Shown in pieces: positions 1 to 64,000 of a stretch of DNA of 64,000 nt (its first letter is position 1; each line of letters begins with the position of its first letter). The position numbers were made by a program, and so were the translations under genes. The notes beneath the pieces were generated by a model, which was given only the letters and a program-made list of their open reading frames with translations, made no database searches and was not told where the DNA came from. Source of the DNA: Aquitalea aquatica. GTDB lineage: Bacteria > Pseudomonadota > Gammaproteobacteria > Burkholderiales > Chromobacteriaceae. The stretch covers positions 124,001 through 188,000 of the forward strand of contig NZ_JACERN010000046.1 of the NCBI RefSeq assembly GCF_013911085.1, in the 5' to 3' direction.

Positions 1-595
1 TCAGGTCGTGCACCACCGCCACCACGCCGATGTGCAAGTCCTGCGCCAGCTGCCGCCATTGCGCCATCTGGCTGTCGGCAATGGCGAAATCCAGCGCGGC
101 GGTGGCCTCATCCAGCAATAAATAGCGTTCCTTTTGTGCCGATGCCAGTAGCTGGCAGAGCGCGCGTGCCAGATGGGCACGCTGCGCCTCGCCACCGGAC
201 AGGCTATCGAGCCGGCGTTGCGCCAGCTTGCTGGTGTCGGTCAAGGCCAGCGCCTGCGCCATGGCCGCAGTCTGTTGCCCGGGGGCCGCAAAATAACTGC
301 CAGCCGCGACCAGCTCGCTCACCCGCCAGCCGGATGGTACGGTGGCTTGTTGCTCCACCACCGCCCGCAAGCTGGCCAGCCGTGCCGCGCTTAGCCCCAC
401 CGTATCCTGCTCACCTAGCCGGACACGGCCACTGTCCGGACGCAGATAGCCCGACATCACTTGCAGCAGGGTGCTCTTGCCCGCGCCATTGGGGCCGAGG
501 ATGACGCACAATTCACCGGGAACCGCTTGTAGCGAGACCTGCCAGAGCAGCCGCTTGCCCGCACGCTGCAAGGATACCTGCTCTAGTTCAAGCAC
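1..595 (-). CDS. ABC transporter ATP-binding protein, heme/siderophore/B12 type (3' end outside window)
   Basis: This is the cytoplasmic ATPase that would power the FecCD-type permease encoded just upstream. The reading frame starts at a GTG at 595 and runs off the left edge, so about 198 residues are visible. It shows a Walker A motif (GPNGAGKST, near residue 33), an ABC signature (LSGGEAQRAHLARAL), a Walker B (LLLDEATAALD) and an H-loop histidine (VVHDL). The signature region resembles HmuV-type heme importers, but substrate cannot be settled from the ATPase. It overlaps the permease end by 8 bases, which indicates translational coupling. Family assignment is firm; heme versus siderophore versus cobalamin is open. 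Confidence 0.9.
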   Translation of the reverse strand, partial: MLELEQVSLQRAGKRLLWQVSLQAVPGELCVILGPNGAGKSTLLQVMSGYLRPDSGRVRLGEQDTVGLSAARLASLRAVVEQQATVPSGWRVSELVAAGSYFAAPGQQTAAMAQALALTDTSKLAQRRLDSLSGGEAQRAHLARALCQLLASAQKERYLLLDEATAALDFAIADSQMAQWRQLAQDLHIGVVAVVHDL

Positions 596-1562
596 GCGGT
601 GACTCCTGTTCTCGTCGCAGCAGCCACAGGAAAAACGGTGCACCCAACAGGCTGGTGATGACACCAACCGGCAGCTCTGCGGGTGCCAGCAGACTGCGTG
701 CCAGCCAGTCGGCGCTGACTGTCAGCCAAGCACCCAGCAGTGGGGCTGCCAGCAACAGGCGGCGGGCATCGCTACCGGTTAGCAGTCGGGTCAGATGAGG
801 AGCCAGCAGGCCGACAAAACCGATCATGCCGCAGCTGGATACCACTACGCCGGCGGCGATGGACGCGAGGCATACCACCAGCCATGCACCGCGGCGAATG
901 TCAAAACCCAGATGAAAGGCGGCGGCTTCGCCCAGTTGCAGGGCATTAAGCAAGCGCCAGTGACGGAACAATCCCAGCCAGACCAGCGGCGAGGCCAGCA
1001 GCAATAGCCAGGCCTGCGGCCATTCGGCATTGGCGAAACTGCCCATCAGCCAGAAGGTGATGCTGCGCAGGGCGCCATCCGGCAAGGTGGTGATCAACAG
1101 GGTCAGCAAACTGCCCAGCAAGGCGGAGATGGCCACGCCGGACAGAATCAGCCGGCTGCCATTGCCATTGGGGGAGGCCAGCAGGCGAATCAGCCACAGC
1201 GTCAGCAGGCTGCCGGCAAAGCCGGCCAGCGAAACCGGCAAGATGCCGGCACCCAGGCTGAGCGCCAGCGCAGCGGCCAGAGCCGCCCCGCTATAGATGC
1301 CGAGCAGGCCCGGCTCGGCCAGCGGATTGCGAAAGCGAGCCTGAATGGCGGCCCCGGCACTGCTCAGCAGCATGCCGCTGCAGATGGCGACCAGCAGTCG
1401 TGGCAAGCGTAGCTGCAGCAGTAGCTGTAGTTGCAGTGCCGGCAGTGTTTGATTGCCATGCAGCATGGCCCAGACAATCCCGCTGCCGTGCAGCAGCGAA
1501 CCGAGGCAAGTCAGTAACAGGGCAACCAGCAGGCACTGGCAGAGCAGGGAGAGGCGGATCAT
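588..1562 (-). CDS. FecCD/BtuC-family ABC transporter permease
   Basis: This is a 324-residue inner-membrane permease of the family that imports iron-siderophores, heme or cobalamin. It is hydrophobic throughout, with many predicted helices, and contains the family motif GFVGLLAPHLTR that contacts the ATPase. The start at 1562 (MIRLSLL) is chosen because the longer frame adds a proline- and arginine-rich non-membrane segment atypical of the family. It lies 44 bases downstream of dapB on the same strand and overlaps the ATPase gene. No substrate-binding protein gene is next to it, which is unusual because this family normally needs one; it must lie left of the window or elsewhere. Confidence 0.9.
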   Translation of the reverse strand: MIRLSLLCQCLLVALLLTCLGSLLHGSGIVWAMLHGNQTLPALQLQLLLQLRLPRLLVAICSGMLLSSAGAAIQARFRNPLAEPGLLGIYSGAALAAALALSLGAGILPVSLAGFAGSLLTLWLIRLLASPNGNGSRLILSGVAISALLGSLLTLLITTLPDGALRSITFWLMGSFANAEWPQAWLLLLASPLVWLGLFRHWRLLNALQLGEAAAFHLGFDIRRGAWLVVCLASIAAGVVVSSCGMIGFVGLLAPHLTRLLTGSDARRLLLAAPLLGAWLTVSADWLARSLLAPAELPVGVITSLLGAPFFLWLLRREQESPRA

Positions 1563-1606
1563 CAGCGGGGGAGGGAGTCGGCCGGGCGGCCAGACTCCCG
1601 CAGGCC

Positions 1607-2805
<1,199 letters not shown>

Positions 2806-2825
2806 GAGACTCCGATGGGCTGAGG

Positions 2826-2853
2826 ATTATATTTAACTGGCGGTGTTAGGCAA
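2826..2853 (-). promoter_or_regulatory. Putative sigma70 promoter of bamE-dapB
   Basis: On the minus strand, TTGCCT (2853-2848) is followed by 16 bases and a perfect TATAAT (2831-2826), about 20 bases before the bamE start codon. This gives a very short leader. It is the best promoter-like match in the bamE-fur intergenic region; start site not tested. Confidence 0.6.
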
Positions 2854-2905
2854 AGCCGGAAAAAGGCTTTATCATGCTTCAAAAATCGACCTAATTTATA
2901 TCACG

Positions 2906-3334
2906 ATGAGCAAAGCCAGTCACCTTAAAGATATCGGCCTCAAAGCCACCGGCCCGCGTCTGAAAATTCTCGACCTGTTCGAGATGACCGACGATCGCCA
3001 CCTGTCGGCCGAAGATGTCTATCGCAAACTGCTGGCCGAGAATATCGACATTGGCCTGGCCACCATTTACCGCGTGCTCACCCAGTTCGAGCAGGCCGGC
3101 ATTCTGGTACGCCACCATTTCGAATCCGGCAAGGCCGTGTACGAGCTCAACCAAGGCGGTCACCACGACCACATGGTGTGCGTGAAGTGCGGCAGCGTGA
3201 TGGAATTCTTCGATCCTGAAATCGAGGCCTTGCAGGACCGCATCGCCGAGCAGCACGGCTTTCGTATTGCCGAACACGCGCTGTATCTGTACGGCGAATG
3301 CCTGAGCTGCCAGGGCAAAACCGGCAACAAGTAA
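2906..3334 (+). CDS. fur: Ferric uptake regulator Fur
   Basis: Fur is the dimeric metal-sensing repressor that shuts off iron uptake when Fe2+ is plentiful. The protein is 142 residues. The winged helix covers residues 1-80, with the recognition helix in [17 protein letters not shown]. The metal site [10 protein letters not shown] (86-95) and a second pair of cysteines, C132-LS-C135, are present, so a structural zinc site is likely. The start at 2906 ([10 protein letters not shown]) aligns with the family; the longer upstream frame is spurious. Its stop codon overlaps the aat start by one base. A likely target in this window is the Fur box at 42757-42775. Confidence 0.97.
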
Positions 3335-4035
3335 TGATTCCCTGGCTCGGACACGAGCTGGTTTTTCCTCCGGTTCGCAGCGCACTGGCCGAACCGGACG
3401 GTTTGTTGGCTGCTGGTGGCGATCTGTCGCCAGCGCGCCTGCTGCTGGGGTATTCCCAGGGCATCTTCCCGTGGTTTTCCGAGGGCGAACCCATTTTGTG
3501 GTGGTCGCCTTCCCAGCGAATGGTGCTTTTCCCGCCGCAGCTGCGCGTCAGCCGTTCGCTGGACAAGACACTGCGCAATCGCCATTACCGGGTAACGCTG
3601 GACACCGCTTTCAGGCAGGTGATGGAGGCGTGTGCCGCGCCGCGTGCCGGGGCTGCCGGTACCTGGATCATCCAGCCCATGGTGGAGGCTTACTGTCATC
3701 TGCATCAGATCGGAGCCGCGCATTCTTTCGAGGTCTGGATGGAAGGCGAACTGGTGGGCGGACTGTATGGCGTGGCATTGGGACGGATGTTTTATGGTGA
3801 ATCGATGTTCTCCCGCCGCACGGATGCCTCCAAAATTGCTTTTGTTCACATGGCCCGCCACTTGCAGGCACAGGGCGTCGACATGATTGACTGCCAGATG
3901 CATACCCCGCATCTGGCCAGCCTGGGTGCAACACTGATTCCAAGGGCTGATTTTATTGCTACTCTGAAGAACAAGACGCTTGAACCCCAAGCGGACAGCA
4001 TGTGGAATTATTGTTTCGACCATGAGCCATCGTGA
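3334..4035 (+). CDS. aat: Leucyl/phenylalanyl-tRNA-protein transferase
   Basis: Aat transfers Leu or Phe from tRNA to proteins with N-terminal Lys or Arg, marking them for ClpAP under the N-end rule. The 233-residue protein begins MIPWLGHEL and carries family segments such as [30 protein letters not shown] and [15 protein letters not shown]. The start codon shares one base with the fur stop (TAATG), and the end overlaps the next transferase gene by 14 bases. Two different tRNA-dependent N-end transferases are thus co-transcribed with fur. Confidence 0.97.
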
Positions 4036-4753
4036 TGCCGGACCGGCGGTTGCCATTCATTTTTATGCCACCGCCCCCTATGCCTGCAGTTATCTGGACG
4101 GTCGCCAGGCGCGCTCGCAAGTGGCTATTCCTGCCGAAGCCATTGATGCTGCGGTTTACAGCCAGTTGGTCAGGCTGGGCTTCCGCCGCAGCGGCTTGTA
4201 TACCTACCGGCCTTATTGCGACAGCTGTCAGGCTTGCGTACCGGTACGCCTGCCGGTAGCCCGGTTTCAGCCCAATCGCAGCCAACGACGTAGCTGGAAG
4301 CGCTTGCAGGGGATGGAAGTGCAGTTGTTGCCGCTGGAGTTCCGTCAGGATCATTACCAGCTGTACCACGATTACCAGCGGTCACGTCATGCCGGTGGTG
4401 GTATGGCCGAGGATAATGTGCAGCAGTATTCCGAGTTCATTCTCAAAAGTGGCGTGGATAGTCTGCTGGCCGAGTTCCGGCTGGATGGCGAGCTGAAAAT
4501 GGTCAGCCTGATCGACCGGCTGGCCGATGGTCTGTCTGCGGTGTATACCTTTTATGATCCGCAGGATGCCCAGGCCGGCTATGGCGTGTTCAATGTGCTG
4601 TGGCAGGTGGAGCTGGCGCGGGCATGGCAGCTGCCCTATCTGTATCTGGGCTACTGGATTGCTGATTGTCGCAAGATGGCTTACAAGTCGCAGTACCAGC
4701 CATTGGAGCATTTACACGATGGCCACTGGGCAGTGTTGCCGCCTGGTGCATGA
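4022..4753 (+). CDS. bpt: Bacterial aspartate/glutamate leucyltransferase (Bpt, ATE family)
   Basis: Bpt adds leucine from Leu-tRNA to proteins with N-terminal Asp or Glu, widening the set of N-end-rule substrates beyond that handled by Aat. The 243-residue protein has the ATE N-terminal cysteine motif [12 protein letters not shown], a basic stretch (RSQRRSWKR), and the C-terminal [17 protein letters not shown] segment typical of the family. The start at 4022 overlaps aat by 14 bases, so the pair is translationally coupled. A strong hairpin follows the stop codon. Confidence 0.95.
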
Positions 4754-4767
4754 GGGTAGCAGAGACG

Positions 4768-4796
4768 AAAACAGGCTGACAGTGTCAGCCTGTTTT
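4768..4796. terminator. Bidirectional rho-independent terminator between bpt and the SlyB-like gene
   Basis: The stem ACAGGCTGAC (4771-4780) pairs with GTCAGCCTGT (4784-4793). It is flanked by A and T runs, so it can end the plus-strand fur-aat-bpt transcript and the minus-strand transcript coming from 5290. Confidence 0.85.
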
Positions 4797-4822
4797 GCAT
4801 GCTGGCCGCGGGCCAGGCCGGA

Positions 4823-5290
4823 TTAGTAAGGAACTACCCGGTCGTCGCCGCCACCGCTCAGCAGGCGTACGCGCTGGCCTGCGCTCAGCGGAATGTCGGC
4901 ATCCTGCACGATGGAAACCATGCGGCCGCTGCCGTCGAGTTTGACTGTGACTTCCAATGCGTTTTTGCTGCCCATGCTGCGCTGGGCAGCCTGCGTGCCG
5001 AAACCACCGGCCAAGGCGCCGATGATGCCGCCAGCGATGGCACCCTTGCCGCCGCCGACATTGCTGCCGGCCAGGCCGCCAAGAGCTGCGCCACCCAGTG
5101 TCAGCAGCTCATTGTTCTGGCCTTCCATCTTGACGTTGTTGACCGACACCACGGTGCCCAGTTGTACGGTTTGTGCCTGACGCATCTGCCCCTTGGAGTA
5201 GACGGCGGCGGAGTCAGAGGTAGCGCAGCCGGAGAGCAGGCCCAGCGACAGGCTGCCAAGCATTACAAGGCGAGTCATCTTGTTGAACAT
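4823..5290 (-). CDS. SlyB-like glycine-zipper outer membrane lipoprotein
   Basis: This 155-residue lipoprotein has a signal peptide ending LLSGC and a central glycine-zipper segment (GGAALGGLAGSNVGGG and following, about residues 67-100), typical of SlyB/Pcp-type envelope lipoproteins. Such proteins sit in the outer membrane and help preserve envelope integrity; the exact role here is unknown. The start at 5290 is preceded by a GGGAGG ribosome site, which rules out the longer frame. It lies 17 bases downstream of pyrD on the same strand. Confidence 0.88.
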   Translation of the reverse strand: MFNKMTRLVMLGSLSLGLLSGCATSDSAAVYSKGQMRQAQTVQLGTVVSVNNVKMEGQNNELLTLGGAALGGLAGSNVGGGKGAIAGGIIGALAGGFGTQAAQRSMGSKNALEVTVKLDGSGRMVSIVQDADIPLSAGQRVRLLSGGGDDRVVPY

Positions 5291-5307
5291 ATATCCTCCC
5301 TGGGATG

Positions 5308-6348
5308 TCAATTGCGGGTTTGTTGCTGCAGGTGGCGGGCGATGGCCTGGCTGCACCGGGCAATCAGCGGTGGTCCCTGATAGATCAGGCCGCTGTACAG
5401 CTGCACCAGTGTGGCGCCGGCTTGCAGCTTTTCTACTGCATCTTCACCGCTTAGAATGCCGCCTACACCTATGATGGGCAGGCTGCCGTCTAGTTCACGC
5501 GCCAGCTTGCGAATCAGTGCGGTAGAACGCTCCCGTACCGGTGCGCCGGACAGGCCGCCAGCTTCGTCCTGCAACGGGTGGCCGGCAATCTCTACTCGCG
5601 ATAGCGTGGTATTGGTGGCGATCACGCCATCGATCTTGTTAACGGTCAGCAGGCGGGCGATGTCGGCGATCTGCTCATCGTCCAGGTCAGGTGCGATCTT
5701 TACCGCCAGCGGTACATAGCGGCCATGCTGCTCGGCCAGTTGCTGCTGGCGGGTCTTGAGTGCAGCCAGCAGGCGCGACAGTTCGTCACCTTGCTGCAGC
5801 TGGCGCAGGTTCTTGGTATTGGGCGAGGAGATATTGACCGTGATGTAGCTGGCGTAGGCATAGACCTTGTCCAGGCAGATCAGGTAGTCATCGACCGCGT
5901 TTTCAATCGGGGTAACGGCGTTCTTGCCGATATTGATGCCCAGCACGCCGTTGAAGCGGCAGTTGCGCACATTGTCGAGCAATACATCAACGCCACGGTT
6001 GTTGAAACCCATGCGATTGATGATGCCCTGATGTTCCGGCACGCGGAACAGGCGTGGCTTGGGATTGCCATCCTGCGGGCGTGGGGTGATGGTGCCGATT
6101 TCCAGAAAGCCGAAGCCCAGTGCCGCCAGAGCGTCGATATGATCGCCATTCTTGTCCAGGCCAGCCGCCAGCCCAACCGCATTGGGAAAGGTCAGGCCCA
6201 TGGCCTTGACCGGTGCCCGGGTCACGGCCGGAGCAGCAAGACCCAGCAGGCGCAGTTTGTGCGCCTTGTCCAGTAGCTGCAGGGTTTGTTCGTGGGCGGT
6301 TTCTGCGTCAAATCTGAACAGCAGAGGGCGCAGAAGCGGGTAGAGCAT
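5308..6348 (-). CDS. pyrD: Dihydroorotate dehydrogenase, class 2 (quinone)
   Basis: PyrD oxidises dihydroorotate to orotate in pyrimidine synthesis and passes electrons to membrane quinones through FMN. The 346-residue length and the N-terminal membrane-associated extension ([11 protein letters not shown]) identify class 2. Visible family segments include [37 protein letters not shown] and [11 protein letters not shown]. It starts a small minus-strand unit with the SlyB-like gene. Confidence 0.97.
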
Positions 6349-6441
6349 GAGCGTCTCCGGAATGAATGTGCCCGCTAGTATAACCGGGCAATGGCCCTGA
6401 GCCGAAGCTCCATGGTCAAATCCACGCCCGATTACCCGGCT

Positions 6442-7032
6442 TCACAGTATCTGGCAGGCTTCGTCAAAACCAAAGCGTGGAGAGCGGGCATGCAGCTTGC
6501 CGGCCTCGCCATAGCCCAGGTTGATCAGGAAATTGGACTGGCAGCGGCCATCGGCAAAAAACTCGCTATCCACTCCGGCATTGTCAAAGCCGGACATCGG
6601 GCCGCAGTCCAGCCCCAGCGAGCGCGCGGCCATGATCAGGTAAGCACCCTGCAGTGTGCTGTTACGGGCGGCTGTCGCTTTAATGGCAGCGTCGTTACCT
6701 TCAAACCAGCTCTTGGCGTCGGCGTGCGGAAACAGTCGCGGCAGGTGCTCGTAAAACTGCATGTCCTGCGCCACGAGCACGCATACCGGTGCGGCCATGG
6801 TCTTGTCGACATTGCCTTCCATCAGGAAGGGACGCAGTCTTTCCTTGGCCGCAGCGGTCTTGAGAAAGACGAAGCGGGCTGGTGAGCAGTTGGCGCTGGT
6901 GGGGCAGAGCTTGAGCAGGTCAAACAGCTGGTGCAGGGTCTCGTCGCTTACCGGGCGTTGCTGCCAGTGGCTGTGACTGCGGGCATTGTGAAACAGCTGT
7001 TCCAGCGCAGTGGCGGATAGTGGGGTGGTCAT
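6442..7032 (-). CDS. Nitroreductase-family protein, RutE-like (malonic semialdehyde reductase)
   Basis: A 196-residue flavin oxidoreductase of the nitroreductase fold, closest by eye to RutE/YdfG-partner malonic semialdehyde reductases of the same length. The N-terminus has the FMN-binding RSHSHWQQRPVSDETL pattern, followed by CPTSANCSPARFVFL and the C-terminal NLGYGE segment. No other rut genes (pyrimidine degradation) are nearby, so a general NADH-dependent aldehyde or quinone reductase role is equally possible. It follows the motD-like gene on the same strand with a 35-base gap. Confidence 0.85.
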   Translation of the reverse strand: MTTPLSATALEQLFHNARSHSHWQQRPVSDETLHQLFDLLKLCPTSANCSPARFVFLKTAAAKERLRPFLMEGNVDKTMAAPVCVLVAQDMQFYEHLPRLFPHADAKSWFEGNDAAIKATAARNSTLQGAYLIMAARSLGLDCGPMSGFDNAGVDSEFFADGRCQSNFLINLGYGEAGKLHARSPRFGFDEACQIL

Positions 7033-7067
7033 GGGCTCCTCCTGATTGGTATTGTGTGGGCGTCTGA

Positions 7068-7886
7068 CTATTTCCCGGCCGCAGCGGCTGCCGGGGCGGG
7101 GGGGGTGGATGGCTGCGATGGCAGCACTTCGGCCTCGTTCTGGTCTTCGGCCAGCACGGTAATGGACACGCGACGGTTGGTGGCGCGGCCATCTGGCGTG
7201 GTGTTATCGGCTACCGGCAGGTTTTCTCCCCGTCCTACCGCAACCAGTCTGGCCGGGCTGATACCGCTTTCCTGAAACAAGCGCACCACGCTGCCAGCTC
7301 GGGCGGCTGACAGCTCCCAGTTGGATGGGTAAGTGGAGGTCTTGATCGGTACGTTATCGGTAAAGCCTTCCACCCGGATTTGGTTGTCTACCTTGGACAG
7401 CAGGGCGGCCATGCCGGACATGATCTGGCGCGACTGGTCGTTGGGTGAGGCCTGGCCCACCGGAAATAGCGCCGTATCACGGATATCGACGGTAATGCCC
7501 TTGGGGCTCTGGGTGATGTTTACTTGGCCACCCTTGACCAGCGGGTCCATTACCTTGGCCAGATCGGCTGCCAGTGAACCGAGTTTGGCATTCGGCTCGA
7601 CGTGGTGATCCCCCTTGACCGCCTTGGCAATCGGCTTGGTCTGGGGGATTTCTATCATGGTATTGGCCCCGCCAGTGGGCGGGGTGGTATTGATATTGAC
7701 AGTGGAGCCGCTGCGAAAGGCATCAACGATGGCCGAGGACAGTACCCGGTACTTGCCTTCGTTGACCGAGGAAATGGCGTACATCACCACGAAAAAGGCG
7801 AACAGCAATGTGATGAAGTCGGCATAGGATACCAGCCAGCGTTCATGGTTTTCGTGTTCTTCTTCCTGACGGCGTCTGCGTGCCAT
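7068..7886 (-). CDS. motD: Flagellar motor protein MotD-like (MotB/OmpA family)
   Basis: This 272-residue stator-type protein begins with an arginine cluster followed by HERWLVSYADFITLLFAFF. Asp23 matches the proton-conducting aspartate of MotB in the single membrane helix (about 24-43). An OmpA-like peptidoglycan-binding domain follows (about 125-245), with GFTDNVPI and ELSAARA segments. The N-terminus is most like MotD, which normally pairs with MotC. No motC or motA lies next to it; the upstream neighbour is sppA. The start at 7886 is where family similarity begins. Partner and function are inferred. Confidence 0.85.
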   Translation of the reverse strand: MARRRRQEEEHENHERWLVSYADFITLLFAFFVVMYAISSVNEGKYRVLSSAIVDAFRSGSTVNINTTPPTGGANTMIEIPQTKPIAKAVKGDHHVEPNAKLGSLAADLAKVMDPLVKGGQVNITQSPKGITVDIRDTALFPVGQASPNDQSRQIMSGMAALLSKVDNQIRVEGFTDNVPIKTSTYPSNWELSAARAGSVVRLFQESGISPARLVAVGRGENLPVADNTTPDGRATNRRVSITVLAEDQNEAEVLPSQPSTPPAPAAAAAGK

Positions 7887-7911
7887 ATGTGCTCCGCGAT
7901 GAGGGCTGTTG

Positions 7912-8850
7912 TCAGAACAGGCGTGTGTTGAACAGGCTGCGCACGCCACCGGCGAATTCGACGCCTATCTTGCGCGCCACGCGGCTGGAAAGGTCGTCCT
8001 GCTGGGTGTAGTCCACCGTCTTGGCGGCCTTGATGATGTCACGCGCTACCGAGCGGGTATTACCCAGGCCGTCGGCTAGTCCCAGTGGAATGCTTTTTTC
8101 GCCAATCCACACCATGCCGGAGAATAGCTGCGGGTCGCTTTTCAGCCGACTGCCACGGCCATCCTTGACCGCCTTGATGAATTGCTGGTGGATGTCATCC
8201 AGCAATTGTTGGCGGATGGCATCCTGCTTTGGATTGACCGGAGAGAAGGGGTCACCCATCGCTTTGTTTTCACCGGCTGTTTTCAGGCGGCGTTCCACGC
8301 CCAGCTTGTCCATCAGGCCGGTAAAGCCAAAGCCGTCGGACAACACACCAATCGAGCCGATGATGCTGGCTTTGTCGACGAAGATCTTGTCAGCAGCAGC
8401 AGCGATGTAGTAACAGCCGGAGGCACATACTTCCTGCACGGTGACATACACCGGAATGGCCGGGTGCAATTTCTTCTGGCGACGGATTTCATCATAGGCC
8501 ATGCCTGACAGTACCGGGCTGCCGCCGGGGCTGTTGGCCTCAATGACGATGCCGCGCGTTCCGTGGTCGGCATAGGCGTCTTCCAGTGCGGCGTTGAGTT
8601 TCTCGGCAGTATTGTTTTCACTGTCGATGACGCCATCCAGGCTGATGACGGCAGTGTGGCCGCTGCCGGTGAGGGCCTCGGCCGATTTATCTTCATTACG
8701 AGCAAAAGCAAAGGCCAGCAGGCTGCCGATGATGCCCAGCCACACCAGGCGGAAAAAGATTTTCCAGCGGCGGCTGCGGCGTTGTTCCACCACGGCGGCC
8801 ATGGCCAGTTTTTCCACCAGCTGGCGTTCCCAGTTTGGAGTGTCGTTCAT
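7912..8850 (-). CDS. sppA: S49 signal peptide peptidase, SppA type
   Basis: A membrane-anchored serine protease that degrades cleaved signal peptides. The protein is 312 residues, the short single-domain form. There is one N-terminal transmembrane segment (about 32-50). The nucleophile Ser144 sits in CASGCYYIA, and the general base is likely Lys196 in GENK; their 52-residue spacing matches characterised short SppA enzymes. The oxyanion segment NSPGGSP (about 106-112) is also present. It lies 25 bases upstream of motD and 41 bases downstream of the Rieske gene. Confidence 0.94.
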   Translation of the reverse strand: MNDTPNWERQLVEKLAMAAVVEQRRSRRWKIFFRLVWLGIIGSLLAFAFARNEDKSAEALTGSGHTAVISLDGVIDSENNTAEKLNAALEDAYADHGTRGIVIEANSPGGSPVLSGMAYDEIRRQKKLHPAIPVYVTVQEVCASGCYYIAAAADKIFVDKASIIGSIGVLSDGFGFTGLMDKLGVERRLKTAGENKAMGDPFSPVNPKQDAIRQQLLDDIHQQFIKAVKDGRGSRLKSDPQLFSGMVWIGEKSIPLGLADGLGNTRSVARDIIKAAKTVDYTQQDDLSSRVARKIGVEFAGGVRSLFNTRLF

Positions 8851-8891
8851 TGTGCTTGCCCTGAGTGCGAATGTCGGCAGTCTAGCAAAAT

Positions 8892-9251
8892 TCAGTCAGG
8901 CATGACATTCAGCCACACTTGGCCATCTGCTTCATGCAAGGGAAGGGGCTGCAGACTCTGGCCGCGGCAGGGGCCGCCGACGCAGCGGCCATTATTCGGC
9001 AGGTAGAGCGCACCGTGCATGCTGCACACCAGATATTGGCCAGACAGGTCGAACACATTGCCATCCTGCAAATCCAGTTCGATAGGGATGTGGCGGCAGG
9101 CATTCAGATAGCCATAGACCCGGCCCTGATAGCGCAGGGCGATGGCCGCTTGCGGCTTGCCATCCCGGCCAGGGACGTCAAAGCGTACGGCGCGGCCGCT
9201 ATCAAGCAGGGCGGCACTGGCGCAGATCAGCCTAGCCGTGCCAGCAGCCAT
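8892..9251 (-). CDS. Small Rieske [2Fe-2S] ferredoxin-like protein
   Basis: This 119-residue protein is a stand-alone Rieske domain. The cluster ligands are C52-R-H54 and C76-SM-H79 (CSMHGA), so a 2Fe-2S cluster is expected. No membrane anchor is seen, and it is probably a soluble electron carrier. The chosen start overlaps the HAD phosphatase gene by 25 bases, and a shorter start is possible. It sits in a run rluC - HAD - Rieske - sppA, all on the minus strand with overlapping or near-contiguous ends. Redox partner unknown. Confidence 0.88.
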   Translation of the reverse strand: MAAGTARLICASAALLDSGRAVRFDVPGRDGKPQAAIALRYQGRVYGYLNACRHIPIELDLQDGNVFDLSGQYLVCSMHGALYLPNNGRCVGGPCRGQSLQPLPLHEADGQVWLNVMPD

Positions 9252-9886
9252 TGCTGCAACTCCGCAAAGCTGTGGACGATGGTCTGCGGCTGGCAATCCT
9301 CTAGCAGTCTCACATCGTGCGCGCCGTAGCTGACGCCAACGCCATGCGCGCGGGCGTTCAGTGCCATGTTGAGGTCGTGGCTGGTGTCGCCAATCATCAC
9401 CGTGCGCGCCAGCTCCACGCCCAGCTGATCGCTCAGTTCCTGCAGCATGGCCGGATGCGGCTTGGAGTGGCATTCGTCTACGGTGCGGGTGGCGTCGAAC
9501 AGCGGACCCAGCCCGGTTTCGGCCAGCAGGCGATTAAGGCCCACCCGGCTGTTGCCGGTGGCCACGGCCATGAATACGCCACTGTCACGCAAGGTTTGCA
9601 GGCCTTCACGCACGCCATCGAACAGCGTCACGCCATCGTCGCTGCTGCGGTAATGGCGGATGAAACATTCGGTCAGCGCCTTGTGCTGGGCATCGTCCAG
9701 GCCGGGGCAGGCCAGATGCAGGGCCTGGTCCAGCCGCAGGCCGATGACATGGCTGGCTGCCTGACGGTCTGGCACGGGTAGGCCCAGTTCGCGGCAGGCA
9801 TTCTGGATGGAATGGGTGATGTGTGCTGTGGAGTCCATCAGCGTGCCATCCCAGTCAAAAACCAGCAGGTCGTAGTGGCGGGCCAT
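9227..9886 (-). CDS. HAD-IA family phosphatase, phosphoglycolate phosphatase-like
   Basis: A 219-residue haloacid-dehalogenase hydrolase. Motif I is VFDWDGTLMDS, with nucleophile Asp11 and acid/base Asp13; motif II is the ATGNSR region; the final motif MIGDTSHDLNMA supplies the magnesium-binding Asp. The fold and length match Gph-like phosphoglycolate phosphatases, but the substrate cannot be read. The start codon shares one base with the rluC stop, so it is coupled to rluC. Confidence 0.9.
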   Translation of the reverse strand: MARHYDLLVFDWDGTLMDSTAHITHSIQNACRELGLPVPDRQAASHVIGLRLDQALHLACPGLDDAQHKALTECFIRHYRSSDDGVTLFDGVREGLQTLRDSGVFMAVATGNSRVGLNRLLAETGLGPLFDATRTVDECHSKPHPAMLQELSDQLGVELARTVMIGDTSHDLNMALNARAHGVGVSYGAHDVRLLEDCQPQTIVHSFAELQQWLLARLG

Positions 9887-10821
9887 CAGTTTCTCAGTTT
9901 CTTCAGAAAGCCTTCCAACTCAGCTGGCAGCGGTGCTTCCAGCTTCAGCGGCTCGCCAGTCAGCGGATGCGGCAGGCTCAGGCTGCGGGCGTGCAGGAAC
10001 ATGCGCTTCAGGCCGCGTTTGGCCAATTCTTTATTAAAGGCAAAATCACCGTATTTTTCGTCACCGGCAATCGGGCAGCCGCTGGCCTGCATGTGCACGC
10101 GGATCTGATGTGTACGACCGGTACGCAAATGGGCTTCCACCAGGGTGAAGTCGGCAAAGCGTTCGATGACGCTGAAATTGGTGTGGGCAAACTGGCCATC
10201 GTCACCCTCGGCCACCTTGACCCGGCGCTCGCCGTCGGCAGTGTGGAATTTGAACAAGGGCAGCTTGACGCTCTTGTTGCTCGGGTCCCACGAACCCAGA
10301 CCGAGCGCCAGATAGCGCTTGTCCGGGATATTGGCACGCATCATGTCGTGCAGCTTCACCAGGGCTGAGCGCTTTTTGGCCAGCATCAGCAGGCCGGAGG
10401 TTTCCCGGTCCAGCCGGTGTACCAGTTCCAGATACTTCCAGTCCGGGTGCGCCTTGCGCAATTGTTCGATCACGCCAAAGGACACGCCGCTGCCACCATG
10501 CACAGCCACGCCGGCCGGCTTGTCGATCACCAGCAGGGCATTGTCTTCATATACCACCGGAAAGCTGCCGGGCGGCACGTCATTGACCGGGCGCTCGGCC
10601 ACGCGGATGGGCGGAATGCGGATATTGTCGCCAGTCTGGATGCGATAGGACGCATCGATCCGGCCCTTGTTCACCCGGACTTCACCCGAGCGCAAGATGC
10701 GATAAATATGGCTTTTGGGTACGCCTTTTAGAATGCGTACCAGGAAGTTGTCCAGCCTTTGGCCGGAATCTCCATCGTCCACGTCAAGAAACGTGACGGA
10801 GTCTTTGCGAATGTCAGTCAT
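9886..10821 (-). CDS. rluC: 23S rRNA pseudouridine synthase RluC
   Basis: RluC makes pseudouridine at positions 955, 2504 and 2580 of 23S rRNA (E. coli numbering). The 311-residue protein has an N-terminal S4 RNA-binding domain (about residues 20-80) and the catalytic HRLDRETSG motif with Asp138. Its divergence from rne is a conserved arrangement in proteobacteria. The start at 10821 (MTDIRKD) is chosen by family alignment over a longer frame. A TATAAG box on the minus strand just upstream may be part of its promoter. Confidence 0.95.
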   Translation of the reverse strand: MTDIRKDSVTFLDVDDGDSGQRLDNFLVRILKGVPKSHIYRILRSGEVRVNKGRIDASYRIQTGDNIRIPPIRVAERPVNDVPPGSFPVVYEDNALLVIDKPAGVAVHGGSGVSFGVIEQLRKAHPDWKYLELVHRLDRETSGLLMLAKKRSALVKLHDMMRANIPDKRYLALGLGSWDPSNKSVKLPLFKFHTADGERRVKVAEGDDGQFAHTNFSVIERFADFTLVEAHLRTGRTHQIRVHMQASGCPIAGDEKYGDFAFNKELAKRGLKRMFLHARSLSLPHPLTGEPLKLEAPLPAELEGFLKKLRN

Positions 10822-11340
10822 ATTGCTTATACTTCGTGCGCTCGACCGCACATTTCAGTGCGATGACAGCGTTCCGGAAAGCCATGGTCACAGGCAGTAT
10901 TGCCGCGTGATGCTGCTGCGGGAAAGTGAACCGGCCGGCAGGGTGTTGACCCTGACCTGATGCCGCGTCAACCGGCCGCAGCCAAGGTTAACTCGCTCAC
11001 CAAAAAGCAGCGATGGTAATGCATTTAGTCGCATAACGCACTCACGAGTATTCCATTTCCTGATGCAGAGCCAGTCAGGAGATCTTGCAGCAAAGTTTGA
11101 CCCGGCACGCAGCCCTCCAGTTTGTCCAGCCCGCCCGCGATGGCGTGCTGGGAGAAAATTTCCGATGCGCTAATGCGCTCAAACCCCCGGGCACGTGTGA
11201 ATTTAGTCAGGAAGTAGGCTTGATATCTCGGTTGTAATGATCTTTATACCAACACTTCTTTCGGAAAGCGCCCATCAATAGCCTCTGGGCCGTCAAATAC
11301 TGGCTGCATCCCTTGCGTGAGTGCCGCGCAGGGAACGTTT
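10822..11340 (+). other. rluC-rne intergenic region with long rne leader
   Basis: These 519 bases hold no convincing gene. They must contain the divergent rluC and rne promoters and probably a long rne 5' untranslated region, as in E. coli where RNase E cuts its own leader. One imperfect inverted repeat built on GTTGAC and GTCAAC with flanking GGCCGG/CCGGCC lies near 10931-10980. A weak promoter-like pair, TTGATA (11220-11225) and TTTATA (11243-11248) with 17-base spacing, is about 90 bases before the rne start. Neither the start site nor the leader structure is established. Confidence 0.5.
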
Positions 11341-14300
11341 ATGAAACGCATGTTGTTTAATGCAACGCAGGCTGAAGAGCTGCGCGTTGCCATCGTCGAC
11401 GGGCAAAAGCTGGTCGACCTCGATATCGAAACCGTTGGCAAAGAACAACGCAAAGGGAATATCTACAAGGGCATCATCACCCGTATCGAGCCCTCCCTCG
11501 AAGCGTGCTTTGTCGATTACGGCACCGAACGCCACGGCTTCCTGCCATTCAAGGAAGTGTCCCGCTCCTATTTTCAGGGCTATGACGGCGGCCGTCCGCG
11601 CATTCAGGATGTGCTGCGCGAAGGCATGGAAGTCGTTGTCCAGGTAGAAAAGGACGAGCGCGGCAACAAGGGCGCTGCCCTCACTACCTATATCAGCCTG
11701 GCTGGCCGCTATCTGGTGCTGATGCCCAATAACCCGCGTGGTGGTGGCGTATCGCGCCGCATCGAGGGTGAAGAGCGTCAGGAGCTGAAAGATCTGCTGG
11801 CCCAGCTGGAAGTCCCCAATGGCATGAGCCTGATTGCCCGTACCGCTGGTATCGGCCGCAATCTGGAAGAGCTGCAATGGGACATGGGTTACCTGATGCA
11901 GCTGTGGCGCGCCATTGAAGGTGCGGCCGGCTCGCAGAATGCGCCTTTCCTGATTCTGCAGGAAGGCAGCCTGGTCATTCGCGCCATCCGTGACTACTAC
12001 CACCCGGATATCGGCGAAATCCTGATCGACACCGACGAAATCTACGAACAGGCCCGCCAGTTCATGAGCCACGTGATGCCGAACATGGTGCATCGCGTCA
12101 AGCTGTACAAGGATCACGTCCCGCTGTTCTCGCGCTTCCAGATCGAACACCAGATCGAAACCGCCTTCTCGCGCAGCGTGCAGCTGCCGTCCGGTGGTGC
12201 CATCGTGATCGACCACACCGAAGCGCTGGTCTCCATCGACGTCAACTCCGCCCGCTCCACCAAGGGTGCTGACATCGAAGAAACCGCTCTGCGCACCAAC
12301 GTTGAAGCCGCCGAAGAAATCGCCCGCCAGCTGCGTCTACGCGACCTGGGTGGTCTGATCGTGATCGACTTCATCGACATGGAAAACCCGAAAAACCAGC
12401 GTGAAGTGGAAAACAAGCTGCGCGATGTACTGAAGCACGACCGTGCCCGTGTACAGATGGGCAAGCTGTCCCGCTTTGGTCTGCTGGAACTGTCGCGTCA
12501 GCGTCTGCAGCCGTCGCTGGGTGAAACCAGCCACGAGCCTTGCCCGCGCTGCCATGGCATCGGCTTTATCCGTGGTGCTGAATCCTCCGCCCTGCACATC
12601 CTGCGCATCATCCAGGAAGAGGCGATGAAGGAAAACACCGGTGCGGTTCACGCCCAGGTGCCGGTTGATGTCGCCACCTTCCTGCTGAACGAGAAGCGTG
12701 CCGAAATCCACTCCATCGAAGAGCGTCTGGATGTGGATGTGGTGCTGATTCCGAACATCCATCTGGAAACGCCGCATTACAAGATTGCCCGTATTCGCCA
12801 CGATGATCTGGCCGAACTGGGTGATAGTCCGAGCTATCTGCGCGTGGAAGTGCAGGAAGAAGACATCATCACCAACTTTGGTCAGGAAAAGCCCAAGGTC
12901 GAGCGTCAGGAAGCTGCAGTCAAGGGGATTACCCCGCAGCAACCGGCTCCAGTGTCCAGCCAGCCTGAAGTAGCTGCTGCAGCCGCTCCGGTGGAGGCTG
13001 AGCAGGGTGTGGTGGGTCGTTTCTTCGGCTGGGTGAAGAGCCTGTTTGCCGAGCCGGAAGAACAGCCGAAAGAAACCGAAAAGAAAAAGCCGGCAGCCGC
13101 GAGCAATTCGCGTGATGGCCAGCGCAATGGCAATCGCCAGCGTGGTAATGAGCGTCGTCCGGGTAGCCAGGCGCGTCGTGACCACAATGAGCGTCGTCAT
13201 GGCGAAGACGCAGGCAAGCGCCCGACCGAAGCCCGCCAGGATGGCGAGCGTCAGGATGGCCGTCGCCAGCCGCAACGCAATGAGCGTGCGGATCGTCAGG
13301 AACGTCCGGAGCGCGTAGAGCGTGCCGAACGCGCCGAACGCGCCGAACGCCCGGAGCGTGCAGAGCGTAGCGAACGTGCCGAGCGTGGCGAACAGCCGCA
13401 ACGTGAGCCGCGTCAGCGTCGTGAACGCGAACCGCGTGAAAACCGCGAGCCGCGCGAGCAGAATGCCCGCCCGCAAGCTGAAGAGCGTAATGAGCAGGCT
13501 GCACCGCAAGCTGCCGAGAAGCCGTCGCGTCGTCGTCAGCCGCAGTCCGAGCGTAATGAAGCCGACAAGCCGCTGGTCAATGCAGCAGAAGAACTCAAGC
13601 TGAATGGCGCTGAGGGCGTGGATGCTGCTGCCGAGTCTGCCGAACAACAAGAGCGTGGTGAGCGTGGTCGTCGTCGTCGTGGCCGTCGTGACCGTCGTCG
13701 CGAACCGCTGGATGGCGAAAACACCGCAACGCTGGGCGAGAGCGGCGAAGTGGTTGCTGCAGCCGCAGCGGGCTTTGTTGCCGTAGAAGCCGCTTCTGTG
13801 CTGGAAGCGGCTCCGCAGCCGGAAGCCGTCAAGCCGGTAGAGCAAGTGGCCGAAGCCGTGGCAAGCGAGCCGGTGGTGCAGCCTGCTGTCGAGCCTGTTG
13901 CTGCCGAAGTTGCTGTAGCCGCCGAGCCGCTTGCTGAGGTCGAACCGCCAGTAGCTGCGGAAGCCGCTGCAGTTGTGGTTGAGCAGCCGGTACTTGAGCC
14001 GGCTCCGGCCCGGGTAGTGGAAGTGTCTGCCGAGGCTCCGGTCGCCGTGGCCGCTGCTGAAGCGGTGCTGGAGCAGGTAAGCACGGTTATCGAAGCTCAG
14101 CCGCTCAGCATTGAGCCTGCCGTGGCTGCAGTTGCCGAAGTAGCCGTGGTCGCCGAGCCGGTTGCGGCAGAGCCAGTGGTCGCGGTGCTTGAGCCAGTTG
14201 CGGAAGTTGTCGCTGCGCCGGTAGTGGAAGTGCCGGCCGCTCCGGTTGTGTCTGCTGTGGAAACCAAGCCGGAAGCCCCGGCCGACCTGGGTGGTCTGGT

Positions 14301-14451
14301 CATGGTTGCCACCAAGGCTGCGGTGCAGCAGGAGCAGCCGCAAGTCGAAGTGCCGGCTGGTCCGCGTCGCCGCGATGTGGTACGCCAGGCGGCCGAGCAG
14401 GCAGCCCCGGCAGAAGTGATGTTGCAGCAGGTGGAAACCCGCAATAACTGA
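11341..14451 (+). CDS. rne: Ribonuclease E
   Basis: RNase E is the endonuclease that starts mRNA decay and matures rRNA and tRNA, and it scaffolds the degradosome. The 1036-residue protein has the catalytic half at 1-510: an S1 domain (about 36-120), metal-binding Asp300 (SIDVNSARS) and Asp343 (VIDFIDMENP), and a zinc-link CPRC at Cys401/Cys404. The remaining half is disordered. First comes an Arg-rich region (about 570-750) with tandem ERAERAER-type repeats, then a Val/Ala/Glu/Pro-rich tail (about 800-1000). These fit RNA- and partner-binding segments. The start (MKRMLFNA) matches the family. Confidence 0.97.
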   Translation: MKRMLFNATQAEELRVAIVDGQKLVDLDIETVGKEQRKGNIYKGIITRIEPSLEACFVDYGTERHGFLPFKEVSRSYFQGYDGGRPRIQDVLREGMEVVVQVEKDERGNKGAALTTYISLAGRYLVLMPNNPRGGGVSRRIEGEERQELKDLLAQLEVPNGMSLIARTAGIGRNLEELQWDMGYLMQLWRAIEGAAGSQNAPFLILQEGSLVIRAIRDYYHPDIGEILIDTDEIYEQARQFMSHVMPNMVHRVKLYKDHVPLFSRFQIEHQIETAFSRSVQLPSGGAIVIDHTEALVSIDVNSARSTKGADIEETALRTNVEAAEEIARQLRLRDLGGLIVIDFIDMENPKNQREVENKLRDVLKHDRARVQMGKLSRFGLLELSRQRLQPSLGETSHEPCPRCHGIGFIRGAESSALHILRIIQEEAMKENTGAVHAQVPVDVATFLLNEKRAEIHSIEERLDVDVVLIPNIHLETPHYKIARIRHDDLAELGDSPSYLRVEVQEEDIITNFGQEKPKVERQEAAVKGITPQQPAPVSSQPEVAAAAAPVEAEQGVVGRFFGWVKSLFAEPEEQPKETEKKKPAAASNSRDGQRNGNRQRGNERRPGSQARRDHNERRHGEDAGKRPTEARQDGERQDGRRQPQRNERADRQERPERVERAERAERAERPERAERSERAERGEQPQREPRQRREREPRENREPREQNARPQAEERNEQAAPQAAEKPSRRRQPQSERNEADKPLVNAAEELKLNGAEGVDAAAESAEQQERGERGRRRRGRRDRRREPLDGENTATLGESGEVVAAAAAGFVAVEAASVLEAAPQPEAVKPVEQVAEAVASEPVVQPAVEPVAAEVAVAAEPLAEVEPPVAAEAAAVVVEQPVLEPAPARVVEVSAEAPVAVAAAEAVLEQVSTVIEAQPLSIEPAVAAVAEVAVVAEPVAAEPVVAVLEPVAEVVAAPVVEVPAAPVVSAVETKPEAPADLGGLVMVATKAAVQQEQPQVEVPAGPRRRDVVRQAAEQAAPAEVMLQQVETRNN

Positions 14452-14488
14452 TGTATTCGGTCGGGCCTCTGAATTTAAGTTCAGGGGC

Positions 14489-14517
14489 TTGACGGCTTGA
14501 TCAGCTTTTTATAGAAT
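14489..14517 (+). promoter_or_regulatory. Putative promoter of tRNA-Asn
   Basis: TTGACG (14489-14494), a 17-base spacer and TAGAAT (14512-14517) stand 20 bases before the tRNA. A 9-base-pair hairpin (14465-14473 with 14480-14488) just upstream follows the rne stop codon and may end rne transcription, though it lacks a T run. Confidence 0.6.
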
Positions 14518-14536
14518 TGCGTTCTCTCAAGGCAAT

Positions 14537-14612
14537 TCCCTGATAGCTCAGTTGGTAGAGCGACGGACTGTTAATCCGCAGGTCGCAGGTTCGAGCCCTG
14601 CTCGGGGAGCCA
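14537..14612 (+). tRNA. tRNA-Asn (anticodon GTT)
   Basis: A complete cloverleaf of 76 bases with encoded CCA. The acceptor strand TCCCTGA pairs with TCGGGGA, the anticodon loop reads CTGTTAA with anticodon GTT, and the T-arm contains GGTTCGAGCC. Confidence 0.97.
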
Positions 14613-14620
14613 AAGCATTT

Positions 14621-14650
14621 AAAGCCCAGTCAGCAATGACTGGGCTTTTT
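14621..14650 (+). terminator. Rho-independent terminator after tRNA-Asn
   Basis: A 12-base-pair stem, AAAGCCCAGTCA (14621-14632) with TGACTGGGCTTT (14637-14648), GCAA loop, then a run of T. Confidence 0.9.
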
Positions 14651-14806
14651 GCATTGCGTGGTCTGATCGATCTGGCCTCCATAACACGCCATATGTCAGC
14701 GATGCTCCGCCCGTATGCAGTCATGTGCTGGAGGGGCAGCGGCACCGATCGTGCGCTGTTGCAATAATATTTTTGGTTTGCCGGCTTGCTGTCGGCATGC
14801 AGTTTG

Positions 14807-14851
14807 CAGCCCGGCCGACAGTTGCCCTGTCGTGCCGGGCTGTTTTGTTTT
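14807..14851 (+). terminator. Strong orphan terminator hairpin upstream of the chemoreceptor gene
   Basis: CAGCCCGGC (14807-14815) pairs with GCCGGGCTG (14834-14842), extended inward by CGACA/TGTCG across a single-base bulge, and followed by TTTTGTTTT. tRNA-Asn already has its own terminator, so this one has no obvious gene to serve. It may end an unannotated short transcript from about 14650-14806 or act as a backstop. Confidence 0.75.
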
Positions 14852-14869
14852 CATTTGCGGCAAGCGATC

Positions 14870-14899
14870 TTGGCCGTGATGGCCGCTATGATGTATAAA
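14870..14899 (+). promoter_or_regulatory. Putative promoter of the methyl-accepting chemotaxis gene
   Basis: TTGGCC (14870-14875), an 18-base spacer and TATAAA (14894-14899) precede the receptor gene by about 110 bases. Spacing is slightly long and the -35 is imperfect. Confidence 0.45.
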
Positions 14900-14916
14900 A
14901 CAAGCAAGTTCCACGC

Positions 14917-14945
14917 AAATGCGGCCCGGTTGACGGGCCGCATTT
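14917..14945 (+). promoter_or_regulatory. Terminator-like hairpin in the chemoreceptor leader
   Basis: A perfect 12-base-pair inverted repeat, AAATGCGGCCCG (14917-14928) with CGGGCCGCATTT (14934-14945) and a 5-base loop. It would form about ten bases into the leader RNA if the TATAAA promoter is used. It could be an attenuator, a 5' stabilising hairpin or a bidirectional terminator. Confidence 0.6.
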
Positions 14946-15012
14946 TACAGATGGAGCAGGACCAGTCCAGAAGCTCATCCAATAAAAACAAACTCAACAG
15001 GGAAGTCAGAGG

Positions 15013-16632
15013 ATGACAATCAAGCTCAAAATTACACTGCTGCTATCCATCGCCTTGCTGGCCTTGCTGGTGGTCAGCGGGGTTGGTCTGTTGCAGCTTA
15101 GTGCCGCGCAGAGCCGTTTCGAATACATCAGCAGTAATACCTTTCCCAGCCTGAAAGCCCTGCAAACCTCCCAGATGGCCATGTACAGCATGCGTACCTC
15201 CTTGCGTAATCATGTTTCGCATGTGCAGCAGGAGAAAAAGCAGGAGGACGAAAAGGCTATCGAAAGCAGCCGGCAACAGTTTGACAAGGCGGTCAGTCAG
15301 TATGAAACCGAGCTGGCCGTGGATGATAGCGACCGCCAGATGGTGAAGCAGGCCAAAGCAGACATGGCGCAATACCGCGCCGCCATGGATGAGTTTTTCA
15401 CTAACTCGCGTTCCAACTACATGTCGGTGGCCACCGCCATGCTGGAAAGCGGCAGCCTGTTCCAGCTGTCTGGCAAGCTGGAAGCTGATCTGAACAAGCT
15501 GATCAGCTACAACTATCAGCTGGGTAATCAACAAAACGAGGCAAACCGGGCGGCCTACAATGCCGCCAAGTGGCTGCAGACAGCGCTGGCCCTGGCCGTG
15601 CTGCTGGGTACTGCCATCGGCGGCTGGCTGCTGATCCGTGCCATTACCCGTTCGCTGTCCGATATGCAGCACACCATGGAGCTGGTCAGCCAGCAACGTG
15701 ATTTCAAGCTGCGGGTACGCAGCGACAGCAAGGATGAGCTGGGGCGTACCGCCACCGCCTTCAACAGCCTGCTGGACAGCTTGCAGCAAAACCTGCTGCA
15801 GCTGCGCCATGGTGCGCAGGATGTCATGGCCTCATCGCACAAGATGAACGAGGCGGCAGATGATATTTATCATGCCGCATCGGCGCAGAGCGAGTCTTCG
15901 GCAGCAGTGGCGGCCACCATCGAGCAGATGACCGTGAGTGTCAATCATGTGGCCGAGCGTGCCGACGAGGCGCAGTTGCTGTCGCAAACCTCCAGCCGTC
16001 AGGCCGAGGCCGGCTCGGTGACGATCAGCCAGACCATTAGCGATATCCGCGATATTTCCGGTGCCATTGCCAGCGCCAGCAGCGCCTTGCGCGGGCTGAA
16101 TGCGCAGAGCAGTCAGATTGTGTCGGTGGTGCAGGTAATTCGTGATGTGGCAGACCAGACCAATCTGCTGGCGCTCAACGCCGCCATCGAGGCTGCCCGC
16201 GCAGGTGAAATGGGCCGTGGCTTTGCCGTGGTGGCCGATGAAGTGCGCAAGCTGGCCGAGCGCACCGCCAGTTCCACCCAGGAAATATCTGCCAGCCTGC
16301 ATGCCATGCAGCAGGCCTCGTCTGCGGTGGTGGAGCAGATGAAGAATGCGGAAATGCTGGTGGAGGGGGGTGTCAGCCGGGCCGATGAAGCCGACCGCGC
16401 CATTCACAGCATTGGCGAAGCGGCTGCCGGCACCACCGGCATGGTGGCCGACATCTCGGTGGCGATCAAGGAGCAGGGCATGGCTAGCAACAGCATTGCC
16501 CAGCAGGTGGAGCGCATCGCCCAGATGTCGGAGCAGGCCAATTCGGCGGCGTCGCAAACCGCAGGCAGCGCCAAGGACTTGCGCGGGCAGGCTGAGCGGC
16601 AGATGCAGATCATTGCGCAATATCAGCTATGA
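15013..16632 (+). CDS. Methyl-accepting chemotaxis protein
   Basis: A 539-residue transmembrane chemoreceptor. Helix 1 lies at about 7-29, followed by a roughly 160-residue periplasmic sensor of the four-helix-bundle kind, helix 2 at about 190-212, a HAMP domain (about 212-265) and the signalling domain with the hairpin tip [19 protein letters not shown]. The C-terminus ends QIIAQYQL with no CheR-docking pentapeptide. It is a single-gene unit with an AGAGG ribosome site. The ligand cannot be inferred. The receptor truncated at the right edge of the window has a closely similar signalling domain. Confidence 0.95.
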
Positions 16633-16850
16633 CGGTCCGCCAGCAACTGCCGTCACGGCCAAGCCCGAGCGGCGCTTGCGGCAGGCGTGCCGGGCATGAT
16701 CAACCGGCCTGAAGCCATGCCCAGCCTTGATTGAGGACATCATCATCAAGGTGGGGCTGTGTTAACATCTCTTTCACTTTTTAGCGGCTGCTATTGGCCG
16801 CATCGCCCGGTGTGCTTGCTTCCATCTTGGCCACCCTGAGTCCCTTGCCG

Positions 16851-18608
16851 ATGAAACATCATTTAGCATCCCGCTCCGAATTGTCCCAGGTCTTGCAAAC
16901 CTTCAAGCAGACCTTTTACCAGCTGGGTGCTTTCAGTGCCGTCATCAATCTGCTGATGCTGCTGCCTTCCATCTACATGCTGCAGATTTACGACCGGGTT
17001 TTGCACAGCCGCAATGAAACCACGCTGCTGATGCTGACCTTGCTGATGCTGGGGCTGTACGGGCTGATGTCTGTGCTGGAGCTGGTGCGCTCTTCGGTGC
17101 TGATCCGGGTGGGCAACCGGCTGGATATGCAGCTGAATTTCCGGGTATTCACCGCCGCCTTCGAGCGCAATCTGCGCAAGAACAATGGCAATGCCTCGCA
17201 AGCGCTGCATGACCTGACCAGCGTGCGCCAGTTTCTCACCGGCAACGGGCTGTTCGCATTTTTCGATGCGCCGTGGGCGCCCATCTACCTCGCCGTTACC
17301 TTCATGTTTCACTGGATTCTCGGTTTGTTTGTGCTGGGTGGCATGATCATCCTGTGCCTGCTGGCCTGGCTGACCGAGCGCTCCACCCGCAAGCCGCTGG
17401 CCGAGGCCAATCAAGCATCCATCGCTGCCGGCAACTACGCTAATAACAATCTGCGCAACGCCGAAGTGATCGAGGCCATGGGCATGCTGCCGGCCTTGCG
17501 CGAACGCTGGTTCCTGTTTCAGAGCCGGGTGCTGGAAAAGCAGACCGAAGCCTCCGACAAGGCTGCCCGCATCGGTGCGCTGTCCAAGCTGGTGCGGTTG
17601 TCGCTGCAATCGCTGGTGCTGGCTGTCGGTGCCTTGCTGGCCATCCAGAATGAAATATCCCCCGGCATGATGATTGCCGGTTCCATCCTGATGGGGCGGG
17701 CATTGCAGCCGGTGGAAATGGCCATCGGCACCTGGAAGCAGCTCAACAGCGCACGCGCGGCCTATCAGCGGCTGGAAGAGCTATTGGCCGAATTCCCCGC
17801 CCGCATCAGCGGCATGAGCTTGCCACGTCCGCAGGGCAGGGTGCAGGTAGAAAATGTGGTGGCAGCTGCACCCGGCAGCGGTGTGCCGATTCTCAAGGGC
17901 ATCAATTTTGCCATCGAGCATGGCGATATCGTGGGCGTGGTCGGCCCCAGTGCTGCCGGCAAGTCCACGCTGGCCCGGCTGCTGGTGGGCATCTGGCCGG
18001 CGCACTCGGGCAAGGTCAGGTTGGATGGTGCCGACATCTTTCAGTGGAACAAGGACGAGCTGGGGCCGCATATCGGTTATCTGCCGCAGGATGTCGAACT
18101 GTTTGATGGCAGCATCGCTGAAAACATCGCCCGCTTTGGCGATATTGATTCGGAGCGCGTCATCGAGGCAGCCAGCCGGGCCGGCGTGCACGAGATGATT
18201 CTGCACTTTGCCCAGGGCTACGATACCCGGCTGGGTGACGGTGGTCACCGGCTCTCCGGTGGCCAGAAACAGCGCATCGGCCTGGCCCGTGCCATCTATG
18301 CCAGCCCCGCCTTCGTGGTGCTGGATGAACCCAATTCCAATCTGGATGATGTCGGCGAGCAGGCACTCATCCATACCGTAATGGACCTGAAAGCGCATGG
18401 CACCACCGTGGTGCTGATCACCCATCGCACCAGCATTCTCAATGCAGTGGACAAACTGCTGGTGATGCGTGAAGGTCAACTGCATCTGTTTGGCCCACGC
18501 GATCAGGTCTTGTATGCCCTGAGCCAGGCCGCGCAGCAGGTCTTGCAGCAACAACAGGCGGCCATGCAGGGCCAGGCTGACCAGACTTCCGACGAGAACC
18601 ACGCATGA
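16851..18608 (+). CDS. Type I secretion ABC transporter (PrtD family)
   Basis: The inner-membrane motor of a type I secretion system: 585 residues from the ATG at 16851. It has a six-helix membrane domain (about 20-310) and an ATPase domain with Walker A GPSAAGKST (about 365), signature LSGGQKQR (about 468) and Walker B VVLDEPNSNLD. There is no N-terminal C39 peptidase-like domain, so it belongs with PrtD/AprD protease exporters rather than LapB-type adhesin exporters. A longer reading begins at a TTG (16794) and is less likely. It overlaps the next gene by 4 bases. Confidence 0.93.
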   Translation: MKHHLASRSELSQVLQTFKQTFYQLGAFSAVINLLMLLPSIYMLQIYDRVLHSRNETTLLMLTLLMLGLYGLMSVLELVRSSVLIRVGNRLDMQLNFRVFTAAFERNLRKNNGNASQALHDLTSVRQFLTGNGLFAFFDAPWAPIYLAVTFMFHWILGLFVLGGMIILCLLAWLTERSTRKPLAEANQASIAAGNYANNNLRNAEVIEAMGMLPALRERWFLFQSRVLEKQTEASDKAARIGALSKLVRLSLQSLVLAVGALLAIQNEISPGMMIAGSILMGRALQPVEMAIGTWKQLNSARAAYQRLEELLAEFPARISGMSLPRPQGRVQVENVVAAAPGSGVPILKGINFAIEHGDIVGVVGPSAAGKSTLARLLVGIWPAHSGKVRLDGADIFQWNKDELGPHIGYLPQDVELFDGSIAENIARFGDIDSERVIEAASRAGVHEMILHFAQGYDTRLGDGGHRLSGGQKQRIGLARAIYASPAFVVLDEPNSNLDDVGEQALIHTVMDLKAHGTTVVLITHRTSILNAVDKLLVMREGQLHLFGPRDQVLYALSQAAQQVLQQQQAAMQGQADQTSDENHA

Positions 18609-19978
18609 GCCTGTTCAAAAAACTGACACGCCCGGCTCGCGATAGCGCGCAAACCCCAGCAGAAAATGCCGCAGTCGCGCGCTTTGGCCGGGTGGATACC
18701 GACGATCAGCGCATTGGTCGCTGGGGCATGAAAATCGTGCTGATCGGCTTTGGCGGCTTTTTGCTGTGGGCTGCATTGGCGCCGCTGGATGAAGGTGTTA
18801 CCGCCAATGGCAGTGTCACCGTTGCCAGCAATCGCCAGACCGTGCAGCACCTGACCGGCGGCAGTATCGAAAAGCTGCTGGTGGGCGAGGGGGACGTGGT
18901 GAAGAAGGGGCAGCCGCTGATCCAGCTCAACGACACCGAGGCCCGCGCCCAAATGGGCAGCACGCTGGCACAGTTCATCAGTGCCCGTGCCATCGAAGAC
19001 CGGCTGCTGGCGGAGCGTGCCGGCCTGCCCACGCTGGTTTTCTCCGACGAGCTGAACGCGTTGGCCAGCGATACGCGGGTGGCGCAGGCCAGGCAGCTGC
19101 AAACCCAGTTGTTCAACACCCGCCGCGACGGCTTGCGCAATGAACTGAAGGCGCAGGATGAAAATATCGCGGGTCTGCAACAACAGCTGCGTGGCTTTCA
19201 GGGGGTAAAGGCGGCGCGTGCCGAGCAGAGTAAATGGCAGGACAAGGAGCTGGAAGGCATCCGTGATCTGGCTGCCGGTGGCTATGTGCCGAAAAACCGC
19301 CTGTATCAACTGGAGCGCGGGGCGGCCGAGCTGCGGGGCGAACTGGCTGACACCATCGCCAATATCGGCCGCGTCCAGGACAGCATTGCCGAAACCAAGC
19401 TGCGCCGTATCGCACGCCAGCAGGATTACCAGAAGGAAGTGGAGTCGCAGCTCACCGACATCCAGAAAGAAACCGATGCCTTGCGCGACCGCCTGACAGC
19501 CCAGCGCTACGTGGTGGCCAACAGCACCATTCGCGCACCGATTGATGGCCTGGTGGCCGGACTGAAGGTCCATACCGTTGGCGGTGTGGTGCAGGCCGGC
19601 CAGGCCTTGATGGATGTAGTGCCTACCAGTCAGCCGCTGCTGATTGAAGCCGCCGTCGATCCAGCGATGAGTGCCAAGGTACGCAGCGGGCTGCCGGTGG
19701 ATGTCACTTTCCCTGCCTTGAATCAGCAAACCACCCCGGTGATTCCCGGCGTAGTGGCTACTTTCTCGGCTGACCGGCTGCTGGATCCGAAAACTGGTGC
19801 GCCTTACTACCTGGCGCAAGTCAAGGTCACCCCGGCCGGCATGAAACTGCTGGGAGACCAGCCGGTCAAGCCTGGCATGCCTGCCACCATCGTCATCCGC
19901 AATGGTGAGCGTACCATGCTGCGCTATTTGCTCAAGCCAGTCATGGATCGCATGAATCTGGCGTTCAAGGAGAGCTGA
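18605..19978 (+). CDS. Type I secretion membrane fusion protein (HlyD/PrtE family)
   Basis: A 457-residue periplasmic adaptor that links the ABC motor to the outer-membrane pore. A short cytoplasmic tail precedes one membrane helix (about 40-58). The biotinyl-lipoyl halves flank a long coiled coil (about 110-290), and the typical RAPIDGLV-like segment reads STIRAPIDGLVAGL. It overlaps the ABC gene by ATGA and abuts the TolC-like gene (TGA immediately followed by ATG), so the three form one operon. Confidence 0.94.
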   Translation: MSLFKKLTRPARDSAQTPAENAAVARFGRVDTDDQRIGRWGMKIVLIGFGGFLLWAALAPLDEGVTANGSVTVASNRQTVQHLTGGSIEKLLVGEGDVVKKGQPLIQLNDTEARAQMGSTLAQFISARAIEDRLLAERAGLPTLVFSDELNALASDTRVAQARQLQTQLFNTRRDGLRNELKAQDENIAGLQQQLRGFQGVKAARAEQSKWQDKELEGIRDLAAGGYVPKNRLYQLERGAAELRGELADTIANIGRVQDSIAETKLRRIARQQDYQKEVESQLTDIQKETDALRDRLTAQRYVVANSTIRAPIDGLVAGLKVHTVGGVVQAGQALMDVVPTSQPLLIEAAVDPAMSAKVRSGLPVDVTFPALNQQTTPVIPGVVATFSADRLLDPKTGAPYYLAQVKVTPAGMKLLGDQPVKPGMPATIVIRNGERTMLRYLLKPVMDRMNLAFKES

Positions 19979-21337
19979 ATGGCCGCTTGCCACACCATGC
20001 GTCTTCCTGTCCTGCTGGCTTGCTATGCCATGCTGTGCCTGCCTGTGGCCAGTGCGTATGGCTTGCTGGAGGGGTTTCAACTGGCGCGCCTCAATGATGC
20101 GCAATACCAGGCAGCCACTGCCGAGCGCGAGGCAGGTGAAGCCAACAGGCCAATGGGCCGGGCACAACTGCTGCCAACACTGAATGCCAGCTTCAATCGC
20201 AGCAAGGTGACAGGCTCGGATACCGCGCCGGATTTCTTCGGCACGCTGAATACCTCGCCGCTCAAGTATATGAGTCAGGATGCCGCCATCCAGCTGCGTC
20301 AGCCCATTTTCAATCTGCAGCGCTGGGCCATGTATCAGCAGGGCAATGCCCGTGCCGATTACAGCCAGGCGATTTTTTCGCGCAAGGAATACGAACTGGC
20401 GGTGCGCTATCTGACCAGCTATCTGGGCCTGCTGCTATCGCAGAAGAACATCGCCTTGAGCGAGGCCAAGCTGCAGGCGCTCAGCGGCACGCGCTTGCAG
20501 GCGCAAAAGCTGTTTGATCAGGGCGATGGCACCATCACCGATATTCGCGATGCCGAGGCGCGCATGGCGCTGTCCGAGGCCGAGCTGATCGAGGCACGTA
20601 ATATGCAGGCCATTGCCGAGCGCAGCCTGGCGGCCATTACCGGCGAGACCGCCCGGCAACTGGCCGAACCGGAGCCGGGTATCGTGCAGTATCTGGGGGC
20701 GAGCGGGCAGATGGCGGACTGGCGTGAACAGGCCTTGCAACACAGCCCCGATATCCAGGCGGCGCAGATGAATGTGCGTATTGCCGAGCAAGAGCACAAG
20801 AAAGCCCGGGCGGCCAATTATCCCAGTCTTGATCTGGTCGCCAGCAAGGACCGCTCCAGTGCCAGTTCGGTGTCCACCATCAATCAACGCATTACCCAGA
20901 ATGTGATCGGTGTCGAGTTAAGCGTGCCGCTGTTCAATGGCGGTTTCAATTCCGCCCAGATCACCCAGAGCGGAGCGCTGTATCGCCAGGCGCTGGCCGA
21001 ACTGGACAATGCCCGTACACAGGTTGAGCTGGAAGTGGCCAAGCAGTTTTATGGCGTCAGCAGCGGTGTGCGCAAAGTGGCGGCCTTGCAAACGGCGGTG
21101 AGCGCCAGCGAGGAAACCGTCAAGGCCAGCAAGCTGGGTCTGGCCGCCGGTGTAAAAACCCTGACCGATATTCTTAATAGTGAAGAGCAGCTGTACCAGG
21201 CAAAGCGCGATTTGCTGCTGGCACAGTACAACCAGCTGGTTAGCTGGATCGCGCTGCGGGCCGATTCCGGCATTCTGAGCCCGCAGGATCTGGCACTGCT
21301 GGATCAGCATTTCACGCATCCGGCTGCCGCGCGCTAG
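19979..21337 (+). CDS. TolC-family outer membrane channel of the type I secretion system
   Basis: A 452-residue outer-membrane efflux protein with a signal peptide ending near VASAYG. Two TolC repeats are visible, and the segment TLTDILNSEEQLYQAKRDL close to the C-terminus is typical of the family. As the third gene of the operon it completes a full secretion conduit. An internal ATG at 19997 is an alternative start that would shorten the signal peptide. No substrate gene is inside the operon; the nearest candidate is the convergent calpain-like gene. Confidence 0.94.
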   Translation: MAACHTMRLPVLLACYAMLCLPVASAYGLLEGFQLARLNDAQYQAATAEREAGEANRPMGRAQLLPTLNASFNRSKVTGSDTAPDFFGTLNTSPLKYMSQDAAIQLRQPIFNLQRWAMYQQGNARADYSQAIFSRKEYELAVRYLTSYLGLLLSQKNIALSEAKLQALSGTRLQAQKLFDQGDGTITDIRDAEARMALSEAELIEARNMQAIAERSLAAITGETARQLAEPEPGIVQYLGASGQMADWREQALQHSPDIQAAQMNVRIAEQEHKKARAANYPSLDLVASKDRSSASSVSTINQRITQNVIGVELSVPLFNGGFNSAQITQSGALYRQALAELDNARTQVELEVAKQFYGVSSGVRKVAALQTAVSASEETVKASKLGLAAGVKTLTDILNSEEQLYQAKRDLLLAQYNQLVSWIALRADSGILSPQDLALLDQHFTHPAAAR

Positions 21338-21456
21338 CAGCCCCTTTCCCCTTGGGCAGCAGTTTGGTCTGCATTGCACGCAGTGCTGGTCGCAACTGGC
21401 GCTCCTTCTCGTCCTGCCCCTGCTTATCTTGATGCCTGCCATCAGCCCGCAAAGCA

Positions 21457-21481
21457 ACAGACCCGGCGTGGCCGGGTCTGT
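21457..21481. terminator. Hairpin between the convergent secretion operon and calpain-like gene
   Basis: ACAGACCCGGC (21457-21467) pairs perfectly with GCCGGGTCTGT (21471-21481) across a 3-base loop. No T run follows on either strand, so it is a possible but not a canonical terminator. Confidence 0.5.
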
Positions 21482-21544
21482 GGTCGTGCTCATCAAACAG
21501 GGTGTTGCCAGCAATGCGCTGCGCTGTTCACCTCTGTTGCGGGC

Positions 21545-24500
21545 TTATGCCGCATGAGCCAGCGTGGCATCGTTCATGTTGACACCCACCAGTGAAATGG
21601 CAGGCGCGTCGGCACTCAGCAGCGGGTGCGGCGAGGCGGCCACTCCGCCAATCGACAGCGAGAAGGTTTCACTGGCCGACAGGCCGGAAGTATCGGTGGC
21701 CTTTACCGTGATAGTGGCCGACTCGGTCTGGCTACCCATGGTGGCGACAAAGCTGTCGGTTTTGGGGTTGAAGGTAATCCAGCTGGGCAGCGCCTGGCCG
21801 TTGGCCTGGCTTGCGCTATAGCTTAGGGTCTGCCCTTGCGGATCGGTAAACGTGCCCTGCGGTACGCTGATATTGAGGGTGCCATTGGCGTTGAAACTGA
21901 TGGCCAGCGGCAAAGGATTGACCAGCGGCGCTTTCAGTGCGGTGGCCACATCATTGATGGTAAAGGTTTCCGAGGTCGACAGGCCGGCGCTATCGGTGGC
22001 GGTCAATTTGACCACGAAGCTGCCTGCCGTGGTGGGGGCCGTGCCGGAGAAGGTTTCGGTCTGGGCATTGAATGCCAGCCAGGATGGCAAGGCCTGGCCA
22101 TTGCTCAGCGCCGCCTTGTAAGTCAGTGCCAGCCCTTGCGGATCGACAAAGGTATTGGACGGCAGGCTAATGCTAAAAGCCTTGCCGGCATTGATGGTTT
22201 GCGTCGCCGTCTGCAGGTTGAGCGTGGGTGCGACGTAGCTGTCGTTCAGGGTAAAGGTTTCCGAGGTCGACAGGCCGGCCTGATTGCTGGCACTGACCAG
22301 CAGCGACAGCGTGGTGTTGGCCGTGGGTGCCATGCCGGAGAAAGTTTGCGTTTGGGCATTGAAGCTCAGCCAGGATGGCAGCGCCGCGCCACTGGCCAGC
22401 TTGGCGGTATAGGCCAGGGTCTCGCCTTGCGGGTCGGTAAAGGTGCCGGCCGGCAGGGCGAAGCTGAAACTGTGGCCAGGGGTGACCAGCTGGGTTGTCG
22501 TGGCCTTGCTCAGCGTCGGCGCATAGGCGGTATCGCTGATGGTAAAGCTTTCTGTTGCCGACAGCCCTGCCGTGTCCGTGACCTTTACCAGGATAGGGGT
22601 GCTGCTGGAGGACACCGGGGTGGTGCCGGACAAGGTGTTGGTTGCGGCATTGAATGTCATCCAGGAGGGCAGGGCCTGGCCATTGGCTTGGGTGACCTTG
22701 TAGCTGAGCGCCAGCCCTTGCGGGTCGTTGAAAACACTGGCCAGTGACAGCGAGAAGGCGTGGTTGGCTGCCAGCGTCTGGTTGGCCGTCTGGGCCTGCA
22801 GAACCGGGGCAACATAAGCATCATTCAGCGTGAAGCTTTCGGCTACGCTCAGGCCGGCTTGGTTGGTGGCAGTCACCTGCAGTGCCAGCGTGGTATTCGC
22901 CGTGGGTGCCGTGCCGGAGAAGGTCTGTGTCTGGGCATTGAAGCTCAGCCAGGACGGCAGCGCTGCACCGCTGGCCAGCTTGGCGCTGTAGCTGAGGGTT
23001 TCGCCTTGCGGGTCGGTAAAGGTGCCGGCAGGCAGGGCAAAGCTGAAACTGCGACCCGGTGTAACCAACTGACCTGCAGTGGCTTTGGCCAGAATCGGTG
23101 CAAGAGCCGTGTCGGTGATGGAGAAGGTTTCCGATGCAGACAACCCTGCGGTATCGGTCACCGTCACCAGCAGCTGTGTGCTGCTGGAGGATACCGGTGT
23201 GGTGCCGGACAGAGTGTTGGTCTGGGCGTTGAAGGTCATCCAGGAGGGCAGCGCTTGCCCATTGCTCTGGGTCACCTTGTAGGTCAAGGCCTGGCTTTGC
23301 GGGTCGGTAAAGGCATTGGCCAGCGATACCGAGAAGGCATGATTGGCTGCCAGCGTCTGATTGGCCGTCTGGTTGCTCAGGATGGGGGCCGCCGGTGTAA
23401 TCGGTACCGTACCGCCCGCATTGTCGACGGTGATAGTATCGCCAGCGGCCAGCAAGCTGGCCAGACTGACTTCGAAAGTAGTGTTCCAGTACTGGCCGGT
23501 TTGCGAACCCCAGGGGTTGCGGATCTGCAAGTAACCATTGGCAGCATCGATGCCGTAAATCGACATGGCATGGCCGGCAACGAGTTGTACCTTGCCGCCA
23601 GCGTCATAGCTCCAGGTGTAGGACGACAAGACCAGATCATCACCGGCAGCCAGATCAGCCTTCAGCGTGCTCAGTACAGTAGCCGTGGAGATGCCGCTTT
23701 GTGAGCCGGTACCCGACAGAGAAGAATTATAAGTACGGCACAGCCAGCTGGTGCCATTGGCGCAAAAATCGGTAATCTGCGAGGCACCGGTGATGGCCTC
23801 CAGCGCATACTCCGGCAGGCCGCCATTGCCAATGGCAGTAAAGCTGTTGCCGGTATAACTGTTGCCGGTGGTGACATTGATCGACTGCAATTGGGCATAG
23901 GCTTTTTCCAGCAGGGTAGCCCACATATTGCTACCACTATTACAGCCGGTTTGCAGTGTGTTGTTGACGGTAACGTATTCGGTGGCGCCCTTGTAGTGGA
24001 AGGCCACGCCATAGCTGCCGTTACCGTTGACCGTAATCATGTTCTTGATGATGCCGGCGTTCTGGCTGGCTACTTCGGCAATGGAAGACAAGAAATAGCA
24101 GTCGCCCAGCTTGCCTTGATTGATATCGCTGGCAGAGGGGCCATTGCTACCGAACAGCGCCGCAGTGCTGGCGCTGTAGGTCATCTTGGAAGTGGTGCCG
24201 CTCACGGTGACGGTTGACGAAGGCAAATCCGTGCCTTGCAGCCATTTGCCGTTTAGATTGCTCAGCTGCGCTGCGCTGGAACCGACTGCCAGATTGCCCA
24301 GGCTGCTACTGGCAGCCGCGCCACCGGTCCACGATGCATTGGCGGCATTGCCGTTGACCAGGGCATTCAGGGTGTACAGGTGATAGCTGGATGCGCTTTC
24401 GCCGACATTCAGATTGGTGACAATCGTTTTCAGATCGTTGAACTGATTGGCCGACAGCGTGGTTTTGTTGGTGGTCAGTTCTGCAGACAAATCAGTCACC

Positions 24501-24865
24501 AGCTTGGCCAGTCCGGCTTCGGTAACGGTGCCCGCCATGGCATTCATATCGGCCTTTAGCACCGAGTCCGATAGCGTGGCAATCCAGGATGGTGCCGTGG
24601 TACTGCCCGTTTTCACCATGTTGCTGGCACTGCTCACCGTGCTGCTACCGGCCAGTGCCGTGGTACTGGCGGTGTTTGTGCTCACCGTCGTTGCCGTCAG
24701 GGTAGAGGTAGGGGTTGCGCTAAACAGCGAAGCCAAGGCCGACACGGACAGATCGCCCAGCCCGAGAAAGCCGGGGTCAGACAACAGCCCTTCGGCGGCC
24801 TTGGTCATGGCGGCATTGGCGAGGAGCTGATCTTGCTGGCGGGTCGAAGTATTCGAGGCGCTCAT
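21545..24865 (-). CDS. Calpain-family (C2) cysteine protease with six cadherin-like repeats, probable type I secretion substrate
   Basis: A 1106-residue protein. Residues 1-220 are Ser/Thr/Ala-rich with no signal peptide. The calpain-type core spans about 235-480, with an NQGKLGDCYFLSS segment (oxyanion Gln250, nucleophile Cys256), MWATLLEKAYAQL, GHAMSIYGI (His432) and IRNPWGS (Asn450), so the full catalytic set is present. Six repeats of 96-99 residues follow (493-1072), each with TDPQG, LPSW and AGLSxSETF-type motifs like He_PIG/cadherin-type Ig folds. A short tail ends DATLAHAA. No RTX nonapeptides are seen. Export by the adjacent type I system is inferred from position and the missing signal peptide. 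A cyclic-di-GMP riboswitch precedes it. Confidence 0.88.
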   Translation of the reverse strand: MSASNTSTRQQDQLLANAAMTKAAEGLLSDPGFLGLGDLSVSALASLFSATPTSTLTATTVSTNTASTTALAGSSTVSSASNMVKTGSTTAPSWIATLSDSVLKADMNAMAGTVTEAGLAKLVTDLSAELTTNKTTLSANQFNDLKTIVTNLNVGESASSYHLYTLNALVNGNAANASWTGGAAASSSLGNLAVGSSAAQLSNLNGKWLQGTDLPSSTVTVSGTTSKMTYSASTAALFGSNGPSASDINQGKLGDCYFLSSIAEVASQNAGIIKNMITVNGNGSYGVAFHYKGATEYVTVNNTLQTGCNSGSNMWATLLEKAYAQLQSINVTTGNSYTGNSFTAIGNGGLPEYALEAITGASQITDFCANGTSWLCRTYNSSLSGTGSQSGISTATVLSTLKADLAAGDDLVLSSYTWSYDAGGKVQLVAGHAMSIYGIDAANGYLQIRNPWGSQTGQYWNTTFEVSLASLLAAGDTITVDNAGGTVPITPAAPILSNQTANQTLAANHAFSVSLANAFTDPQSQALTYKVTQSNGQALPSWMTFNAQTNTLSGTTPVSSSSTQLLVTVTDTAGLSASETFSITDTALAPILAKATAGQLVTPGRSFSFALPAGTFTDPQGETLSYSAKLASGAALPSWLSFNAQTQTFSGTAPTANTTLALQVTATNQAGLSVAESFTLNDAYVAPVLQAQTANQTLAANHAFSLSLASVFNDPQGLALSYKVTQANGQALPSWMTFNAATNTLSGTTPVSSSSTPILVKVTDTAGLSATESFTISDTAYAPTLSKATTTQLVTPGHSFSFALPAGTFTDPQGETLAYTAKLASGAALPSWLSFNAQTQTFSGMAPTANTTLSLLVSASNQAGLSTSETFTLNDSYVAPTLNLQTATQTINAGKAFSISLPSNTFVDPQGLALTYKAALSNGQALPSWLAFNAQTETFSGTAPTTAGSFVVKLTATDSAGLSTSETFTINDVATALKAPLVNPLPLAISFNANGTLNISVPQGTFTDPQGQTLSYSASQANGQALPSWITFNPKTDSFVATMGSQTESATITVKATDTSGLSASETFSLSIGGVAASPHPLLSADAPAISLVGVNMNDATLAHAA
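22232..23389 (-). repeat. Tandem 579-base duplication inside the calpain-like gene
   Basis: Repeat modules 1-2 (22811-23389) and 3-4 (22232-22810) form an exact-length pair of 193 residues each. Odd modules share TANQTLAANHAFS, even modules share QLVTPG and FSFALPAGTFTDPQGETL, showing that a two-module unit was copied as a block. Modules 5 and 6 are more diverged. Confidence 0.85.
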
Positions 24866-24931
24866 GGCTTTCCTTCAGAAGAGTAAGGCAAAGCTAAAGG
24901 AGCGCTTGCAGCTGGCACGGGGCGTGTCGCT

Positions 24932-25008
24932 GGCAACTGGCTGACATAAGCGGTAAAGCCGCCCGTAGTCCCTTTAGTTTTGCGTCGCCGGCTTTCACCG
25001 GTTTTGCC
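24932..25008 (-). promoter_or_regulatory. Cyclic-di-GMP-I (GEMM-I) riboswitch aptamer in the leader of the calpain-like gene
   Basis: Read on the minus strand, GGCAA at the 5' end pairs with TTGCC at the 3' end. A first arm has stem CCGG/CCGG capped by a GAAA tetraloop, then the diagnostic linker GACGCAAA. A second arm has AACT pairing with AGTT, the conserved AAAGGGACTACGG segment, a GCGG/CCGC hairpin, and TTATGTCAGCC on the return strand. These are the conserved elements of the GEMM-I class in the expected order. The aptamer ends 66 bases before the start codon (ribosome site AAGGA). No poly-U terminator follows, so control of translation or leader stability is more likely than termination. 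Recognised by eye; not scored with a covariance model. Confidence 0.87.
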
Positions 25009-25188
25009 TATAACGGTCTAATTCTATGTGTGAAATTTCGTAAAAGGAAAAGGAAATTAACAATCTGTATCTGATCTGAGACAGATATCCAGCAAACGAT
25101 GAATAGTGCTTCAAGCCAGTACTGCAGACGGTATGCCAGCGTGCCCATTGTTGGCCTACCACTATGCAGGCTAGCTGCTGCGAGGGAC

Positions 25189-25242
25189 AAAAACCAAACC
25201 CCGGACACCGCGTGTTCTTGACTGAAACACGGGAGCCCGGGG
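25189..25242 (-). terminator. Terminator after the yggL - GIY-YIG unit
   Basis: On the minus strand CCCCGG (25242-25237) and CGTGTT (25231-25226) pair with AACACG (25216-25211) and CCGGGG (25204-25199), followed by TTTGGTTTTTG. It lies about 150 bases past the GIY-YIG stop codon. Between this hairpin and the riboswitch (25009-25188) no gene is seen; the AT-rich part near 25015-25075 presumably holds the promoter of the calpain-like gene. Confidence 0.7.
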
Positions 25243-25388
25243 CGGGCCAGATCGGATAGTACAGTTCGTACGCATGCAGTAATTGTTTCGTTTGCTGCAG
25301 GTTGGCCGCTACCCTGGCACTCAGCACTCGATAGGGTTTCAAACAAATTGATATCTAACCCATTTGGCTGCAGTCGCCGCGATAAAAG

Positions 25389-26309
25389 CTATATTTCGGC
25401 TAACTGGGTATTCTGCCAGTCTGCGTAGCTTTGTCCCGTATCGGGAATATGCCATTCAGTGCGGCCGTTGGCATTGCGCGCCAGGATGATGGCTGCGGCA
25501 GCGCTTGGGCTGTTGAAAGGGCAGTCCTCGGTGAAAACAAGCATGCCATTGTCAGTCGGCACCAGCTTCTTGGCGTCCTGCATGCCCTGATGCAGCTTTT
25601 TATAACTGGCCCACTTTTCATTTTCCCACTGTGCACGCGCTAGCGAACCCTTACGCACAATGAACTCACCGTCAATTTCCTGAGCGGTAGCACTGATGCC
25701 TTGCCGGTTGGTCAGGGCAAACAAAGGGGACTGCGTATTGCCACCTTGTTCTGTGCTTCCTTGTGTCACGGTTTGCGCAGGGATAGCACGGAGCAATTCC
25801 AGCCCCAGTGCCGGTAGCACGATCTGCAGTTGCTCGATCAGATACTGCATGTCGGCAATGTCGGCTTCTGGCAATACGCCATATTCGTTCTGCTTGCCTT
25901 TGACATTGGCCACAGACAAGCGCCCGGCATGGCTGGCAATTGAAATCAGCTTGCTTTCCACATAGCGCAAATGCCCTTTGGTGAGGTTGGCATCCTTGCT
26001 GGTAAAGATAAACATGCGATCCCAGAAATCCTTGCCACCGGCAGACTCTGGCTTGTTGTGCTGTGCCAGCCGGTCGCCCACGATTTCCGACTCACCGATA
26101 TAAGCTACGCGGCTATCAGATTCTGCCGGGTCATCGCCCACCAGAATATACAGGCCGGCCCGCCCCGCCTCGGGCCGCTTGAGCACATCCGCCAGCCGCG
26201 AGCGTGGGGCGCTGATCACATGGCCGGTCCAGTTGATGATTTCAGCAGTAATGATGCCGCCGGGCGTGCCGTCTGCCAGAAACATGCGTATGGATTTGCC
26301 GTGGTTCAC
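25389..26309 (-). CDS. GIY-YIG nuclease-fold protein with C-terminal DUF4357
   Basis: A 306-residue protein. The GIY-YIG-like motif reads GLYILVG (52-58) and AYIGES (69-74). The C-terminal part (about 205-300) has the DUF4357 pattern of a short Phe/Pro-rich motif, SPSAAAAIILARNANGRTEW and a final small domain. Such proteins may act in DNA metabolism or as stand-alone nucleases, but no function has been established that I can name. It starts at GTG 26309, overlapping the yggL stop by 4 bases. The closest in-frame ATG would shorten it by 8 residues. Confidence 0.85.
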   Translation of the reverse strand: MNHGKSIRMFLADGTPGGIITAEIINWTGHVISAPRSRLADVLKRPEAGRAGLYILVGDDPAESDSRVAYIGESEIVGDRLAQHNKPESAGGKDFWDRMFIFTSKDANLTKGHLRYVESKLISIASHAGRLSVANVKGKQNEYGVLPEADIADMQYLIEQLQIVLPALGLELLRAIPAQTVTQGSTEQGGNTQSPLFALTNRQGISATAQEIDGEFIVRKGSLARAQWENEKWASYKKLHQGMQDAKKLVPTDNGMLVFTEDCPFNSPSAAAAIILARNANGRTEWHIPDTGQSYADWQNTQLAEI

Positions 26310-26674
26310 ACCAGATCCATCCAGCTATCATCATGCCAGGCGTCCAGCAACTCGCTAGCTTCAGCGCTAGCAACGATGGGGTAGGCCTGCACCCAAGCCA
26401 GCAGGGCAGCGCGTTGTGCCAGGGTGACGCTGCCGCGTGTATAGGTGGTGACAAAGCCGCAGCACTCATCACCACCGTACGTCAGGCCAAGCGCTTCTAC
26501 GTGTTCAATCAAGGCCGCGACGTAGCTGTCACGGGCAGCGCCTGCCAGCGGGGCGGCAAATTGTACCGACAAGCTAAAGCCCAGCTCCTGAAACTCACCT
26601 GCGTGGTGCTTCTTGAGCTGGCGGCGGTTCCAGTTGGCTTGGCGGCGACGGGACAGGGGAGCGATGTAGTTCAT
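26306..26674 (-). CDS. yggL: YggL family 50S ribosome-associated protein (DUF469)
   Basis: A 122-residue protein. The N-terminal basic segment SRRRQANWNRRQLKKHH and the core EFQELGFSLSVQF are the hallmarks of YggL/DUF469. In E. coli YggL associates with the large ribosomal subunit. The C-terminal half (ASELLDAWHDDSW) also matches. The family is usually near genes for tRNA or protein modification; here it is followed by a GIY-YIG gene with a 4-base overlap, so the two are co-translated. Confidence 0.85.
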   Translation of the reverse strand: MNYIAPLSRRRQANWNRRQLKKHHAGEFQELGFSLSVQFAAPLAGAARDSYVAALIEHVEALGLTYGGDECCGFVTTYTRGSVTLAQRAALLAWVQAYPIVASAEASELLDAWHDDSWMDLV

Positions 26675-26815
26675 GGTTTACCTTGCAGTGGCCGAGGAGC
26701 AACAGATGTCCCAGGCAATAACGAATAATCAGAAAACTGTCTGCTACTGCGTACTGAACAGCCCCCAACCTATAAGCACTATTTAGTCCGCTGTGGGGCC
26801 GCCCATCGTAATAAG

Positions 26816-26854
26816 CCCCGGCGCAACCCTTGTGAATAGGGCATGCATCCGGGG
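26816..26854 (-). terminator. Possible terminator downstream of rlmD
   Basis: CCCCGG (26816-26821) pairs with CCGGGG (26849-26854), with an inner CCCT/AGGG pair. On the minus strand it is followed by CTTATT only, so the U run is weak. It lies about 85 bases past the rlmD stop; the rest of 26675-26936 shows no gene and must hold the yggL promoter. Confidence 0.4.
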
Positions 26855-26936
26855 TTTGTATGGAGGCAGGGTACTTGCAGCGTTCGCTCCGGGGTAAAGC
26901 TGGGGTCGAACGCGACAGGTAAACACCTAAAACAGC

Positions 26937-28523
26937 TTATTCCTTGCTGGAACCATCCTCGCCAGCGGCGGCATCACGTGCCTGCTGCTGGGCGGCACTT
27001 CTGGCGTCGTAATACTCCTTGTTATCCAGATAGTGCTGACGGCGGGCTTCCTTGGCAGCGGCTTTTTCTGCCAGTTCGGCCTGTTTACGGGCTTCTGCCT
27101 CGGCTTCCTGCTGCTTGCGGGCCTGACGCTTGGCTTCGCGGATGGCTTCTTCCGCCGCTTCCATGTCCGCCACTTCCTTCAGGCTCTTGGCCGGGCCGGT
27201 TTTTTCGAACCAGGCAACGGACTCGACGTGGGCGGTGTGCGGGAACATGTTAATGATGCCGGCGGCCTTGAGCGTATAGCCCTTGGTGTTCACCAGCACA
27301 TTGGCGTCGCGCGCCAGGGTGGCCGGGTTACAGGACACATAGACAATGCGCTGCGGCGCGGTGTCGTCGGTCATGGCCTTGAGCAGCTGGATGGCGCCAT
27401 CACGCGGCGGATCGACCAGCATCTTGTCGAACTTGCCCAGTGCGGCGAAGCTTTCCGGGGTGACATCGAACAGGTTGGCCATTTCATAGCTTACCTTGTC
27501 CTGCAAACCGTTATGGGTGGCATTTTCCACAGCACGTTTGACCAGTGCCTGGCTGCCTTCCATACCGTGGACATTGGCGCCGGAGCGGGCAATGGGCAGG
27601 GTGAAGTTGCCGATGCCACAGAACATGTCGGCAATGCGTTCGCCCGGTTGCGGGTCGAGGAAGCTGAGGGCGCGTGCCACCATCACCGCGTTGATCTGCG
27701 GGTTTACCTGGGTGAATTCGGTGGGGTAGTAGGGCATCTCTACGCCATATTGCGGCATGCTGTAAGTCAGCTTTGGCGCATCCAGCGGGTAGATGGGATA
27801 ACAGGTGTCCGGGCCCGCCGGCTGCAGCCAGATTTGCAGCGGGCGCTGCGGCTGGCGGTGCTGGTCGGCAAACTGTTGCAGCAGCTTTTCGTCAGCTTTG
27901 CTGATGGCATCCATATTGCGGAATACCAGCACGTCTACCTTGTCGCCTACTGCTACTTCTACTTGCGGCATGCGGCTGTTGATCGACAGTTTGGCGATCA
28001 TTTCACGCAGCGGCATGATCAGGTCGGAAATGTGCTTGGGCAGAATATGACACTCGCGCATTTCGGCGATATAGCTGGAGTTCTTCTCATGGAAGCCCAC
28101 CAGCACGCCGCCCTTTTTCGCAACCAGGCGCGCCGACAGGCGGGCGCGGTGGCGGTAATGCCAGGTGGGGCCGGCAATCGGGGTGAGAATGCGCTCTGCC
28201 TTCACCTTGCCGATGAACTTGAGGTTGTCTTCCAGCACGCGCTGTTTGATGGCAACCTGCGCGGTAAACTCGACGTGTTGCATGGAACAGCCGCCACAAG
28301 TGCCGTAGTGCAGGCAGGCGGGCGTGGCGCGCATGAAGCTTTCCTTCAGCACGGCAGTGGTATCGGCGTTTTCGTACGTGGGCTTTTTGCGGTAGGCGCT
28401 GTATATTACCTTTTCATACGGCAGGGCACCGTCGATGAAAATGGTTTTGCCGTCGACGTGGGCGACCCCGCGGCCTTCGTGGTCAAGTGATTCGACCAGA
28501 GCAATGGTCTGTTGCTGAGTCAT
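26937..28523 (-). CDS. rlmD: 23S rRNA (uracil-1939-C5)-methyltransferase RlmD
   Basis: RlmD methylates U1939 of 23S rRNA using S-adenosylmethionine. The 528-residue protein has a TRAM domain (about 5-60), an iron-sulfur cysteine cluster ([14 protein letters not shown]), the SAM site [14 protein letters not shown] and the catalytic [10 protein letters not shown]. The C-terminal 75 residues are an extra charged Ala/Glu/Arg/Lys-rich helix ([20 protein letters not shown]), predicted coiled coil, beyond the usual 430-450 residue enzyme. The start at 28523 (MTQQQTIAL) is chosen over a longer frame with no family similarity. The tail is a lineage-specific addition of unknown role. Confidence 0.95.
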
Positions 28524-28661
28524 TGTATTCGTGTGATAAATCAGGCGGAAAAGCGTGATTTTCTCAAAATATGCGCCGCTGCGCAGGGGTTTTTGCCAGA
28601 GCGGTCGATATCGGGTTTCTGTTATGATGCCTTCAATCAAAAACTATTGGTCTGGTGCGCG

Positions 28662-29567
28662 ATGAAGCAGTCGGTTTTTACTCTTGTACCTGGTGTGGTT
28701 CTACTGCTGGGCAGCATGGCTGGCTGGGCTGCCAACATGCCGGAGCCGGATATTCTGATCAGTCAGACCGGCCAGCATCTGGTGGTGAATCTGCCGCAGG
28801 CGCGGCTATTTTTGTACCAGGATGGCCGTCTACAAAAGATCTACCCGGTGGCGGTGGGCAAGATGCTGACCCAGACGCCGACCGGCAGCTATGCCATCAC
28901 CGGCGTCTATCGTGATCCCAGCTGGCATGTGCCCAAGTCGATTCAGGACGAGCAGAAAAACCAGGGCAAGCCGGTGCTGACCGTGGTGCCGCCTGGCCCT
29001 GACAATCCGCTGGGCCCGGTGTTTATCCGCTTTGGCGAGGCCAAGCTGGGGCTGGGTTTTCATGGCACCAATGCGCCAGGCTCGGTGCCGGGCTTTCGCA
29101 GCCATGGCTGTATCCGGCTGAAAAACCCGGATGCCTTGAATCTGGCCGGTACAGTACAAAAAGGCGCGGCAGTGACCGTGGCTTACCAGACAGTGCTGCT
29201 AAACGAAGATGGTGCTGGCGAGCTGTGGCTGACTGCCTACAAGAACCACTACAAGCAGGATGACCCGTCCTTCCCCCATTTGGCCGACAGCCTGCTGGAG
29301 TGGCAGCGTACCCATTCGGTGGCGGTGGTGGGCAAGCGCGTGGATCATGCACTCAAGGAGCGCAGTGGCAAGCCGGTGTGCCTGACCTGCAAGAGCGACA
29401 GCGGCAATCCGGGTGAGCTGGCGGCAGTGCGCTGGTTGTCCCTGCCGCCGAAGGGCGGCGTTCCTGCCGAGCAACAGCAGGCAGTGCCGCAAGACCCGGC
29501 GGTCCAGTCCTACAACTCAGCAGGCAGCAAGCTCAAGCTGGTGAAGAAGCCCGCCGTGGTTTTGTAG
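28662..29567 (+). CDS. Periplasmic L,D-transpeptidase (YkuD family)
   Basis: A 301-residue exported enzyme that likely makes 3-3 peptidoglycan cross-links or attaches proteins to peptidoglycan. The signal peptide ends near GWAA. The YkuD domain (about 38-175) has His134 in HGTN and the catalytic SHGCIR with Cys150. The C-terminal region (180-301) is not typical of the short enzymes and carries a CLTC pair and a Gln/Lys-rich end. It is transcribed alone, divergent from rlmD, with a hairpin downstream. Confidence 0.93.
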   Translation: MKQSVFTLVPGVVLLLGSMAGWAANMPEPDILISQTGQHLVVNLPQARLFLYQDGRLQKIYPVAVGKMLTQTPTGSYAITGVYRDPSWHVPKSIQDEQKNQGKPVLTVVPPGPDNPLGPVFIRFGEAKLGLGFHGTNAPGSVPGFRSHGCIRLKNPDALNLAGTVQKGAAVTVAYQTVLLNEDGAGELWLTAYKNHYKQDDPSFPHLADSLLEWQRTHSVAVVGKRVDHALKERSGKPVCLTCKSDSGNPGELAAVRWLSLPPKGGVPAEQQQAVPQDPAVQSYNSAGSKLKLVKKPAVVL

Positions 29568-29592
29568 GCTCTTAGTGTTTGCTGGATGATGA

Positions 29593-29620
29593 CAAGGCCG
29601 ACGCAAGTCGGCTTTGTGCT
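29593..29620 (+). terminator. Terminator after the L,D-transpeptidase gene
   Basis: CAAGGCCGAC (29593-29602) pairs with GTCGGCTTTG (29607-29616, one G-U pair) across a GCAA loop, followed by a moderately T-rich stretch. Confidence 0.55.
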
Positions 29621-29698
29621 TGTCTGGGGGCGGCATACTTGCTTTTTTGCGTTGCGACCCTATATTAGCCCCTTCCCTTGTAAGCAGGCAGCGCAGTA

Positions 29699-30295
29699 AT
29701 GACAACCATTGTGGCAGTGAGAAAAGGCAATCAGATTGCTATTGCCGCCGATAGCCAGACGACTTTTGGCGACGACCAGAAACTGCTGGCCGGATATGAC
29801 TGTTTTCATAACAAGATTTTCCAGCATGGCGACAGCTATCTGGCGATTTCCGGCTCCGCTGCCCACGACCTGGTTTTGCAAGGTGCGTTGAAAGAGCTGA
29901 AGAAAAAGGACCTGACCAGTCGCAAGGGTATTTTCGATACCTTTCGCAAACTGCATCCCAAATTGAAAGACGGGTTTTACCTGCGTCCGGAAGAGGACGA
30001 AGAAGATCCCTATGAATCCAGCCAGATGATGGTGGTGATCGCCAATGCCCACGGTATTTTCGGTGTCTATCCCATGCGTGAGATCTACCAGTTTTCGCGT
30101 TTCTGGGCGATAGGTTCGGGGCGCAAATTCGCCATGGGGGCAATGTTTGCCGCTTATGAGCAGGATTTGAGTGCACGGGAAATCGCAGAAATCGGCGTGC
30201 GTGCTGGCTGCGAGTTTGATGTCAATTCCTGCTTGCCGATGACCGTCTATACCGTAGAAGTGGCCGAGGACGCCGCCAAGGAAAAAACAGCATGA
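29699..30295 (+). CDS. Proteasome-type Ntn hydrolase, betaproteobacterial proteasome homologue (BPH) type
   Basis: A 198-residue relative of HslV. After Met removal the N-terminus is Thr-Thr-Ile-Val, with Thr1 the expected nucleophile. Asp18 (Asp17 of the mature protein) in AADSQTTFG, Lys39 in HNKIF and the GSGRKFAMGA segment cover the remaining active-site features. LSAREIAE is shared with HslV. It differs from HslV in an acidic insertion (PEEDEEDPYESSQ) and no hslU ATPase is adjacent, which fits the BPH class described in betaproteobacteria. It overlaps hslO by 4 bases. Whether it works without an ATPase cannot be told here. Confidence 0.85.
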   Translation: MTTIVAVRKGNQIAIAADSQTTFGDDQKLLAGYDCFHNKIFQHGDSYLAISGSAAHDLVLQGALKELKKKDLTSRKGIFDTFRKLHPKLKDGFYLRPEEDEEDPYESSQMMVVIANAHGIFGVYPMREIYQFSRFWAIGSGRKFAMGAMFAAYEQDLSAREIAEIGVRAGCEFDVNSCLPMTVYTVEVAEDAAKEKTA

Positions 30296-31173
30296 GCCAA
30301 CACGATACTTTGCAACGCTTCCTGTTTGATGGTGCACCGGTACGCGGTGCGCTGGTGCGCCTGGATGGCGCATGGCAGCAGGTGCTGGCACGCCGGGCCT
30401 ATCCGGCAGCCCTGAAAACCATTCTGGGTGAAATGATGGCAGCAGCCGAACTGATGGCTGCCAATCTCAAGTTTGAAGGTGCAATGATTTTGCAGCTGCA
30501 TGGCAGCGGCCCCTTGCGCCTGGCTGTGGTGGAGTGCAACCACGACCGCACGGTGCGCGCCACTGCCAAGTGGGATGGCGACCTGGCGGACGACGCTCCC
30601 ATTCTGGAGCTGCTGGGCGGTAGCGGCCAGTTTGTCATCACGCTGGAGCCCCGCCACGACAAATCGCAAACCTGGCAAGGCATTGTGGCGCTGGAGGGCG
30701 ACACCATCGGCCAGATGCTGGAAAACTACATGTTGCGTTCCGAGCAGCTGGAAACCCGCCTGGTTCTGGCCTGTAACGACAATACGGCGGCCGGCATGCT
30801 GTTGCAGCGTTTGCCGGACGGACATGGCGAGCCGGAAGGTTGGGAGCGCATCAGCATTCTGGGTGGCACCTTGCAGGCTGAAGAGCTGCTTGGCCTGTCG
30901 GCAGAGGATATTCTGCACCGGCTGTTTCATGAGGAAACGGTACGTGTGTTCGAGCCGGAGGGCGTCAGCTTTGCCTGTAACTGCAGCCAGGAGCGGGTGG
31001 GCAATATGCTGAAAATGCTGGGCGGCCAGGAAGTGGGTGAAGTGTTGCTGGAGCAGGGTAGCGTGGAAATTGTCTGCGACTATTGCAACCAGCATTATGT
31101 GTTTGACGAGGAGGATGCCAACACACTGTTCAATTACGATCTGCTGGCCGCGGTGCGCGAGGCGCGGCACTAG
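30292..31173 (+). CDS. hslO: Redox-regulated chaperone Hsp33
   Basis: Hsp33 is a cytoplasmic holdase switched on by oxidation. The protein is 293 residues. The redox switch zinc site is at the C-terminus: C229-N-C231 and C262-DY-C265. The preceding linker and the N-terminal domain with GGSGQFVITLE are typical. It is translationally coupled to the proteasome-like gene (ATGA overlap), which suggests that both respond to damaged proteins. A terminator follows. Confidence 0.96.
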   Translation: MSQHDTLQRFLFDGAPVRGALVRLDGAWQQVLARRAYPAALKTILGEMMAAAELMAANLKFEGAMILQLHGSGPLRLAVVECNHDRTVRATAKWDGDLADDAPILELLGGSGQFVITLEPRHDKSQTWQGIVALEGDTIGQMLENYMLRSEQLETRLVLACNDNTAAGMLLQRLPDGHGEPEGWERISILGGTLQAEELLGLSAEDILHRLFHEETVRVFEPEGVSFACNCSQERVGNMLKMLGGQEVGEVLLEQGSVEIVCDYCNQHYVFDEEDANTLFNYDLLAAVREARH

Positions 31174-31201
31174 TCGCTGTGCTGTCTTGTTAGCCTGTGT
31201 C

Positions 31202-31227
31202 AAAACCGCCATATTCTGGCGGTTTTT
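31202..31227 (+). terminator. Terminator after hslO
   Basis: AAAACCGCCA (31202-31211) pairs with TGGCGGTTTT (31217-31226) with a TATTC loop and a T run. Confidence 0.92.
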
Positions 31228-31369
31228 GTCTTTGTGCTGGACCAAACTGCGACCTGCGAGCAGCCTGTCCATCGTGGCTGTTTAAGGAAATAGTAGATTT
31301 GATCATAAATGTGCTGATATTCTAAACAGGCACGCAGCATCAAACCTGTATCAAAGGAGTAGGGAAACA

Positions 31370-32461
31370 ATGAAAAAAATGCTTGTAGGCGGCCTGCTGG
31401 CTGCATCTGCACTGGCTGCTCAGGCTGGCGCCCCGGTTGTTAACATCTACAACTGGTCGGATTACATTGCGCCCACCACGGTGCCTGATTTCAGCAAGAA
31501 AACCGGCATCAAGGTACGCTACGACGTGTATGACAGCATGGAAACGCTGAATGCCAAGCTGGTGACCGGCCGCTCTGGCTATGACATCACCGTGCCTTCC
31601 AATAATGTGCTGGAAGTGGGCATCAAGGCTGGTCTGTTCCAGCCGCTGGACAAGAGCAAGATCCCCAATTACAAGAACCTGGATCCGGCCCTGCTGAAGC
31701 TGATGGAAGCATCCGATCCGGGCAACAAGTACGCTGTGCCGTATTTCTGGGGCGTCATCACCCTGGGCATCAATGAAGACAAGGTGAAAAAGGCGCTGGG
31801 CGGCAAGCTGCCGGCCAATGAATGGGATCTGCTGTTCAAGCCGGAATATGTTTCCAAGCTGAAGTCCTGCGGCGTCAGCATTCTGGACTCTGCCTCTGAC
31901 GTACTGCCCAAAGTACTGCATTACTATGGCAAGCAGCCGGGCAGCAATAACGAGGCCGACTACAAGGCTGTTACCCCGCAGCTGGCAGCCATCCGCAGCA
32001 GCATTACCCAGTTCTCGTCTTCCGGCTATATCAACGACATCGCCAACGGCGACGTCTGCCTGGCCATGGGTTATGGCGGCGACCTGAACATTGCCAAACG
32101 TCGCGCCGAAGAAGCCAAGCGCGGTGTGAACATCAAGGTGCTGATGCCGTCGTCTGGCGTGGCTTTCTGGGTGGACAGCATGACCATTCCGAAGGATTCG
32201 GCCAATGTGGCCAATGCGCTGGCCTTCATCAACTACACGTTGGACCCGCATGTGGCAGCCGCCAATGCCAACAAAGTGACTTACGCACCGGGTAGCCTGG
32301 CTGCACGTCCCTTTGTCGACAAGAAGTATCTGGCTGACCGTAGCATCTTCCCGACTGCAGATGACGTGAAGAAAGGCTTCATCATGAAGTCGGTTGATCC
32401 GAAGACCCTGCGCGTGTACTCGCGTCTGTGGCAAAACTTCAAGCTGGGCCGTGCCGGCTGA
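31370..32461 (+). CDS. Periplasmic polyamine-binding protein (PotF/SpuE/SpuD type)
   Basis: A 363-residue substrate-binding protein with a signal peptide cut near AAQA-GAP. The polyamine-binding family segments NIYNWSDYIAP, YDVYDSME, PSNNVLEVG and SGVAFWVDSMTIP are clear. It would deliver putrescine or spermidine to a PotGHI-type importer, but no permease or ATPase gene is in the window, so it is a stand-alone gene. It has a strong ribosome site (AAGGAG) and its own terminator. Confidence 0.93.
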   Translation: MKKMLVGGLLAASALAAQAGAPVVNIYNWSDYIAPTTVPDFSKKTGIKVRYDVYDSMETLNAKLVTGRSGYDITVPSNNVLEVGIKAGLFQPLDKSKIPNYKNLDPALLKLMEASDPGNKYAVPYFWGVITLGINEDKVKKALGGKLPANEWDLLFKPEYVSKLKSCGVSILDSASDVLPKVLHYYGKQPGSNNEADYKAVTPQLAAIRSSITQFSSSGYINDIANGDVCLAMGYGGDLNIAKRRAEEAKRGVNIKVLMPSSGVAFWVDSMTIPKDSANVANALAFINYTLDPHVAAANANKVTYAPGSLAARPFVDKKYLADRSIFPTADDVKKGFIMKSVDPKTLRVYSRLWQNFKLGRAG

Positions 32462-32485
32462 TTCTGTTGCTGCCGGTTTGCAAAG

Positions 32486-32510
32486 AAAGCTCCCGCGAGG
32501 GAGCTTTTTT
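32486..32510 (+). terminator. Terminator after the polyamine-binding protein gene
   Basis: AAAGCTCCC (32486-32494) pairs with GGGAGCTTT (32499-32507), GCGA loop, then a six-base T run. Confidence 0.93.
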
Positions 32511-32676
32511 CATGTCCAGAGCAGCTGCCTGGCCATTGCCGCTGGCCGAAGAAGGCGGGAAACCACGCTGGTGAACGGGGCGACTTTTGCCGATGGTCTT
32601 GGTATCCTTGCAGGTTCGATCTTGTCGACGGCCAGATGGCTGCCGGCAAATGTTTATGCTAATGCCAGGAGTGTTG

Positions 32677-33384
32677 ATGATACCCAACCGCCAGCTTAAT
32701 GATTATGTGCGCGAACAGGGTTTGAAGCTTGACCGTACCGAACTGCAAATCGCCGTGATGACCCTGCAGGCGGTGCTGGACGTGGACAAGGCGCCGCTGC
32801 AGCGCGATTTGTTTCGCTATCCGGTGCCCAAGCTGAGCGAGGATGGCGCTTGCTCGCTGATCGAGGAACTGGCTGACGAGCCGTATGACCTGGCCCCCTG
32901 GTTTGACGGCGAGGGTGAGCAAGCCCGCAGCTTGCTGACCAATCTGAATGCGCTGGTGGATTCGGTGAATCACAAGATCGGTGCCGACTGGCTGGGCATC
33001 TATCGCCGCGCTGGCGAAGGCAAAGAGGCGCGCCTGGTCAAGCTGGCTTATCAGGGCCTGCCCAGCCGCGCTGAATTCCCTCTGACTGAAGCCTTTGCCG
33101 AAACCAGCAATAACAGCCGGGTGGGTCTGACAGGCTGGGGGGTGCTGATCGAAGATGTAGCGGCATGGCGGGCAGAGGGTGGCGGCTATTACGAATGCGA
33201 CCCCAAGGTAAAAAGCGAAGTCTGCCTGCCTGTTGTTGACGCGCACGACCGGGTGCTGGGTATTCTGGATGCCGAATCCAGCCAGGCCGGTTTCTTCGAC
33301 GAAAGCCGTTTGGTATGGCTGGCGGCATTGGCAATTGTTCTGGCCGCTCCCTTTGCGACCATGCCGCCGCTTGAAAAGATGTAA
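32677..33384 (+). CDS. GAF-domain protein
   Basis: A 235-residue cytoplasmic protein. The GAF-like fold occupies about 85-225, ending with SEVCLPVVDAHDRVLGILD and a FFDES segment that resembles free methionine-(R)-sulfoxide reductases. A cysteine pair (YYECDPKVKSEVC) is in the region where those enzymes keep redox cysteines, but the third conserved cysteine is not obvious. The N-terminal 80 residues show no known domain. The start at 32677 has an AGGAG ribosome site five bases upstream; the earlier in-frame Met codons do not. Ligand or enzyme activity is unproven. Confidence 0.8.
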   Translation: MIPNRQLNDYVREQGLKLDRTELQIAVMTLQAVLDVDKAPLQRDLFRYPVPKLSEDGACSLIEELADEPYDLAPWFDGEGEQARSLLTNLNALVDSVNHKIGADWLGIYRRAGEGKEARLVKLAYQGLPSRAEFPLTEAFAETSNNSRVGLTGWGVLIEDVAAWRAEGGGYYECDPKVKSEVCLPVVDAHDRVLGILDAESSQAGFFDESRLVWLAALAIVLAAPFATMPPLEKM

Positions 33385-33469
33385 CTTGCCCTCAGTTAAA
33401 TAGTACTCACTATTACTAATTGCTTTGCGTGGCAAGCGCTGAGCTTTCTGAACAGATTCCGGAGCAAGC

Positions 33470-34093
33470 ATGGCCGTGCAATTTCCCAATCCCCAGGTAG
33501 AACCCGTTGTCGATTATGTGGCGAGCTGCCGCCTGCCCACCCCCTGGGGCGAGTTCACCATGCATGGTTTCGAGGAAACCGACAGCCGGCGCGAACACGT
33601 GGTGCTGACCCTGGGCAATGTGGCCGATGGCCTGCCAGTTCTGGCCCGTCTGCATTCGGAGTGCCTGACTGGCGATGCGCTGTTTTCGCTGCGCTGCGAT
33701 TGTGGCTTCCAGCTGGAAGCGGCACTGGACGCCATCTCCAAGGAAGGTCGTGGTGCCTTGCTGTACTTGCGGCAGGAAGGTCGCGGCATCGGCCTGATCA
33801 ACAAAATCCGCGCCTACAAGCTGCAGGATGGCGGTGCGGATACGGTGGAGGCCAACGAACAACTGGGCTTTCCGGCCGACATGCGTGATTTCCGTGTGGC
33901 ACGCTATATGCTGGATGCGCTGTCGATCAAGAGCGTGCGGGTGATGACCAATAACCCGCGCAAGCTGGAAACCCTGAAGAATGCAGGTATCGATGTGGTG
34001 GAGCGGGTGCCGCTGATGGTGGGGCGTAATCCGCACAACGACCATTACCTGGATACCAAGGCGGCCAAGCTGGGTCACATGCTGTTTTCCTGA
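33470..34093 (+). CDS. ribA: GTP cyclohydrolase II
   Basis: RibA opens the GTP ring in the first step of riboflavin synthesis. The protein is 207 residues. The zinc site is Cys65, Cys76 and Cys78 ([17 protein letters not shown]), and the catalytic [11 protein letters not shown] follows. It is a stand-alone gene, not fused to ribB. A short palindrome built on AATAGT/ACTATT is in the upstream gap (about 33400-33415), but no FMN riboswitch is seen. It has a strong terminator. Confidence 0.96.
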
Positions 34094-34117
34094 GCGATTA
34101 CTTGCTTGCTGTTCACC

Positions 34118-34145
34118 AATGCCAGGGCTTTGCCCTGGCATTTTT
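34118..34145 (+). terminator. Terminator after ribA
   Basis: AATGCCAGGGC (34118-34128) pairs with GCCCTGGCATT (34132-34142) with a TTT loop, then a T run. Confidence 0.92.
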
Positions 34146-34270
34146 CATGGTTGCCGCGCGGACTATGGCGACGCATAAAGTTTGGGCATAATTTGTCGAT
34201 ATATTTAAAATAAAATAAGCGTATGGTTTTAATTGCATGGGGCTGGCCAGCAAGGCGATGAGGAATCACT

Positions 34271-34933
34271 GTGAAAGTCACACCCAAGCAGAATGTGTTA
34301 TTGAATGCGTCGGCCTGGAATCCACAGCCGGCTTACCGCGCTGCGCCTGCCACGGCGCAGATGGCTGGTTTTCAGCCTGGTAGCGAGGCGCTGGCCGAAT
34401 ACCTGGACTGGGTGGCCTATCTGGATGATCTGGCCAGGCAGGCCAGGGAAGGGCAGGACGACGCTGGACGGCGGCTGGCACTGGCCAAGCTGCGCTTTTT
34501 GCATCGCCGTGTACAGCTATTGCATGAGCAGATGATGCAGGGGGGGCGCAGCCAGGTAAAGGCCGGGCTGGAGGCGCTATTGCGCTTGGCCAGCGAGCTG
34601 GAGCAGGTGGTGCAGGAACTGACCGGACGGCAGCCACCAGTGGTGGATGAGTGGCCCTTGCCCTACCGCTTGTACAGCCGGCAGCCACCGCCGGCTGACG
34701 GCATGCACTTGATGGCTGGCGGGCGCGAGCGGCGCTTGCGGCAGCGGATGGCGGGCAATGTATTGCATGCGGACGAGCAGCATGCCGCACGGCTGGTGTT
34801 GCATGGTATGCGCTTTGTCATGGCACTGGTGCGCGATGGATTCGGCATGGCCCAGCATCCGCTGTTGTTGCAGGCGGCAGATCAGGTATTGCGTATCAAT
34901 CAGCTGATTGGCCCGGAGCAGGGCAGTATATAA
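34271..34933 (+). CDS. Hypothetical protein, helical, unknown function
   Basis: A 220-residue protein I do not recognise. It starts at a GTG with an AGGAAT site upstream. No signal peptide or membrane helix is seen. Residues 40-120 look strongly helical with heptad-like Leu/Ala/Gln content (LDDLARQAREG, HRRVQLLHEQM), and a Pro-rich linker (about 125-145) separates a second helical, Arg-rich half. The upstream 125 bases are AT-rich and may hold the promoter. It converges on a tRNA operon across a bidirectional terminator. Coding status is supported by length and codon pattern only. Confidence 0.7.
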   Translation: MKVTPKQNVLLNASAWNPQPAYRAAPATAQMAGFQPGSEALAEYLDWVAYLDDLARQAREGQDDAGRRLALAKLRFLHRRVQLLHEQMMQGGRSQVKAGLEALLRLASELEQVVQELTGRQPPVVDEWPLPYRLYSRQPPPADGMHLMAGGRERRLRQRMAGNVLHADEQHAARLVLHGMRFVMALVRDGFGMAQHPLLLQAADQVLRINQLIGPEQGSI

Positions 34934-34953
34934 TAGAGTAGCGTGCAGCAATG

Positions 34954-34985
34954 AAAAAAGCCGGAATCGTGAGATTCCGGCTTTT
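34954..34985. terminator. Bidirectional terminator between the hypothetical gene and the tRNA operon
   Basis: AAAAGCCGGAATC (34956-34968) pairs with GATTCCGGCTTTT (34973-34985) across GTGA. The six-base T run on the minus strand makes it the likely end of the tRNA transcript. Confidence 0.92.
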
Positions 34986-34989
34986 GATT

Positions 34990-35065
<76 letters not shown>

Positions 35066-35121
35066 GGTGTTGCTTGACTTGCCATGCGGTCTGGAGCCGA
35101 CATCACAAGCTGACTGTAGTG

Positions 35122-35197
<76 letters not shown>

Positions 35198-35251
35198 GAT
35201 AATGCTGGACTCCTGATAACCGTCAGTGTGTCATCAAAAGCTTACTGTCTG

Positions 35252-35327
<76 letters not shown>

Positions 35328-35349
35328 ACGGGTACTACGTCTGATACTC

Positions 35350-35425
35350 TGGCGTCCCCACGGGGAGTCGAACCCCGGTTACCGCCGTGAAAGGGCGATG
35401 TCCTAGGCCACTAGACGATGGGGAC
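35350..35425 (-). tRNA. tRNA-Glu (anticodon TTC)
   Basis: A 76-base cloverleaf with encoded CCA. Acceptor GTCCCCA pairs with TGGGGAC, and the anticodon loop CTTTCAC gives TTC. It lies between alanine tRNA copies 1 and 2. Confidence 0.97.
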
Positions 35426-35454
35426 CCTAAGAACTTTATCCGACTGGAACGATT

Positions 35455-35530
<76 letters not shown>

Positions 35531-35555
35531 GTGTCTGTCGTTCACAGTGGGGCGC

Positions 35556-35584
35556 AGTATAGACAGGCTGCCGTTGGCTGTAAA
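35556..35584 (-). promoter_or_regulatory. Promoter of the five-tRNA operon
   Basis: On the minus strand TTTACA (35584-35579), a 17-base spacer and TATACT (35561-35556), followed by the GC-rich discriminator GCGCCCC. This is typical of strong stable-RNA promoters under stringent control. It is about 26 bases before the first tRNA. Confidence 0.8.
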
Positions 35585-35660
35585 GGGATCTGCGAAAAAA
35601 ATTTTGCGGCGCGGCCTGCGCTATAATCGGCGGCTTAGCAATGACTGTGCGGGAATGCCG

Positions 35661-36473
35661 ATGTCGGTTGGCCATTATGAAAACTTCCCGGTAGGTTCCA
35701 TTTTGCTGCCCCGCCGCATGCGCCGGGCGGTGCATGCCATCTACCATTTTGCCCGCTATGCCGACGATGTTGCCGACGAAGGTGACAAGCAGCCGGAAGA
35801 GCGGCTGCGCGAACTGGCACACTTGCAGGACGAGCTGGATGTCATCCGCGATGGCGGCATTCCGGCCATGCCGCTGATGCGTAACCTGGCCGCCGCCATC
35901 AGCAGTCATGCGCTGCCTATGCAGCCGTTTTACGATCTGCTGTCGGCCTTCAGCCAGGATGTGGTGAAAAAGCGTTACCAGACCTTTGCCGAAGTGGTGG
36001 ACTATTGCCGTCGTTCGGCCAATCCGGTCGGGCGGCTGATGCTGGCGCTGTATGGTGAAAACGACCCGCGCAGCCTGGCCATGTCTGATGGCATCTGCAC
36101 CGCGCTGCAACTGATCAATTTCTTGCAGGATGTGGCCATCGATTGGGATAAGGATCGTATCTATATCCCGCTGGATGATCTGCAGAAATTCCGCATCCGC
36201 GAATCGCAGATCGCCGGGCGCGATGCCACCGGGCTGTGGCGGCCGATGATGCTGGCGCAAGTCGAGCGCACCCGTAAAATGCTGCAGGCCGGTGCGCCCT
36301 TGGGCAAAGTGCTCAAGGGGCGGCTGGGGCTGGAATTGCGGCTGGTCATCATGGGCGGCGAACGTATTCTGAAAAAGCTGCACGACAGTGGCGGCGATGT
36401 GTTCCGCCAGCGCCCGGTGCTGACCTGGCGCGACTGGATCTATATGTTGTGGCGTGCACTGCGCACCCGTTAA
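35661..36473 (+). CDS. hpnC: Hydroxysqualene synthase HpnC
   Basis: HpnC converts presqualene diphosphate to hydroxysqualene in the three-enzyme bacterial route to squalene. The 270-residue protein has the two Asp-rich motifs of head-to-head prenyl synthases: DDVAD (35-39) and QLINFLQDVAIDWD (150-163). It begins at 35661 with a GGGA ribosome site; the longer frame adds a basic extension that overlaps the tRNA promoter region. hpnD and hpnE follow, separated by a 133-base gap. No squalene-hopene cyclase is in the window, so hopanoids are likely but unproven. Confidence 0.92.
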   Translation: MSVGHYENFPVGSILLPRRMRRAVHAIYHFARYADDVADEGDKQPEERLRELAHLQDELDVIRDGGIPAMPLMRNLAAAISSHALPMQPFYDLLSAFSQDVVKKRYQTFAEVVDYCRRSANPVGRLMLALYGENDPRSLAMSDGICTALQLINFLQDVAIDWDKDRIYIPLDDLQKFRIRESQIAGRDATGLWRPMMLAQVERTRKMLQAGAPLGKVLKGRLGLELRLVIMGGERILKKLHDSGGDVFRQRPVLTWRDWIYMLWRALRTR

Positions 36474-36606
36474 GTGCTGCTGACAAAGCAACGGAGCTTC
36501 TTAAGGTGCCGATCCATTTTGTCAGCCGCTTTAGCTAGCGTTACCTACCATAACAACCATATTTCGGGACGCTCCGGCAGGCCCGATGGCAGATGAGGAG
36601 AGGCGA

Positions 36607-37452
36607 GTGACGCCGCAGCAGTATTGTCAGGACAAGGCCGCCAGCAGTGGCTCCAGCTTTTACACCAGTTTCCGCTTTTTGCCGGCAGACCGTCGCGATG
36701 CCATTACCGCGCTCTATGCCTTTTGCCGTGAAGTGGACGATGTGGTGGACGAATGCCACGACGAGGGCGTGGCCCGTGCCAAGCTGGCCTGGTGGCGTGG
36801 CGAGGTGGTAAAGCTCTACCACGGTCAACCGGAACACCCGGTGATGCAGGCGCTCAAGCCGCATGTGGCGGCACTCGACCTGCCGCAGAACCTGCTGGAA
36901 GAAATTGTCGATGGCATGCAGATGGATCTGGACTTCGCCCGCTACGAGCGTTTCCAGGATTTGCTGTTGTACTGCCATCGGGTGGCCGGCGTGGTGGGGC
37001 AACTGGCGGCGCAGATTTTCGGCTACCAGGACCGGCAAACGCTGAAATACGCCCACGAACTGGGCATTGCCTTCCAGCTGACCAATATCATCCGCGACGT
37101 GGGTGAAGACGTGCGCCGTGGTCGCATCTACTTGCCGGTGGAAGAGTTGCAGCGTTTCAATGTGCCGGCCAGTGATCTGAGCAGCTACCGGGAAACCCCC
37201 GAATTCGCCGCGCTGATGAGCTTCCAGATCGAGCGCGCCCGCGAATACTACCGCCGCGCCTGGGAACTGCTGCCGGCAGTGGACCGCAAGAGCCAGCGCC
37301 CCGGCTTGCTGATGGCGGCCATCTACCGCGCCACGCTGGAAGAAATCCAGCTGGACGGCCCAGCCAAGGTGCTCAACCAGCGCCTGTCGCTGACGCCAGT
37401 ACGCAAGCTGTGGCTGGCCTGGCGTACCTGGGTGCTGGGCTACAAGGCCTGA
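36607..37452 (+). CDS. hpnD: Presqualene diphosphate synthase HpnD
   Basis: HpnD joins two farnesyl diphosphates to presqualene diphosphate, the first squalene-specific step. The 281-residue form starts at GTG 36607, which has a GGAGAGG ribosome site and begins MTPQQYCQDKAA like family members; an upstream ATG (36586) is a weaker choice. The Asp-rich motifs are CREVDDVVDE (40-49) and QLTNIIRDVGED (157-168). It stops 7 bases before hpnE, so the two are co-transcribed. Confidence 0.93.
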   Translation: MTPQQYCQDKAASSGSSFYTSFRFLPADRRDAITALYAFCREVDDVVDECHDEGVARAKLAWWRGEVVKLYHGQPEHPVMQALKPHVAALDLPQNLLEEIVDGMQMDLDFARYERFQDLLLYCHRVAGVVGQLAAQIFGYQDRQTLKYAHELGIAFQLTNIIRDVGEDVRRGRIYLPVEELQRFNVPASDLSSYRETPEFAALMSFQIERAREYYRRAWELLPAVDRKSQRPGLLMAAIYRATLEEIQLDGPAKVLNQRLSLTPVRKLWLAWRTWVLGYKA

Positions 37453-37459
37453 TACATAC

Positions 37460-38764
37460 ATGGCTGCCACTCCCCGTATTGCCATCATCGGCGCCGGCTG
37501 GGCCGGCCTGGCGGCAGCCGTCGAGCTGGCTGGCCACGCCGAGCTGACGCTGTTTGAAGCTGGGCGCGAGCCGGGCGGACGGGCGCGCCGCATCAGTGCC
37601 AGTGATAGCCAGCTGGATAACGGCCAGCATATTCTGATCGGTGGCTATCTCCAGTGTCTGCGCTTGATGCGCAAGGTGGGTGTCGACCCCGAGCAGGCCA
37701 TGCAGCGCTTGCCCCTGAGCTGGTATCGCCAGAATGGCGTGCGCATGCAATGCCCGCGCTGGCCGGCACCGCTGCATGTGCTGGCTGGCCTGCTGTCGGC
37801 CAAGGGTTTGAGCTGGCAGGACAAGTGGCAACTGGCCCGCGCCTTGCAAAGCCTGAAATGGCAGGGCTGGCAGCTGGCCGAAGATTGTACGGTCAAGCAG
37901 TGGTTGCGGCAGCAGGCCCAGTCCGACTGGCTGGTGGAACAATTCTGGCGGCCCATGGTGCTCTCGGCACTCAATACCCCGCTGGAGCAGGCCTCGATGC
38001 AGATTCTGGCCACCACGCTGCGCGACAGCCTGGGTGGCCGTCGTGCCGATAGCGACCTCTTGCTGCCCAGGCAGGACTTGTCCGCGCTGTTTCCGGCCCC
38101 GGCCTTGCGCTGGCTGGGTGAGCAGGGCGTGCAGTGGTGTGGCGGGGTGCGTGTGGAACAGGTACAAGCAGCTGCGCACGGTGTGCTGGTGGATGGCCAG
38201 ACTTTTGATGCGGCCATCGTGGCGCTGGCGCCTTATCACGCTGCTGCCCTGTTGCAAGAGCCCACCTTGCAGGCCCAGGTCAAGGCTTTCCAGTATTGGC
38301 CGATATATACCGCATACCTGCGCTACGACGCCGACATTGCCATGCCCTTGCCGATGATGGGCTTGCAGGGCGGCACGCTGGACTGGTTGTTCGACCGTCA
38401 GGCGCTGTCCGGCGAACGTGGCTTGCTGGCCGCTGTCATCAGCGCACCGCCGCTGGCGGTGCAGGCACTGAGTCGCGAAGCGCTGCTGCGCAAGGTGGAA
38501 ACCGATATCGGTGAGCTGCTGCCGGCTTTGAATGGCTTGCAGCCGACCGCCGCGCAGCTGATCGTGGAAAAGCGTGCCACCTTTGCCTCGACCGTGGGAC
38601 TGACAAGACCACACTGCCGTAGCAGGGTACAATCGGTTTTTCTGGCGGGGGACTGGCTGTGCCCGGACTACCCCGCCACGCTGGAAGGGGCGGTGCAAAG
38701 CGGTGTGACTGCCGCCCGCCAGCTATTACAGGATTTGCCATCATCACGGGTCGCCGCCGGGTGA
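37460..38764 (+). CDS. hpnE: Hydroxysqualene dehydroxylase HpnE (FAD-dependent)
   Basis: HpnE reduces hydroxysqualene to squalene. The 434-residue flavoprotein has an N-terminal FAD-binding IGAGWAGLAAAVEL, the GREPGGRARR motif that follows in amine-oxidase/desaturase relatives, and a C-terminal FLAGDWLCPDYPATLEGAVQSG segment. Together with hpnC and hpnD it completes the farnesyl diphosphate to squalene pathway. The next gene begins 20 bases downstream on the same strand. Confidence 0.92.
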   Translation: MAATPRIAIIGAGWAGLAAAVELAGHAELTLFEAGREPGGRARRISASDSQLDNGQHILIGGYLQCLRLMRKVGVDPEQAMQRLPLSWYRQNGVRMQCPRWPAPLHVLAGLLSAKGLSWQDKWQLARALQSLKWQGWQLAEDCTVKQWLRQQAQSDWLVEQFWRPMVLSALNTPLEQASMQILATTLRDSLGGRRADSDLLLPRQDLSALFPAPALRWLGEQGVQWCGGVRVEQVQAAAHGVLVDGQTFDAAIVALAPYHAAALLQEPTLQAQVKAFQYWPIYTAYLRYDADIAMPLPMMGLQGGTLDWLFDRQALSGERGLLAAVISAPPLAVQALSREALLRKVETDIGELLPALNGLQPTAAQLIVEKRATFASTVGLTRPHCRSRVQSVFLAGDWLCPDYPATLEGAVQSGVTAARQLLQDLPSSRVAAG

Positions 38765-38783
38765 CTCACAGCAGAAAATCAAT

Positions 38784-39542
38784 ATGAACCAAACATTTGC
38801 CAAAGATTGTCTGGCTGGCCGCGTCATTCTGGTGACGGGGGCTACGCAAGGGGTAGGTCGGGAAGCTGCGCTGACGTTTGCCGCGCATGGTGCTTCGGTG
38901 GTCTTGCTGGCGCGCAGCGTCAAGGGGCTGGAAAAGGTCTACGATGAAATCGTGGCGGCCGGCGGCAAAGAGCCGGCTGCCATTCCGCTGGATCTGCTGA
39001 CGGCAACCGACGAGCAATTGAGCAACGCCGCCTTCCAGATCAAGCGCGAGCTGGGCCAGCTGGATGGCATCGTGCATTGCGCCTCGCATTTTTATGCCTT
39101 GTCGCCGCTGTCCAACCAGGGCATCGACGAGTGGATGAACCAGTACCGCATCAACACCGTGGCACCGTTTGCGCTGACCCGCGCCTGCCTGCCGCTGCTG
39201 AAAGAGTCGGCCGATGCCTCGGTATTGTTCATGGGTGAAACCCATTCGCTGCATCCGGCGGCGTACTGGGGTGGCTTTGGCGCTTCCAAGGCTGGCCTGA
39301 ATTATCTGACCAAGGTTGCCGCCGACGAGTGGGAGGTGTATCCGAACCTGCGTGTCAATCAGCTGATTCCGGGGCCGGTGAATTCGCCGCAGCGCAACCG
39401 CACCCATCCTGGCGAAGCCAAGAGCGAGCGGGCTGATCTGGCTACGCTGATGCCCTATCTGTTGCATTGGATGAGTGCTGCCAGCAAGGGGCAGAGCGGC
39501 GAAATCGTCGAACTGGACCTGCGCAGTCAAAAGGGCGAATAA
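38784..39542 (+). CDS. YciK-like short-chain dehydrogenase/reductase lacking the catalytic Tyr
   Basis: A 252-residue SDR. The cofactor motif is VTGATQGVGREAAL, with LLARS suggesting NADP preference. The active-site YxxxK is changed to FGASK: Phe165 replaces the usual Tyr, while Lys169 stays. The position of the usual Ser, 13 residues earlier, reads Glu/Thr (GETHS). This suggests loss of normal reductase chemistry or use of nearby Tyr161. Overall sequence resembles YciK. It follows hpnE by 20 bases and may share its transcript, but a role in squalene metabolism is speculative. Confidence 0.85.
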   Translation: MNQTFAKDCLAGRVILVTGATQGVGREAALTFAAHGASVVLLARSVKGLEKVYDEIVAAGGKEPAAIPLDLLTATDEQLSNAAFQIKRELGQLDGIVHCASHFYALSPLSNQGIDEWMNQYRINTVAPFALTRACLPLLKESADASVLFMGETHSLHPAAYWGGFGASKAGLNYLTKVAADEWEVYPNLRVNQLIPGPVNSPQRNRTHPGEAKSERADLATLMPYLLHWMSAASKGQSGEIVELDLRSQKGE

Positions 39543-39598
39543 GCGGCACATGGCCGGTCACCACGGGGTGGCCGGCAGATGGTGTATGGGGGGAGAGC

Positions 39599-40204
39599 AT
39601 GAAGAGTCTGTGGATCTGGCCCTTGCTGGTGCTGCTGGCCGGCTGCAACTGGGTCAATAATGTGTCCGGCCTGTCCAAGGAAGCACACAAGGCGCTGGGC
39701 GCTGCCTGTCGCCAGACTGGCCGTTCGCTGGAAGAGTGCTTCAAGCGCAATCCGGATGCCGATACCGCGGCCATTTACGCTGGCTGGCGCGAAATGAACG
39801 AGTACATGGCCAAGAACAAGCTGGACACCATGGAGCCACCCGCCAGTGACAGCCCCAAGCCACATGGTGATACGGCGTCTGGCGCCAAGGATGGCGCGGC
39901 GGCACCGGCTGCCGCCCCGGCAGAGGGTAAGTCTTCCAGTGCTGCGCCCAGCCCGGCAGGCCCGCCGCCGCTGAGCAGCGAGGAAGCCGACAAAGCTGCC
40001 AAGAGCGATCCCCAAGTGGCGGCAGTACTGGCCGCCATTCGACATAATGGTGGCGGTGACAAAGCCAAGGCCAAGGCCGGCAGCAGTGCCGGCGAACCTG
40101 ACCAGAAGCGCCTGCTCAACATCATCCAGCAACTCAATGGCAACAAACCCGCCGACAACGGCCAGCCCCCGGCCGACAATGCCAATAACGCCAATCCCGG
40201 TTGA
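39599..40204 (+). CDS. Hypothetical lipoprotein, Ala/Pro-rich
   Basis: A 201-residue protein with a signal peptide and lipobox LLAGC (Cys16), so it is probably anchored in the outer membrane. A small globular part with two cysteines (ACRQTG, LEECFKRNPDADTAAIYAGW) covers about 25-80. The rest is low-complexity Ala/Pro/Ser/Lys/Asn. It lies between the SDR gene and radA with close spacing (57 and 21 bases). I recognise no family. Confidence 0.78.
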   Translation: MKSLWIWPLLVLLAGCNWVNNVSGLSKEAHKALGAACRQTGRSLEECFKRNPDADTAAIYAGWREMNEYMAKNKLDTMEPPASDSPKPHGDTASGAKDGAAAPAAAPAEGKSSSAAPSPAGPPPLSSEEADKAAKSDPQVAAVLAAIRHNGGGDKAKAKAGSSAGEPDQKRLLNIIQQLNGNKPADNGQPPADNANNANPG

Positions 40205-40225
40205 ATCCTTCCTGCGCTTTTCCTG

Positions 40226-41590
40226 ATGGCAAAAACCAAAACTGTTTTCAGCTGCACCGAGTGCGGCGGCCAAGTGCCGAAATGGCAGGGCCAGTGTCCC
40301 CATTGTTCCGCCTGGAACACCCTGGTCGAAGCCGTCTCCACGCCTGCAGCCAGCAATCCGCGCTTCCAGTCCTGGTCCACCACCAATGCTCGCGTGCAGG
40401 TGCTGTCCGAGGTCAAGACTGAAGAAGTCCCACGTGATCCCTCCGGTATCGACGAGCTGGATCGCGTACTGGGCGGTGGCATCGTGCGTGGTGCGGTCAT
40501 CCTGATCGGCGGCGACCCCGGCATCGGCAAATCCACCCTGTTGTTGCAGGCGCTGGCGGTGATCGGCAAGCGGCGCAAGGTGCTGTATGTCTCGGGTGAA
40601 GAGTCTCCGCAGCAAATCGCCCTGCGCGCTTCGCGGCTGGCGGTCGACCCCAGCCAGGTCAATCTGCTGGCGGAAATCCGCCTGGAAGCCATTCTGGAAA
40701 CGCTCAAGCAGGAGCAACCGGAAGTGGCGGTCATCGACTCCATCCAGACCCTGTATACCGAGCAGGTGACCTCGGCCCCCGGTTCGGTATCGCAGGTGCG
40801 CGAATGTGCCGCCCAGCTCACCCGCATGGCCAAGCAGACCGGCACCACCATTCTGCTGGTAGGCCATGTCACCAAGGAAGGCTCGCTGGCCGGCCCGCGC
40901 GTGCTGGAACACATGGTGGACACCGTGCTGTATTTCGAGGGCGATGCCCACTCCAACTACCGCATGATTCGCGCCATCAAGAACCGCTTTGGCGCAGTCA
41001 ACGAGCTGGGTGTGTTCGTGATGACCGAAACCGGTCTCAAAGGTGTGTCCAATCCCTCGGCCATCTTTCTGTCTTCCTATCGGGATGATGTGTCCGGCTC
41101 CTGCGTGCTGGTCACCCAGGAGGGCAGCCGCCCGCTGCTGGTGGAAATCCAGGCACTGGTGGACGATTGCCATGGCATGCAGCCCAAGCGGTTGGCGGTG
41201 GGGCTGGAACAAAACCGGCTGGCCATGCTGCTGGCGGTGCTGCACCGCCACGGTGGCGTGGCCTGCTTTGATCAGGACGTGTTTCTCAATGCGGTGGGCG
41301 GGGTCAAGATCAGCGAACCGGCAGCCGATCTGGCGGTGATCCTGGCCATGGTATCGTCCTTGCGTAACAAGCCCTTGCCGGAAAAACTGGTGGTGTTTGG
41401 CGAAGTGGGGCTGGCTGGTGAGGTGCGTCCGGTGTCGCGTGGACAGGAGCGGCTGAAGGAAGCCGCCAAGCTGGGCTTCAGCCGCGCCATCGTGCCCACG
41501 GCCAACAAGCCGCGCCAGCCTATCGAAGGGCTGGAAGTGATTACCGTGGACCGGCTGGAACATGCGGTCGATTACTGTCGTGGAGACTGA
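40226..41590 (+). CDS. radA: DNA repair protein RadA
   Basis: RadA is a RecA-like ATPase that drives branch migration during recombination and helps restart stalled forks. The 454-residue protein has an N-terminal zinc finger (C10-TE-C13 and C24-PH-C27), Walker A GGDPGIGKST (95-104), the RadA-specific KNRFG motif (251-255) and a C-terminal Lon-like domain (about 290-454). Its end is 3 bases from the sigma factor gene. Confidence 0.97.
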   Translation: MAKTKTVFSCTECGGQVPKWQGQCPHCSAWNTLVEAVSTPAASNPRFQSWSTTNARVQVLSEVKTEEVPRDPSGIDELDRVLGGGIVRGAVILIGGDPGIGKSTLLLQALAVIGKRRKVLYVSGEESPQQIALRASRLAVDPSQVNLLAEIRLEAILETLKQEQPEVAVIDSIQTLYTEQVTSAPGSVSQVRECAAQLTRMAKQTGTTILLVGHVTKEGSLAGPRVLEHMVDTVLYFEGDAHSNYRMIRAIKNRFGAVNELGVFVMTETGLKGVSNPSAIFLSSYRDDVSGSCVLVTQEGSRPLLVEIQALVDDCHGMQPKRLAVGLEQNRLAMLLAVLHRHGGVACFDQDVFLNAVGGVKISEPAADLAVILAMVSSLRNKPLPEKLVVFGEVGLAGEVRPVSRGQERLKEAAKLGFSRAIVPTANKPRQPIEGLEVITVDRLEHAVDYCRGD

Positions 41591-41593
41591 GCC

Positions 41594-42154
41594 ATGATTG
41601 CCCATGCCGATCTGGAAGCCGAGCTGCCCTATCTGCAACGCTATGCGTTGGCGCAATTGCGCGATCGTGATGCCGCCAACGATATCGTGCAGGAAACCGT
41701 GCTGGCTGCGCTGGAGTCGGGCGACAGCTTCAGTGGCAAATCCAGCCTGCGTACCTGGCTCACCTCCATCCTGCGCTTCAAGCTGATCGACCGGCTGCGC
41801 CGCAAGGGCAAGGAGGTGCTGTTCGAATCGCTGGAAGATGAAACCGACGACAGCGACTTTGACGGCCTGTTCAGCAAGGACGGCCACTGGCAGGACAAGA
41901 TCAAGGCCTGGAGTGGGCCGGAAGAGTCCTTGATGTCGCGCCAGTTCTGGGAAGTGTTCGAGCGTTGTTCCGAGGTGATGCCCCGGCGCACCGCCATGGC
42001 TTTTGTCATGCGCGAGGTGATGGGGCTGGAAATTGCCGAAATCTGTAACAATCTGGATGTGACGGCGACTAACTGTTCAGTACTGCTCTATCGCGCCCGC
42101 ATGAGCTTGCGCGAATGTTTCGAAATACGCTGGACCGGGGAGGCCAAGGCATGA
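41594..42154 (+). CDS. Sigma-70 family RNA polymerase sigma factor (ECF-type)
   Basis: A 186-residue extracytoplasmic-function-type sigma factor. Region 2 (about 10-75) has RDRDAANDIVQETVLAAL and SSLRTWLTSILRFKLIDRLRR; region 4 (about 115-175) has a helix-turn-helix ending LYRARMSLRECF. It overlaps a small zinc-containing anti-sigma gene by 4 bases. Similar sigma/anti-sigma pairs in betaproteobacteria often respond to envelope or oxidative stress, but the signal is unknown. It is 3 bases downstream of radA, so at least part of its expression may follow radA. Confidence 0.92.
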   Translation: MIAHADLEAELPYLQRYALAQLRDRDAANDIVQETVLAALESGDSFSGKSSLRTWLTSILRFKLIDRLRRKGKEVLFESLEDETDDSDFDGLFSKDGHWQDKIKAWSGPEESLMSRQFWEVFERCSEVMPRRTAMAFVMREVMGLEIAEICNNLDVTATNCSVLLYRARMSLRECFEIRWTGEAKA

Positions 42155-42330
42155 AGATCAACTGCCGGCAGGCCAGTCGCCTGATATCACAGGGGCTGGA
42201 CCAGCCCTTGAACCAATGGCAATACGTGCGCTTGCGCGTGCATTTGTGGATGTGCGGCAACTGCCGCCAGTTTTCCCATCAGCTACAGGTATTGCAGCAG
42301 TCTGCACGCAAGGCTGGTCGCGGCGAGTAA
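42151..42330 (+). CDS. Small zf-HC2 zinc-finger anti-sigma factor
   Basis: A 59-residue protein. The zinc anti-sigma motif is His31, Cys35 and Cys38 (HLWMCGNC) with an N-terminal Cys5 (INCRQAS). There is no transmembrane segment, so it is a soluble ZAS protein, probably redox- or zinc-responsive. It is coupled to the sigma gene by an ATGA overlap and ends just before a terminator. Confidence 0.87.
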   Translation: MKINCRQASRLISQGLDQPLNQWQYVRLRVHLWMCGNCRQFSHQLQVLQQSARKAGRGE

Positions 42331-42350
42331 GGCTGCAAGGTGGAATGAGC

Positions 42351-42376
42351 AAAGCCGGGCCTATGCCCGGCTTTTT
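42351..42376 (+). terminator. Terminator after the sigma/anti-sigma pair
   Basis: AAAGCCGGGC (42351-42360) pairs with GCCCGGCTTT (42365-42374), CTAT loop, with a T run. Confidence 0.92.
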
Positions 42377-42378
42377 GC

Positions 42379-42732
42379 TTAATGGCGTTTCTTGCTGCTG
42401 GTAGCAGGCTGACAGCGCTGCGGGCAGCTGCCGCACTGCTTGCTGGAGAGGCCGGCGCAGTCCAGCGACTGTTTCAGGGCACAGACAGAGCGGCGGCAGG
42501 CGATGAAGCGGACTTGTTCTTCTGCCGCCAGTGCACGGAAATGGCGCATCACATTGTGGCCGAGAAAATCGGTAAACAGGATGAGCAGATCGGTGCCGGC
42601 CGGCAGGCGGTCGCTCTTGCGCTGATGTGAGCTGTTGCGCCCGTTCAGGTGACGGTGAATGGTGATGCCGAACTCTTGCAGCACCTCGGGAATATTGCCC
42701 AGCGTATCCGCGCCTACCAGCATTGCATTCAT
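42379..42732 (-). CDS. DUF2325 family protein, iron-regulated
   Basis: A 117-residue protein of DUF2325. The N-terminus MNAMLVGADTLGNIPEVLQ and the RSVCALKQSL segment are typical. The C-terminal half is cysteine-rich (ACRRSVCA, LDCAG, KQCGSCPQRC), so metal or redox binding is plausible. The start at 42732 has an AGGAG site. Its promoter is overlapped by a strong Fur box, predicting expression under iron starvation. Function of the family is not established. Confidence 0.85.
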   Translation of the reverse strand: MNAMLVGADTLGNIPEVLQEFGITIHRHLNGRNSSHQRKSDRLPAGTDLLILFTDFLGHNVMRHFRALAAEEQVRFIACRRSVCALKQSLDCAGLSSKQCGSCPQRCQPATSSKKRH

Positions 42733-42756
42733 GACAGCTCCTGATCGATATGTTTT

Positions 42757-42789
42757 GCAAATGATAATCATTATTATTTACAAAGACAA
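42757..42789 (-). promoter_or_regulatory. Promoter of the DUF2325 gene overlapped by a Fur box
   Basis: On the minus strand TTGTCT (42789-42784), a 17-base spacer and TATCAT (42766-42761). The sequence at 42757-42775 matches the 19-base Fur consensus at 16 positions by hand count and includes an unbroken ATGATAATCATTAT core. It covers the -10 element, so Fe-Fur should block polymerase. Confidence 0.88.
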
Positions 42790-42826
42790 GTGCCATCTGG
42801 AGTCATTGCGATGTTGCGGTAAAACC

Positions 42827-43606
42827 TTAGGGTAGCGCCTGTACGCGGATGCGCACCGACTGCCGGTCGTGCAGCAACTGCCGGCCTGTGCCAATCAGCA
42901 AGCTGCTGCGGCCTTGCTCGTCGCGGCCTATGCTGCCCACCTCTATCCACTCACCCAGCGGCCCGGTCACGGTAGTGGAGAGCTGGCTGCCCTCGCGCTG
43001 CTTGCCGGCAAAAGCCTGCTGGCTGACTGCCAGTTCGATGACCACCCGCTCCCCTTGCAGGCGGGGGAGGGCGTAAAAGCCGCTGACGGCCTCCTGCCAG
43101 CTGCTGCCGCGCACGATATTGCCTTGCGGCGTCAGCAGCAGCCAGGGCAGCGGGCGGCTATTGGCGGTCTGGATGAAACCGCTGCGGCCATCCAGCAGGG
43201 TGAGGCTTTGCAGACTCTGGCCGGATTGGCTGCGGCTGTTCTGCTGCGCCGACAAGCTGACGCCATTGCCCGTACTGCCGGGGATGATGTGGCCGATGCT
43301 GATATTGCCCTGTAGCTGTACCCCGGACTGGTTTTGTACGCTGCTGCCGGACTGGCTCACTTCCAGGCGCAGGCTGAGCGGGCGTACATCCAGCTGCCTG
43401 GCCAGTGCCGCCAGTTGTTGTTCGCGTACCGGGCTGGCATCGATGATCAGCTTGTTGTCCAGTGCGCTGAGCCGCTCATCCGGCAGCAGCTGCGCTTGCA
43501 GGGCGCTTTGCAGCTCACTGGCCTGACGCCAGCTCAGCTCGACAATCTGCAGCGCCAGCGCCGGCGTGCTGCTCAGCAGCAGGAGAGCGGTCATGAGCCG
43601 GCGCAT
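42827..43606 (-). CDS. Exported secretin-N-domain-like protein, hypothetical
   Basis: A 259-residue exported protein with a signal peptide ending near ALALQ. Residues 20-80 read like a short secretin N-domain (SWRQASELQSALQAQLLPDERLSALDNKLIIDA). A Gly/Ser/Gln-rich middle and a beta-rich C-terminal half (QQAFAGKQREGSQLSTTV) follow, as in the start of secretin channels, but no full channel domain is present. The start codon shares one base with the stop of the ABC1 kinase gene upstream. Unrelated secretion genes are absent, so its partner is unknown. Confidence 0.72.
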   Translation of the reverse strand: MRRLMTALLLLSSTPALALQIVELSWRQASELQSALQAQLLPDERLSALDNKLIIDASPVREQQLAALARQLDVRPLSLRLEVSQSGSSVQNQSGVQLQGNISIGHIIPGSTGNGVSLSAQQNSRSQSGQSLQSLTLLDGRSGFIQTANSRPLPWLLLTPQGNIVRGSSWQEAVSGFYALPRLQGERVVIELAVSQQAFAGKQREGSQLSTTVTGPLGEWIEVGSIGRDEQGRSSLLIGTGRQLLHDRQSVRIRVQALP

Positions 43607-45288
43607 TACAGCTCCTTGCCCGAGCGCCAGATCGACCAGATCAGCCATACGCTGTTGAACAGGGCAATCATGAAGCCGATGAAGCCGAAAAAGGGCAGGC
43701 CGAACAGCTTGGGCCCGGCGTTCACCGTCATCACGATGGAGGAGCCGATGATCAGGCAGCCGGTGACGATGGCCATGGTGAGGCGATTGGTACTGCGGTC
43801 CAGCTGTTTGCCGAAGCTGTCCAGCCGCTGCAGGTCCAGATTGATGCGGAACTTGCCCTGGCGGATGTCCTTGGACAGCCGCAGGATGTCGCGTGGCAGG
43901 CCGGTGAGCATGCCCAGCGTTTCCTGCAGGGTGAGCTTGCCGCGTTTGAGCAGGGTTTTCGGGTGGTAGCGCGCCAGCATCAGTTCGCGCACAAAAGGGG
44001 TGATGTGCTCCACCAGCTGGAAATCCGGGTCCAGTTGGCGGCCCAGTCCTTCCAGGGTGATCAGTGCCTTGAACAGCATGGCCATGTCCGGCGGCAGCAG
44101 AATGCCGTGGTCGCGGATCAGCGCCATGATGTCGGTGATCAGCTGGCTGATATTGAGGTCTTTCAGCGGCACGTGCTCGTACTGGAACATGAATTCGCTG
44201 ATGTCGTAGGCAAACTTCTGCTCGTCCACCGGGGTGTTGCCGGTCCACTCCACCAGCACGTCCATCATGGCGTGCTCGTTACGCTCGGCCAGCGCGGCCA
44301 GCAGGTCGACGATCTCGTCGCGCCGGCCATGGCTGATGCGCCCCACCATGCCGAAATCGATAAAGGCAATACGGTGTTCCGGCAGGAAGAACACATTGCC
44401 GGGGTGTGGGTCGGCATGGAAAAAACCATTCAGCAGGATCATCTTCAGCACGGCGTCTGCGCCACGGCTGGCCAGCAGCACCGGGTCCAGCCCGCTGTCA
44501 GCTAATTGATCCAGTCGGCTGGCCGGTACGCCATCGATATGCTGCTGCACATTCACCGCCGGATTGGTGTAGTCCCAGTACACCTTGGGTACCACCACCT
44601 GGGCGTCATCGGCAAAGTCGCGGGCGAAGCGTTCCATATTGCGCGCTTCCACCGCCAGGTCCATCTCGCGTTTCAGTGAGCGGGAAAACTGGCTGACGAT
44701 TTCCACCGGCTGGAAGCGCCGTGCATCGGGGAATTCCATTTCGATCAGCGTGGCCAGGTGCGCCAGGATGCGCAGGTCGGCATCCACCTTTTCCACGATG
44801 CCGGGGCGGCGCAGCTTGACGGCGACATGGCTGCCATCATGCAGGGTGGCGAAATGCACCTGGGCGATGGAGGCCGAGCCGATGGGCTTTTCATCAAAGC
44901 TGGCAAACAGCTCTTCCGGTGGCTTGCCCAGGGCCTTGATCACCAGCAGCCGCACCGAGGCCGGGTCGACCGGCGGCACCGTGGACTGCAGTTTTTCGAA
45001 TTCGGCAATCCACTCGGCCGGGAAAACATCCACCCGCGTCGACAGAATTTGCCCCAGCTTGATAAAGGTGGGGCCCAGCTCCTCGAAGGCCAGTCGCACC
45101 CGCACCGGCGTGGGCAGGCCGGCGTCGGCATCCGGCAGGTGCAGGTTCAGCCATTCGCCGGCTTTCTCCATGGCGCGTGGCAGACGCAGGCGCTGGGCGA
45201 ACTCTCCCAGGCCGTGGCGGATGAGGATGCCGCTGATTTCTTTCAGGCGCGGAAGGTCGCGCATTGCAACAAGAGTTTCTCTGAGCAT
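43606..45288 (-). CDS. ABC1/UbiB-family atypical kinase
   Basis: A 560-residue member of the AarF/ABC1/UbiB family, whose members support ubiquinone synthesis or membrane lipid handling. The diagnostic FIKLGQILSTRVDVFP motif (the KxGQ signature) is near residue 75, and the kinase-like core has VAVKLRRPG, GFFHADPHPGN and IDFGMVGR. Two C-terminal membrane helices follow (about 500-555). It is not next to ubiE or ubiJ, so it is likely a paralogue of the main UbiB. The start at 45288 is preferred over the longer frame. Confidence 0.9.
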   Translation of the reverse strand: MLRETLVAMRDLPRLKEISGILIRHGLGEFAQRLRLPRAMEKAGEWLNLHLPDADAGLPTPVRVRLAFEELGPTFIKLGQILSTRVDVFPAEWIAEFEKLQSTVPPVDPASVRLLVIKALGKPPEELFASFDEKPIGSASIAQVHFATLHDGSHVAVKLRRPGIVEKVDADLRILAHLATLIEMEFPDARRFQPVEIVSQFSRSLKREMDLAVEARNMERFARDFADDAQVVVPKVYWDYTNPAVNVQQHIDGVPASRLDQLADSGLDPVLLASRGADAVLKMILLNGFFHADPHPGNVFFLPEHRIAFIDFGMVGRISHGRRDEIVDLLAALAERNEHAMMDVLVEWTGNTPVDEQKFAYDISEFMFQYEHVPLKDLNISQLITDIMALIRDHGILLPPDMAMLFKALITLEGLGRQLDPDFQLVEHITPFVRELMLARYHPKTLLKRGKLTLQETLGMLTGLPRDILRLSKDIRQGKFRINLDLQRLDSFGKQLDRSTNRLTMAIVTGCLIIGSSIVMTVNAGPKLFGLPFFGFIGFMIALFNSVWLIWSIWRSGKEL

Positions 45289-45348
45289 GGGCTTATTGGT
45301 GTCCAAGTTGGCTTTACACTCCCGTCCCTGTCCGATAGAGTGCGGCCT

Positions 45349-46137
45349 ATGAAATTGCAACTCCGATTACTCGCCGTGATGCTTGCTGGCGTCATGGTTT
45401 TTGCCCAGGCCGCACCGGAAAAGAATGTGCAGGATGCACGGCCCAAGGTCGAGGCCTCGGAAGACCCCATTGCCAAGTATGCCTCGCCTGGCGAGGATGC
45501 TGTAGGTGATTTGCTGCTGCAGGCCATGAGCCTGCTGGGCGTGGCCTACCGTTTTGGTGGCAATTCGCCGGTCAGTGGTCTGGATTGCAGCGGTTTTGTC
45601 CGTTATGTATTCCAGAAATCCCTCAAGGTCAATTTGCCGCGTACCTCGGCCGAGATGGCGCATATCGGCAAGGCTGTCGATAAAAGTGAACTGGTCGCCG
45701 GTGATCTGGTCTTCTTCAATACCCGGGGTTTTGCCTATTCCCATGTTGGCATGTATATGGGCAACGGCAAGTTCATCCATGCGCCGCGTACCGGGCGCAA
45801 TGTCGAAGTGGTGAGCCTGAACCAGAGCTACTGGCAAAGCCGCTGGAATGGCGCACGCCGCATCAACCGCAACAATGCCAATGTGCAGGCGGCGGATGAG
45901 TTGCCGGGTGCCGCCGATAGTGCCGCGGCCAAGCCGCGTGACAGCAGTGTGGCGGCAGCGCCCAAGGTAAAATGTCGCAAAGGCAAGAAGTGCAAGGCAG
46001 TGGCCGAAGCACCGGCCAGCAAGAAAAAGGGCGGCAAGGCCGAAAAAGCCAGCAAGGGTGGCAAGTCGGCGCGTAGCGACAAGCCCGCCCGCGCCAGCAA
46101 GTCCGGCCACGGCAAGAAGAAAAAGGTCGCCGGCTGA
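45349..46137 (+). CDS. NlpC/P60 peptidoglycan hydrolase with Lys-rich tail
   Basis: A 262-residue exported cysteine peptidase that likely cuts peptidoglycan stem peptides. The signal peptide ends near FAQAAP. The NlpC/P60 domain (about 52-172) has Cys80 in LDCSGFV, His132 in YSHVGMY and His144 in FIHAPRTG. The last 90 residues are strongly basic (Lys/Ala/Ser, with KCRKGKKCK and KKKGGKAEK), which may bind the anionic wall or nucleic acid. It is divergent from the ABC1 kinase gene across a 60-base gap. Confidence 0.93.
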   Translation: MKLQLRLLAVMLAGVMVFAQAAPEKNVQDARPKVEASEDPIAKYASPGEDAVGDLLLQAMSLLGVAYRFGGNSPVSGLDCSGFVRYVFQKSLKVNLPRTSAEMAHIGKAVDKSELVAGDLVFFNTRGFAYSHVGMYMGNGKFIHAPRTGRNVEVVSLNQSYWQSRWNGARRINRNNANVQAADELPGAADSAAAKPRDSSVAAAPKVKCRKGKKCKAVAEAPASKKKGGKAEKASKGGKSARSDKPARASKSGHGKKKKVAG

Positions 46138-46163
46138 ACCGTCGGCGGCTGACCATCATCACG

Positions 46164-46190
46164 ATGCCCGCCTTGGCGGGCATTGCGTTT
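46164..46190 (+). terminator. Terminator after the NlpC/P60 gene
   Basis: ATGCCCGCC (46164-46172) pairs with GGCGGGCAT (46175-46183), followed by TGCGTTTT. The T run is interrupted, so strength is moderate. Confidence 0.65.
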
Positions 46191-46212
46191 TCAGGATTAG
46201 CCAGGCATGGTC

Positions 46213-46425
46213 ATGAATATTGACATTCCGGTATGGAAAGACCCGCAAGGCGGCATTGTCGCCTGTGTGGAAAAAATCAAGGTAATGAACGAAAACCTGG
46301 AGGAATTGCAGCAGATGGCGCAAGACGCGCTGGAAGATGCGATTCTGATGGGCTGTGACGAACAGCAGGTCAAGGATTTCCTGGTGCGGCTGATGCAAAG
46401 CCTGCACAACCCCTATCAGCCCTGA
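46213..46425 (+). CDS. Small conserved hypothetical protein
   Basis: A 70-residue acidic protein (MNIDIPVWKDPQGGIVACVE), probably helical in its second half, with no signal peptide. The start at 46213 has an AGG site at proper distance; an alternative ATG is 6 bases upstream. It ends 13 bases before lolC, so it is likely co-transcribed with lolCD. No function recognised. Confidence 0.7.
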   Translation: MNIDIPVWKDPQGGIVACVEKIKVMNENLEELQQMAQDALEDAILMGCDEQQVKDFLVRLMQSLHNPYQP

Positions 46426-46438
46426 AAGGCAGACCGGC

Positions 46439-47686
46439 ATGCAATGGCCTTTTGAAGTCCTGATCGGGCTGCGTTATCTGCGCGCCAAGCGGCGCAATGG
46501 TTTTATCTCCTTTATTTCCCTGATTTCCATTGTCGGCATCGCGCTGGGAGTAGCAGCGCTGATCATCGTGCTGTCGGTGATGAACGGTTTCCAGAAGGAA
46601 ATCCGTGGCCGCATCCTCAGCGTGGCCTCGCATGTGGAAATCTCTGCCTTTGACGGGCGTCTGCCGCAGTGGCAGGGCGTAGCCAAGGTGGCCGAGCGCG
46701 ATGCCCACGTCGTGGCCGCCGCCCCCTTTGTGAATGGCCAGGGCCTGTTTTCTGCTTATGGCAATGTGCGTGGCGGCCTGGTACGCGGCATCGAGCCGGT
46801 ATTGGAAGACAAGGTGGTGGATGTGGGCCAGCACATGCTGCAAGGCAAGCTGGAGGCACTGAAGCCCGGCCAGTTCGGCATCGTGCTGGGGGTGGAGCTG
46901 GCGCGCCAGCTCAGCGTTGGCATGGGCGACAAGGTGACGCTGTTCACGCCGCAGGGCACGGTGACGCCGGCGGGGATGATTCCGCGCTACAAGCAGTTCA
47001 CTGTCATCGGCATTTTCAAGGTGGACATGTTCGAATACGACGCCTCGCTGGCGATGATTCATCTGCAGGATGCCCAGGTGCTGTCGCGCCTTGGCGATAC
47101 CGTCAGCGGTGTGCGGTTGAAGCTGGACGACCCGATGCTGGCCCCGCTGGTGAAGGCCAATCTGCAGCAGGCGCTGGGCCAGCAGTCGCAGGTAACCGAC
47201 TGGACCGACACCAATGCCAATTACTTCCGTGCGGTGCAAATTGAAAAACGCATGATGACCATCATCCTTACCCTGATCGTGGCAGTGGCGGCTTTCAACC
47301 TGGTGTCCACGCTGGTGATGGTGGTAACCGACAAGCAGGCCGACATCGCCATTCTGCGCACGCTGGGCGCGGCACCGTCCAGCATCATGAAGATTTTCAT
47401 GATCCAGGGGTCGGTGGCGGGCATCAGCGGCACGCTGGCCGGGGTAGCCGGTGGTGTGCTGGTGGCGCTGAATCTGGATGTGATCGTGCCCTTGATCGAA
47501 CGCGTGCTGGGCACCAAGCTCTTGTCCAGCGAGGTGTACATGATCGACTACCTGCCATCCGACGTGCAGCTGGGCGACGTGAGCACCATTACCGTGATTG
47601 CCTTGCTGCTGGCCTTGCTGGCTACCCTTTATCCCAGCTGGCGCGCTGCGCGTACCCAGCCGGCGGAGGCGCTGCGTTATGAGTAA
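46439..47686 (+). CDS. lolC: Lipoprotein-releasing system permease LolC/LolE
   Basis: This transmembrane subunit extracts outer-membrane lipoproteins from the inner membrane and passes them to LolA. The protein is 415 residues, with membrane helices near 25-50, 270-295, 315-345 and 375-400 around a large periplasmic domain. The N-terminal [19 protein letters not shown] and central [19 protein letters not shown] are typical. Only one permease gene is present, so a LolC/LolE homodimer (LolF-type) is likely. It overlaps lolD by 8 bases. Confidence 0.95.
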
Positions 47687-48368
47687 TGTGCTGAACTGCC
47701 GCAATCTGGGCAAAACCTATAGCGAAGGCCGGCTGAACCTGACCGTGCTGTCCGATGTGTCGCTGAGCGTGGACAAGGGTGAGCGGCTGGCCATTGTCGG
47801 TGCTTCCGGTTCGGGCAAGAGTACGCTGTTGCACCTGCTGGGTGGGCTGGATACGCCGACCCAAGGCGTGGTGGAAGTGCTGGGGCGTGATCTGGCCGGC
47901 TTGTCCGAGGCCGAGCGTGGCGTGCTGCGCAACCAGTCGCTGGGCTTTGTTTACCAGTTTCATCATCTGCTGCCAGAGTTTACCGCGCTGGAAAACGTGA
48001 TGATGCCCTTGCTGATTCGCCGTCTGCCACGCAAGGAGGCTGCCGAACAGGCCGCCGCCATGCTGGAGCGGGTGGGGCTGTCGCAACGCTTGCAGCACAA
48101 ACCGGGTGAATTGTCCGGCGGTGAGCGCCAGCGTGCGGCCATTGCCCGGGCGCTGGTCACCCAGCCGGCCTGCCTGCTGGCCGACGAGCCAACCGGTAAT
48201 CTGGATTACCAGACCGCGCGTCAGGTATTCGACCTGATGCTGGAGCTGAACGAGGGCCTGGGCACCAGCCTGATCATCGTCACCCATGATCTGGAGCTGG
48301 CCGGGCGGGCGCAACGCATATTGCGGCTGGTGGAAGGTCATGTGCAGAACGCCGTGGTCGGTCACTAA
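47679..48368 (+). CDS. lolD: Lipoprotein-releasing system ATP-binding protein LolD
   Basis: The 229-residue ATPase that powers lipoprotein release with LolC. It carries Walker [10 protein letters not shown], the LolD-typical [20 protein letters not shown], signature LSGGERQR and Walker [12 protein letters not shown]. The start (MSNVLNCRN) lies inside the end of lolC, giving an 8-base overlap. The outer-membrane BamE, SlyB-like and hypothetical lipoproteins in this window are possible cargo. Confidence 0.97.
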
Positions 48369-48397
48369 GGCCGGATGGTGATGGTAAGGAGAGTCAG

Positions 48398-49705
48398 GTG
48401 CTGCTAGTTCGTGAAGAAATGAATTTTGATTCGGTGATGCTGGCCGCCCAGACTGGCACCGGTCTGAGCCAGTTGCTGCTGGCTGTGCTGTGCCTGCTGC
48501 TGGGAACCTTTGCGGCCCGGCAGGTGTTTCGGCGCTGGTTTCAGCACCATCCGGAACGCTACGAGCGTTTTGTCACCTACACCGCCTTCCGGCTGGTATT
48601 GCCCAGCGTGGCACTGGTCAGCATGCTGCTGTGCATTGTCGGCTGGAATCTGCTGACGCATAGCCGGCCACATTTGCTGCCGCTGTTTACCGCCATGCTG
48701 TTCTGGCTGGGGGTGATCCGGCTGTTTTCCTCGGTGATGCGCCAGGCGCTGCCCAAGGGCAAGTTCGAGCGCCATTCCGAGCACTTTATCGCCACCGTGC
48801 TGTGGCTGGGTTTTGTCAGTTGGGCCATCGGCTTTGACGATGTGATGCTGGACTGGCTGCAATCGGTGTCCTTTACCGTGGGCAAGACCCATCTGGACCT
48901 GCTGACCATTCTCAACGCCATGCTGTGGGTATCGATCATCGTGGTGGTGGCCTTGTGGGTCAGCCGGGTGATCGAGGCGCGGGTGATGGGGCTCAAGCAC
49001 ATGGACCTGTCGCTGCGCATCGTGTTTTCCAAGATGGCGCGCACCTTGCTTATCGTGGTGGCGGTGCTGATTGCCCTGCCTGTGGTGGGCATAGACCTGA
49101 CCGTACTGTCTGTGTTCGGTGGTGCGCTGGGTGTGGGCCTGGGTTTTGGTCTGCAAAAGATTGCCAGCAATTATGTCTCTGGTTTCATCATTCTGCTGGA
49201 CCGCTCCATCCGTATTGGTGACCGGCTGATGGTGGACAATCGGGTGGGCTATGTCACGCGCATCACCTCACGCTACGTGGTGCTGAAAAGCGCCGATGGT
49301 TCGGAAGCGCTGGTGCCGAACGATGCGCTGATTTCCAATACCGTGATCAACCAGTCCTATTCGGACAAGGCAATGTGGATCAGCCTGCCCATCCAGGTGG
49401 ATTACGGCACCGATCTGGACCAGGCGCTGGCCGTGCTGCGCGAATCTGCCGTGCACCCGCGGGTGCCGACCGATCCCGCTCCGGCGGCCTTTGTCACGGC
49501 CTTTGCCGATAACGGCATCAATCTGGAGCTGGGCATCTGGGTGAAAGACCCGGAAAACGGCTTCATGGGGCTGAAATCGGAAATCTATCTGGCCATCTGG
49601 CGGCGCTTCAAGGAACTCGGCATCGAGATTCCCTATCCGCAGCGTGATGTGCGTATTGTCAGCGATGTGGCCGTGGCGCTGCCCGGCCGGGGAGGGCAGG
49701 CATGA
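48398..49705 (+). CDS. MscS-family mechanosensitive channel
   Basis: A 435-residue small-conductance mechanosensitive channel with six or so membrane helices in the N-terminal half. The pore helix region is FGGALGVGLGFGLQKIASNYVSG, which is the MscS signature. A cytoplasmic beta-rich domain follows (about 300-425). It starts at GTG 48398 with an AAGGAG site 7 bases away; ATG 48419 is an alternative. It overlaps the next gene, a FixJ-type response regulator, by 4 bases. Confidence 0.92.
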   Translation: MLLVREEMNFDSVMLAAQTGTGLSQLLLAVLCLLLGTFAARQVFRRWFQHHPERYERFVTYTAFRLVLPSVALVSMLLCIVGWNLLTHSRPHLLPLFTAMLFWLGVIRLFSSVMRQALPKGKFERHSEHFIATVLWLGFVSWAIGFDDVMLDWLQSVSFTVGKTHLDLLTILNAMLWVSIIVVVALWVSRVIEARVMGLKHMDLSLRIVFSKMARTLLIVVAVLIALPVVGIDLTVLSVFGGALGVGLGFGLQKIASNYVSGFIILLDRSIRIGDRLMVDNRVGYVTRITSRYVVLKSADGSEALVPNDALISNTVINQSYSDKAMWISLPIQVDYGTDLDQALAVLRESAVHPRVPTDPAPAAFVTAFADNGINLELGIWVKDPENGFMGLKSEIYLAIWRRFKELGIEIPYPQRDVRIVSDVAVALPGRGGQA

Positions 49706-50337
49706 GCGGCAAACGACTGGCGATTGTGGATGACGATGCTGCGGTGCGGCAGGCATTGATCTGGCTGCTGGATGGCCAGGGTTACCAGGTCAGCGGCTTT
49801 GACAGTGCCGAGGAGTTTCTGGCTACTGGGCCGGATGCCGGTTTCAATGGTCTGATCGTCGATCTGCGCATGTCCGGCATGTCCGGCATCATGCTGCTGG
49901 AGCGGCTGGCCGAGCTGGCCTATTGCCCGCCCGCCATCATGCTGACAGCGCATGGCGATGTGCCACATGCAGTGGCAGCCATCAAGCTGGGTGCGCTGGA
50001 TTTCATGGAAAAGCCCTTCGATGATGAAGTGCTGCTGGCGCGGGTGGAGAAGATGCTGCAGCAGGACGAGGCCAATCGCGCCATCCATGGCCGCCGCCAG
50101 CGTGTCAGTGCGCTACTGGCCTTGCTGACGGAGCGTGAAAAGGAAGTCATGCAGCTGATCCTGCTGGGCAAGCTCAACAAGCAGATTGCCGAGGATCTTT
50201 CCATCAGCATGAAAACGGTAGAGGTCCATCGCTCGCGCGTGTTCGAGAAAATGGGCGTCAAGTCGGCGGTGGAGCTGGCCGGTTTGCTGGCAGCCAGCCA
50301 GTCTGACAATGGCGGGAGTCGTGGCGATGGGCACTAA
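49702..50337 (+). CDS. Response regulator, FixJ/NarL-type (orphan)
   Basis: A 211-residue response regulator. The receiver domain (1-120) has phospho-acceptor Asp54 (VDLRMSGMSG), acidic residues Asp10-Asp11-Asp12 and Lys104 (EKPF). The LuxR-type helix-turn-helix is at about 137-200 (LTEREKEVMQLILLGKLNKQ and MKTVEVHRSRVF). The receiver resembles FixJ/TodT proteins, which work with PAS-type kinases. No histidine kinase is adjacent. It is translationally coupled to the MscS gene. Confidence 0.92.
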   Translation: MSGKRLAIVDDDAAVRQALIWLLDGQGYQVSGFDSAEEFLATGPDAGFNGLIVDLRMSGMSGIMLLERLAELAYCPPAIMLTAHGDVPHAVAAIKLGALDFMEKPFDDEVLLARVEKMLQQDEANRAIHGRRQRVSALLALLTEREKEVMQLILLGKLNKQIAEDLSISMKTVEVHRSRVFEKMGVKSAVELAGLLAASQSDNGGSRGDGH

Positions 50338-50773
50338 GCAGCCGCTATCGGTGCTGGTGGTGATTCACACCGCAGATGGCCAGGTATTGCTGATCGAACG
50401 CGCTGACAAGGCCGGCTACTGGCAATCCGTCACCGGCAGCCGCGAGGGCGAGGAAAGCCTGCTGCAAACCGCCTGCCGCGAATTGCTGGAAGAAACCGGG
50501 CTGGTGGCTACCGAGCATCAGTTGACTGACTGGCAGCTGCACAACCGCTACGAAATCTATCCGCACTGGCGTCACCGTTATCCTGACGGGGTCACGCATA
50601 ACGACGAGTATGTGTTTGGACTGCAGCTGGCTCAGCCGCAAAGCGTGCAACTGGCACCGGGCGAACATACCGCCCAGCAGTGGCTGCCCTGGCAGCAGGC
50701 GGCCGAGCTGGTGTTTTCCCCGTCCAATGCTGCGGCCATTCGCCTGCTACCGTCCCGTCTCGGTCTCGAATAG
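50327..50773 (+). CDS. nudB: Dihydroneopterin triphosphate diphosphatase (Nudix)
   Basis: NudB removes pyrophosphate from dihydroneopterin triphosphate in folate synthesis. The 148-residue protein has the Nudix box GSREGEESLLQTACRELLEE followed by TG. Length and the IERADKAGYWQSVTGS start match NudB. The start at 50327 overlaps the response regulator end by 11 bases; an ATG at 50309 is a possible earlier start. It converges on chrA with a 13-base gap. Confidence 0.88.
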   Translation: MGTKQPLSVLVVIHTADGQVLLIERADKAGYWQSVTGSREGEESLLQTACRELLEETGLVATEHQLTDWQLHNRYEIYPHWRHRYPDGVTHNDEYVFGLQLAQPQSVQLAPGEHTAQQWLPWQQAAELVFSPSNAAAIRLLPSRLGLE

Positions 50774-50786
50774 GCTTAGACCCTGT

Positions 50787-52121
50787 TCAGAGCCTGAGCA
50801 GCCAGCCGCTGAGCGCAGCGGTCGCAATCACCCGGATCACCCCCACCTTGTAGTGCAGCAGCGCCACGCCCGCTGCCAATGCAATTAGCACGGCCATCCA
50901 GTCCGGCCCCGCCTGCCAGCCCTGCGGCCATAGTGCATGCCAGCCAAAGAACAGCGCCAGGTTGGCGATCACCCCTACCACCGCCGCCGTGATGGCGGTC
51001 AGTGGCGCAGTGAACGACAGCGTGCCGTGGGTACGTTCGATCAGCGGTCCACCGGCCAGGATGAACAGAAACGATGGCAAAAAGGTAAACCAGGTCACCA
51101 GGCAGGCTGCCACAGTACCGGCCAGCCAGGGCGCGCTGTCACCCACATGCTGATAGCCGCCAACAAAGCCGACAAAAGCCACCACCATGATCAATGGTCC
51201 GGGTGTGCTTTCGCCCAGCGCCAGACCGTCCATCATCTGACCCGCACTCAGCCAGCCATAGTGGCCGACCGCACCCTGGTAGACATAGGGCAAGACCGCA
51301 TACGCACCGCCAAAAGTCAGCAAGGCTGCCTTGGTGAAAAACCAGCCCATCTGGGTAAACGGATGCTGCCAGCCATAGTGGCTGAGCAGCACTAGCAGCG
51401 GTACTGCCCATAGCAGGCTGCCGGCCACCACTACCCGCAGCAGTCCACCCAGGCTGAAGCGGGCATGCGCCGGTGTGGGCGTGTCATCGTCGATCAGTGC
51501 CGGGCCGGAGGAGGTTGCAGGCTGGCCATGGCCGCCCTTGCCGGTGGCAAACAGCGCCGGATAGCGCTGTCCGGCCAGATAGCCGATGGCAGCGGCACTG
51601 AGTACGATCAGCGGAAATGGCAGGCCGAATATTGCCAGTGCAATGAAGGAGGCAGCTGCCAGTGTCCACAACAGCCAGTTTTTCAGCGCGCGCTGGCCGA
51701 TGCGCAGCGCGGCCTGCAGCACGATGGCGACAATGGCTGGCTTGATGCCGTAAAACAGCCCGGCTACCAAGGGTAGCTGGCCCAGCGCCAGATACAGCCA
51801 GGATAACCCGATCAGGATGAACAGCGAAGGCAGTACAAACAGGCCGCCGGCAATGATGCCGCCCCAGCTGCGGTGCATCAGCCAGCCGATATAGGTGGCC
51901 AGCTGCTGCGCTTCCGGCCCTGGTAGCAGCATGCAGTAGTTGAGCGCATGCATAAAACGCCGCTCCGAGATCCAGCGCCGCTTTTCCACCAGTTCCTGGT
52001 GTAGCAGGGCGATTTGTCCGGCGGGGCCGCCAAAGCTGATGAAGCCCAGCTTGAGCCAGAAGGCGAAGGCTTGTCGCAGGCTGATGGCGACAGGCGCCGC
52101 TGGGGTGGGTGTGGCGCTCAT
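50787..52121 (-). CDS. chrA: Chromate transporter ChrA (two-domain)
   Basis: A 444-residue efflux pump of the CHR superfamily that lowers cytoplasmic chromate. It is the long form, with two homologous membrane halves: the N-terminal LKLGFISFGGPAGQIALLH and LPGPEAQQLATYIG motifs, and the C-terminal KAALLTFGGAYAVLPYV and ESTPGPLIMVVAFVG repeats. The family's sequence signatures are all present. It is a single-gene unit; no ChrB regulator is next to it. The upstream promoter region is AT-rich. Confidence 0.94.
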   Translation of the reverse strand: MSATPTPAAPVAISLRQAFAFWLKLGFISFGGPAGQIALLHQELVEKRRWISERRFMHALNYCMLLPGPEAQQLATYIGWLMHRSWGGIIAGGLFVLPSLFILIGLSWLYLALGQLPLVAGLFYGIKPAIVAIVLQAALRIGQRALKNWLLWTLAAASFIALAIFGLPFPLIVLSAAAIGYLAGQRYPALFATGKGGHGQPATSSGPALIDDDTPTPAHARFSLGGLLRVVVAGSLLWAVPLLVLLSHYGWQHPFTQMGWFFTKAALLTFGGAYAVLPYVYQGAVGHYGWLSAGQMMDGLALGESTPGPLIMVVAFVGFVGGYQHVGDSAPWLAGTVAACLVTWFTFLPSFLFILAGGPLIERTHGTLSFTAPLTAITAAVVGVIANLALFFGWHALWPQGWQAGPDWMAVLIALAAGVALLHYKVGVIRVIATAALSGWLLRL

Positions 52122-52391
52122 GGCAGTTTTTTATAACTTGAAAAAATAAAATGACTCTACAATAGAACGGAAAGTTTGGAAAATTTCCGATAAAGTGCAG
52201 CTGCCACTTGTTGCAGGGATGGCTGTGCCATGGTGACTTCAGGGCGGAGCTGTCCCCTTGCTGCCCAGCCACTCGCTGCGATGGCGGTGGTAAATCTTGT
52301 CAGCGATGTATGCCCGATTGTCACAAAACACGCAAGGACAGCTCATGTCGTGCTGGTTACAATGCGGTTTTACTTTTGTTACCGACCCTAC

Positions 52392-52994
52392 ATGTTTGTA
52401 CTGGAAAGCGTTAACCAGGCTTTGTTCCTGTCCATCAATGCCAGCCCGGCATCACCGCTGCTAGCCATCAAGCTGGCCATTTTCCTGGCCAAATACTTGG
52501 TGTTGCTGATTCCGCTGCTGCTGCTGGGAATGTGGCTGTGGGGAGAGCAGCCACAGCGGGAAAGAGCGCTGCGGGTATTGCTCAGCGTAGGCCTGGCCCT
52601 GCTGTGCAATCAATTGATCGGCATGCTGTGGGACCATCCGCGCCCCTTTGCCATCGGGCTGGGTTACCGTTTTATCGACCATGCGGCCGACCCCTCCTTT
52701 CCCAGCGATCACACTACCATCTTCGCCACTACCGCCTATGCCTTCTGGCTGGCCGGCAAGGCTAGCCTCGGCCGTATCCTGCTATTGCTGACCGTGCTTG
52801 TGGGGTGGTCGCGTGTTTATCTGGGAGTGCACTGGCCGCTGGATATCCTGGGTGGCCTGCTCTTACCATTGTTATATAGCCGGCTGCTGGCGCTGGCCTG
52901 GCCAGCCTGCGGGCCGCGCCTGTTACAGTCCTTGAATGAGGCGTATCGCCTGTTACTGGCCAAGCCGATTGCCCTGGGCTGGATCAAGGCCTGA
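52392..52994 (+). CDS. PAP2-family undecaprenyl-diphosphatase-like protein
   Basis: A 200-residue membrane phosphatase. Motifs of the acid phosphatase fold are DHPRPF (second half of the KxxxxxRP-type motif), PSDHTT and SRVYLGVHWPLDILGG, with four to six membrane helices. Proteins of this form, such as BcrC, hydrolyse undecaprenyl diphosphate to recycle the cell-wall lipid carrier and can confer bacitracin resistance. The start at 52392 is chosen because family similarity begins there; an ATG 30 bases upstream is an alternative. Confidence 0.85.
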   Translation: MFVLESVNQALFLSINASPASPLLAIKLAIFLAKYLVLLIPLLLLGMWLWGEQPQRERALRVLLSVGLALLCNQLIGMLWDHPRPFAIGLGYRFIDHAADPSFPSDHTTIFATTAYAFWLAGKASLGRILLLLTVLVGWSRVYLGVHWPLDILGGLLLPLLYSRLLALAWPACGPRLLQSLNEAYRLLLAKPIALGWIKA

Positions 52995-53010
52995 TGGCCG
53001 GAAAGATCAA

Positions 53011-53033
53011 CGAGGCTGCGGCCTCGTTTTTTT
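53011..53033 (+). terminator. Terminator after the PAP2 gene
   Basis: CGAGGC (53011-53016) pairs with GCCTCG (53021-53026) and is followed by seven T. Confidence 0.85.
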
Positions 53034-53049
53034 ATTCCTGGCAGCCTAC

Positions 53050-54219
53050 TCAGGCGGCCAGCTGTCGCCAGCCTTGTACCACCATCACCAGTGCAATCAG
53101 CAGCATCAGCAAGCTGGACAGATAGGGCAGCCGCCGCGCCACGCCATCCAGATTACCCAGGCGCTGTCCTAGCTTCTGGGCTCCCCAGGCTGCAATGACC
53201 CCCACGCTGACCAGCGATAGCGCCAGTCCCAGGCTGAAAGACGCCACCATGGTCACGCCCAGCGCCACCCGTTTCAATTGCAGGCACAGCAACAGAATGG
53301 TGACGGAAGCGGGGCAGGGCATCAGCCCGCCAGTCAGGCCAAACAGCGCGATCTGCGCCGTGCTCACCGGCTTGCCGGCAAAGCGGCGGGCAATTTCATC
53401 GGCATGGGCTTTTTCATGCGCATCCTGATAGACGGTACTGGCTGCAGATTGAATATGGCCTTGCTGCGGGCGCTTGGCGGCAAGCTGGCCACGCCCAGCT
53501 ACTGACGGGGCGGCCTGGCTACGATAGCGCTGGCTCGGCGGCGGGCCGAAACGGACGGCAAACTGATGGCCATGGCCGCCGTGTTGCATGTCCAGCGTGA
53601 TATCAAACTGGTGTGGTGCGGCCACCGGGCTGGCTGATTGCAAAATCTTGCCATGTGGCAGCAAATCATGGCTTTCGCTGTGGCCATCATCGCGGCGTAG
53701 CTGCAGCTGATAACGTACGTCGGCCTGTGGTGGTTGCGGGCGCATGTGATTGTTGTAGCAGTAAAGCTGCAGATGTGACGGCTGCTGCGGGCTGATCAGC
53801 AGCTCGACCAGGCCATGGCCAGTGTTGATGATCTTGCCGCCGTGCGGTGCATGCTGCCAGGCACGGGCGGCCAGATTGTCCTGCCGCGTGCGCCAGAACA
53901 TCCATGCGGCAATGCCCAGTACGATCAGCCCGGACAACAGCAGCAACCAGGGTTCGGCTTGCTCCACCAGCAGCTGATTGCCAAAATGCAGCGCCGCTGC
54001 AGCCAGCAGCCACACCACCAGCGAGTGCGACAGTGCCGCGCACAGGCCGAGCAATACCGCCTGGGCGATGCTGCCGCGGATGGCGATGATGAAAGACGCC
54101 ATCAGTGTCTTGGAATGCCCAGGCTCCAGTCCGTGCAGCGCCCCCAGCAGGATGGCGGACGGGATGAACAGCCATAGATTGGTGGAGCCTTGCTGTATCA
54201 GTTCGGAAAGAGGTGGCAT
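53050..54219 (-). CDS. rcnA: Nickel/cobalt efflux protein RcnA
   Basis: RcnA exports Ni2+ and Co2+ through the inner membrane. The 389-residue protein has six membrane helices, with HGLEPGHSKTLMASF in the first loop and the C-terminal TGGLMPCPASVTILLLCLQL segment typical of the family. The central loop (about 130-270) is His-rich (HGGHGHQF, HEKAHADE) and likely binds metal. It is divergent from rcnR, with the operator between them. The start at 54219 (MPPLSELIQQ) is favoured. Confidence 0.92.
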   Translation of the reverse strand: MPPLSELIQQGSTNLWLFIPSAILLGALHGLEPGHSKTLMASFIIAIRGSIAQAVLLGLCAALSHSLVVWLLAAAALHFGNQLLVEQAEPWLLLLSGLIVLGIAAWMFWRTRQDNLAARAWQHAPHGGKIINTGHGLVELLISPQQPSHLQLYCYNNHMRPQPPQADVRYQLQLRRDDGHSESHDLLPHGKILQSASPVAAPHQFDITLDMQHGGHGHQFAVRFGPPPSQRYRSQAAPSVAGRGQLAAKRPQQGHIQSAASTVYQDAHEKAHADEIARRFAGKPVSTAQIALFGLTGGLMPCPASVTILLLCLQLKRVALGVTMVASFSLGLALSLVSVGVIAAWGAQKLGQRLGNLDGVARRLPYLSSLLMLLIALVMVVQGWRQLAA

Positions 54220-54242
54220 GATGACGGGCTTCGCATTGGTAA

Positions 54243-54270
54243 TTGCACGCAATATACTACCCCCTAGTAT
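54243..54270 (+). promoter_or_regulatory. RcnR operator between rcnA and rcnR, overlapping an rcnR promoter
   Basis: TACT-ACCCCCT-AGTA (54255-54269) fits the TACT-N7-AGTA form with a G/C tract that is known for RcnR. It overlaps a promoter-like pair for rcnR, TTGCAC (54243-54248) and TAGTAT (54265-54270), 16 bases apart. One site is seen; E. coli has two. Confidence 0.8.
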
Positions 54271-54293
54271 GTTTTGAGAAGGAAAATAGCAAT

Positions 54294-54587
54294 ATGGGAC
54301 ATACCATCAAGGGTCAGAAGCCTTTACTGGCAAGGGTTCGGCGTATCAAGGGCCAGGCCGCCGCCATCGAGCGTGCATTGGAAGAAGGCCAGGAGTGCAT
54401 GGCGATATTGCAGCAGATCGCTGCCATTCGAGGGGCGGTGAACGGACTGATGGCCGAGGTGCTGGAAGGCCATCTGCGGGAGCACCTGCTGTCGCCCGAG
54501 CCTGCTGCTGGCGAGCCGGAGGCAGATTCAACCCGGCAGGAAGAGGTGGACCAGGTGATGCGAATTGTGCGCTCCTATCTGAAGTAG
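54294..54587 (+). CDS. rcnR: Nickel/cobalt-responsive repressor RcnR
   Basis: RcnR represses rcnA when Ni and Co are low and releases DNA on metal binding. The 97-residue protein is all-helical and has the known metal ligands His3, Cys35, His60 and His64 (MGHTIKG, EGQECMAIL, EGHLREHLL), plus IAAIRGAVNGLMAEV. The C-terminal end is somewhat longer and Glu-rich than in E. coli. It is divergent from rcnA, as expected for an autoregulated pair. Confidence 0.95.
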   Translation: MGHTIKGQKPLLARVRRIKGQAAAIERALEEGQECMAILQQIAAIRGAVNGLMAEVLEGHLREHLLSPEPAAGEPEADSTRQEEVDQVMRIVRSYLK

Positions 54588-54768
54588 CCTTGCCTCAGCC
54601 CATGACTTCGCTGGTCAATACGGGACTCGCCCGGTGGCAGGTGCTGCATGCAGTCTTGCATGACGACTGTCACCACACCGGGCTGATCTGCACAGTTTCC
54701 GGTCTTTTTTCACCTCATCTGCGCAGGGGGCTGGCGCTGCCCTGCCTGAGTGGGCTATGGATAGAGTC

Positions 54769-55515
54769 ATGAAACCGCTCAAAGTCACCACCTACAACAT
54801 CCACAAGGGCATGTCGCCGCTCAACCGTCACCTGCGCGTGGAGGAAATTGCCCAGGCGCTGGAGACGCTGTCGCCCGACCTGCTGTTCTTGCAGGAGGTG
54901 CAGGGCAAGAACCTGCTGCGCGCCTTGCGGCACGAGGGCTGGCCGCAGCTGCCGCAGCACCACTACCTGGCACGGCGGCTGGACCACAAGGTGGCCTACG
55001 GGCTGAATGCGGCTTATGAGCATGGCCACCATGGCAATGCGCTGCTGTCACGCTATCCCATCATCGAGTGGTGCAATCGCGATATCTCCGTCAACCGCTT
55101 TGAAAGCCGTGGCGTACTGCATTGCGTGATGTTGCCCAAGGGCTGGCAGCAGCCGGTGGTGGCGCTGTGTGCCCATTTCAACCTGTTGGCGCGCGACCGG
55201 CGCAAGCAATATGCCAATCTGGTGCATTACATCGGTGCCGCTATTGCGCCGGATGTGCCCATCATCCTGGCTGGCGACTTCAATGACTGGCAGGGCGAGG
55301 CCAGCCACTGTCTGCAGGCGGCTGGCCTGCAAGAGGTTTTCCTGCAAAAGAGCGGGCGTCATGCGCTGAGTTTTCCGGCGCGCATGCCCATGCTGCCGCT
55401 GGATCGCATCTATGTGCGCGGCCTGCAGGTGGTGAGTGCCGAAGTGCAGCATGGCCGGCCCTGGTCGCGGCTATCCGACCACCTGCCAATCTGTGCCGCG
55501 CTATTGCCGGCCTGA
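54769..55515 (+). CDS. Endonuclease/exonuclease/phosphatase-family hydrolase
   Basis: A 248-residue member of the EEP (DNase I-like) superfamily. It has the metal site TYNIHKG and FLQEVQG near the N-terminus, GDFNDWQ (about 165-171) and the C-terminal SDHLPICA. It may act on nucleic acids or phospholipids; the substrate cannot be read. The start at 54769 gives the family-like MKPLKVTTYNIHKG, with an ATG 12 bases upstream as an alternative. No signal peptide is seen. Confidence 0.88.
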   Translation: MKPLKVTTYNIHKGMSPLNRHLRVEEIAQALETLSPDLLFLQEVQGKNLLRALRHEGWPQLPQHHYLARRLDHKVAYGLNAAYEHGHHGNALLSRYPIIEWCNRDISVNRFESRGVLHCVMLPKGWQQPVVALCAHFNLLARDRRKQYANLVHYIGAAIAPDVPIILAGDFNDWQGEASHCLQAAGLQEVFLQKSGRHALSFPARMPMLPLDRIYVRGLQVVSAEVQHGRPWSRLSDHLPICAALLPA

Positions 55516-55867
55516 GCAGGGCGCTGGGCTGGTTGTTTTCGCAATGGAATATCGGTATTTGCCGATTGATCAAACACTGCTTGATTCCTGAGTATTCTGG
55601 TGTAATAACGCCGGTTTCCTGCAGAAAATGTCTATTCATGGCAGGAATGCTGCGTCGAGCTTGACGCAATATGAAAATCCATGTTCAAATGCATCCAAAC
55701 TTGATCGCCGATTTGACACAGCTTGCGGGCGTAAAACAGCTAAAGCGTGGGTAAGCAGACCCCGAGACAACTCCTTCTGCTTATATAATCTTTACCAAGC
55801 ATTCAAAGATTCCATGCCCTAGCCCGCCGCAGTCATTGGCGGGCTTTCTGCATTCTGGAGTGTTTGA
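55516..55867 (+). other. Intergenic region and metNIQ leader
   Basis: No gene is seen in these 352 bases. TATAAT at 55784-55789 is a candidate -10 for the met operon, without a good -35. Downstream, AGCCCGCC (55821-55828) pairs with GGCGGGCT (55838-55845), followed by TTCTG; this hairpin is inside the presumed leader and 22 bases before metN. It may be a terminator for readthrough or an attenuator. No SAM riboswitch pattern was recognised. Confidence 0.45.
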
Positions 55868-56605
55868 ATGATTCATCTGCAAAATATCCGCAAGCGCTTT
55901 CGCCGCCCCGACGGCGGCTGGTTCGATGCTGTTTGCGATACCTCCCTGTCGATTGGGGCCGGCGAAGTGTTCGGCCTGATCGGTTTCTCCGGCGCCGGCA
56001 AATCCACCCTGCTGCGTTTGATCAATCTGCTGGAACGGCCTGATGGCGGTGCTGTCATCGTGGCCGGGCAGGACCTGACCGCGCTGGATGCCAAGGCCCT
56101 GCGCCGGGCGCGCCAGCAACTGGGCATGGTGTTCCAGCAATTCAACCTGATGGCCAACCGCACGGTGGCCGGCAATATCGCTTTCCCGCTGGAAATCGCC
56201 GGCTGGAGTGCGGCGGACATCGCCAGCCGGGTGGCCGAGTGCCTGGAGATTGTCGGCCTGGCCGACCGGGCCGAGCACTATCCGGCGCAGTTGTCCGGTG
56301 GGCAGAAGCAGCGGGTGGGCATCGCCCGTGCGCTGGCGCCGCGCCCCAAAGTGATTCTGGCCGATGAACCCACCTCCGCACTCGACCCCAAAACCACGCA
56401 ATCGATCCTGGACTGTCTGAAAGATATCAATCAGCGCTTTGGCGTGACGGTGGTGATCGTCACCCACGAAATGCATGTGGTGCGCTCCATCTGCCATCGC
56501 GCTGCCGTGCTGGATGCCGGCAGCGTGGTGGAGGTGGTGGAGGTTAACGGGGCAGAAGTGGATGCCCGTTCGGCGCTGGCGCGCTCGCTGCTGGAGGCCG
56601 CGTAA
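55868..56605 (+). CDS. metN: Methionine ABC importer ATP-binding protein MetN (short form)
   Basis: MetN powers D/L-methionine uptake. It carries Walker [10 protein letters not shown] (39-47), signature LSGGQKQR (142-149) and Walker [12 protein letters not shown] (163-173). The protein is 245 residues, so it lacks the C-terminal NIL domain (about 90 residues) through which methionine inhibits the E. coli transporter. The stop overlaps the metI start by one base. Transinhibition is therefore predicted to be absent. Confidence 0.94.
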
Positions 56606-57291
56606 TGGAAGAACTGACTTTTGCCGCGGCATTGACTGATCTGGCCAGCATGGCTCCGGAAATCTGGCAGGCCTGTCGCGAGACGGCGCTGATGCTGGCT
56701 GTGGGGCTGGTGGCTGCCATTGCCCTGGGCGGCCCGCTGGGCATCGTGCTGTATCTGTCGCAGCCGGGCCAGCTGTTTGCCAACCGCTGGGTGAATGGCC
56801 TGCTCGGCTGGACGGTGAACCTGGTGCGCTCCTTCCCCTTCATCATCCTGATGGTGTCGCTGGTGCCGCTGACCCGGCTGATTGTCGGCAGCACCATCGG
56901 CCCGGTGGCCGCTGCCGTTCCGCTGTCGTTTGCTGCCATTCCCTATTTTGCCCGCCTGGTGGAGCAGACCCTGCGCGAGATTCCGCGCGGGGTGGTGGAG
57001 GCCGCCGAGGCCATGGGTGCCAGCCCCATGCAGATCATCGTCAAGGTGCTGCTGAACGAGGCGCGCTCCGGGCTGATTTCCAGCCTGACCATTCTCACCA
57101 TCAGCTTTCTGAGCTATTCGGCCGTGGCTGGTGTGGTGGGCGGTGGCGGCATTGGCGATCTGGCCATCCGCTATGGTTATTACCGCTTCCAGACCGACGT
57201 GATGGTGGCCATGGTGCTGCTGCTGGTACTGATCGTGCAGATCATCCAGTTTGCCGGCAACCGGCTGGCCTCGCGGCTGGACAAGCGTTGA
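56605..57291 (+). CDS. metI: Methionine ABC importer permease MetI
   Basis: A 228-residue permease with five membrane helices. The coupling loop EAAEAMGASPMQIIVKV, and GVVGGGGIGDLAIRYGY near the C-terminus, are characteristic of MetI. It overlaps metN by one base and is followed by metQ after 73 bases that include an AAGGAG ribosome site. Confidence 0.96.
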   Translation: MEELTFAAALTDLASMAPEIWQACRETALMLAVGLVAAIALGGPLGIVLYLSQPGQLFANRWVNGLLGWTVNLVRSFPFIILMVSLVPLTRLIVGSTIGPVAAAVPLSFAAIPYFARLVEQTLREIPRGVVEAAEAMGASPMQIIVKVLLNEARSGLISSLTILTISFLSYSAVAGVVGGGGIGDLAIRYGYYRFQTDVMVAMVLLLVLIVQIIQFAGNRLASRLDKR

Positions 57292-57364
57292 GCTGATTGA
57301 TTCCAGACCGGGCGGCCTGGCCAGCCCGGCATTTTCCCCTACCTGTATATCGCAAGGAGTTCGT

Positions 57365-58174
57365 ATGCGTAGATTTGTCATCAAGGCGCTGGCCGCCTCG
57401 CTGCTGGGCCTGGCTGTAGCCGGCTCCGCTCTGGCTGCTGACCCGGCCAAGAAGGAAATCGTGATCGGCACCACCGTGGGTGACTTCGGCGACATGGTCA
57501 AGCAATCGATCAAGCCCATCCTGGAAAAGCAGGGCTATAGCGTGAAACTGGTGGAATTCACCGACTACGTGCGCCCCAATCTGGCCTTGCAGGAAGGCGC
57601 GCTGGACGTGAACGTATTCCAGCACAAGCCTTACCTGGACAGCTTCGTCAAGGAGCACAAGCTGAGCCTGAAGGAAGTGTTCCAGGTGCCGACCGCACCG
57701 CTGGGCATTTATCCGGGCAAGCTGAAATCGCTCAAGGACGTGAAAGACGGCAGCACTGTGTCTGCACCGAACGATCCGTCCAACTTCGCCCGCGCGCTGG
57801 TGATGCTGAACGATCTGGGCTGGGTCAAGCTCAAGCCGGGCATCAATCCGCTGACTGCTTCCGAGCGTGATATCGCCGTCAATGTGAAAAAGCTGAAGAT
57901 CGTACAACTGGAAGCCGCCCAGCTGCCGCGTTCGCGCAATGACGTCGATTTCTCCGTCATCAATGGCAACTATGCCACCAGCTCCGGCATCAAGCTGACC
58001 GAGGCCATCTATCAGGAAAAGAGCTACGCCTATGTCAACTGGGGTGTGGTACGGGCGGCCGATGCCGGCAAGCCGTGGGCGCGTGATGTGATTGCCGCCT
58101 ACAACTCCCGCGCCTTCAGCGACTGGGCCAAGCAAAAGTATGTGGGCTACAAATTCCCGCAGGGCTGGAAATAA
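57365..58174 (+). CDS. metQ: Methionine-binding protein MetQ/NlpA family, no lipobox
   Basis: The 269-residue binding protein of the methionine importer. The family segments GTTVGDFGDMVK, FTDYVRPN, LDVNVFQHKPYLD and VDFSVINGNYA are clear. The signal peptide ends SALA-ADPAKK without a cysteine, so it is predicted to be a soluble periplasmic protein, whereas many MetQ proteins are lipoproteins. It closes the metNIQ operon, followed by a strong terminator. Confidence 0.94.
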   Translation: MRRFVIKALAASLLGLAVAGSALAADPAKKEIVIGTTVGDFGDMVKQSIKPILEKQGYSVKLVEFTDYVRPNLALQEGALDVNVFQHKPYLDSFVKEHKLSLKEVFQVPTAPLGIYPGKLKSLKDVKDGSTVSAPNDPSNFARALVMLNDLGWVKLKPGINPLTASERDIAVNVKKLKIVQLEAAQLPRSRNDVDFSVINGNYATSSGIKLTEAIYQEKSYAYVNWGVVRAADAGKPWARDVIAAYNSRAFSDWAKQKYVGYKFPQGWK

Positions 58175-58251
58175 GCCGGCCATGCAAAGGGCCGCTCTTG
58201 CGGGCGGCCCGGATACGGTTTTCTTGTAACACTCCTGGCTACAAGACTTGC

Positions 58252-58278
58252 GCGGAGGGCATAGCCCTCCGCTTTTTT
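58252..58278 (+). terminator. Terminator after metQ
   Basis: GCGGAGGGC (58252-58260) pairs with GCCCTCCGC (58264-58272), ATA loop, then six T. A second GC-rich hairpin (GGGCCGC with GGCGGCCC, about 58188-58210) precedes it. Confidence 0.93.
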
Positions 58279-58648
58279 ATTTTGCCATGGTGAAACAACA
58301 CAGCTTGTTGCCATCCGGATCGCGGAAATAGGCGCCGTAGAAATCATCACCACGCAGGCCGGGCACGCCCTCGTCCTGGCTGCCCAGCTGCAGCGCGAGG
58401 GCGTGCAGTTTGTCCACGTCGGCACGGCTCTCCAGATAAAAACCCACCATCACTCCGTTGCCGACCGTGGCCGGCTCGCCATTGAATGGCTGCATGATGG
58501 CCAGTTGCGGCCGCTCGGGATGGGTACCCCAGCAGATGCCGCGGTCCATTTCCCACAGACGGCTGGCACCGATGCCGGCCAGCAAGGTGTCGTAGAAGGC
58601 AGCGGCGCGCTGCAGGTCGTTGCTGCCGAGGGTGACATAGCCAATCAT
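58277..58648 (-). CDS. VOC/glyoxalase-fold protein
   Basis: A 123-residue single vicinal-oxygen-chelate domain protein. It begins MIGYVTLGSNDLQRAAAFYD and ends FRDPDGNKLCCF, the two halves of the fold. It is annotated by many as glyoxalase/bleomycin-resistance family, but the substrate is unknown and only part of the metal-ligand set can be identified. The start at 58648 is chosen over an extended frame that adds 25 residues. Confidence 0.85.
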   Translation of the reverse strand: MIGYVTLGSNDLQRAAAFYDTLLAGIGASRLWEMDRGICWGTHPERPQLAIMQPFNGEPATVGNGVMVGFYLESRADVDKLHALALQLGSQDEGVPGLRGDDFYGAYFRDPDGNKLCCFTMAK

Positions 58649-58769
58649 GATGCTCTTCTGGGTAATGATTCGGGGGTATTGCCCAGCGCATTGCTTCGGC
58701 TTTGCTGCCAGGCATGTGCTCACTGGTGATCCGCCACACTACGCCGGACCGGTTGCTGTTGTCAGCGGC

Positions 58770-59213
58770 TTACTCGCACACGGTAAACGGTGCCGCGACA
58801 TCCTGGCAGCGCGGCTGCACCTGGATGGAGGCGGCGCTGCGCCAGTGCGGGCCGTGGAATACTGCTTCGATATTGTTGCCGTCGGGGTCGGTGAGGTAGG
58901 CGGCATAATAGCCATCGTGGTAGGGGCGTTCGCCCGGCTGGCCATTGTCGCCACCGCCGGCGGCCAGTCCGGCCTGATAAAAGCGTTGCACCCGGGCCGG
59001 ATCGGCAGTCTGGAAGGCCAGATGCACATGGCTGCGGCTGGCCGGGCTGCCGCAGGAGACAAACAGTTCGTCGGCCCAGAAATAATCCGGACCTTCACCG
59101 GTCAGTTCTCGCCCCAGCGCCTGCAGCACGGCAGTGTAAAAACGCTTGCTGGCCGGCAGGTCGGCCACGACGAGGTGAATATGGTCGAGCAGTCTTCCGT
59201 AATGGTATTCCAT
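58770..59213 (-). CDS. VOC/glyoxalase-fold protein
   Basis: A 147-residue VOC domain protein with DHIHLVVADLPASKRFYTAVL at the N-terminus split by strand turns, and AYLTDPDGNNIEAVFHGP near the C-terminus. Candidate metal ligands are His12 and Glu in NNIEAV. The final 25 residues carry extra cysteines (PRCQDVAAPFTVCE). It shares the strand with the other VOC gene but not much sequence beyond the fold. Confidence 0.85.
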   Translation of the reverse strand: MEYHYGRLLDHIHLVVADLPASKRFYTAVLQALGRELTGEGPDYFWADELFVSCGSPASRSHVHLAFQTADPARVQRFYQAGLAAGGGDNGQPGERPYHDGYYAAYLTDPDGNNIEAVFHGPHWRSAASIQVQPRCQDVAAPFTVCE

Positions 59214-59353
59214 GGGACATCTCCTCTATGGAAGCGCCATTGACTGCCGTGGATGTGCGGCAAAACCAGAGGTCAGGGCGCTTCTTTTCTTGACGACTTT
59301 TGTCCCATCATACGCCGCAGTCCTGACGCTGCCCATCCGGTGAAGTACGGCAT

Positions 59354-60037
59354 TCAGCGTGCCAGCCATTCCTCGACAAACTGCTGGCGGAAGGCCCGCA
59401 GCCGCTGCAGCCGTTCCTCGGCCATGGTGCGGCCAGCTGCGGTCTGCATCATGCCGGGCAGCTTTTCCAGCTTGACCTCGATGTGATCCAGCGCGTATTC
59501 GCGGTCGTCCAGCGGGCGTGAGCCGGCCAGCGGATCATCTGCGTGCGCCAGCTGGCGGCCCATGCGGCCGGAGGTATAAAACATGCGCGCCAGGCCAATC
59601 GCTCCCAGTGCGTCCATGCGGTCGGCGTCCTGCACGATCTGTGCTTCCAGCGTGCGCGGCGTGATATTGGCGGAAAAACTGTGTGCCTCGATGGCATGGG
59701 CTACGTCAGCCAGCTTGTCTGCCGGGAAGCCGGTCGCCTGCAGCAGCGGGCCGGCCTTGGCGGCGGCCATGCGCGACGCCTGTTCGCGCTGCGGGTGGTT
59801 CTTGGGCAGGTTCACCAGATCATGCAGATAGCAGGCTGCCAGCACCACCAGGGCGTCGGCATTGCTGTGCTGTTGCAGGATGTGCCGTGCCGCAGCCCAG
59901 ACGCGATGGAAATGGCTGAGGTCATGCGCGCCATCATCGTCGGTGGCTTGTTGTTGCAGCAGGCTGATCAGCTGTTGTTGCCAGTATTGCAGCAGCGGGG
60001 TGTCAAGCGGGGCGAGGGCAGCAGTGGCAGCGTTCAT
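59354..60037 (-). CDS. HD-domain phosphohydrolase
   Basis: A 227-residue HD-superfamily protein, similar in layout to YedJ-type hydrolases. Metal-binding residues are expected in HDLSHFHRVW (38-47), the HD pair in CYLHDLVN (69-76), and Asp in QDADRMDALGAIG. It likely hydrolyses a phosphate ester, but the substrate is unknown. Start at 60037 is set by family similarity; the longer frame is not supported. Confidence 0.87.
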   Translation of the reverse strand: MNAATAALAPLDTPLLQYWQQQLISLLQQQATDDDGAHDLSHFHRVWAAARHILQQHSNADALVVLAACYLHDLVNLPKNHPQREQASRMAAAKAGPLLQATGFPADKLADVAHAIEAHSFSANITPRTLEAQIVQDADRMDALGAIGLARMFYTSGRMGRQLAHADDPLAGSRPLDDREYALDHIEVKLEKLPGMMQTAAGRTMAEERLQRLRAFRQQFVEEWLAR

Positions 60038-60123
60038 GGCAGGGTATCGGTTGGCGGGCCGTTGATTACACCCCTGCCGCCAGCCGGCGTCAACCATGGC
60101 AGCAGCAGGGGTGGTCAGGCGGC

Positions 60124-61050
60124 TCAGCCGTGCAGGCGGCAGTAGTCGCTGGCAATGGCAGCGGCCAGCCGGGCATTGTTCAGCACCAGCTGGATATTGG
60201 CGGCCAGGCTGTTGCCGCCGGTCAGCTCGCATACCCGTGCCAGCAGGAAGGGAGTGGATTCCTTGCCACCAATGCCTTGTGCGCTGGCTTCGGCCAGCGC
60301 CTGTTCGATGGCGGCATCGATGCTGGCGCTGGACAGGGCGTATTGCGCGGGAATCGGATTGGCTACCACCATGCCGCCTTGCAGCTGCAGGTCCCACTTG
60401 GCCTTCATCACCGCGGCGATGGCGGCCGCGCTGTCCAGGCGGTAGTCAACCTTGAAAGCGCTGTCGCGGGTAAAGAAGGCGGGCAGGGTGGCGGTTTGAT
60501 AGCCGATGACCGGCACGCCGTGGGTTTCCAGATATTCCAGGGTCAGGCCCAGATCAAGAATGGATTTGGCACCGGCACACACCACGGCCAGCGGGGTTTG
60601 CGCCAGTTCCTGCAGATCAGCAGAAATGTCGAAGCTTTGCTGCGCACCGCGGTGCACACCACCAATGCCACCGGTGGCGAAGACGCGGATGCCGGCCATG
60701 GCGGCCACGATCATGGTGGAGGCGACAGTGGTGGCACCGGTCTGGCCGGCTGCCACGATAAAGGGAATGTCACGGCGGCTGACCTTGACCACTTCGCGGC
60801 CGTTCTTGCCCAGCACTTCGATGTCATCACGGCTGAGGCCGGCTTTCAGGCGGCCATTGATGATGGCAATGGTGGCCGGCACCGCGCCATGGGCGCGCAC
60901 TTCTGCTTCCACTTGCAGGGCGGTTTCCACGTTTTGCGGATAGGGCATGCCGTGCGAGATGATGGTGGATTCCAGTGCGACCACCGGCTGGCCGGCGGCC
61001 AGGGCGGCGGCGACTTCGGGGTGGATGTCCAGGTAGGCGTGTTGGGTCAT
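60124..61050 (-). CDS. psuG: Pseudouridine-5'-phosphate glycosidase
   Basis: PsuG splits pseudouridine 5'-phosphate into uracil and ribose 5-phosphate. The 308-residue protein has the family segments VALESTIISHGMPYP, TGGIGGVHRGA, SILDLGLTLEYLET and TPFLLARV. It overlaps psuK by 4 bases, so both steps of pseudouridine breakdown are expressed together. The start at 61050 (MTQHAYLD) is within the end of psuK. Confidence 0.96.
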   Translation of the reverse strand: MTQHAYLDIHPEVAAALAAGQPVVALESTIISHGMPYPQNVETALQVEAEVRAHGAVPATIAIINGRLKAGLSRDDIEVLGKNGREVVKVSRRDIPFIVAAGQTGATTVASTMIVAAMAGIRVFATGGIGGVHRGAQQSFDISADLQELAQTPLAVVCAGAKSILDLGLTLEYLETHGVPVIGYQTATLPAFFTRDSAFKVDYRLDSAAAIAAVMKAKWDLQLQGGMVVANPIPAQYALSSASIDAAIEQALAEASAQGIGGKESTPFLLARVCELTGGNSLAANIQLVLNNARLAAAIASDYCRLHG

Positions 61051-62150
61051 GATGGCTCCGGGTAAGACAGGGTTGGGCACAGCTGCTGGATGGCGGCCAG
61101 CGACAGGGTAGGGTTGTTGGTGGCAGCGCAGCTCAGGGTCAGCGCGGCGCAGGCCTGGGCCAGGCGCACGGCATCGGGTAGCGGTAATTGTTGCAGCCAG
61201 CCCCAGGCGAGGCCAGCCATCAGGGCATCGCCGGCACCGGTGGCATTGACGATGTCCACCTGGGGGGCCGGACTCCAGCCCTGGCCTGCGGCACTGCTGT
61301 AGAACACACCGTCACCCGCCAGGCTGAGGATGACTTGCTGCACGCCTTGCTGGTGAAACCAGTCGGCAACGGCTGCTGCATCGGCTGGACTTTCCAGCGG
61401 CAGGCCGGACAGGGTGGCGGCTTCGATGCGATTAGGCTTGATGGTGTGGATGCGGCTCAGCCAGGGGCGAATGCGTTCGGCCTTGAAGGCTGACACGGTA
61501 TCGACAAACACCGGCTGCTGCTCGGCCTCGGCAAACAGCCAGGCTAGTGCCTCGGCCGACAGGTTGGCATCGGCCACGATCAGGCCGGCATGGCGGACCA
61601 GCTCGCGCTGCGGGGCCAGCCTGGCGGCATCCAGCCGGTTCAGCACCTGCATGTCGTTGATGGCGATGGACATGTCGCCATCCGGGCCATGGATGGACAG
61701 ATAGGTGGAGGTGGCGGCATCCGGCAGTACCAGTACCGGGCGGACATCCACCCCGGCACGCTGGGTCGAGTCCAGCAGCGAGCGGCCATACAGGTCGTCG
61801 CCCACGGCGCTGAGTAGCCGGCAATCCGCCCCCAGCCGCGCCAGATTCTCGGCAATATTGCGCGCCACGCCACCGGGGGAGCAGCTGACCTGACCGGGGT
61901 TGGAGTCGCCAAAGCGCAGGCTGGCTGGCGTGCTGCCGCGGATGTCCATATTGGCCCCACCCAGCAGCACCACATAGCGGGTCTCGGCCAGGATGTAGCC
62001 CTTGCCCAGAATATGGCCTTTTTGCATCAGCTTCATGATGTGGCCGGCGGCGGCTGAGCGGCTGATGCCCAGCTGGTCGGCCAACTGTTGCTGGGGGATC
62101 AGCGGGTTCTGGCGCAGCAGTTGCAGGATTTCCTGCTCACGTTGTGTCAT
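61047..62150 (-). CDS. psuK: Pseudouridine kinase with N-terminal helix-turn-helix
   Basis: A 367-residue PfkB-family sugar kinase. Residues 1-55 form a winged-helix DNA-binding domain (QQQLADQLGISRSAAAGHI), followed by the ribokinase fold with GGANMD, GGVARNIAENLARLG and the catalytic TGAGDALMAGLA. It should phosphorylate pseudouridine for PsuG, and its added DNA-binding domain could control its own operon. The start codon at 62150 lies within one half of an inverted repeat (see operator). Confidence 0.94.
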   Translation of the reverse strand: MTQREQEILQLLRQNPLIPQQQLADQLGISRSAAAGHIMKLMQKGHILGKGYILAETRYVVLLGGANMDIRGSTPASLRFGDSNPGQVSCSPGGVARNIAENLARLGADCRLLSAVGDDLYGRSLLDSTQRAGVDVRPVLVLPDAATSTYLSIHGPDGDMSIAINDMQVLNRLDAARLAPQRELVRHAGLIVADANLSAEALAWLFAEAEQQPVFVDTVSAFKAERIRPWLSRIHTIKPNRIEAATLSGLPLESPADAAAVADWFHQQGVQQVILSLAGDGVFYSSAAGQGWSPAPQVDIVNATGAGDALMAGLAWGWLQQLPLPDAVRLAQACAALTLSCAATNNPTLSLAAIQQLCPTLSYPEPS

Positions 62151-62212
62151 CAAACAAATGTCCGTAGTGCTAACTTTTGTTTGATTGTGTCGCAGTCGCT
62201 GGCCGGGGTCAA
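62150..62212 (-). promoter_or_regulatory. psuK promoter overlapped by an inverted repeat, candidate self-operator
   Basis: TTGACC (62212-62207), 17 bases and CACAAT (62189-62184) form a promoter. A perfect 9-base inverted repeat, TCAAACAAA (62150-62158) and TTTGTTTGA (62176-62184), spaced by 17 bases, touches the -10 and extends to the start codon. Binding here would block both transcription and translation start. Confidence 0.65.
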
Positions 62213-62287
62213 GCCAGCAGCCTGCCTTGCGCTATTCGCTAGCTGCTGGCTGGCACCCTGTGCGGATTGGCTGTCACCCGGCTGGTA

Positions 62288-62887
62288 TCAATCGATGAAG
62301 GGCCGCACGGTGTCCAGCAGCTTGTTGATGTAGCTGGCCTTTTCCCCGACCGGCACGACGTAATCGAGTGCTTCACGGGTGGCGGTTTCGCTGCTGCGCT
62401 TGAGCATGACCCAGCTGGCCAGGTATTGCGCCGACAGGCAGCCGCCCGCCGTGGCCAGATTGCCGATGGCATGGAAGGGCGCATCCAGCACTTCGATGCC
62501 GGCCTGCTCTACCCAGGGTTTGGTGCGCTGGTCGGTACAGGCCGGCAGCTTGTCGATCAGCCCCAGTTTTGCCATCAGCAGGGTGCCGGAGCATTGTGCG
62601 CCAATCAGTTGGCGGGCCGGATTGAGCTGCAAGCGGGCCAGCAGCTCCTGGTCGTTGGCAATGTCGCGGGTCATGACGCCGCTGCCAAACAGCACCACGT
62701 CGGCTTGATTGGCGAATTCCAGCGGCTGCTGGGCGCGCACGGTGACACCATTCATCGAGGTGACCTGCTCGCTCGGGCTGGTAATACAGGCTTCCCAGCC
62801 ATGTTGCTGCATGCGGTTAAGCATGCCGGCGGCAATGAACGAGTCCAGCTCGTTGAAACCCTGAAAAGTGATGATGGCGATTTTCAT
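62288..62887 (-). CDS. DJ-1/PfpI family protein
   Basis: A 199-residue class-I glutamine-amidotransferase-like protein. The nucleophile elbow is GAQCSGTLL, with Cys99, and an acidic residue near Glu14 (FNELDS) fits the DJ-1 pattern. It may act as a stress protein, protease, deglycase or isonitrile hydratase-like enzyme; the AraC-type helix-turn-helix found in some relatives is absent. The start at 62887 is favoured. Upstream and downstream genes are unrelated. Confidence 0.87.
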   Translation of the reverse strand: MKIAIITFQGFNELDSFIAAGMLNRMQQHGWEACITSPSEQVTSMNGVTVRAQQPLEFANQADVVLFGSGVMTRDIANDQELLARLQLNPARQLIGAQCSGTLLMAKLGLIDKLPACTDQRTKPWVEQAGIEVLDAPFHAIGNLATAGGCLSAQYLASWVMLKRSSETATREALDYVVPVGEKASYINKLLDTVRPFID

Positions 62888-63218
62888 GCTGTCTCCCTGG
62901 GTGGGCAGTCGGCCAAGAGTGGCTAACAAAACAGTCTTGCCTCCCTGCTGCAAGGGACCGGCGACGCTGACCGTACAAGAGTAGGGTCTGGCTGCGCGGC
63001 GTTGCGCTCGGGCTTTTGTTAGCAGTGCTTAGGGGCTGCGGGGTGTTGTTTGGCTGGCTGCAGGAGACAGGATTATGCGGCTGTTATCGATTGCTGGCGA
63101 TAAAGATCTTGCTTGGCGGGAAATCAGGCTATAAATCTGCGCGGTGGCGAGGGGGGCCGCTGCGGGAGAGAAAGAGCATGGCCGCCAGCGTGAGCATGGC
63201 GGCCATGGCCGGAGGTGC
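62888..63218 (-). other. Intergenic region with chemoreceptor terminator
   Basis: No gene is seen in these 331 bases. At the right end, ATGGCCGCCA (63178-63187) pairs perfectly with TGGCGGCCAT (63197-63206), starting 13 bases past the chemoreceptor stop codon on the minus strand and followed there by a CT-rich stretch (GCTCTTTCTCTC). It is likely the receptor terminator. The rest presumably carries the promoter of the DJ-1 gene. Confidence 0.6.
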
Positions 63219-64000
63219 TTACAGCCGGTACTGGCTGAGAGTGCTGATTTGCTGACGGGCCAGCTCATCCAGATGACGGGCACTGCTGGCGGCTTCCTGT
63301 GCTGCGCTGGAAGACTCTTCGGTCATCTGGGCAATCTGCTCCACTTGTACGGCAATATTGTTGGTGGCCTTGCCCTGCTCGGTGATGGCATCGGAGATTT
63401 CACTGACCATGTGCACGGTATTGCCGGTGGCGTCCCCAATCTGCTTGATGGCGCCATCAGCATGATCGGCGCGGCTGACGCCGTTGCGTACCAGCTCTTC
63501 GGCCGAGTGCATCTGCTCGGTGGCCTGGCGTGAGCGATCACGCATGGCGGTAATGGTTGAGGAAATTTCCTGGGTAGAGCTGCTGGTGCGTTCGGCCAGC
63601 TTGCGCACTTCGTCGGCCACCACGGCAAAACCACGGCCCATTTCACCGGCACGGGCGGCTTCGATGGCGGCATTCAGGGCCAGCAGATTGGTCTGGTCGG
63701 CAATATCCTTGATGACGCCCACCACGGTATCGACCTGCGCGCTGTAGTTATCCAGCTCGCGAATGCTGCCAGCTGCGCTGTCAACCGCATGGGAAATCTC
63801 GCGGATATCGCTGATGGTTTGCGAGATGGTGCTGGATCCCTGCTGGGCCAGTGTGCCGGCATTGTGGGCCAGATCACGCGACTCGCCCGCACGGTTGGCT
63901 ACATGGTTGATGCTGACCGTCATCTGTTCGATGGTGGCCGCCATGCTGGCGGAGGAGGCTGATTGCGAGTCGGCGGCAGCGGCGACCTGGGTAGCCGTCT
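63219..64000 (-). CDS. Methyl-accepting chemotaxis protein, C-terminal part (5' end outside window)
   Basis: At least 260 residues of a chemoreceptor signalling domain, open to the right edge. It has the hairpin tip [35 protein letters not shown] and methylation helices with repeated Gln/Glu/Ala/Ser. The C-terminus is STLSQYRL, with no CheR-docking pentapeptide. It is very similar to the receptor at 15013-16632 in the signalling domain. Sensor domain and ligand are not visible. Confidence 0.95.

Follow-up and report, generated by a model that had tools for sequence, protein, structure and literature searches.

In the LapG/LapD system, a protease that is active at low c-di-GMP releases cells from surfaces; LapG is retained by a protein that binds c-di-GMP and not by RNA. 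The ZmpI protease of C. difficile is also called PPEP-1, and the riboswitch Vc2 of Vibrio cholerae has tfoY as its target gene. The zmpI gene (CD2830) was reported to be negatively regulated by c-di-GMP via the type I riboswitch Cdi1_12, and the protein to free surface proteins when c-di-GMP is low (PMC4591827). The same work provides a published case of a secreted protease under GEMM-I control, its family being another than that of the protease described here. In C. difficile, the class I switches that function are described to act by transcription termination (PMC6366702), while Vc2 is reported to be a translational OFF switch (Inuzuka 2018 as cited in PMC9262584). Bacterial calpains of family C2 are described as rare and patchy in their distribution, with varied domain architectures (PMC4631099), and knowledge about them was called scarce (PMC9380684).

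We analyzed a window of 64 kb (64,000 nt) from the genome of Aquitalea aquatica, in which a leader with a cyclic-di-GMP-I (GEMM-I) aptamer precedes a gene for a calpain-like protease. We consider it likely, with a probability of about two in three, that this leader is a c-di-GMP-I riboswitch acting as a translational OFF switch for the protease, which is probably exported by a facing type I secretion system of the PrtD type. As in the case of Cdi1_12 and zmpI, a cyclic-di-GMP-I riboswitch is combined with a protease gene, the known zmpI encoding a secreted protease whose expression falls at high c-di-GMP. The two systems differ in the enzyme and the host, since ZmpI is a zinc metalloprotease of a Gram-positive bacterium and the Aquitalea protein a family C2 cysteine protease of a Gram-negative one. 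Unlike the switches of C. difficile that act by termination, the Aquitalea leader has no terminator-like site, and it has type I secretion genes in its neighborhood. For Vc2 the P1 helix was stressed as the key element (PMC9262584), whereas in Aquitalea the strand CUAAAGG of the second arm is the predicted switching strand; the target genes are unrelated.

The riboswitch class itself is known, and we did not find calpain reported as its target in openly licensed papers. The combination of calpain, c-di-GMP and riboswitch was not found in the openly licensed literature searched, nor was the combination of Aquitalea and riboswitch. The Aquitalea protease shares the C2 domain with the bacterial calpains of PMC4631099, an article whose main text contains neither the word riboswitch nor the name Aquitalea. 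Passages of PMC10318531 and PMC10974088 contain no link of calpain with c-di-GMP. In a transposon screen of A. magnusonii H3 on duckweed, genes for c-di-GMP signaling were enriched (PMC8770550), and the text on this screen does not mention calpain, protease or adhesin.

Identification of the Aptamer

The genes and the RNA element discussed in this and the following section are:

24929–25018, minus strand: cyclic-di-GMP-I (GEMM-I) aptamer (RF01051, E 4.5e-11; in 8/10 Aquitalea genomes)
21545–24865, minus strand: calpain-like protease of 1106 aa with an N-terminal region, a Peptidase_C2 domain (C256, H432, N450) and six He_PIG Ig-like repeats (profile matches, alignments)
16794–18608, plus strand: type I secretion ABC permease/ATPase, PrtD type (TIGR01842, 784.9 bits, cut-off 510)
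18605–19978, plus strand: type I secretion adaptor of the HlyD family (TIGR01843, 376.1 bits, cut-off 209)
19979–21337, plus strand: TolC-family outer-membrane protein (TIGR01844, 284.2 bits, cut-off 225)

The original prediction placed a GEMM-I aptamer on the minus strand ahead of a calpain-type protease gene and named an RF01051 scan as the check. An Rfam cmscan of the 64-kb window gave a strong match at 25018–24929(-), with 67.5 bits compared to a gathering score of 35, which covered the full model (1–87) untruncated. The predicted position was right, as the ORF downstream of the match encodes a Peptidase_C2 protein. All landmarks claimed for the minus strand were present (GGCAAAACCGGTGAAAGCCGG, GACGCAAA, AAAGGGACTACGG, TTATGTCAGCC and TTGCC), and the closing stem does lie 66 bases from the start codon, the TTGCC strand ending at 24932 and the ATG starting at 24865. 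The Rfam match itself ends 63 nt before this ATG. The aptamer is located on the minus strand between the ORFs 26309–25389 and 24865–21545. The remaining 6 Rfam matches at the gathering threshold in the 64-kb window were tRNAs.

GGCAAA and TTGCC were invariant in the alignment of all 8 Aquitalea leaders with this element. All 8/8 leaders likewise have the letters that we take to be ligand contacts, namely the G in GGCAAA and the 3' CC; we place the c-di-GMP selectivity G (the Vc2 G20 position) and the 3' C contact in these two invariant segments. Sensing of another cyclic dinucleotide, for example 3',3'-cGAMP, is most improbable, because the selectivity position, as we place it, is a G as in c-di-GMP binders. 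The G20 position of Vc2 is described as a selectivity factor (PMC9262584), and GEMM-I-type riboswitches for cGAMP do exist (PMC8835794, PMC6456294). As 63/78 aptamer columns were invariant across the 8 genomes of the genus, the aptamer hardly varies and pair counts are therefore uninformative; no two-sided covariation was seen in the pair counts of the 8 leaders. By family match and landmarks, the leader is confirmed as a real c-di-GMP-I aptamer, which would be expected to bind c-di-GMP.

Protease Gene and Facing Type I Secretion Operon

The Pfam scan of ORF 24865–21545 revealed a Peptidase_C2 domain (PF00648) at residues 238–455 (E 4.3e-17, 62.5 bits, cut-off 23.8) and six He_PIG Ig-like stretches. 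A profile built from the eight Aquitalea orthologs recovered calpains of solved structure with a best E of 5.1e-10. C256, H432 and N450, which we take to be the calpain catalytic triad, were invariant in the 8 orthologs, and likewise when the window protein was aligned with four further Aquitalea and two outside homologs. The length of the orthologs varied with the number of repeats (910–1110 aa), and a C-terminal ISLVG stretch was conserved. An AlphaFold model of residues 1–488, calculated from seven sequences, was poor (mean pLDDT 40.5). None of the plasmid records covered 80% of the protease (144 of 72,556 records matched), and the best plasmid matches were mainly to the part from residue 493 on, which comprises the Ig-like repeats.

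Apart from the protease, He_PIG was matched in this genome only in a 2196-aa protein with haemagglutinin repeats. The idea that this protein is a substrate of the protease is speculative. The genome also contains one match to Peptidase_C93 (LapG-type) at G000:C34:10680–11030, away from the calpain locus. A protein-based c-di-GMP system for adhesin release may exist beside the calpain in this strain.

The three type I secretion genes are arranged tail to tail with the protease gene. The same three genes were found at the same place in 7/7 other genomes, with 77–98% identity of the proteins. PrtD-type systems export proteases and lipases, and the protease is probably exported by the facing system. 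Because no RTX repeats were matched in the protease by Pfam and NCBIfam scans, export by the neighboring operon is a function that we infer.

Distribution of Riboswitch and Protease

Exactly one RF01051 element was detected in 8/10 Aquitalea genomes, with 150 first-look candidates scored per genome (150/387 in the A. aquatica genome, which gave a single match), so that weak additional elements could be missed. In the 7 further genomes the element upstream of the orthologous gene scored 60.5–66.6 bits. The same 8 genomes carried a close ortholog of the protease (77–100% identity), which started 57–63 nt beyond the Rfam match. Two genomes of the genus had neither riboswitch nor protease (G008, 61% complete, and G009, 100% complete), and the best match to HlyD, the exporter protein searched there, was 30% in both. 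Riboswitch, protease and exporter seem to come and go together, the evidence for this being limited to two negative genomes, one of them incomplete.

Protein matches were found in 9 of 61 genomes of the family, namely the 8 from Aquitalea and one other (G036; 33–40%, over parts of the protein). A scan of named genomes with two peptide patterns resulted in six loci. The homologs of Aquitalea magnusonii, A. palustris, A. pelogenes and Aquitalea sp. LB_tupeE showed 75–81% identity; outside the genus, Rhodoblastus sphagnicola (L078) had a homolog with 55% and a Telmatospirillum MAG (L079) one with 40% identity. RF01051 was not matched near the gene or elsewhere in the genome of either of these two. 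The Rhodoblastus homolog (L078:9809–11905) has 698 aa, 52–55% identity and the same Cys, His and Asn. No match to a type I secretion gene was found in the 21 kb examined around it. That the Rhodoblastus gene was acquired by horizontal transfer is a guess.

In a sample of the order, RF01051 was present in 149/399 genomes and Peptidase_C2 at E ≤ 0.001 in 9/399 (8 over the cut-off), five of the nine being Aquitalea. The phylum sample had Peptidase_C2 in 6/398 genomes, including the genome studied here, and 4 of these were over the cut-off. Of the non-Aquitalea genomes, 10 that have a calpain or calpain-like match were scanned for RF01051, a set that leaves out two weak matches (G547 and G637). 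It was found in one (G265), with GEMM-I on contig C77 and the calpain on a different contig, C105. A second pairing of riboswitch and calpain outside Aquitalea was not found in the genomes sampled. We therefore regard the pairing as a trait at the genus level that is known only in Aquitalea.

Parts of the Leader and Predicted Expression Platform

The leader comprises the following parts in addition to the aptamer:

25021–25026, minus strand: TAGAAT, -10-like box directly upstream of the aptamer, tentative promoter (TANAAT in 8/8 leaders)
24971–24977, minus strand: CUAAAGG, Shine-Dalgarno look-alike on the 5' side of the second aptamer arm (8/8 Aquitalea leaders)
24910–24931, minus strand: spacer, able to form a small hairpin and differing in sequence between species (folds in 8 leaders)
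24900–24905, minus strand: GCGCUC, complementary to GAGCGC at the start codon (24858–24863), a pairing that would close the ribosome-binding site (constrained folds)
24888–24900, minus strand: putative switching block CCUUUAGCUUUGC, which can pair with GCAAAACUAAAGG of the aptamer (24971–24983) or help to close the ribosome-binding site (complementarity, conservation)
24871–24876, minus strand: GAAGGA, Shine-Dalgarno sequence (sequence and alignment)

A scan with the sigma-70 consensus found no promoter in 24700–25388, and the -10-like box is therefore a weak candidate.

The block CCUUUAGCUUUGC is complementary to the aptamer strand GCAAAACUAAAGG, with 12 pairs in 13 positions, and all 96/96 cells in the 8 sequences were standard pairs. 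Two pairs of this helix varied on one side and none on both sides. With the partner strand displaced by 1–3 columns, pairing decreased to 18.5–67.7%. The energy of the duplex was -11.8 to -14.0 kcal/mol, a value that was matched by 1, 3, 3, 0, 0, 0, 0 and 0 of 500 dinucleotide shuffles in the 8 leaders. Conservation differed between parts of the linker: 10/13 columns were invariant in the block, compared to 10/31 in the spacer before it and 1/11 between the block and the Shine-Dalgarno sequence. The hairpins of the spacer were not all alike, and G002 folded differently. In the folds of G006 and G007 a helix of CAUGUGY with GCACAUG replaces GCGCUC/GAGCGC.

The Aquitalea aptamer could also be a relic that has no regulatory effect, given that only 7/12 class I riboswitches in C. 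difficile were reported as functional (PMC6366702). The high proportion of invariant columns in aptamer (63/78) and block (10/13) as opposed to the spacer in the 8 genomes, and the fact that presence of the riboswitch tracks the gene in the 10 genomes of the genus, make such a relic very improbable.

The sequence is ACUAAAGGGA in the aptamer strand and ACUGAAGGAA or a close variant at the true Shine-Dalgarno site, with CCAAAGGAAA in two leaders. For comparison we used 34 further GEMM-I loci from the family and the order (L009–L012, L035–L064), those of the order being among the highest-scoring. The core pattern was readable in 30 of them; the CUAAAGG look-alike occurred in 0/30, and 25/30 read CCGG at this place.

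The absence of a poly-U terminator stem downstream of the aptamer, as originally predicted, was borne out by a scan of 24700–25388, which found no site resembling an intrinsic terminator. Such a leader could also act mainly through mRNA decay or Rho-dependent termination, with the ligand having no direct effect on ribosome access. Blocked translation commonly exposes mRNA to decay and to Rho-dependent termination, and together with the missing terminator-like site this speaks for such a mode of action. However, the conserved block at 24888–24900 is complementary to the aptamer strand and joins in closing the ribosome site in the folds, which points to ribosome access first and renders control mainly by decay or Rho unlikely.

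Predicted Effect of the Aptamer on Ribosome Access

Under the proposed OFF switch, the aptamer strand GCAAAACUAAAGG would pair with the block CCUUUAGCUUUGC at low c-di-GMP and the aptamer would be broken. In this anti-aptamer state the ribosome-binding site should be weakly structured, so that the protein could be made. Binding of c-di-GMP would lock the strand in the aptamer and set the block free; the block and its neighbors would then form pairs that enclose the Shine-Dalgarno sequence together with the start codon, and translation would be blocked. The protease would consequently be made at low c-di-GMP, when cells are motile or leave a surface.

The folds of each leader were constrained to contain one of the two alternatives, the aptamer or the anti-aptamer helix, and the energy needed to open the ribosome site was calculated for both. 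The values of this calculation and of its shuffle control are listed in the order G000, G001, G002, G004, G007, G005, G006, G003. With the aptamer enforced, opening cost 13.8, 13.7, 8.8, 6.6, 11.9, 10.6, 7.7 and 10.7 kcal/mol, and with the anti-aptamer helix enforced 5.3, 5.1, 3.2, 3.9, 5.8, 5.3, 3.4 and 4.0 kcal/mol. The ribosome site was thus costlier to open with the aptamer in 8/8 leaders, and a closed ribosome site is predicted for the aptamer state. As a control, 60 shuffled linkers were folded per leader. The increase in cost relative to the free ensemble was reached by 0, 0, 2, 1, 1, 1, 27 and 0 of 60 shuffled linkers; therefore seven leaders support an OFF switch and G006, with 27, does not. 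The cost of the aptamer state alone was matched by 0, 0, 7, 6, 0, 2, 11 and 2 of 60, the higher counts being those of G002 (7), G004 (6) and G006 (11).

Accessibilities gave a less uniform picture. The mean accessibility of the Shine-Dalgarno sequence dropped with the aptamer in 7/8 leaders, by only 0.01–0.04 in G002, G006 and G003, and increased in G004 from 0.41 to 0.52. Accessibility of the start codon increased with the aptamer in G005 and G003; in these two leaders a local hairpin over the Shine-Dalgarno sequence coexists with the anti-aptamer helix and is compatible with both states. These increases, and the opposing directions in which two class I switches of V. cholerae are described to respond (PMC6366702), would fit an ON switch, by which c-di-GMP opens the ribosome site and the protease is made in sessile cells. 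Since the aptamer state was more closed in 8/8 leaders by opening energy, and this contrast exceeded the shuffles in seven, we regard an ON switch as quite unlikely.

In the ligand-free case, enforcing the anti-aptamer helix gave an ensemble 1.7–5.1 kcal/mol below that obtained with the aptamer enforced, a preference that binding of c-di-GMP could reverse according to its published affinities. The highest pair probability of the anti-aptamer helix in unconstrained folds was 0.45, 0.20, 0.20, 0.43, 0.17, 0.86, 0.00 and 0.77 in the 8 leaders and thus far from dominant in several. The helix was part of the minimum-energy fold in 7/8 or 5/8 leaders, depending on the ends chosen. Due to the low probabilities of this helix and the small shifts in accessibility, the predicted ON state of the OFF switch is weak on thermodynamics alone.

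The original prediction had left the choice between ribosome access and mRNA stability. Control of ribosome access was the better supported of the two, by the missing terminator-like site, the opening costs and the conserved block, and mRNA stability the less supported. The likely sign of control (OFF), the block at 24888–24900, the linkage across the genus and the facing secretion operon go beyond that prediction. An extended version of the OFF switch is doubtful: the only detected c-di-GMP-I riboswitch would, as a translational OFF switch, control a "release" module complete in itself, in which a calpain-type protease leaves the cell through a type I secretion system of its own once c-di-GMP drops. 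Such a module would be an RNA-controlled counterpart of LapG and ZmpI. In this version the aptamer strand would have become, in the course of evolution, a mimic of the Shine-Dalgarno sequence, and the mimic and the real sequence would compete for one anti-Shine-Dalgarno block.

A c-di-GMP sensor ahead of a bacterial calpain provides a direct and testable handle on these little-known enzymes. It would predict when the calpain is made and would link the enzyme to whether cells swim or settle. With one detected riboswitch and one target, the locus also offers a clean system for a translational switch in a Gram-negative host.

Genes Downstream of Other GEMM-I Loci

At the 34 other GEMM-I loci, with downstream starts chosen mechanically, the downstream proteins of 18 were scanned with Pfam and included 3 subtilases and 6 DUF1631 proteins. 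With 3 subtilases among 18, proteases behind GEMM-I recur. This suggests that control of proteases by c-di-GMP riboswitches recurs across unrelated protease families (subtilases, ZmpI, calpain). The loci with GEMM-I ahead of subtilase (Peptidase_S8) genes were L011:1501–3082 (L032:4306–6576), L037 and L042, from three genomes of the family or the order. GEMM-I ahead of DUF1631 (PF07793) proteins was seen at L035, L043, L050, L060, L061 and L064, which belong to six different families of the order.

Within the window, four tRNA-Ala(GGC) genes and one tRNA-Glu gene are clustered in 541 bases at 34990–35530. Three of the four tRNA-Ala(GGC) genes are identical over 76 bases, and the fourth differs at 2 positions.
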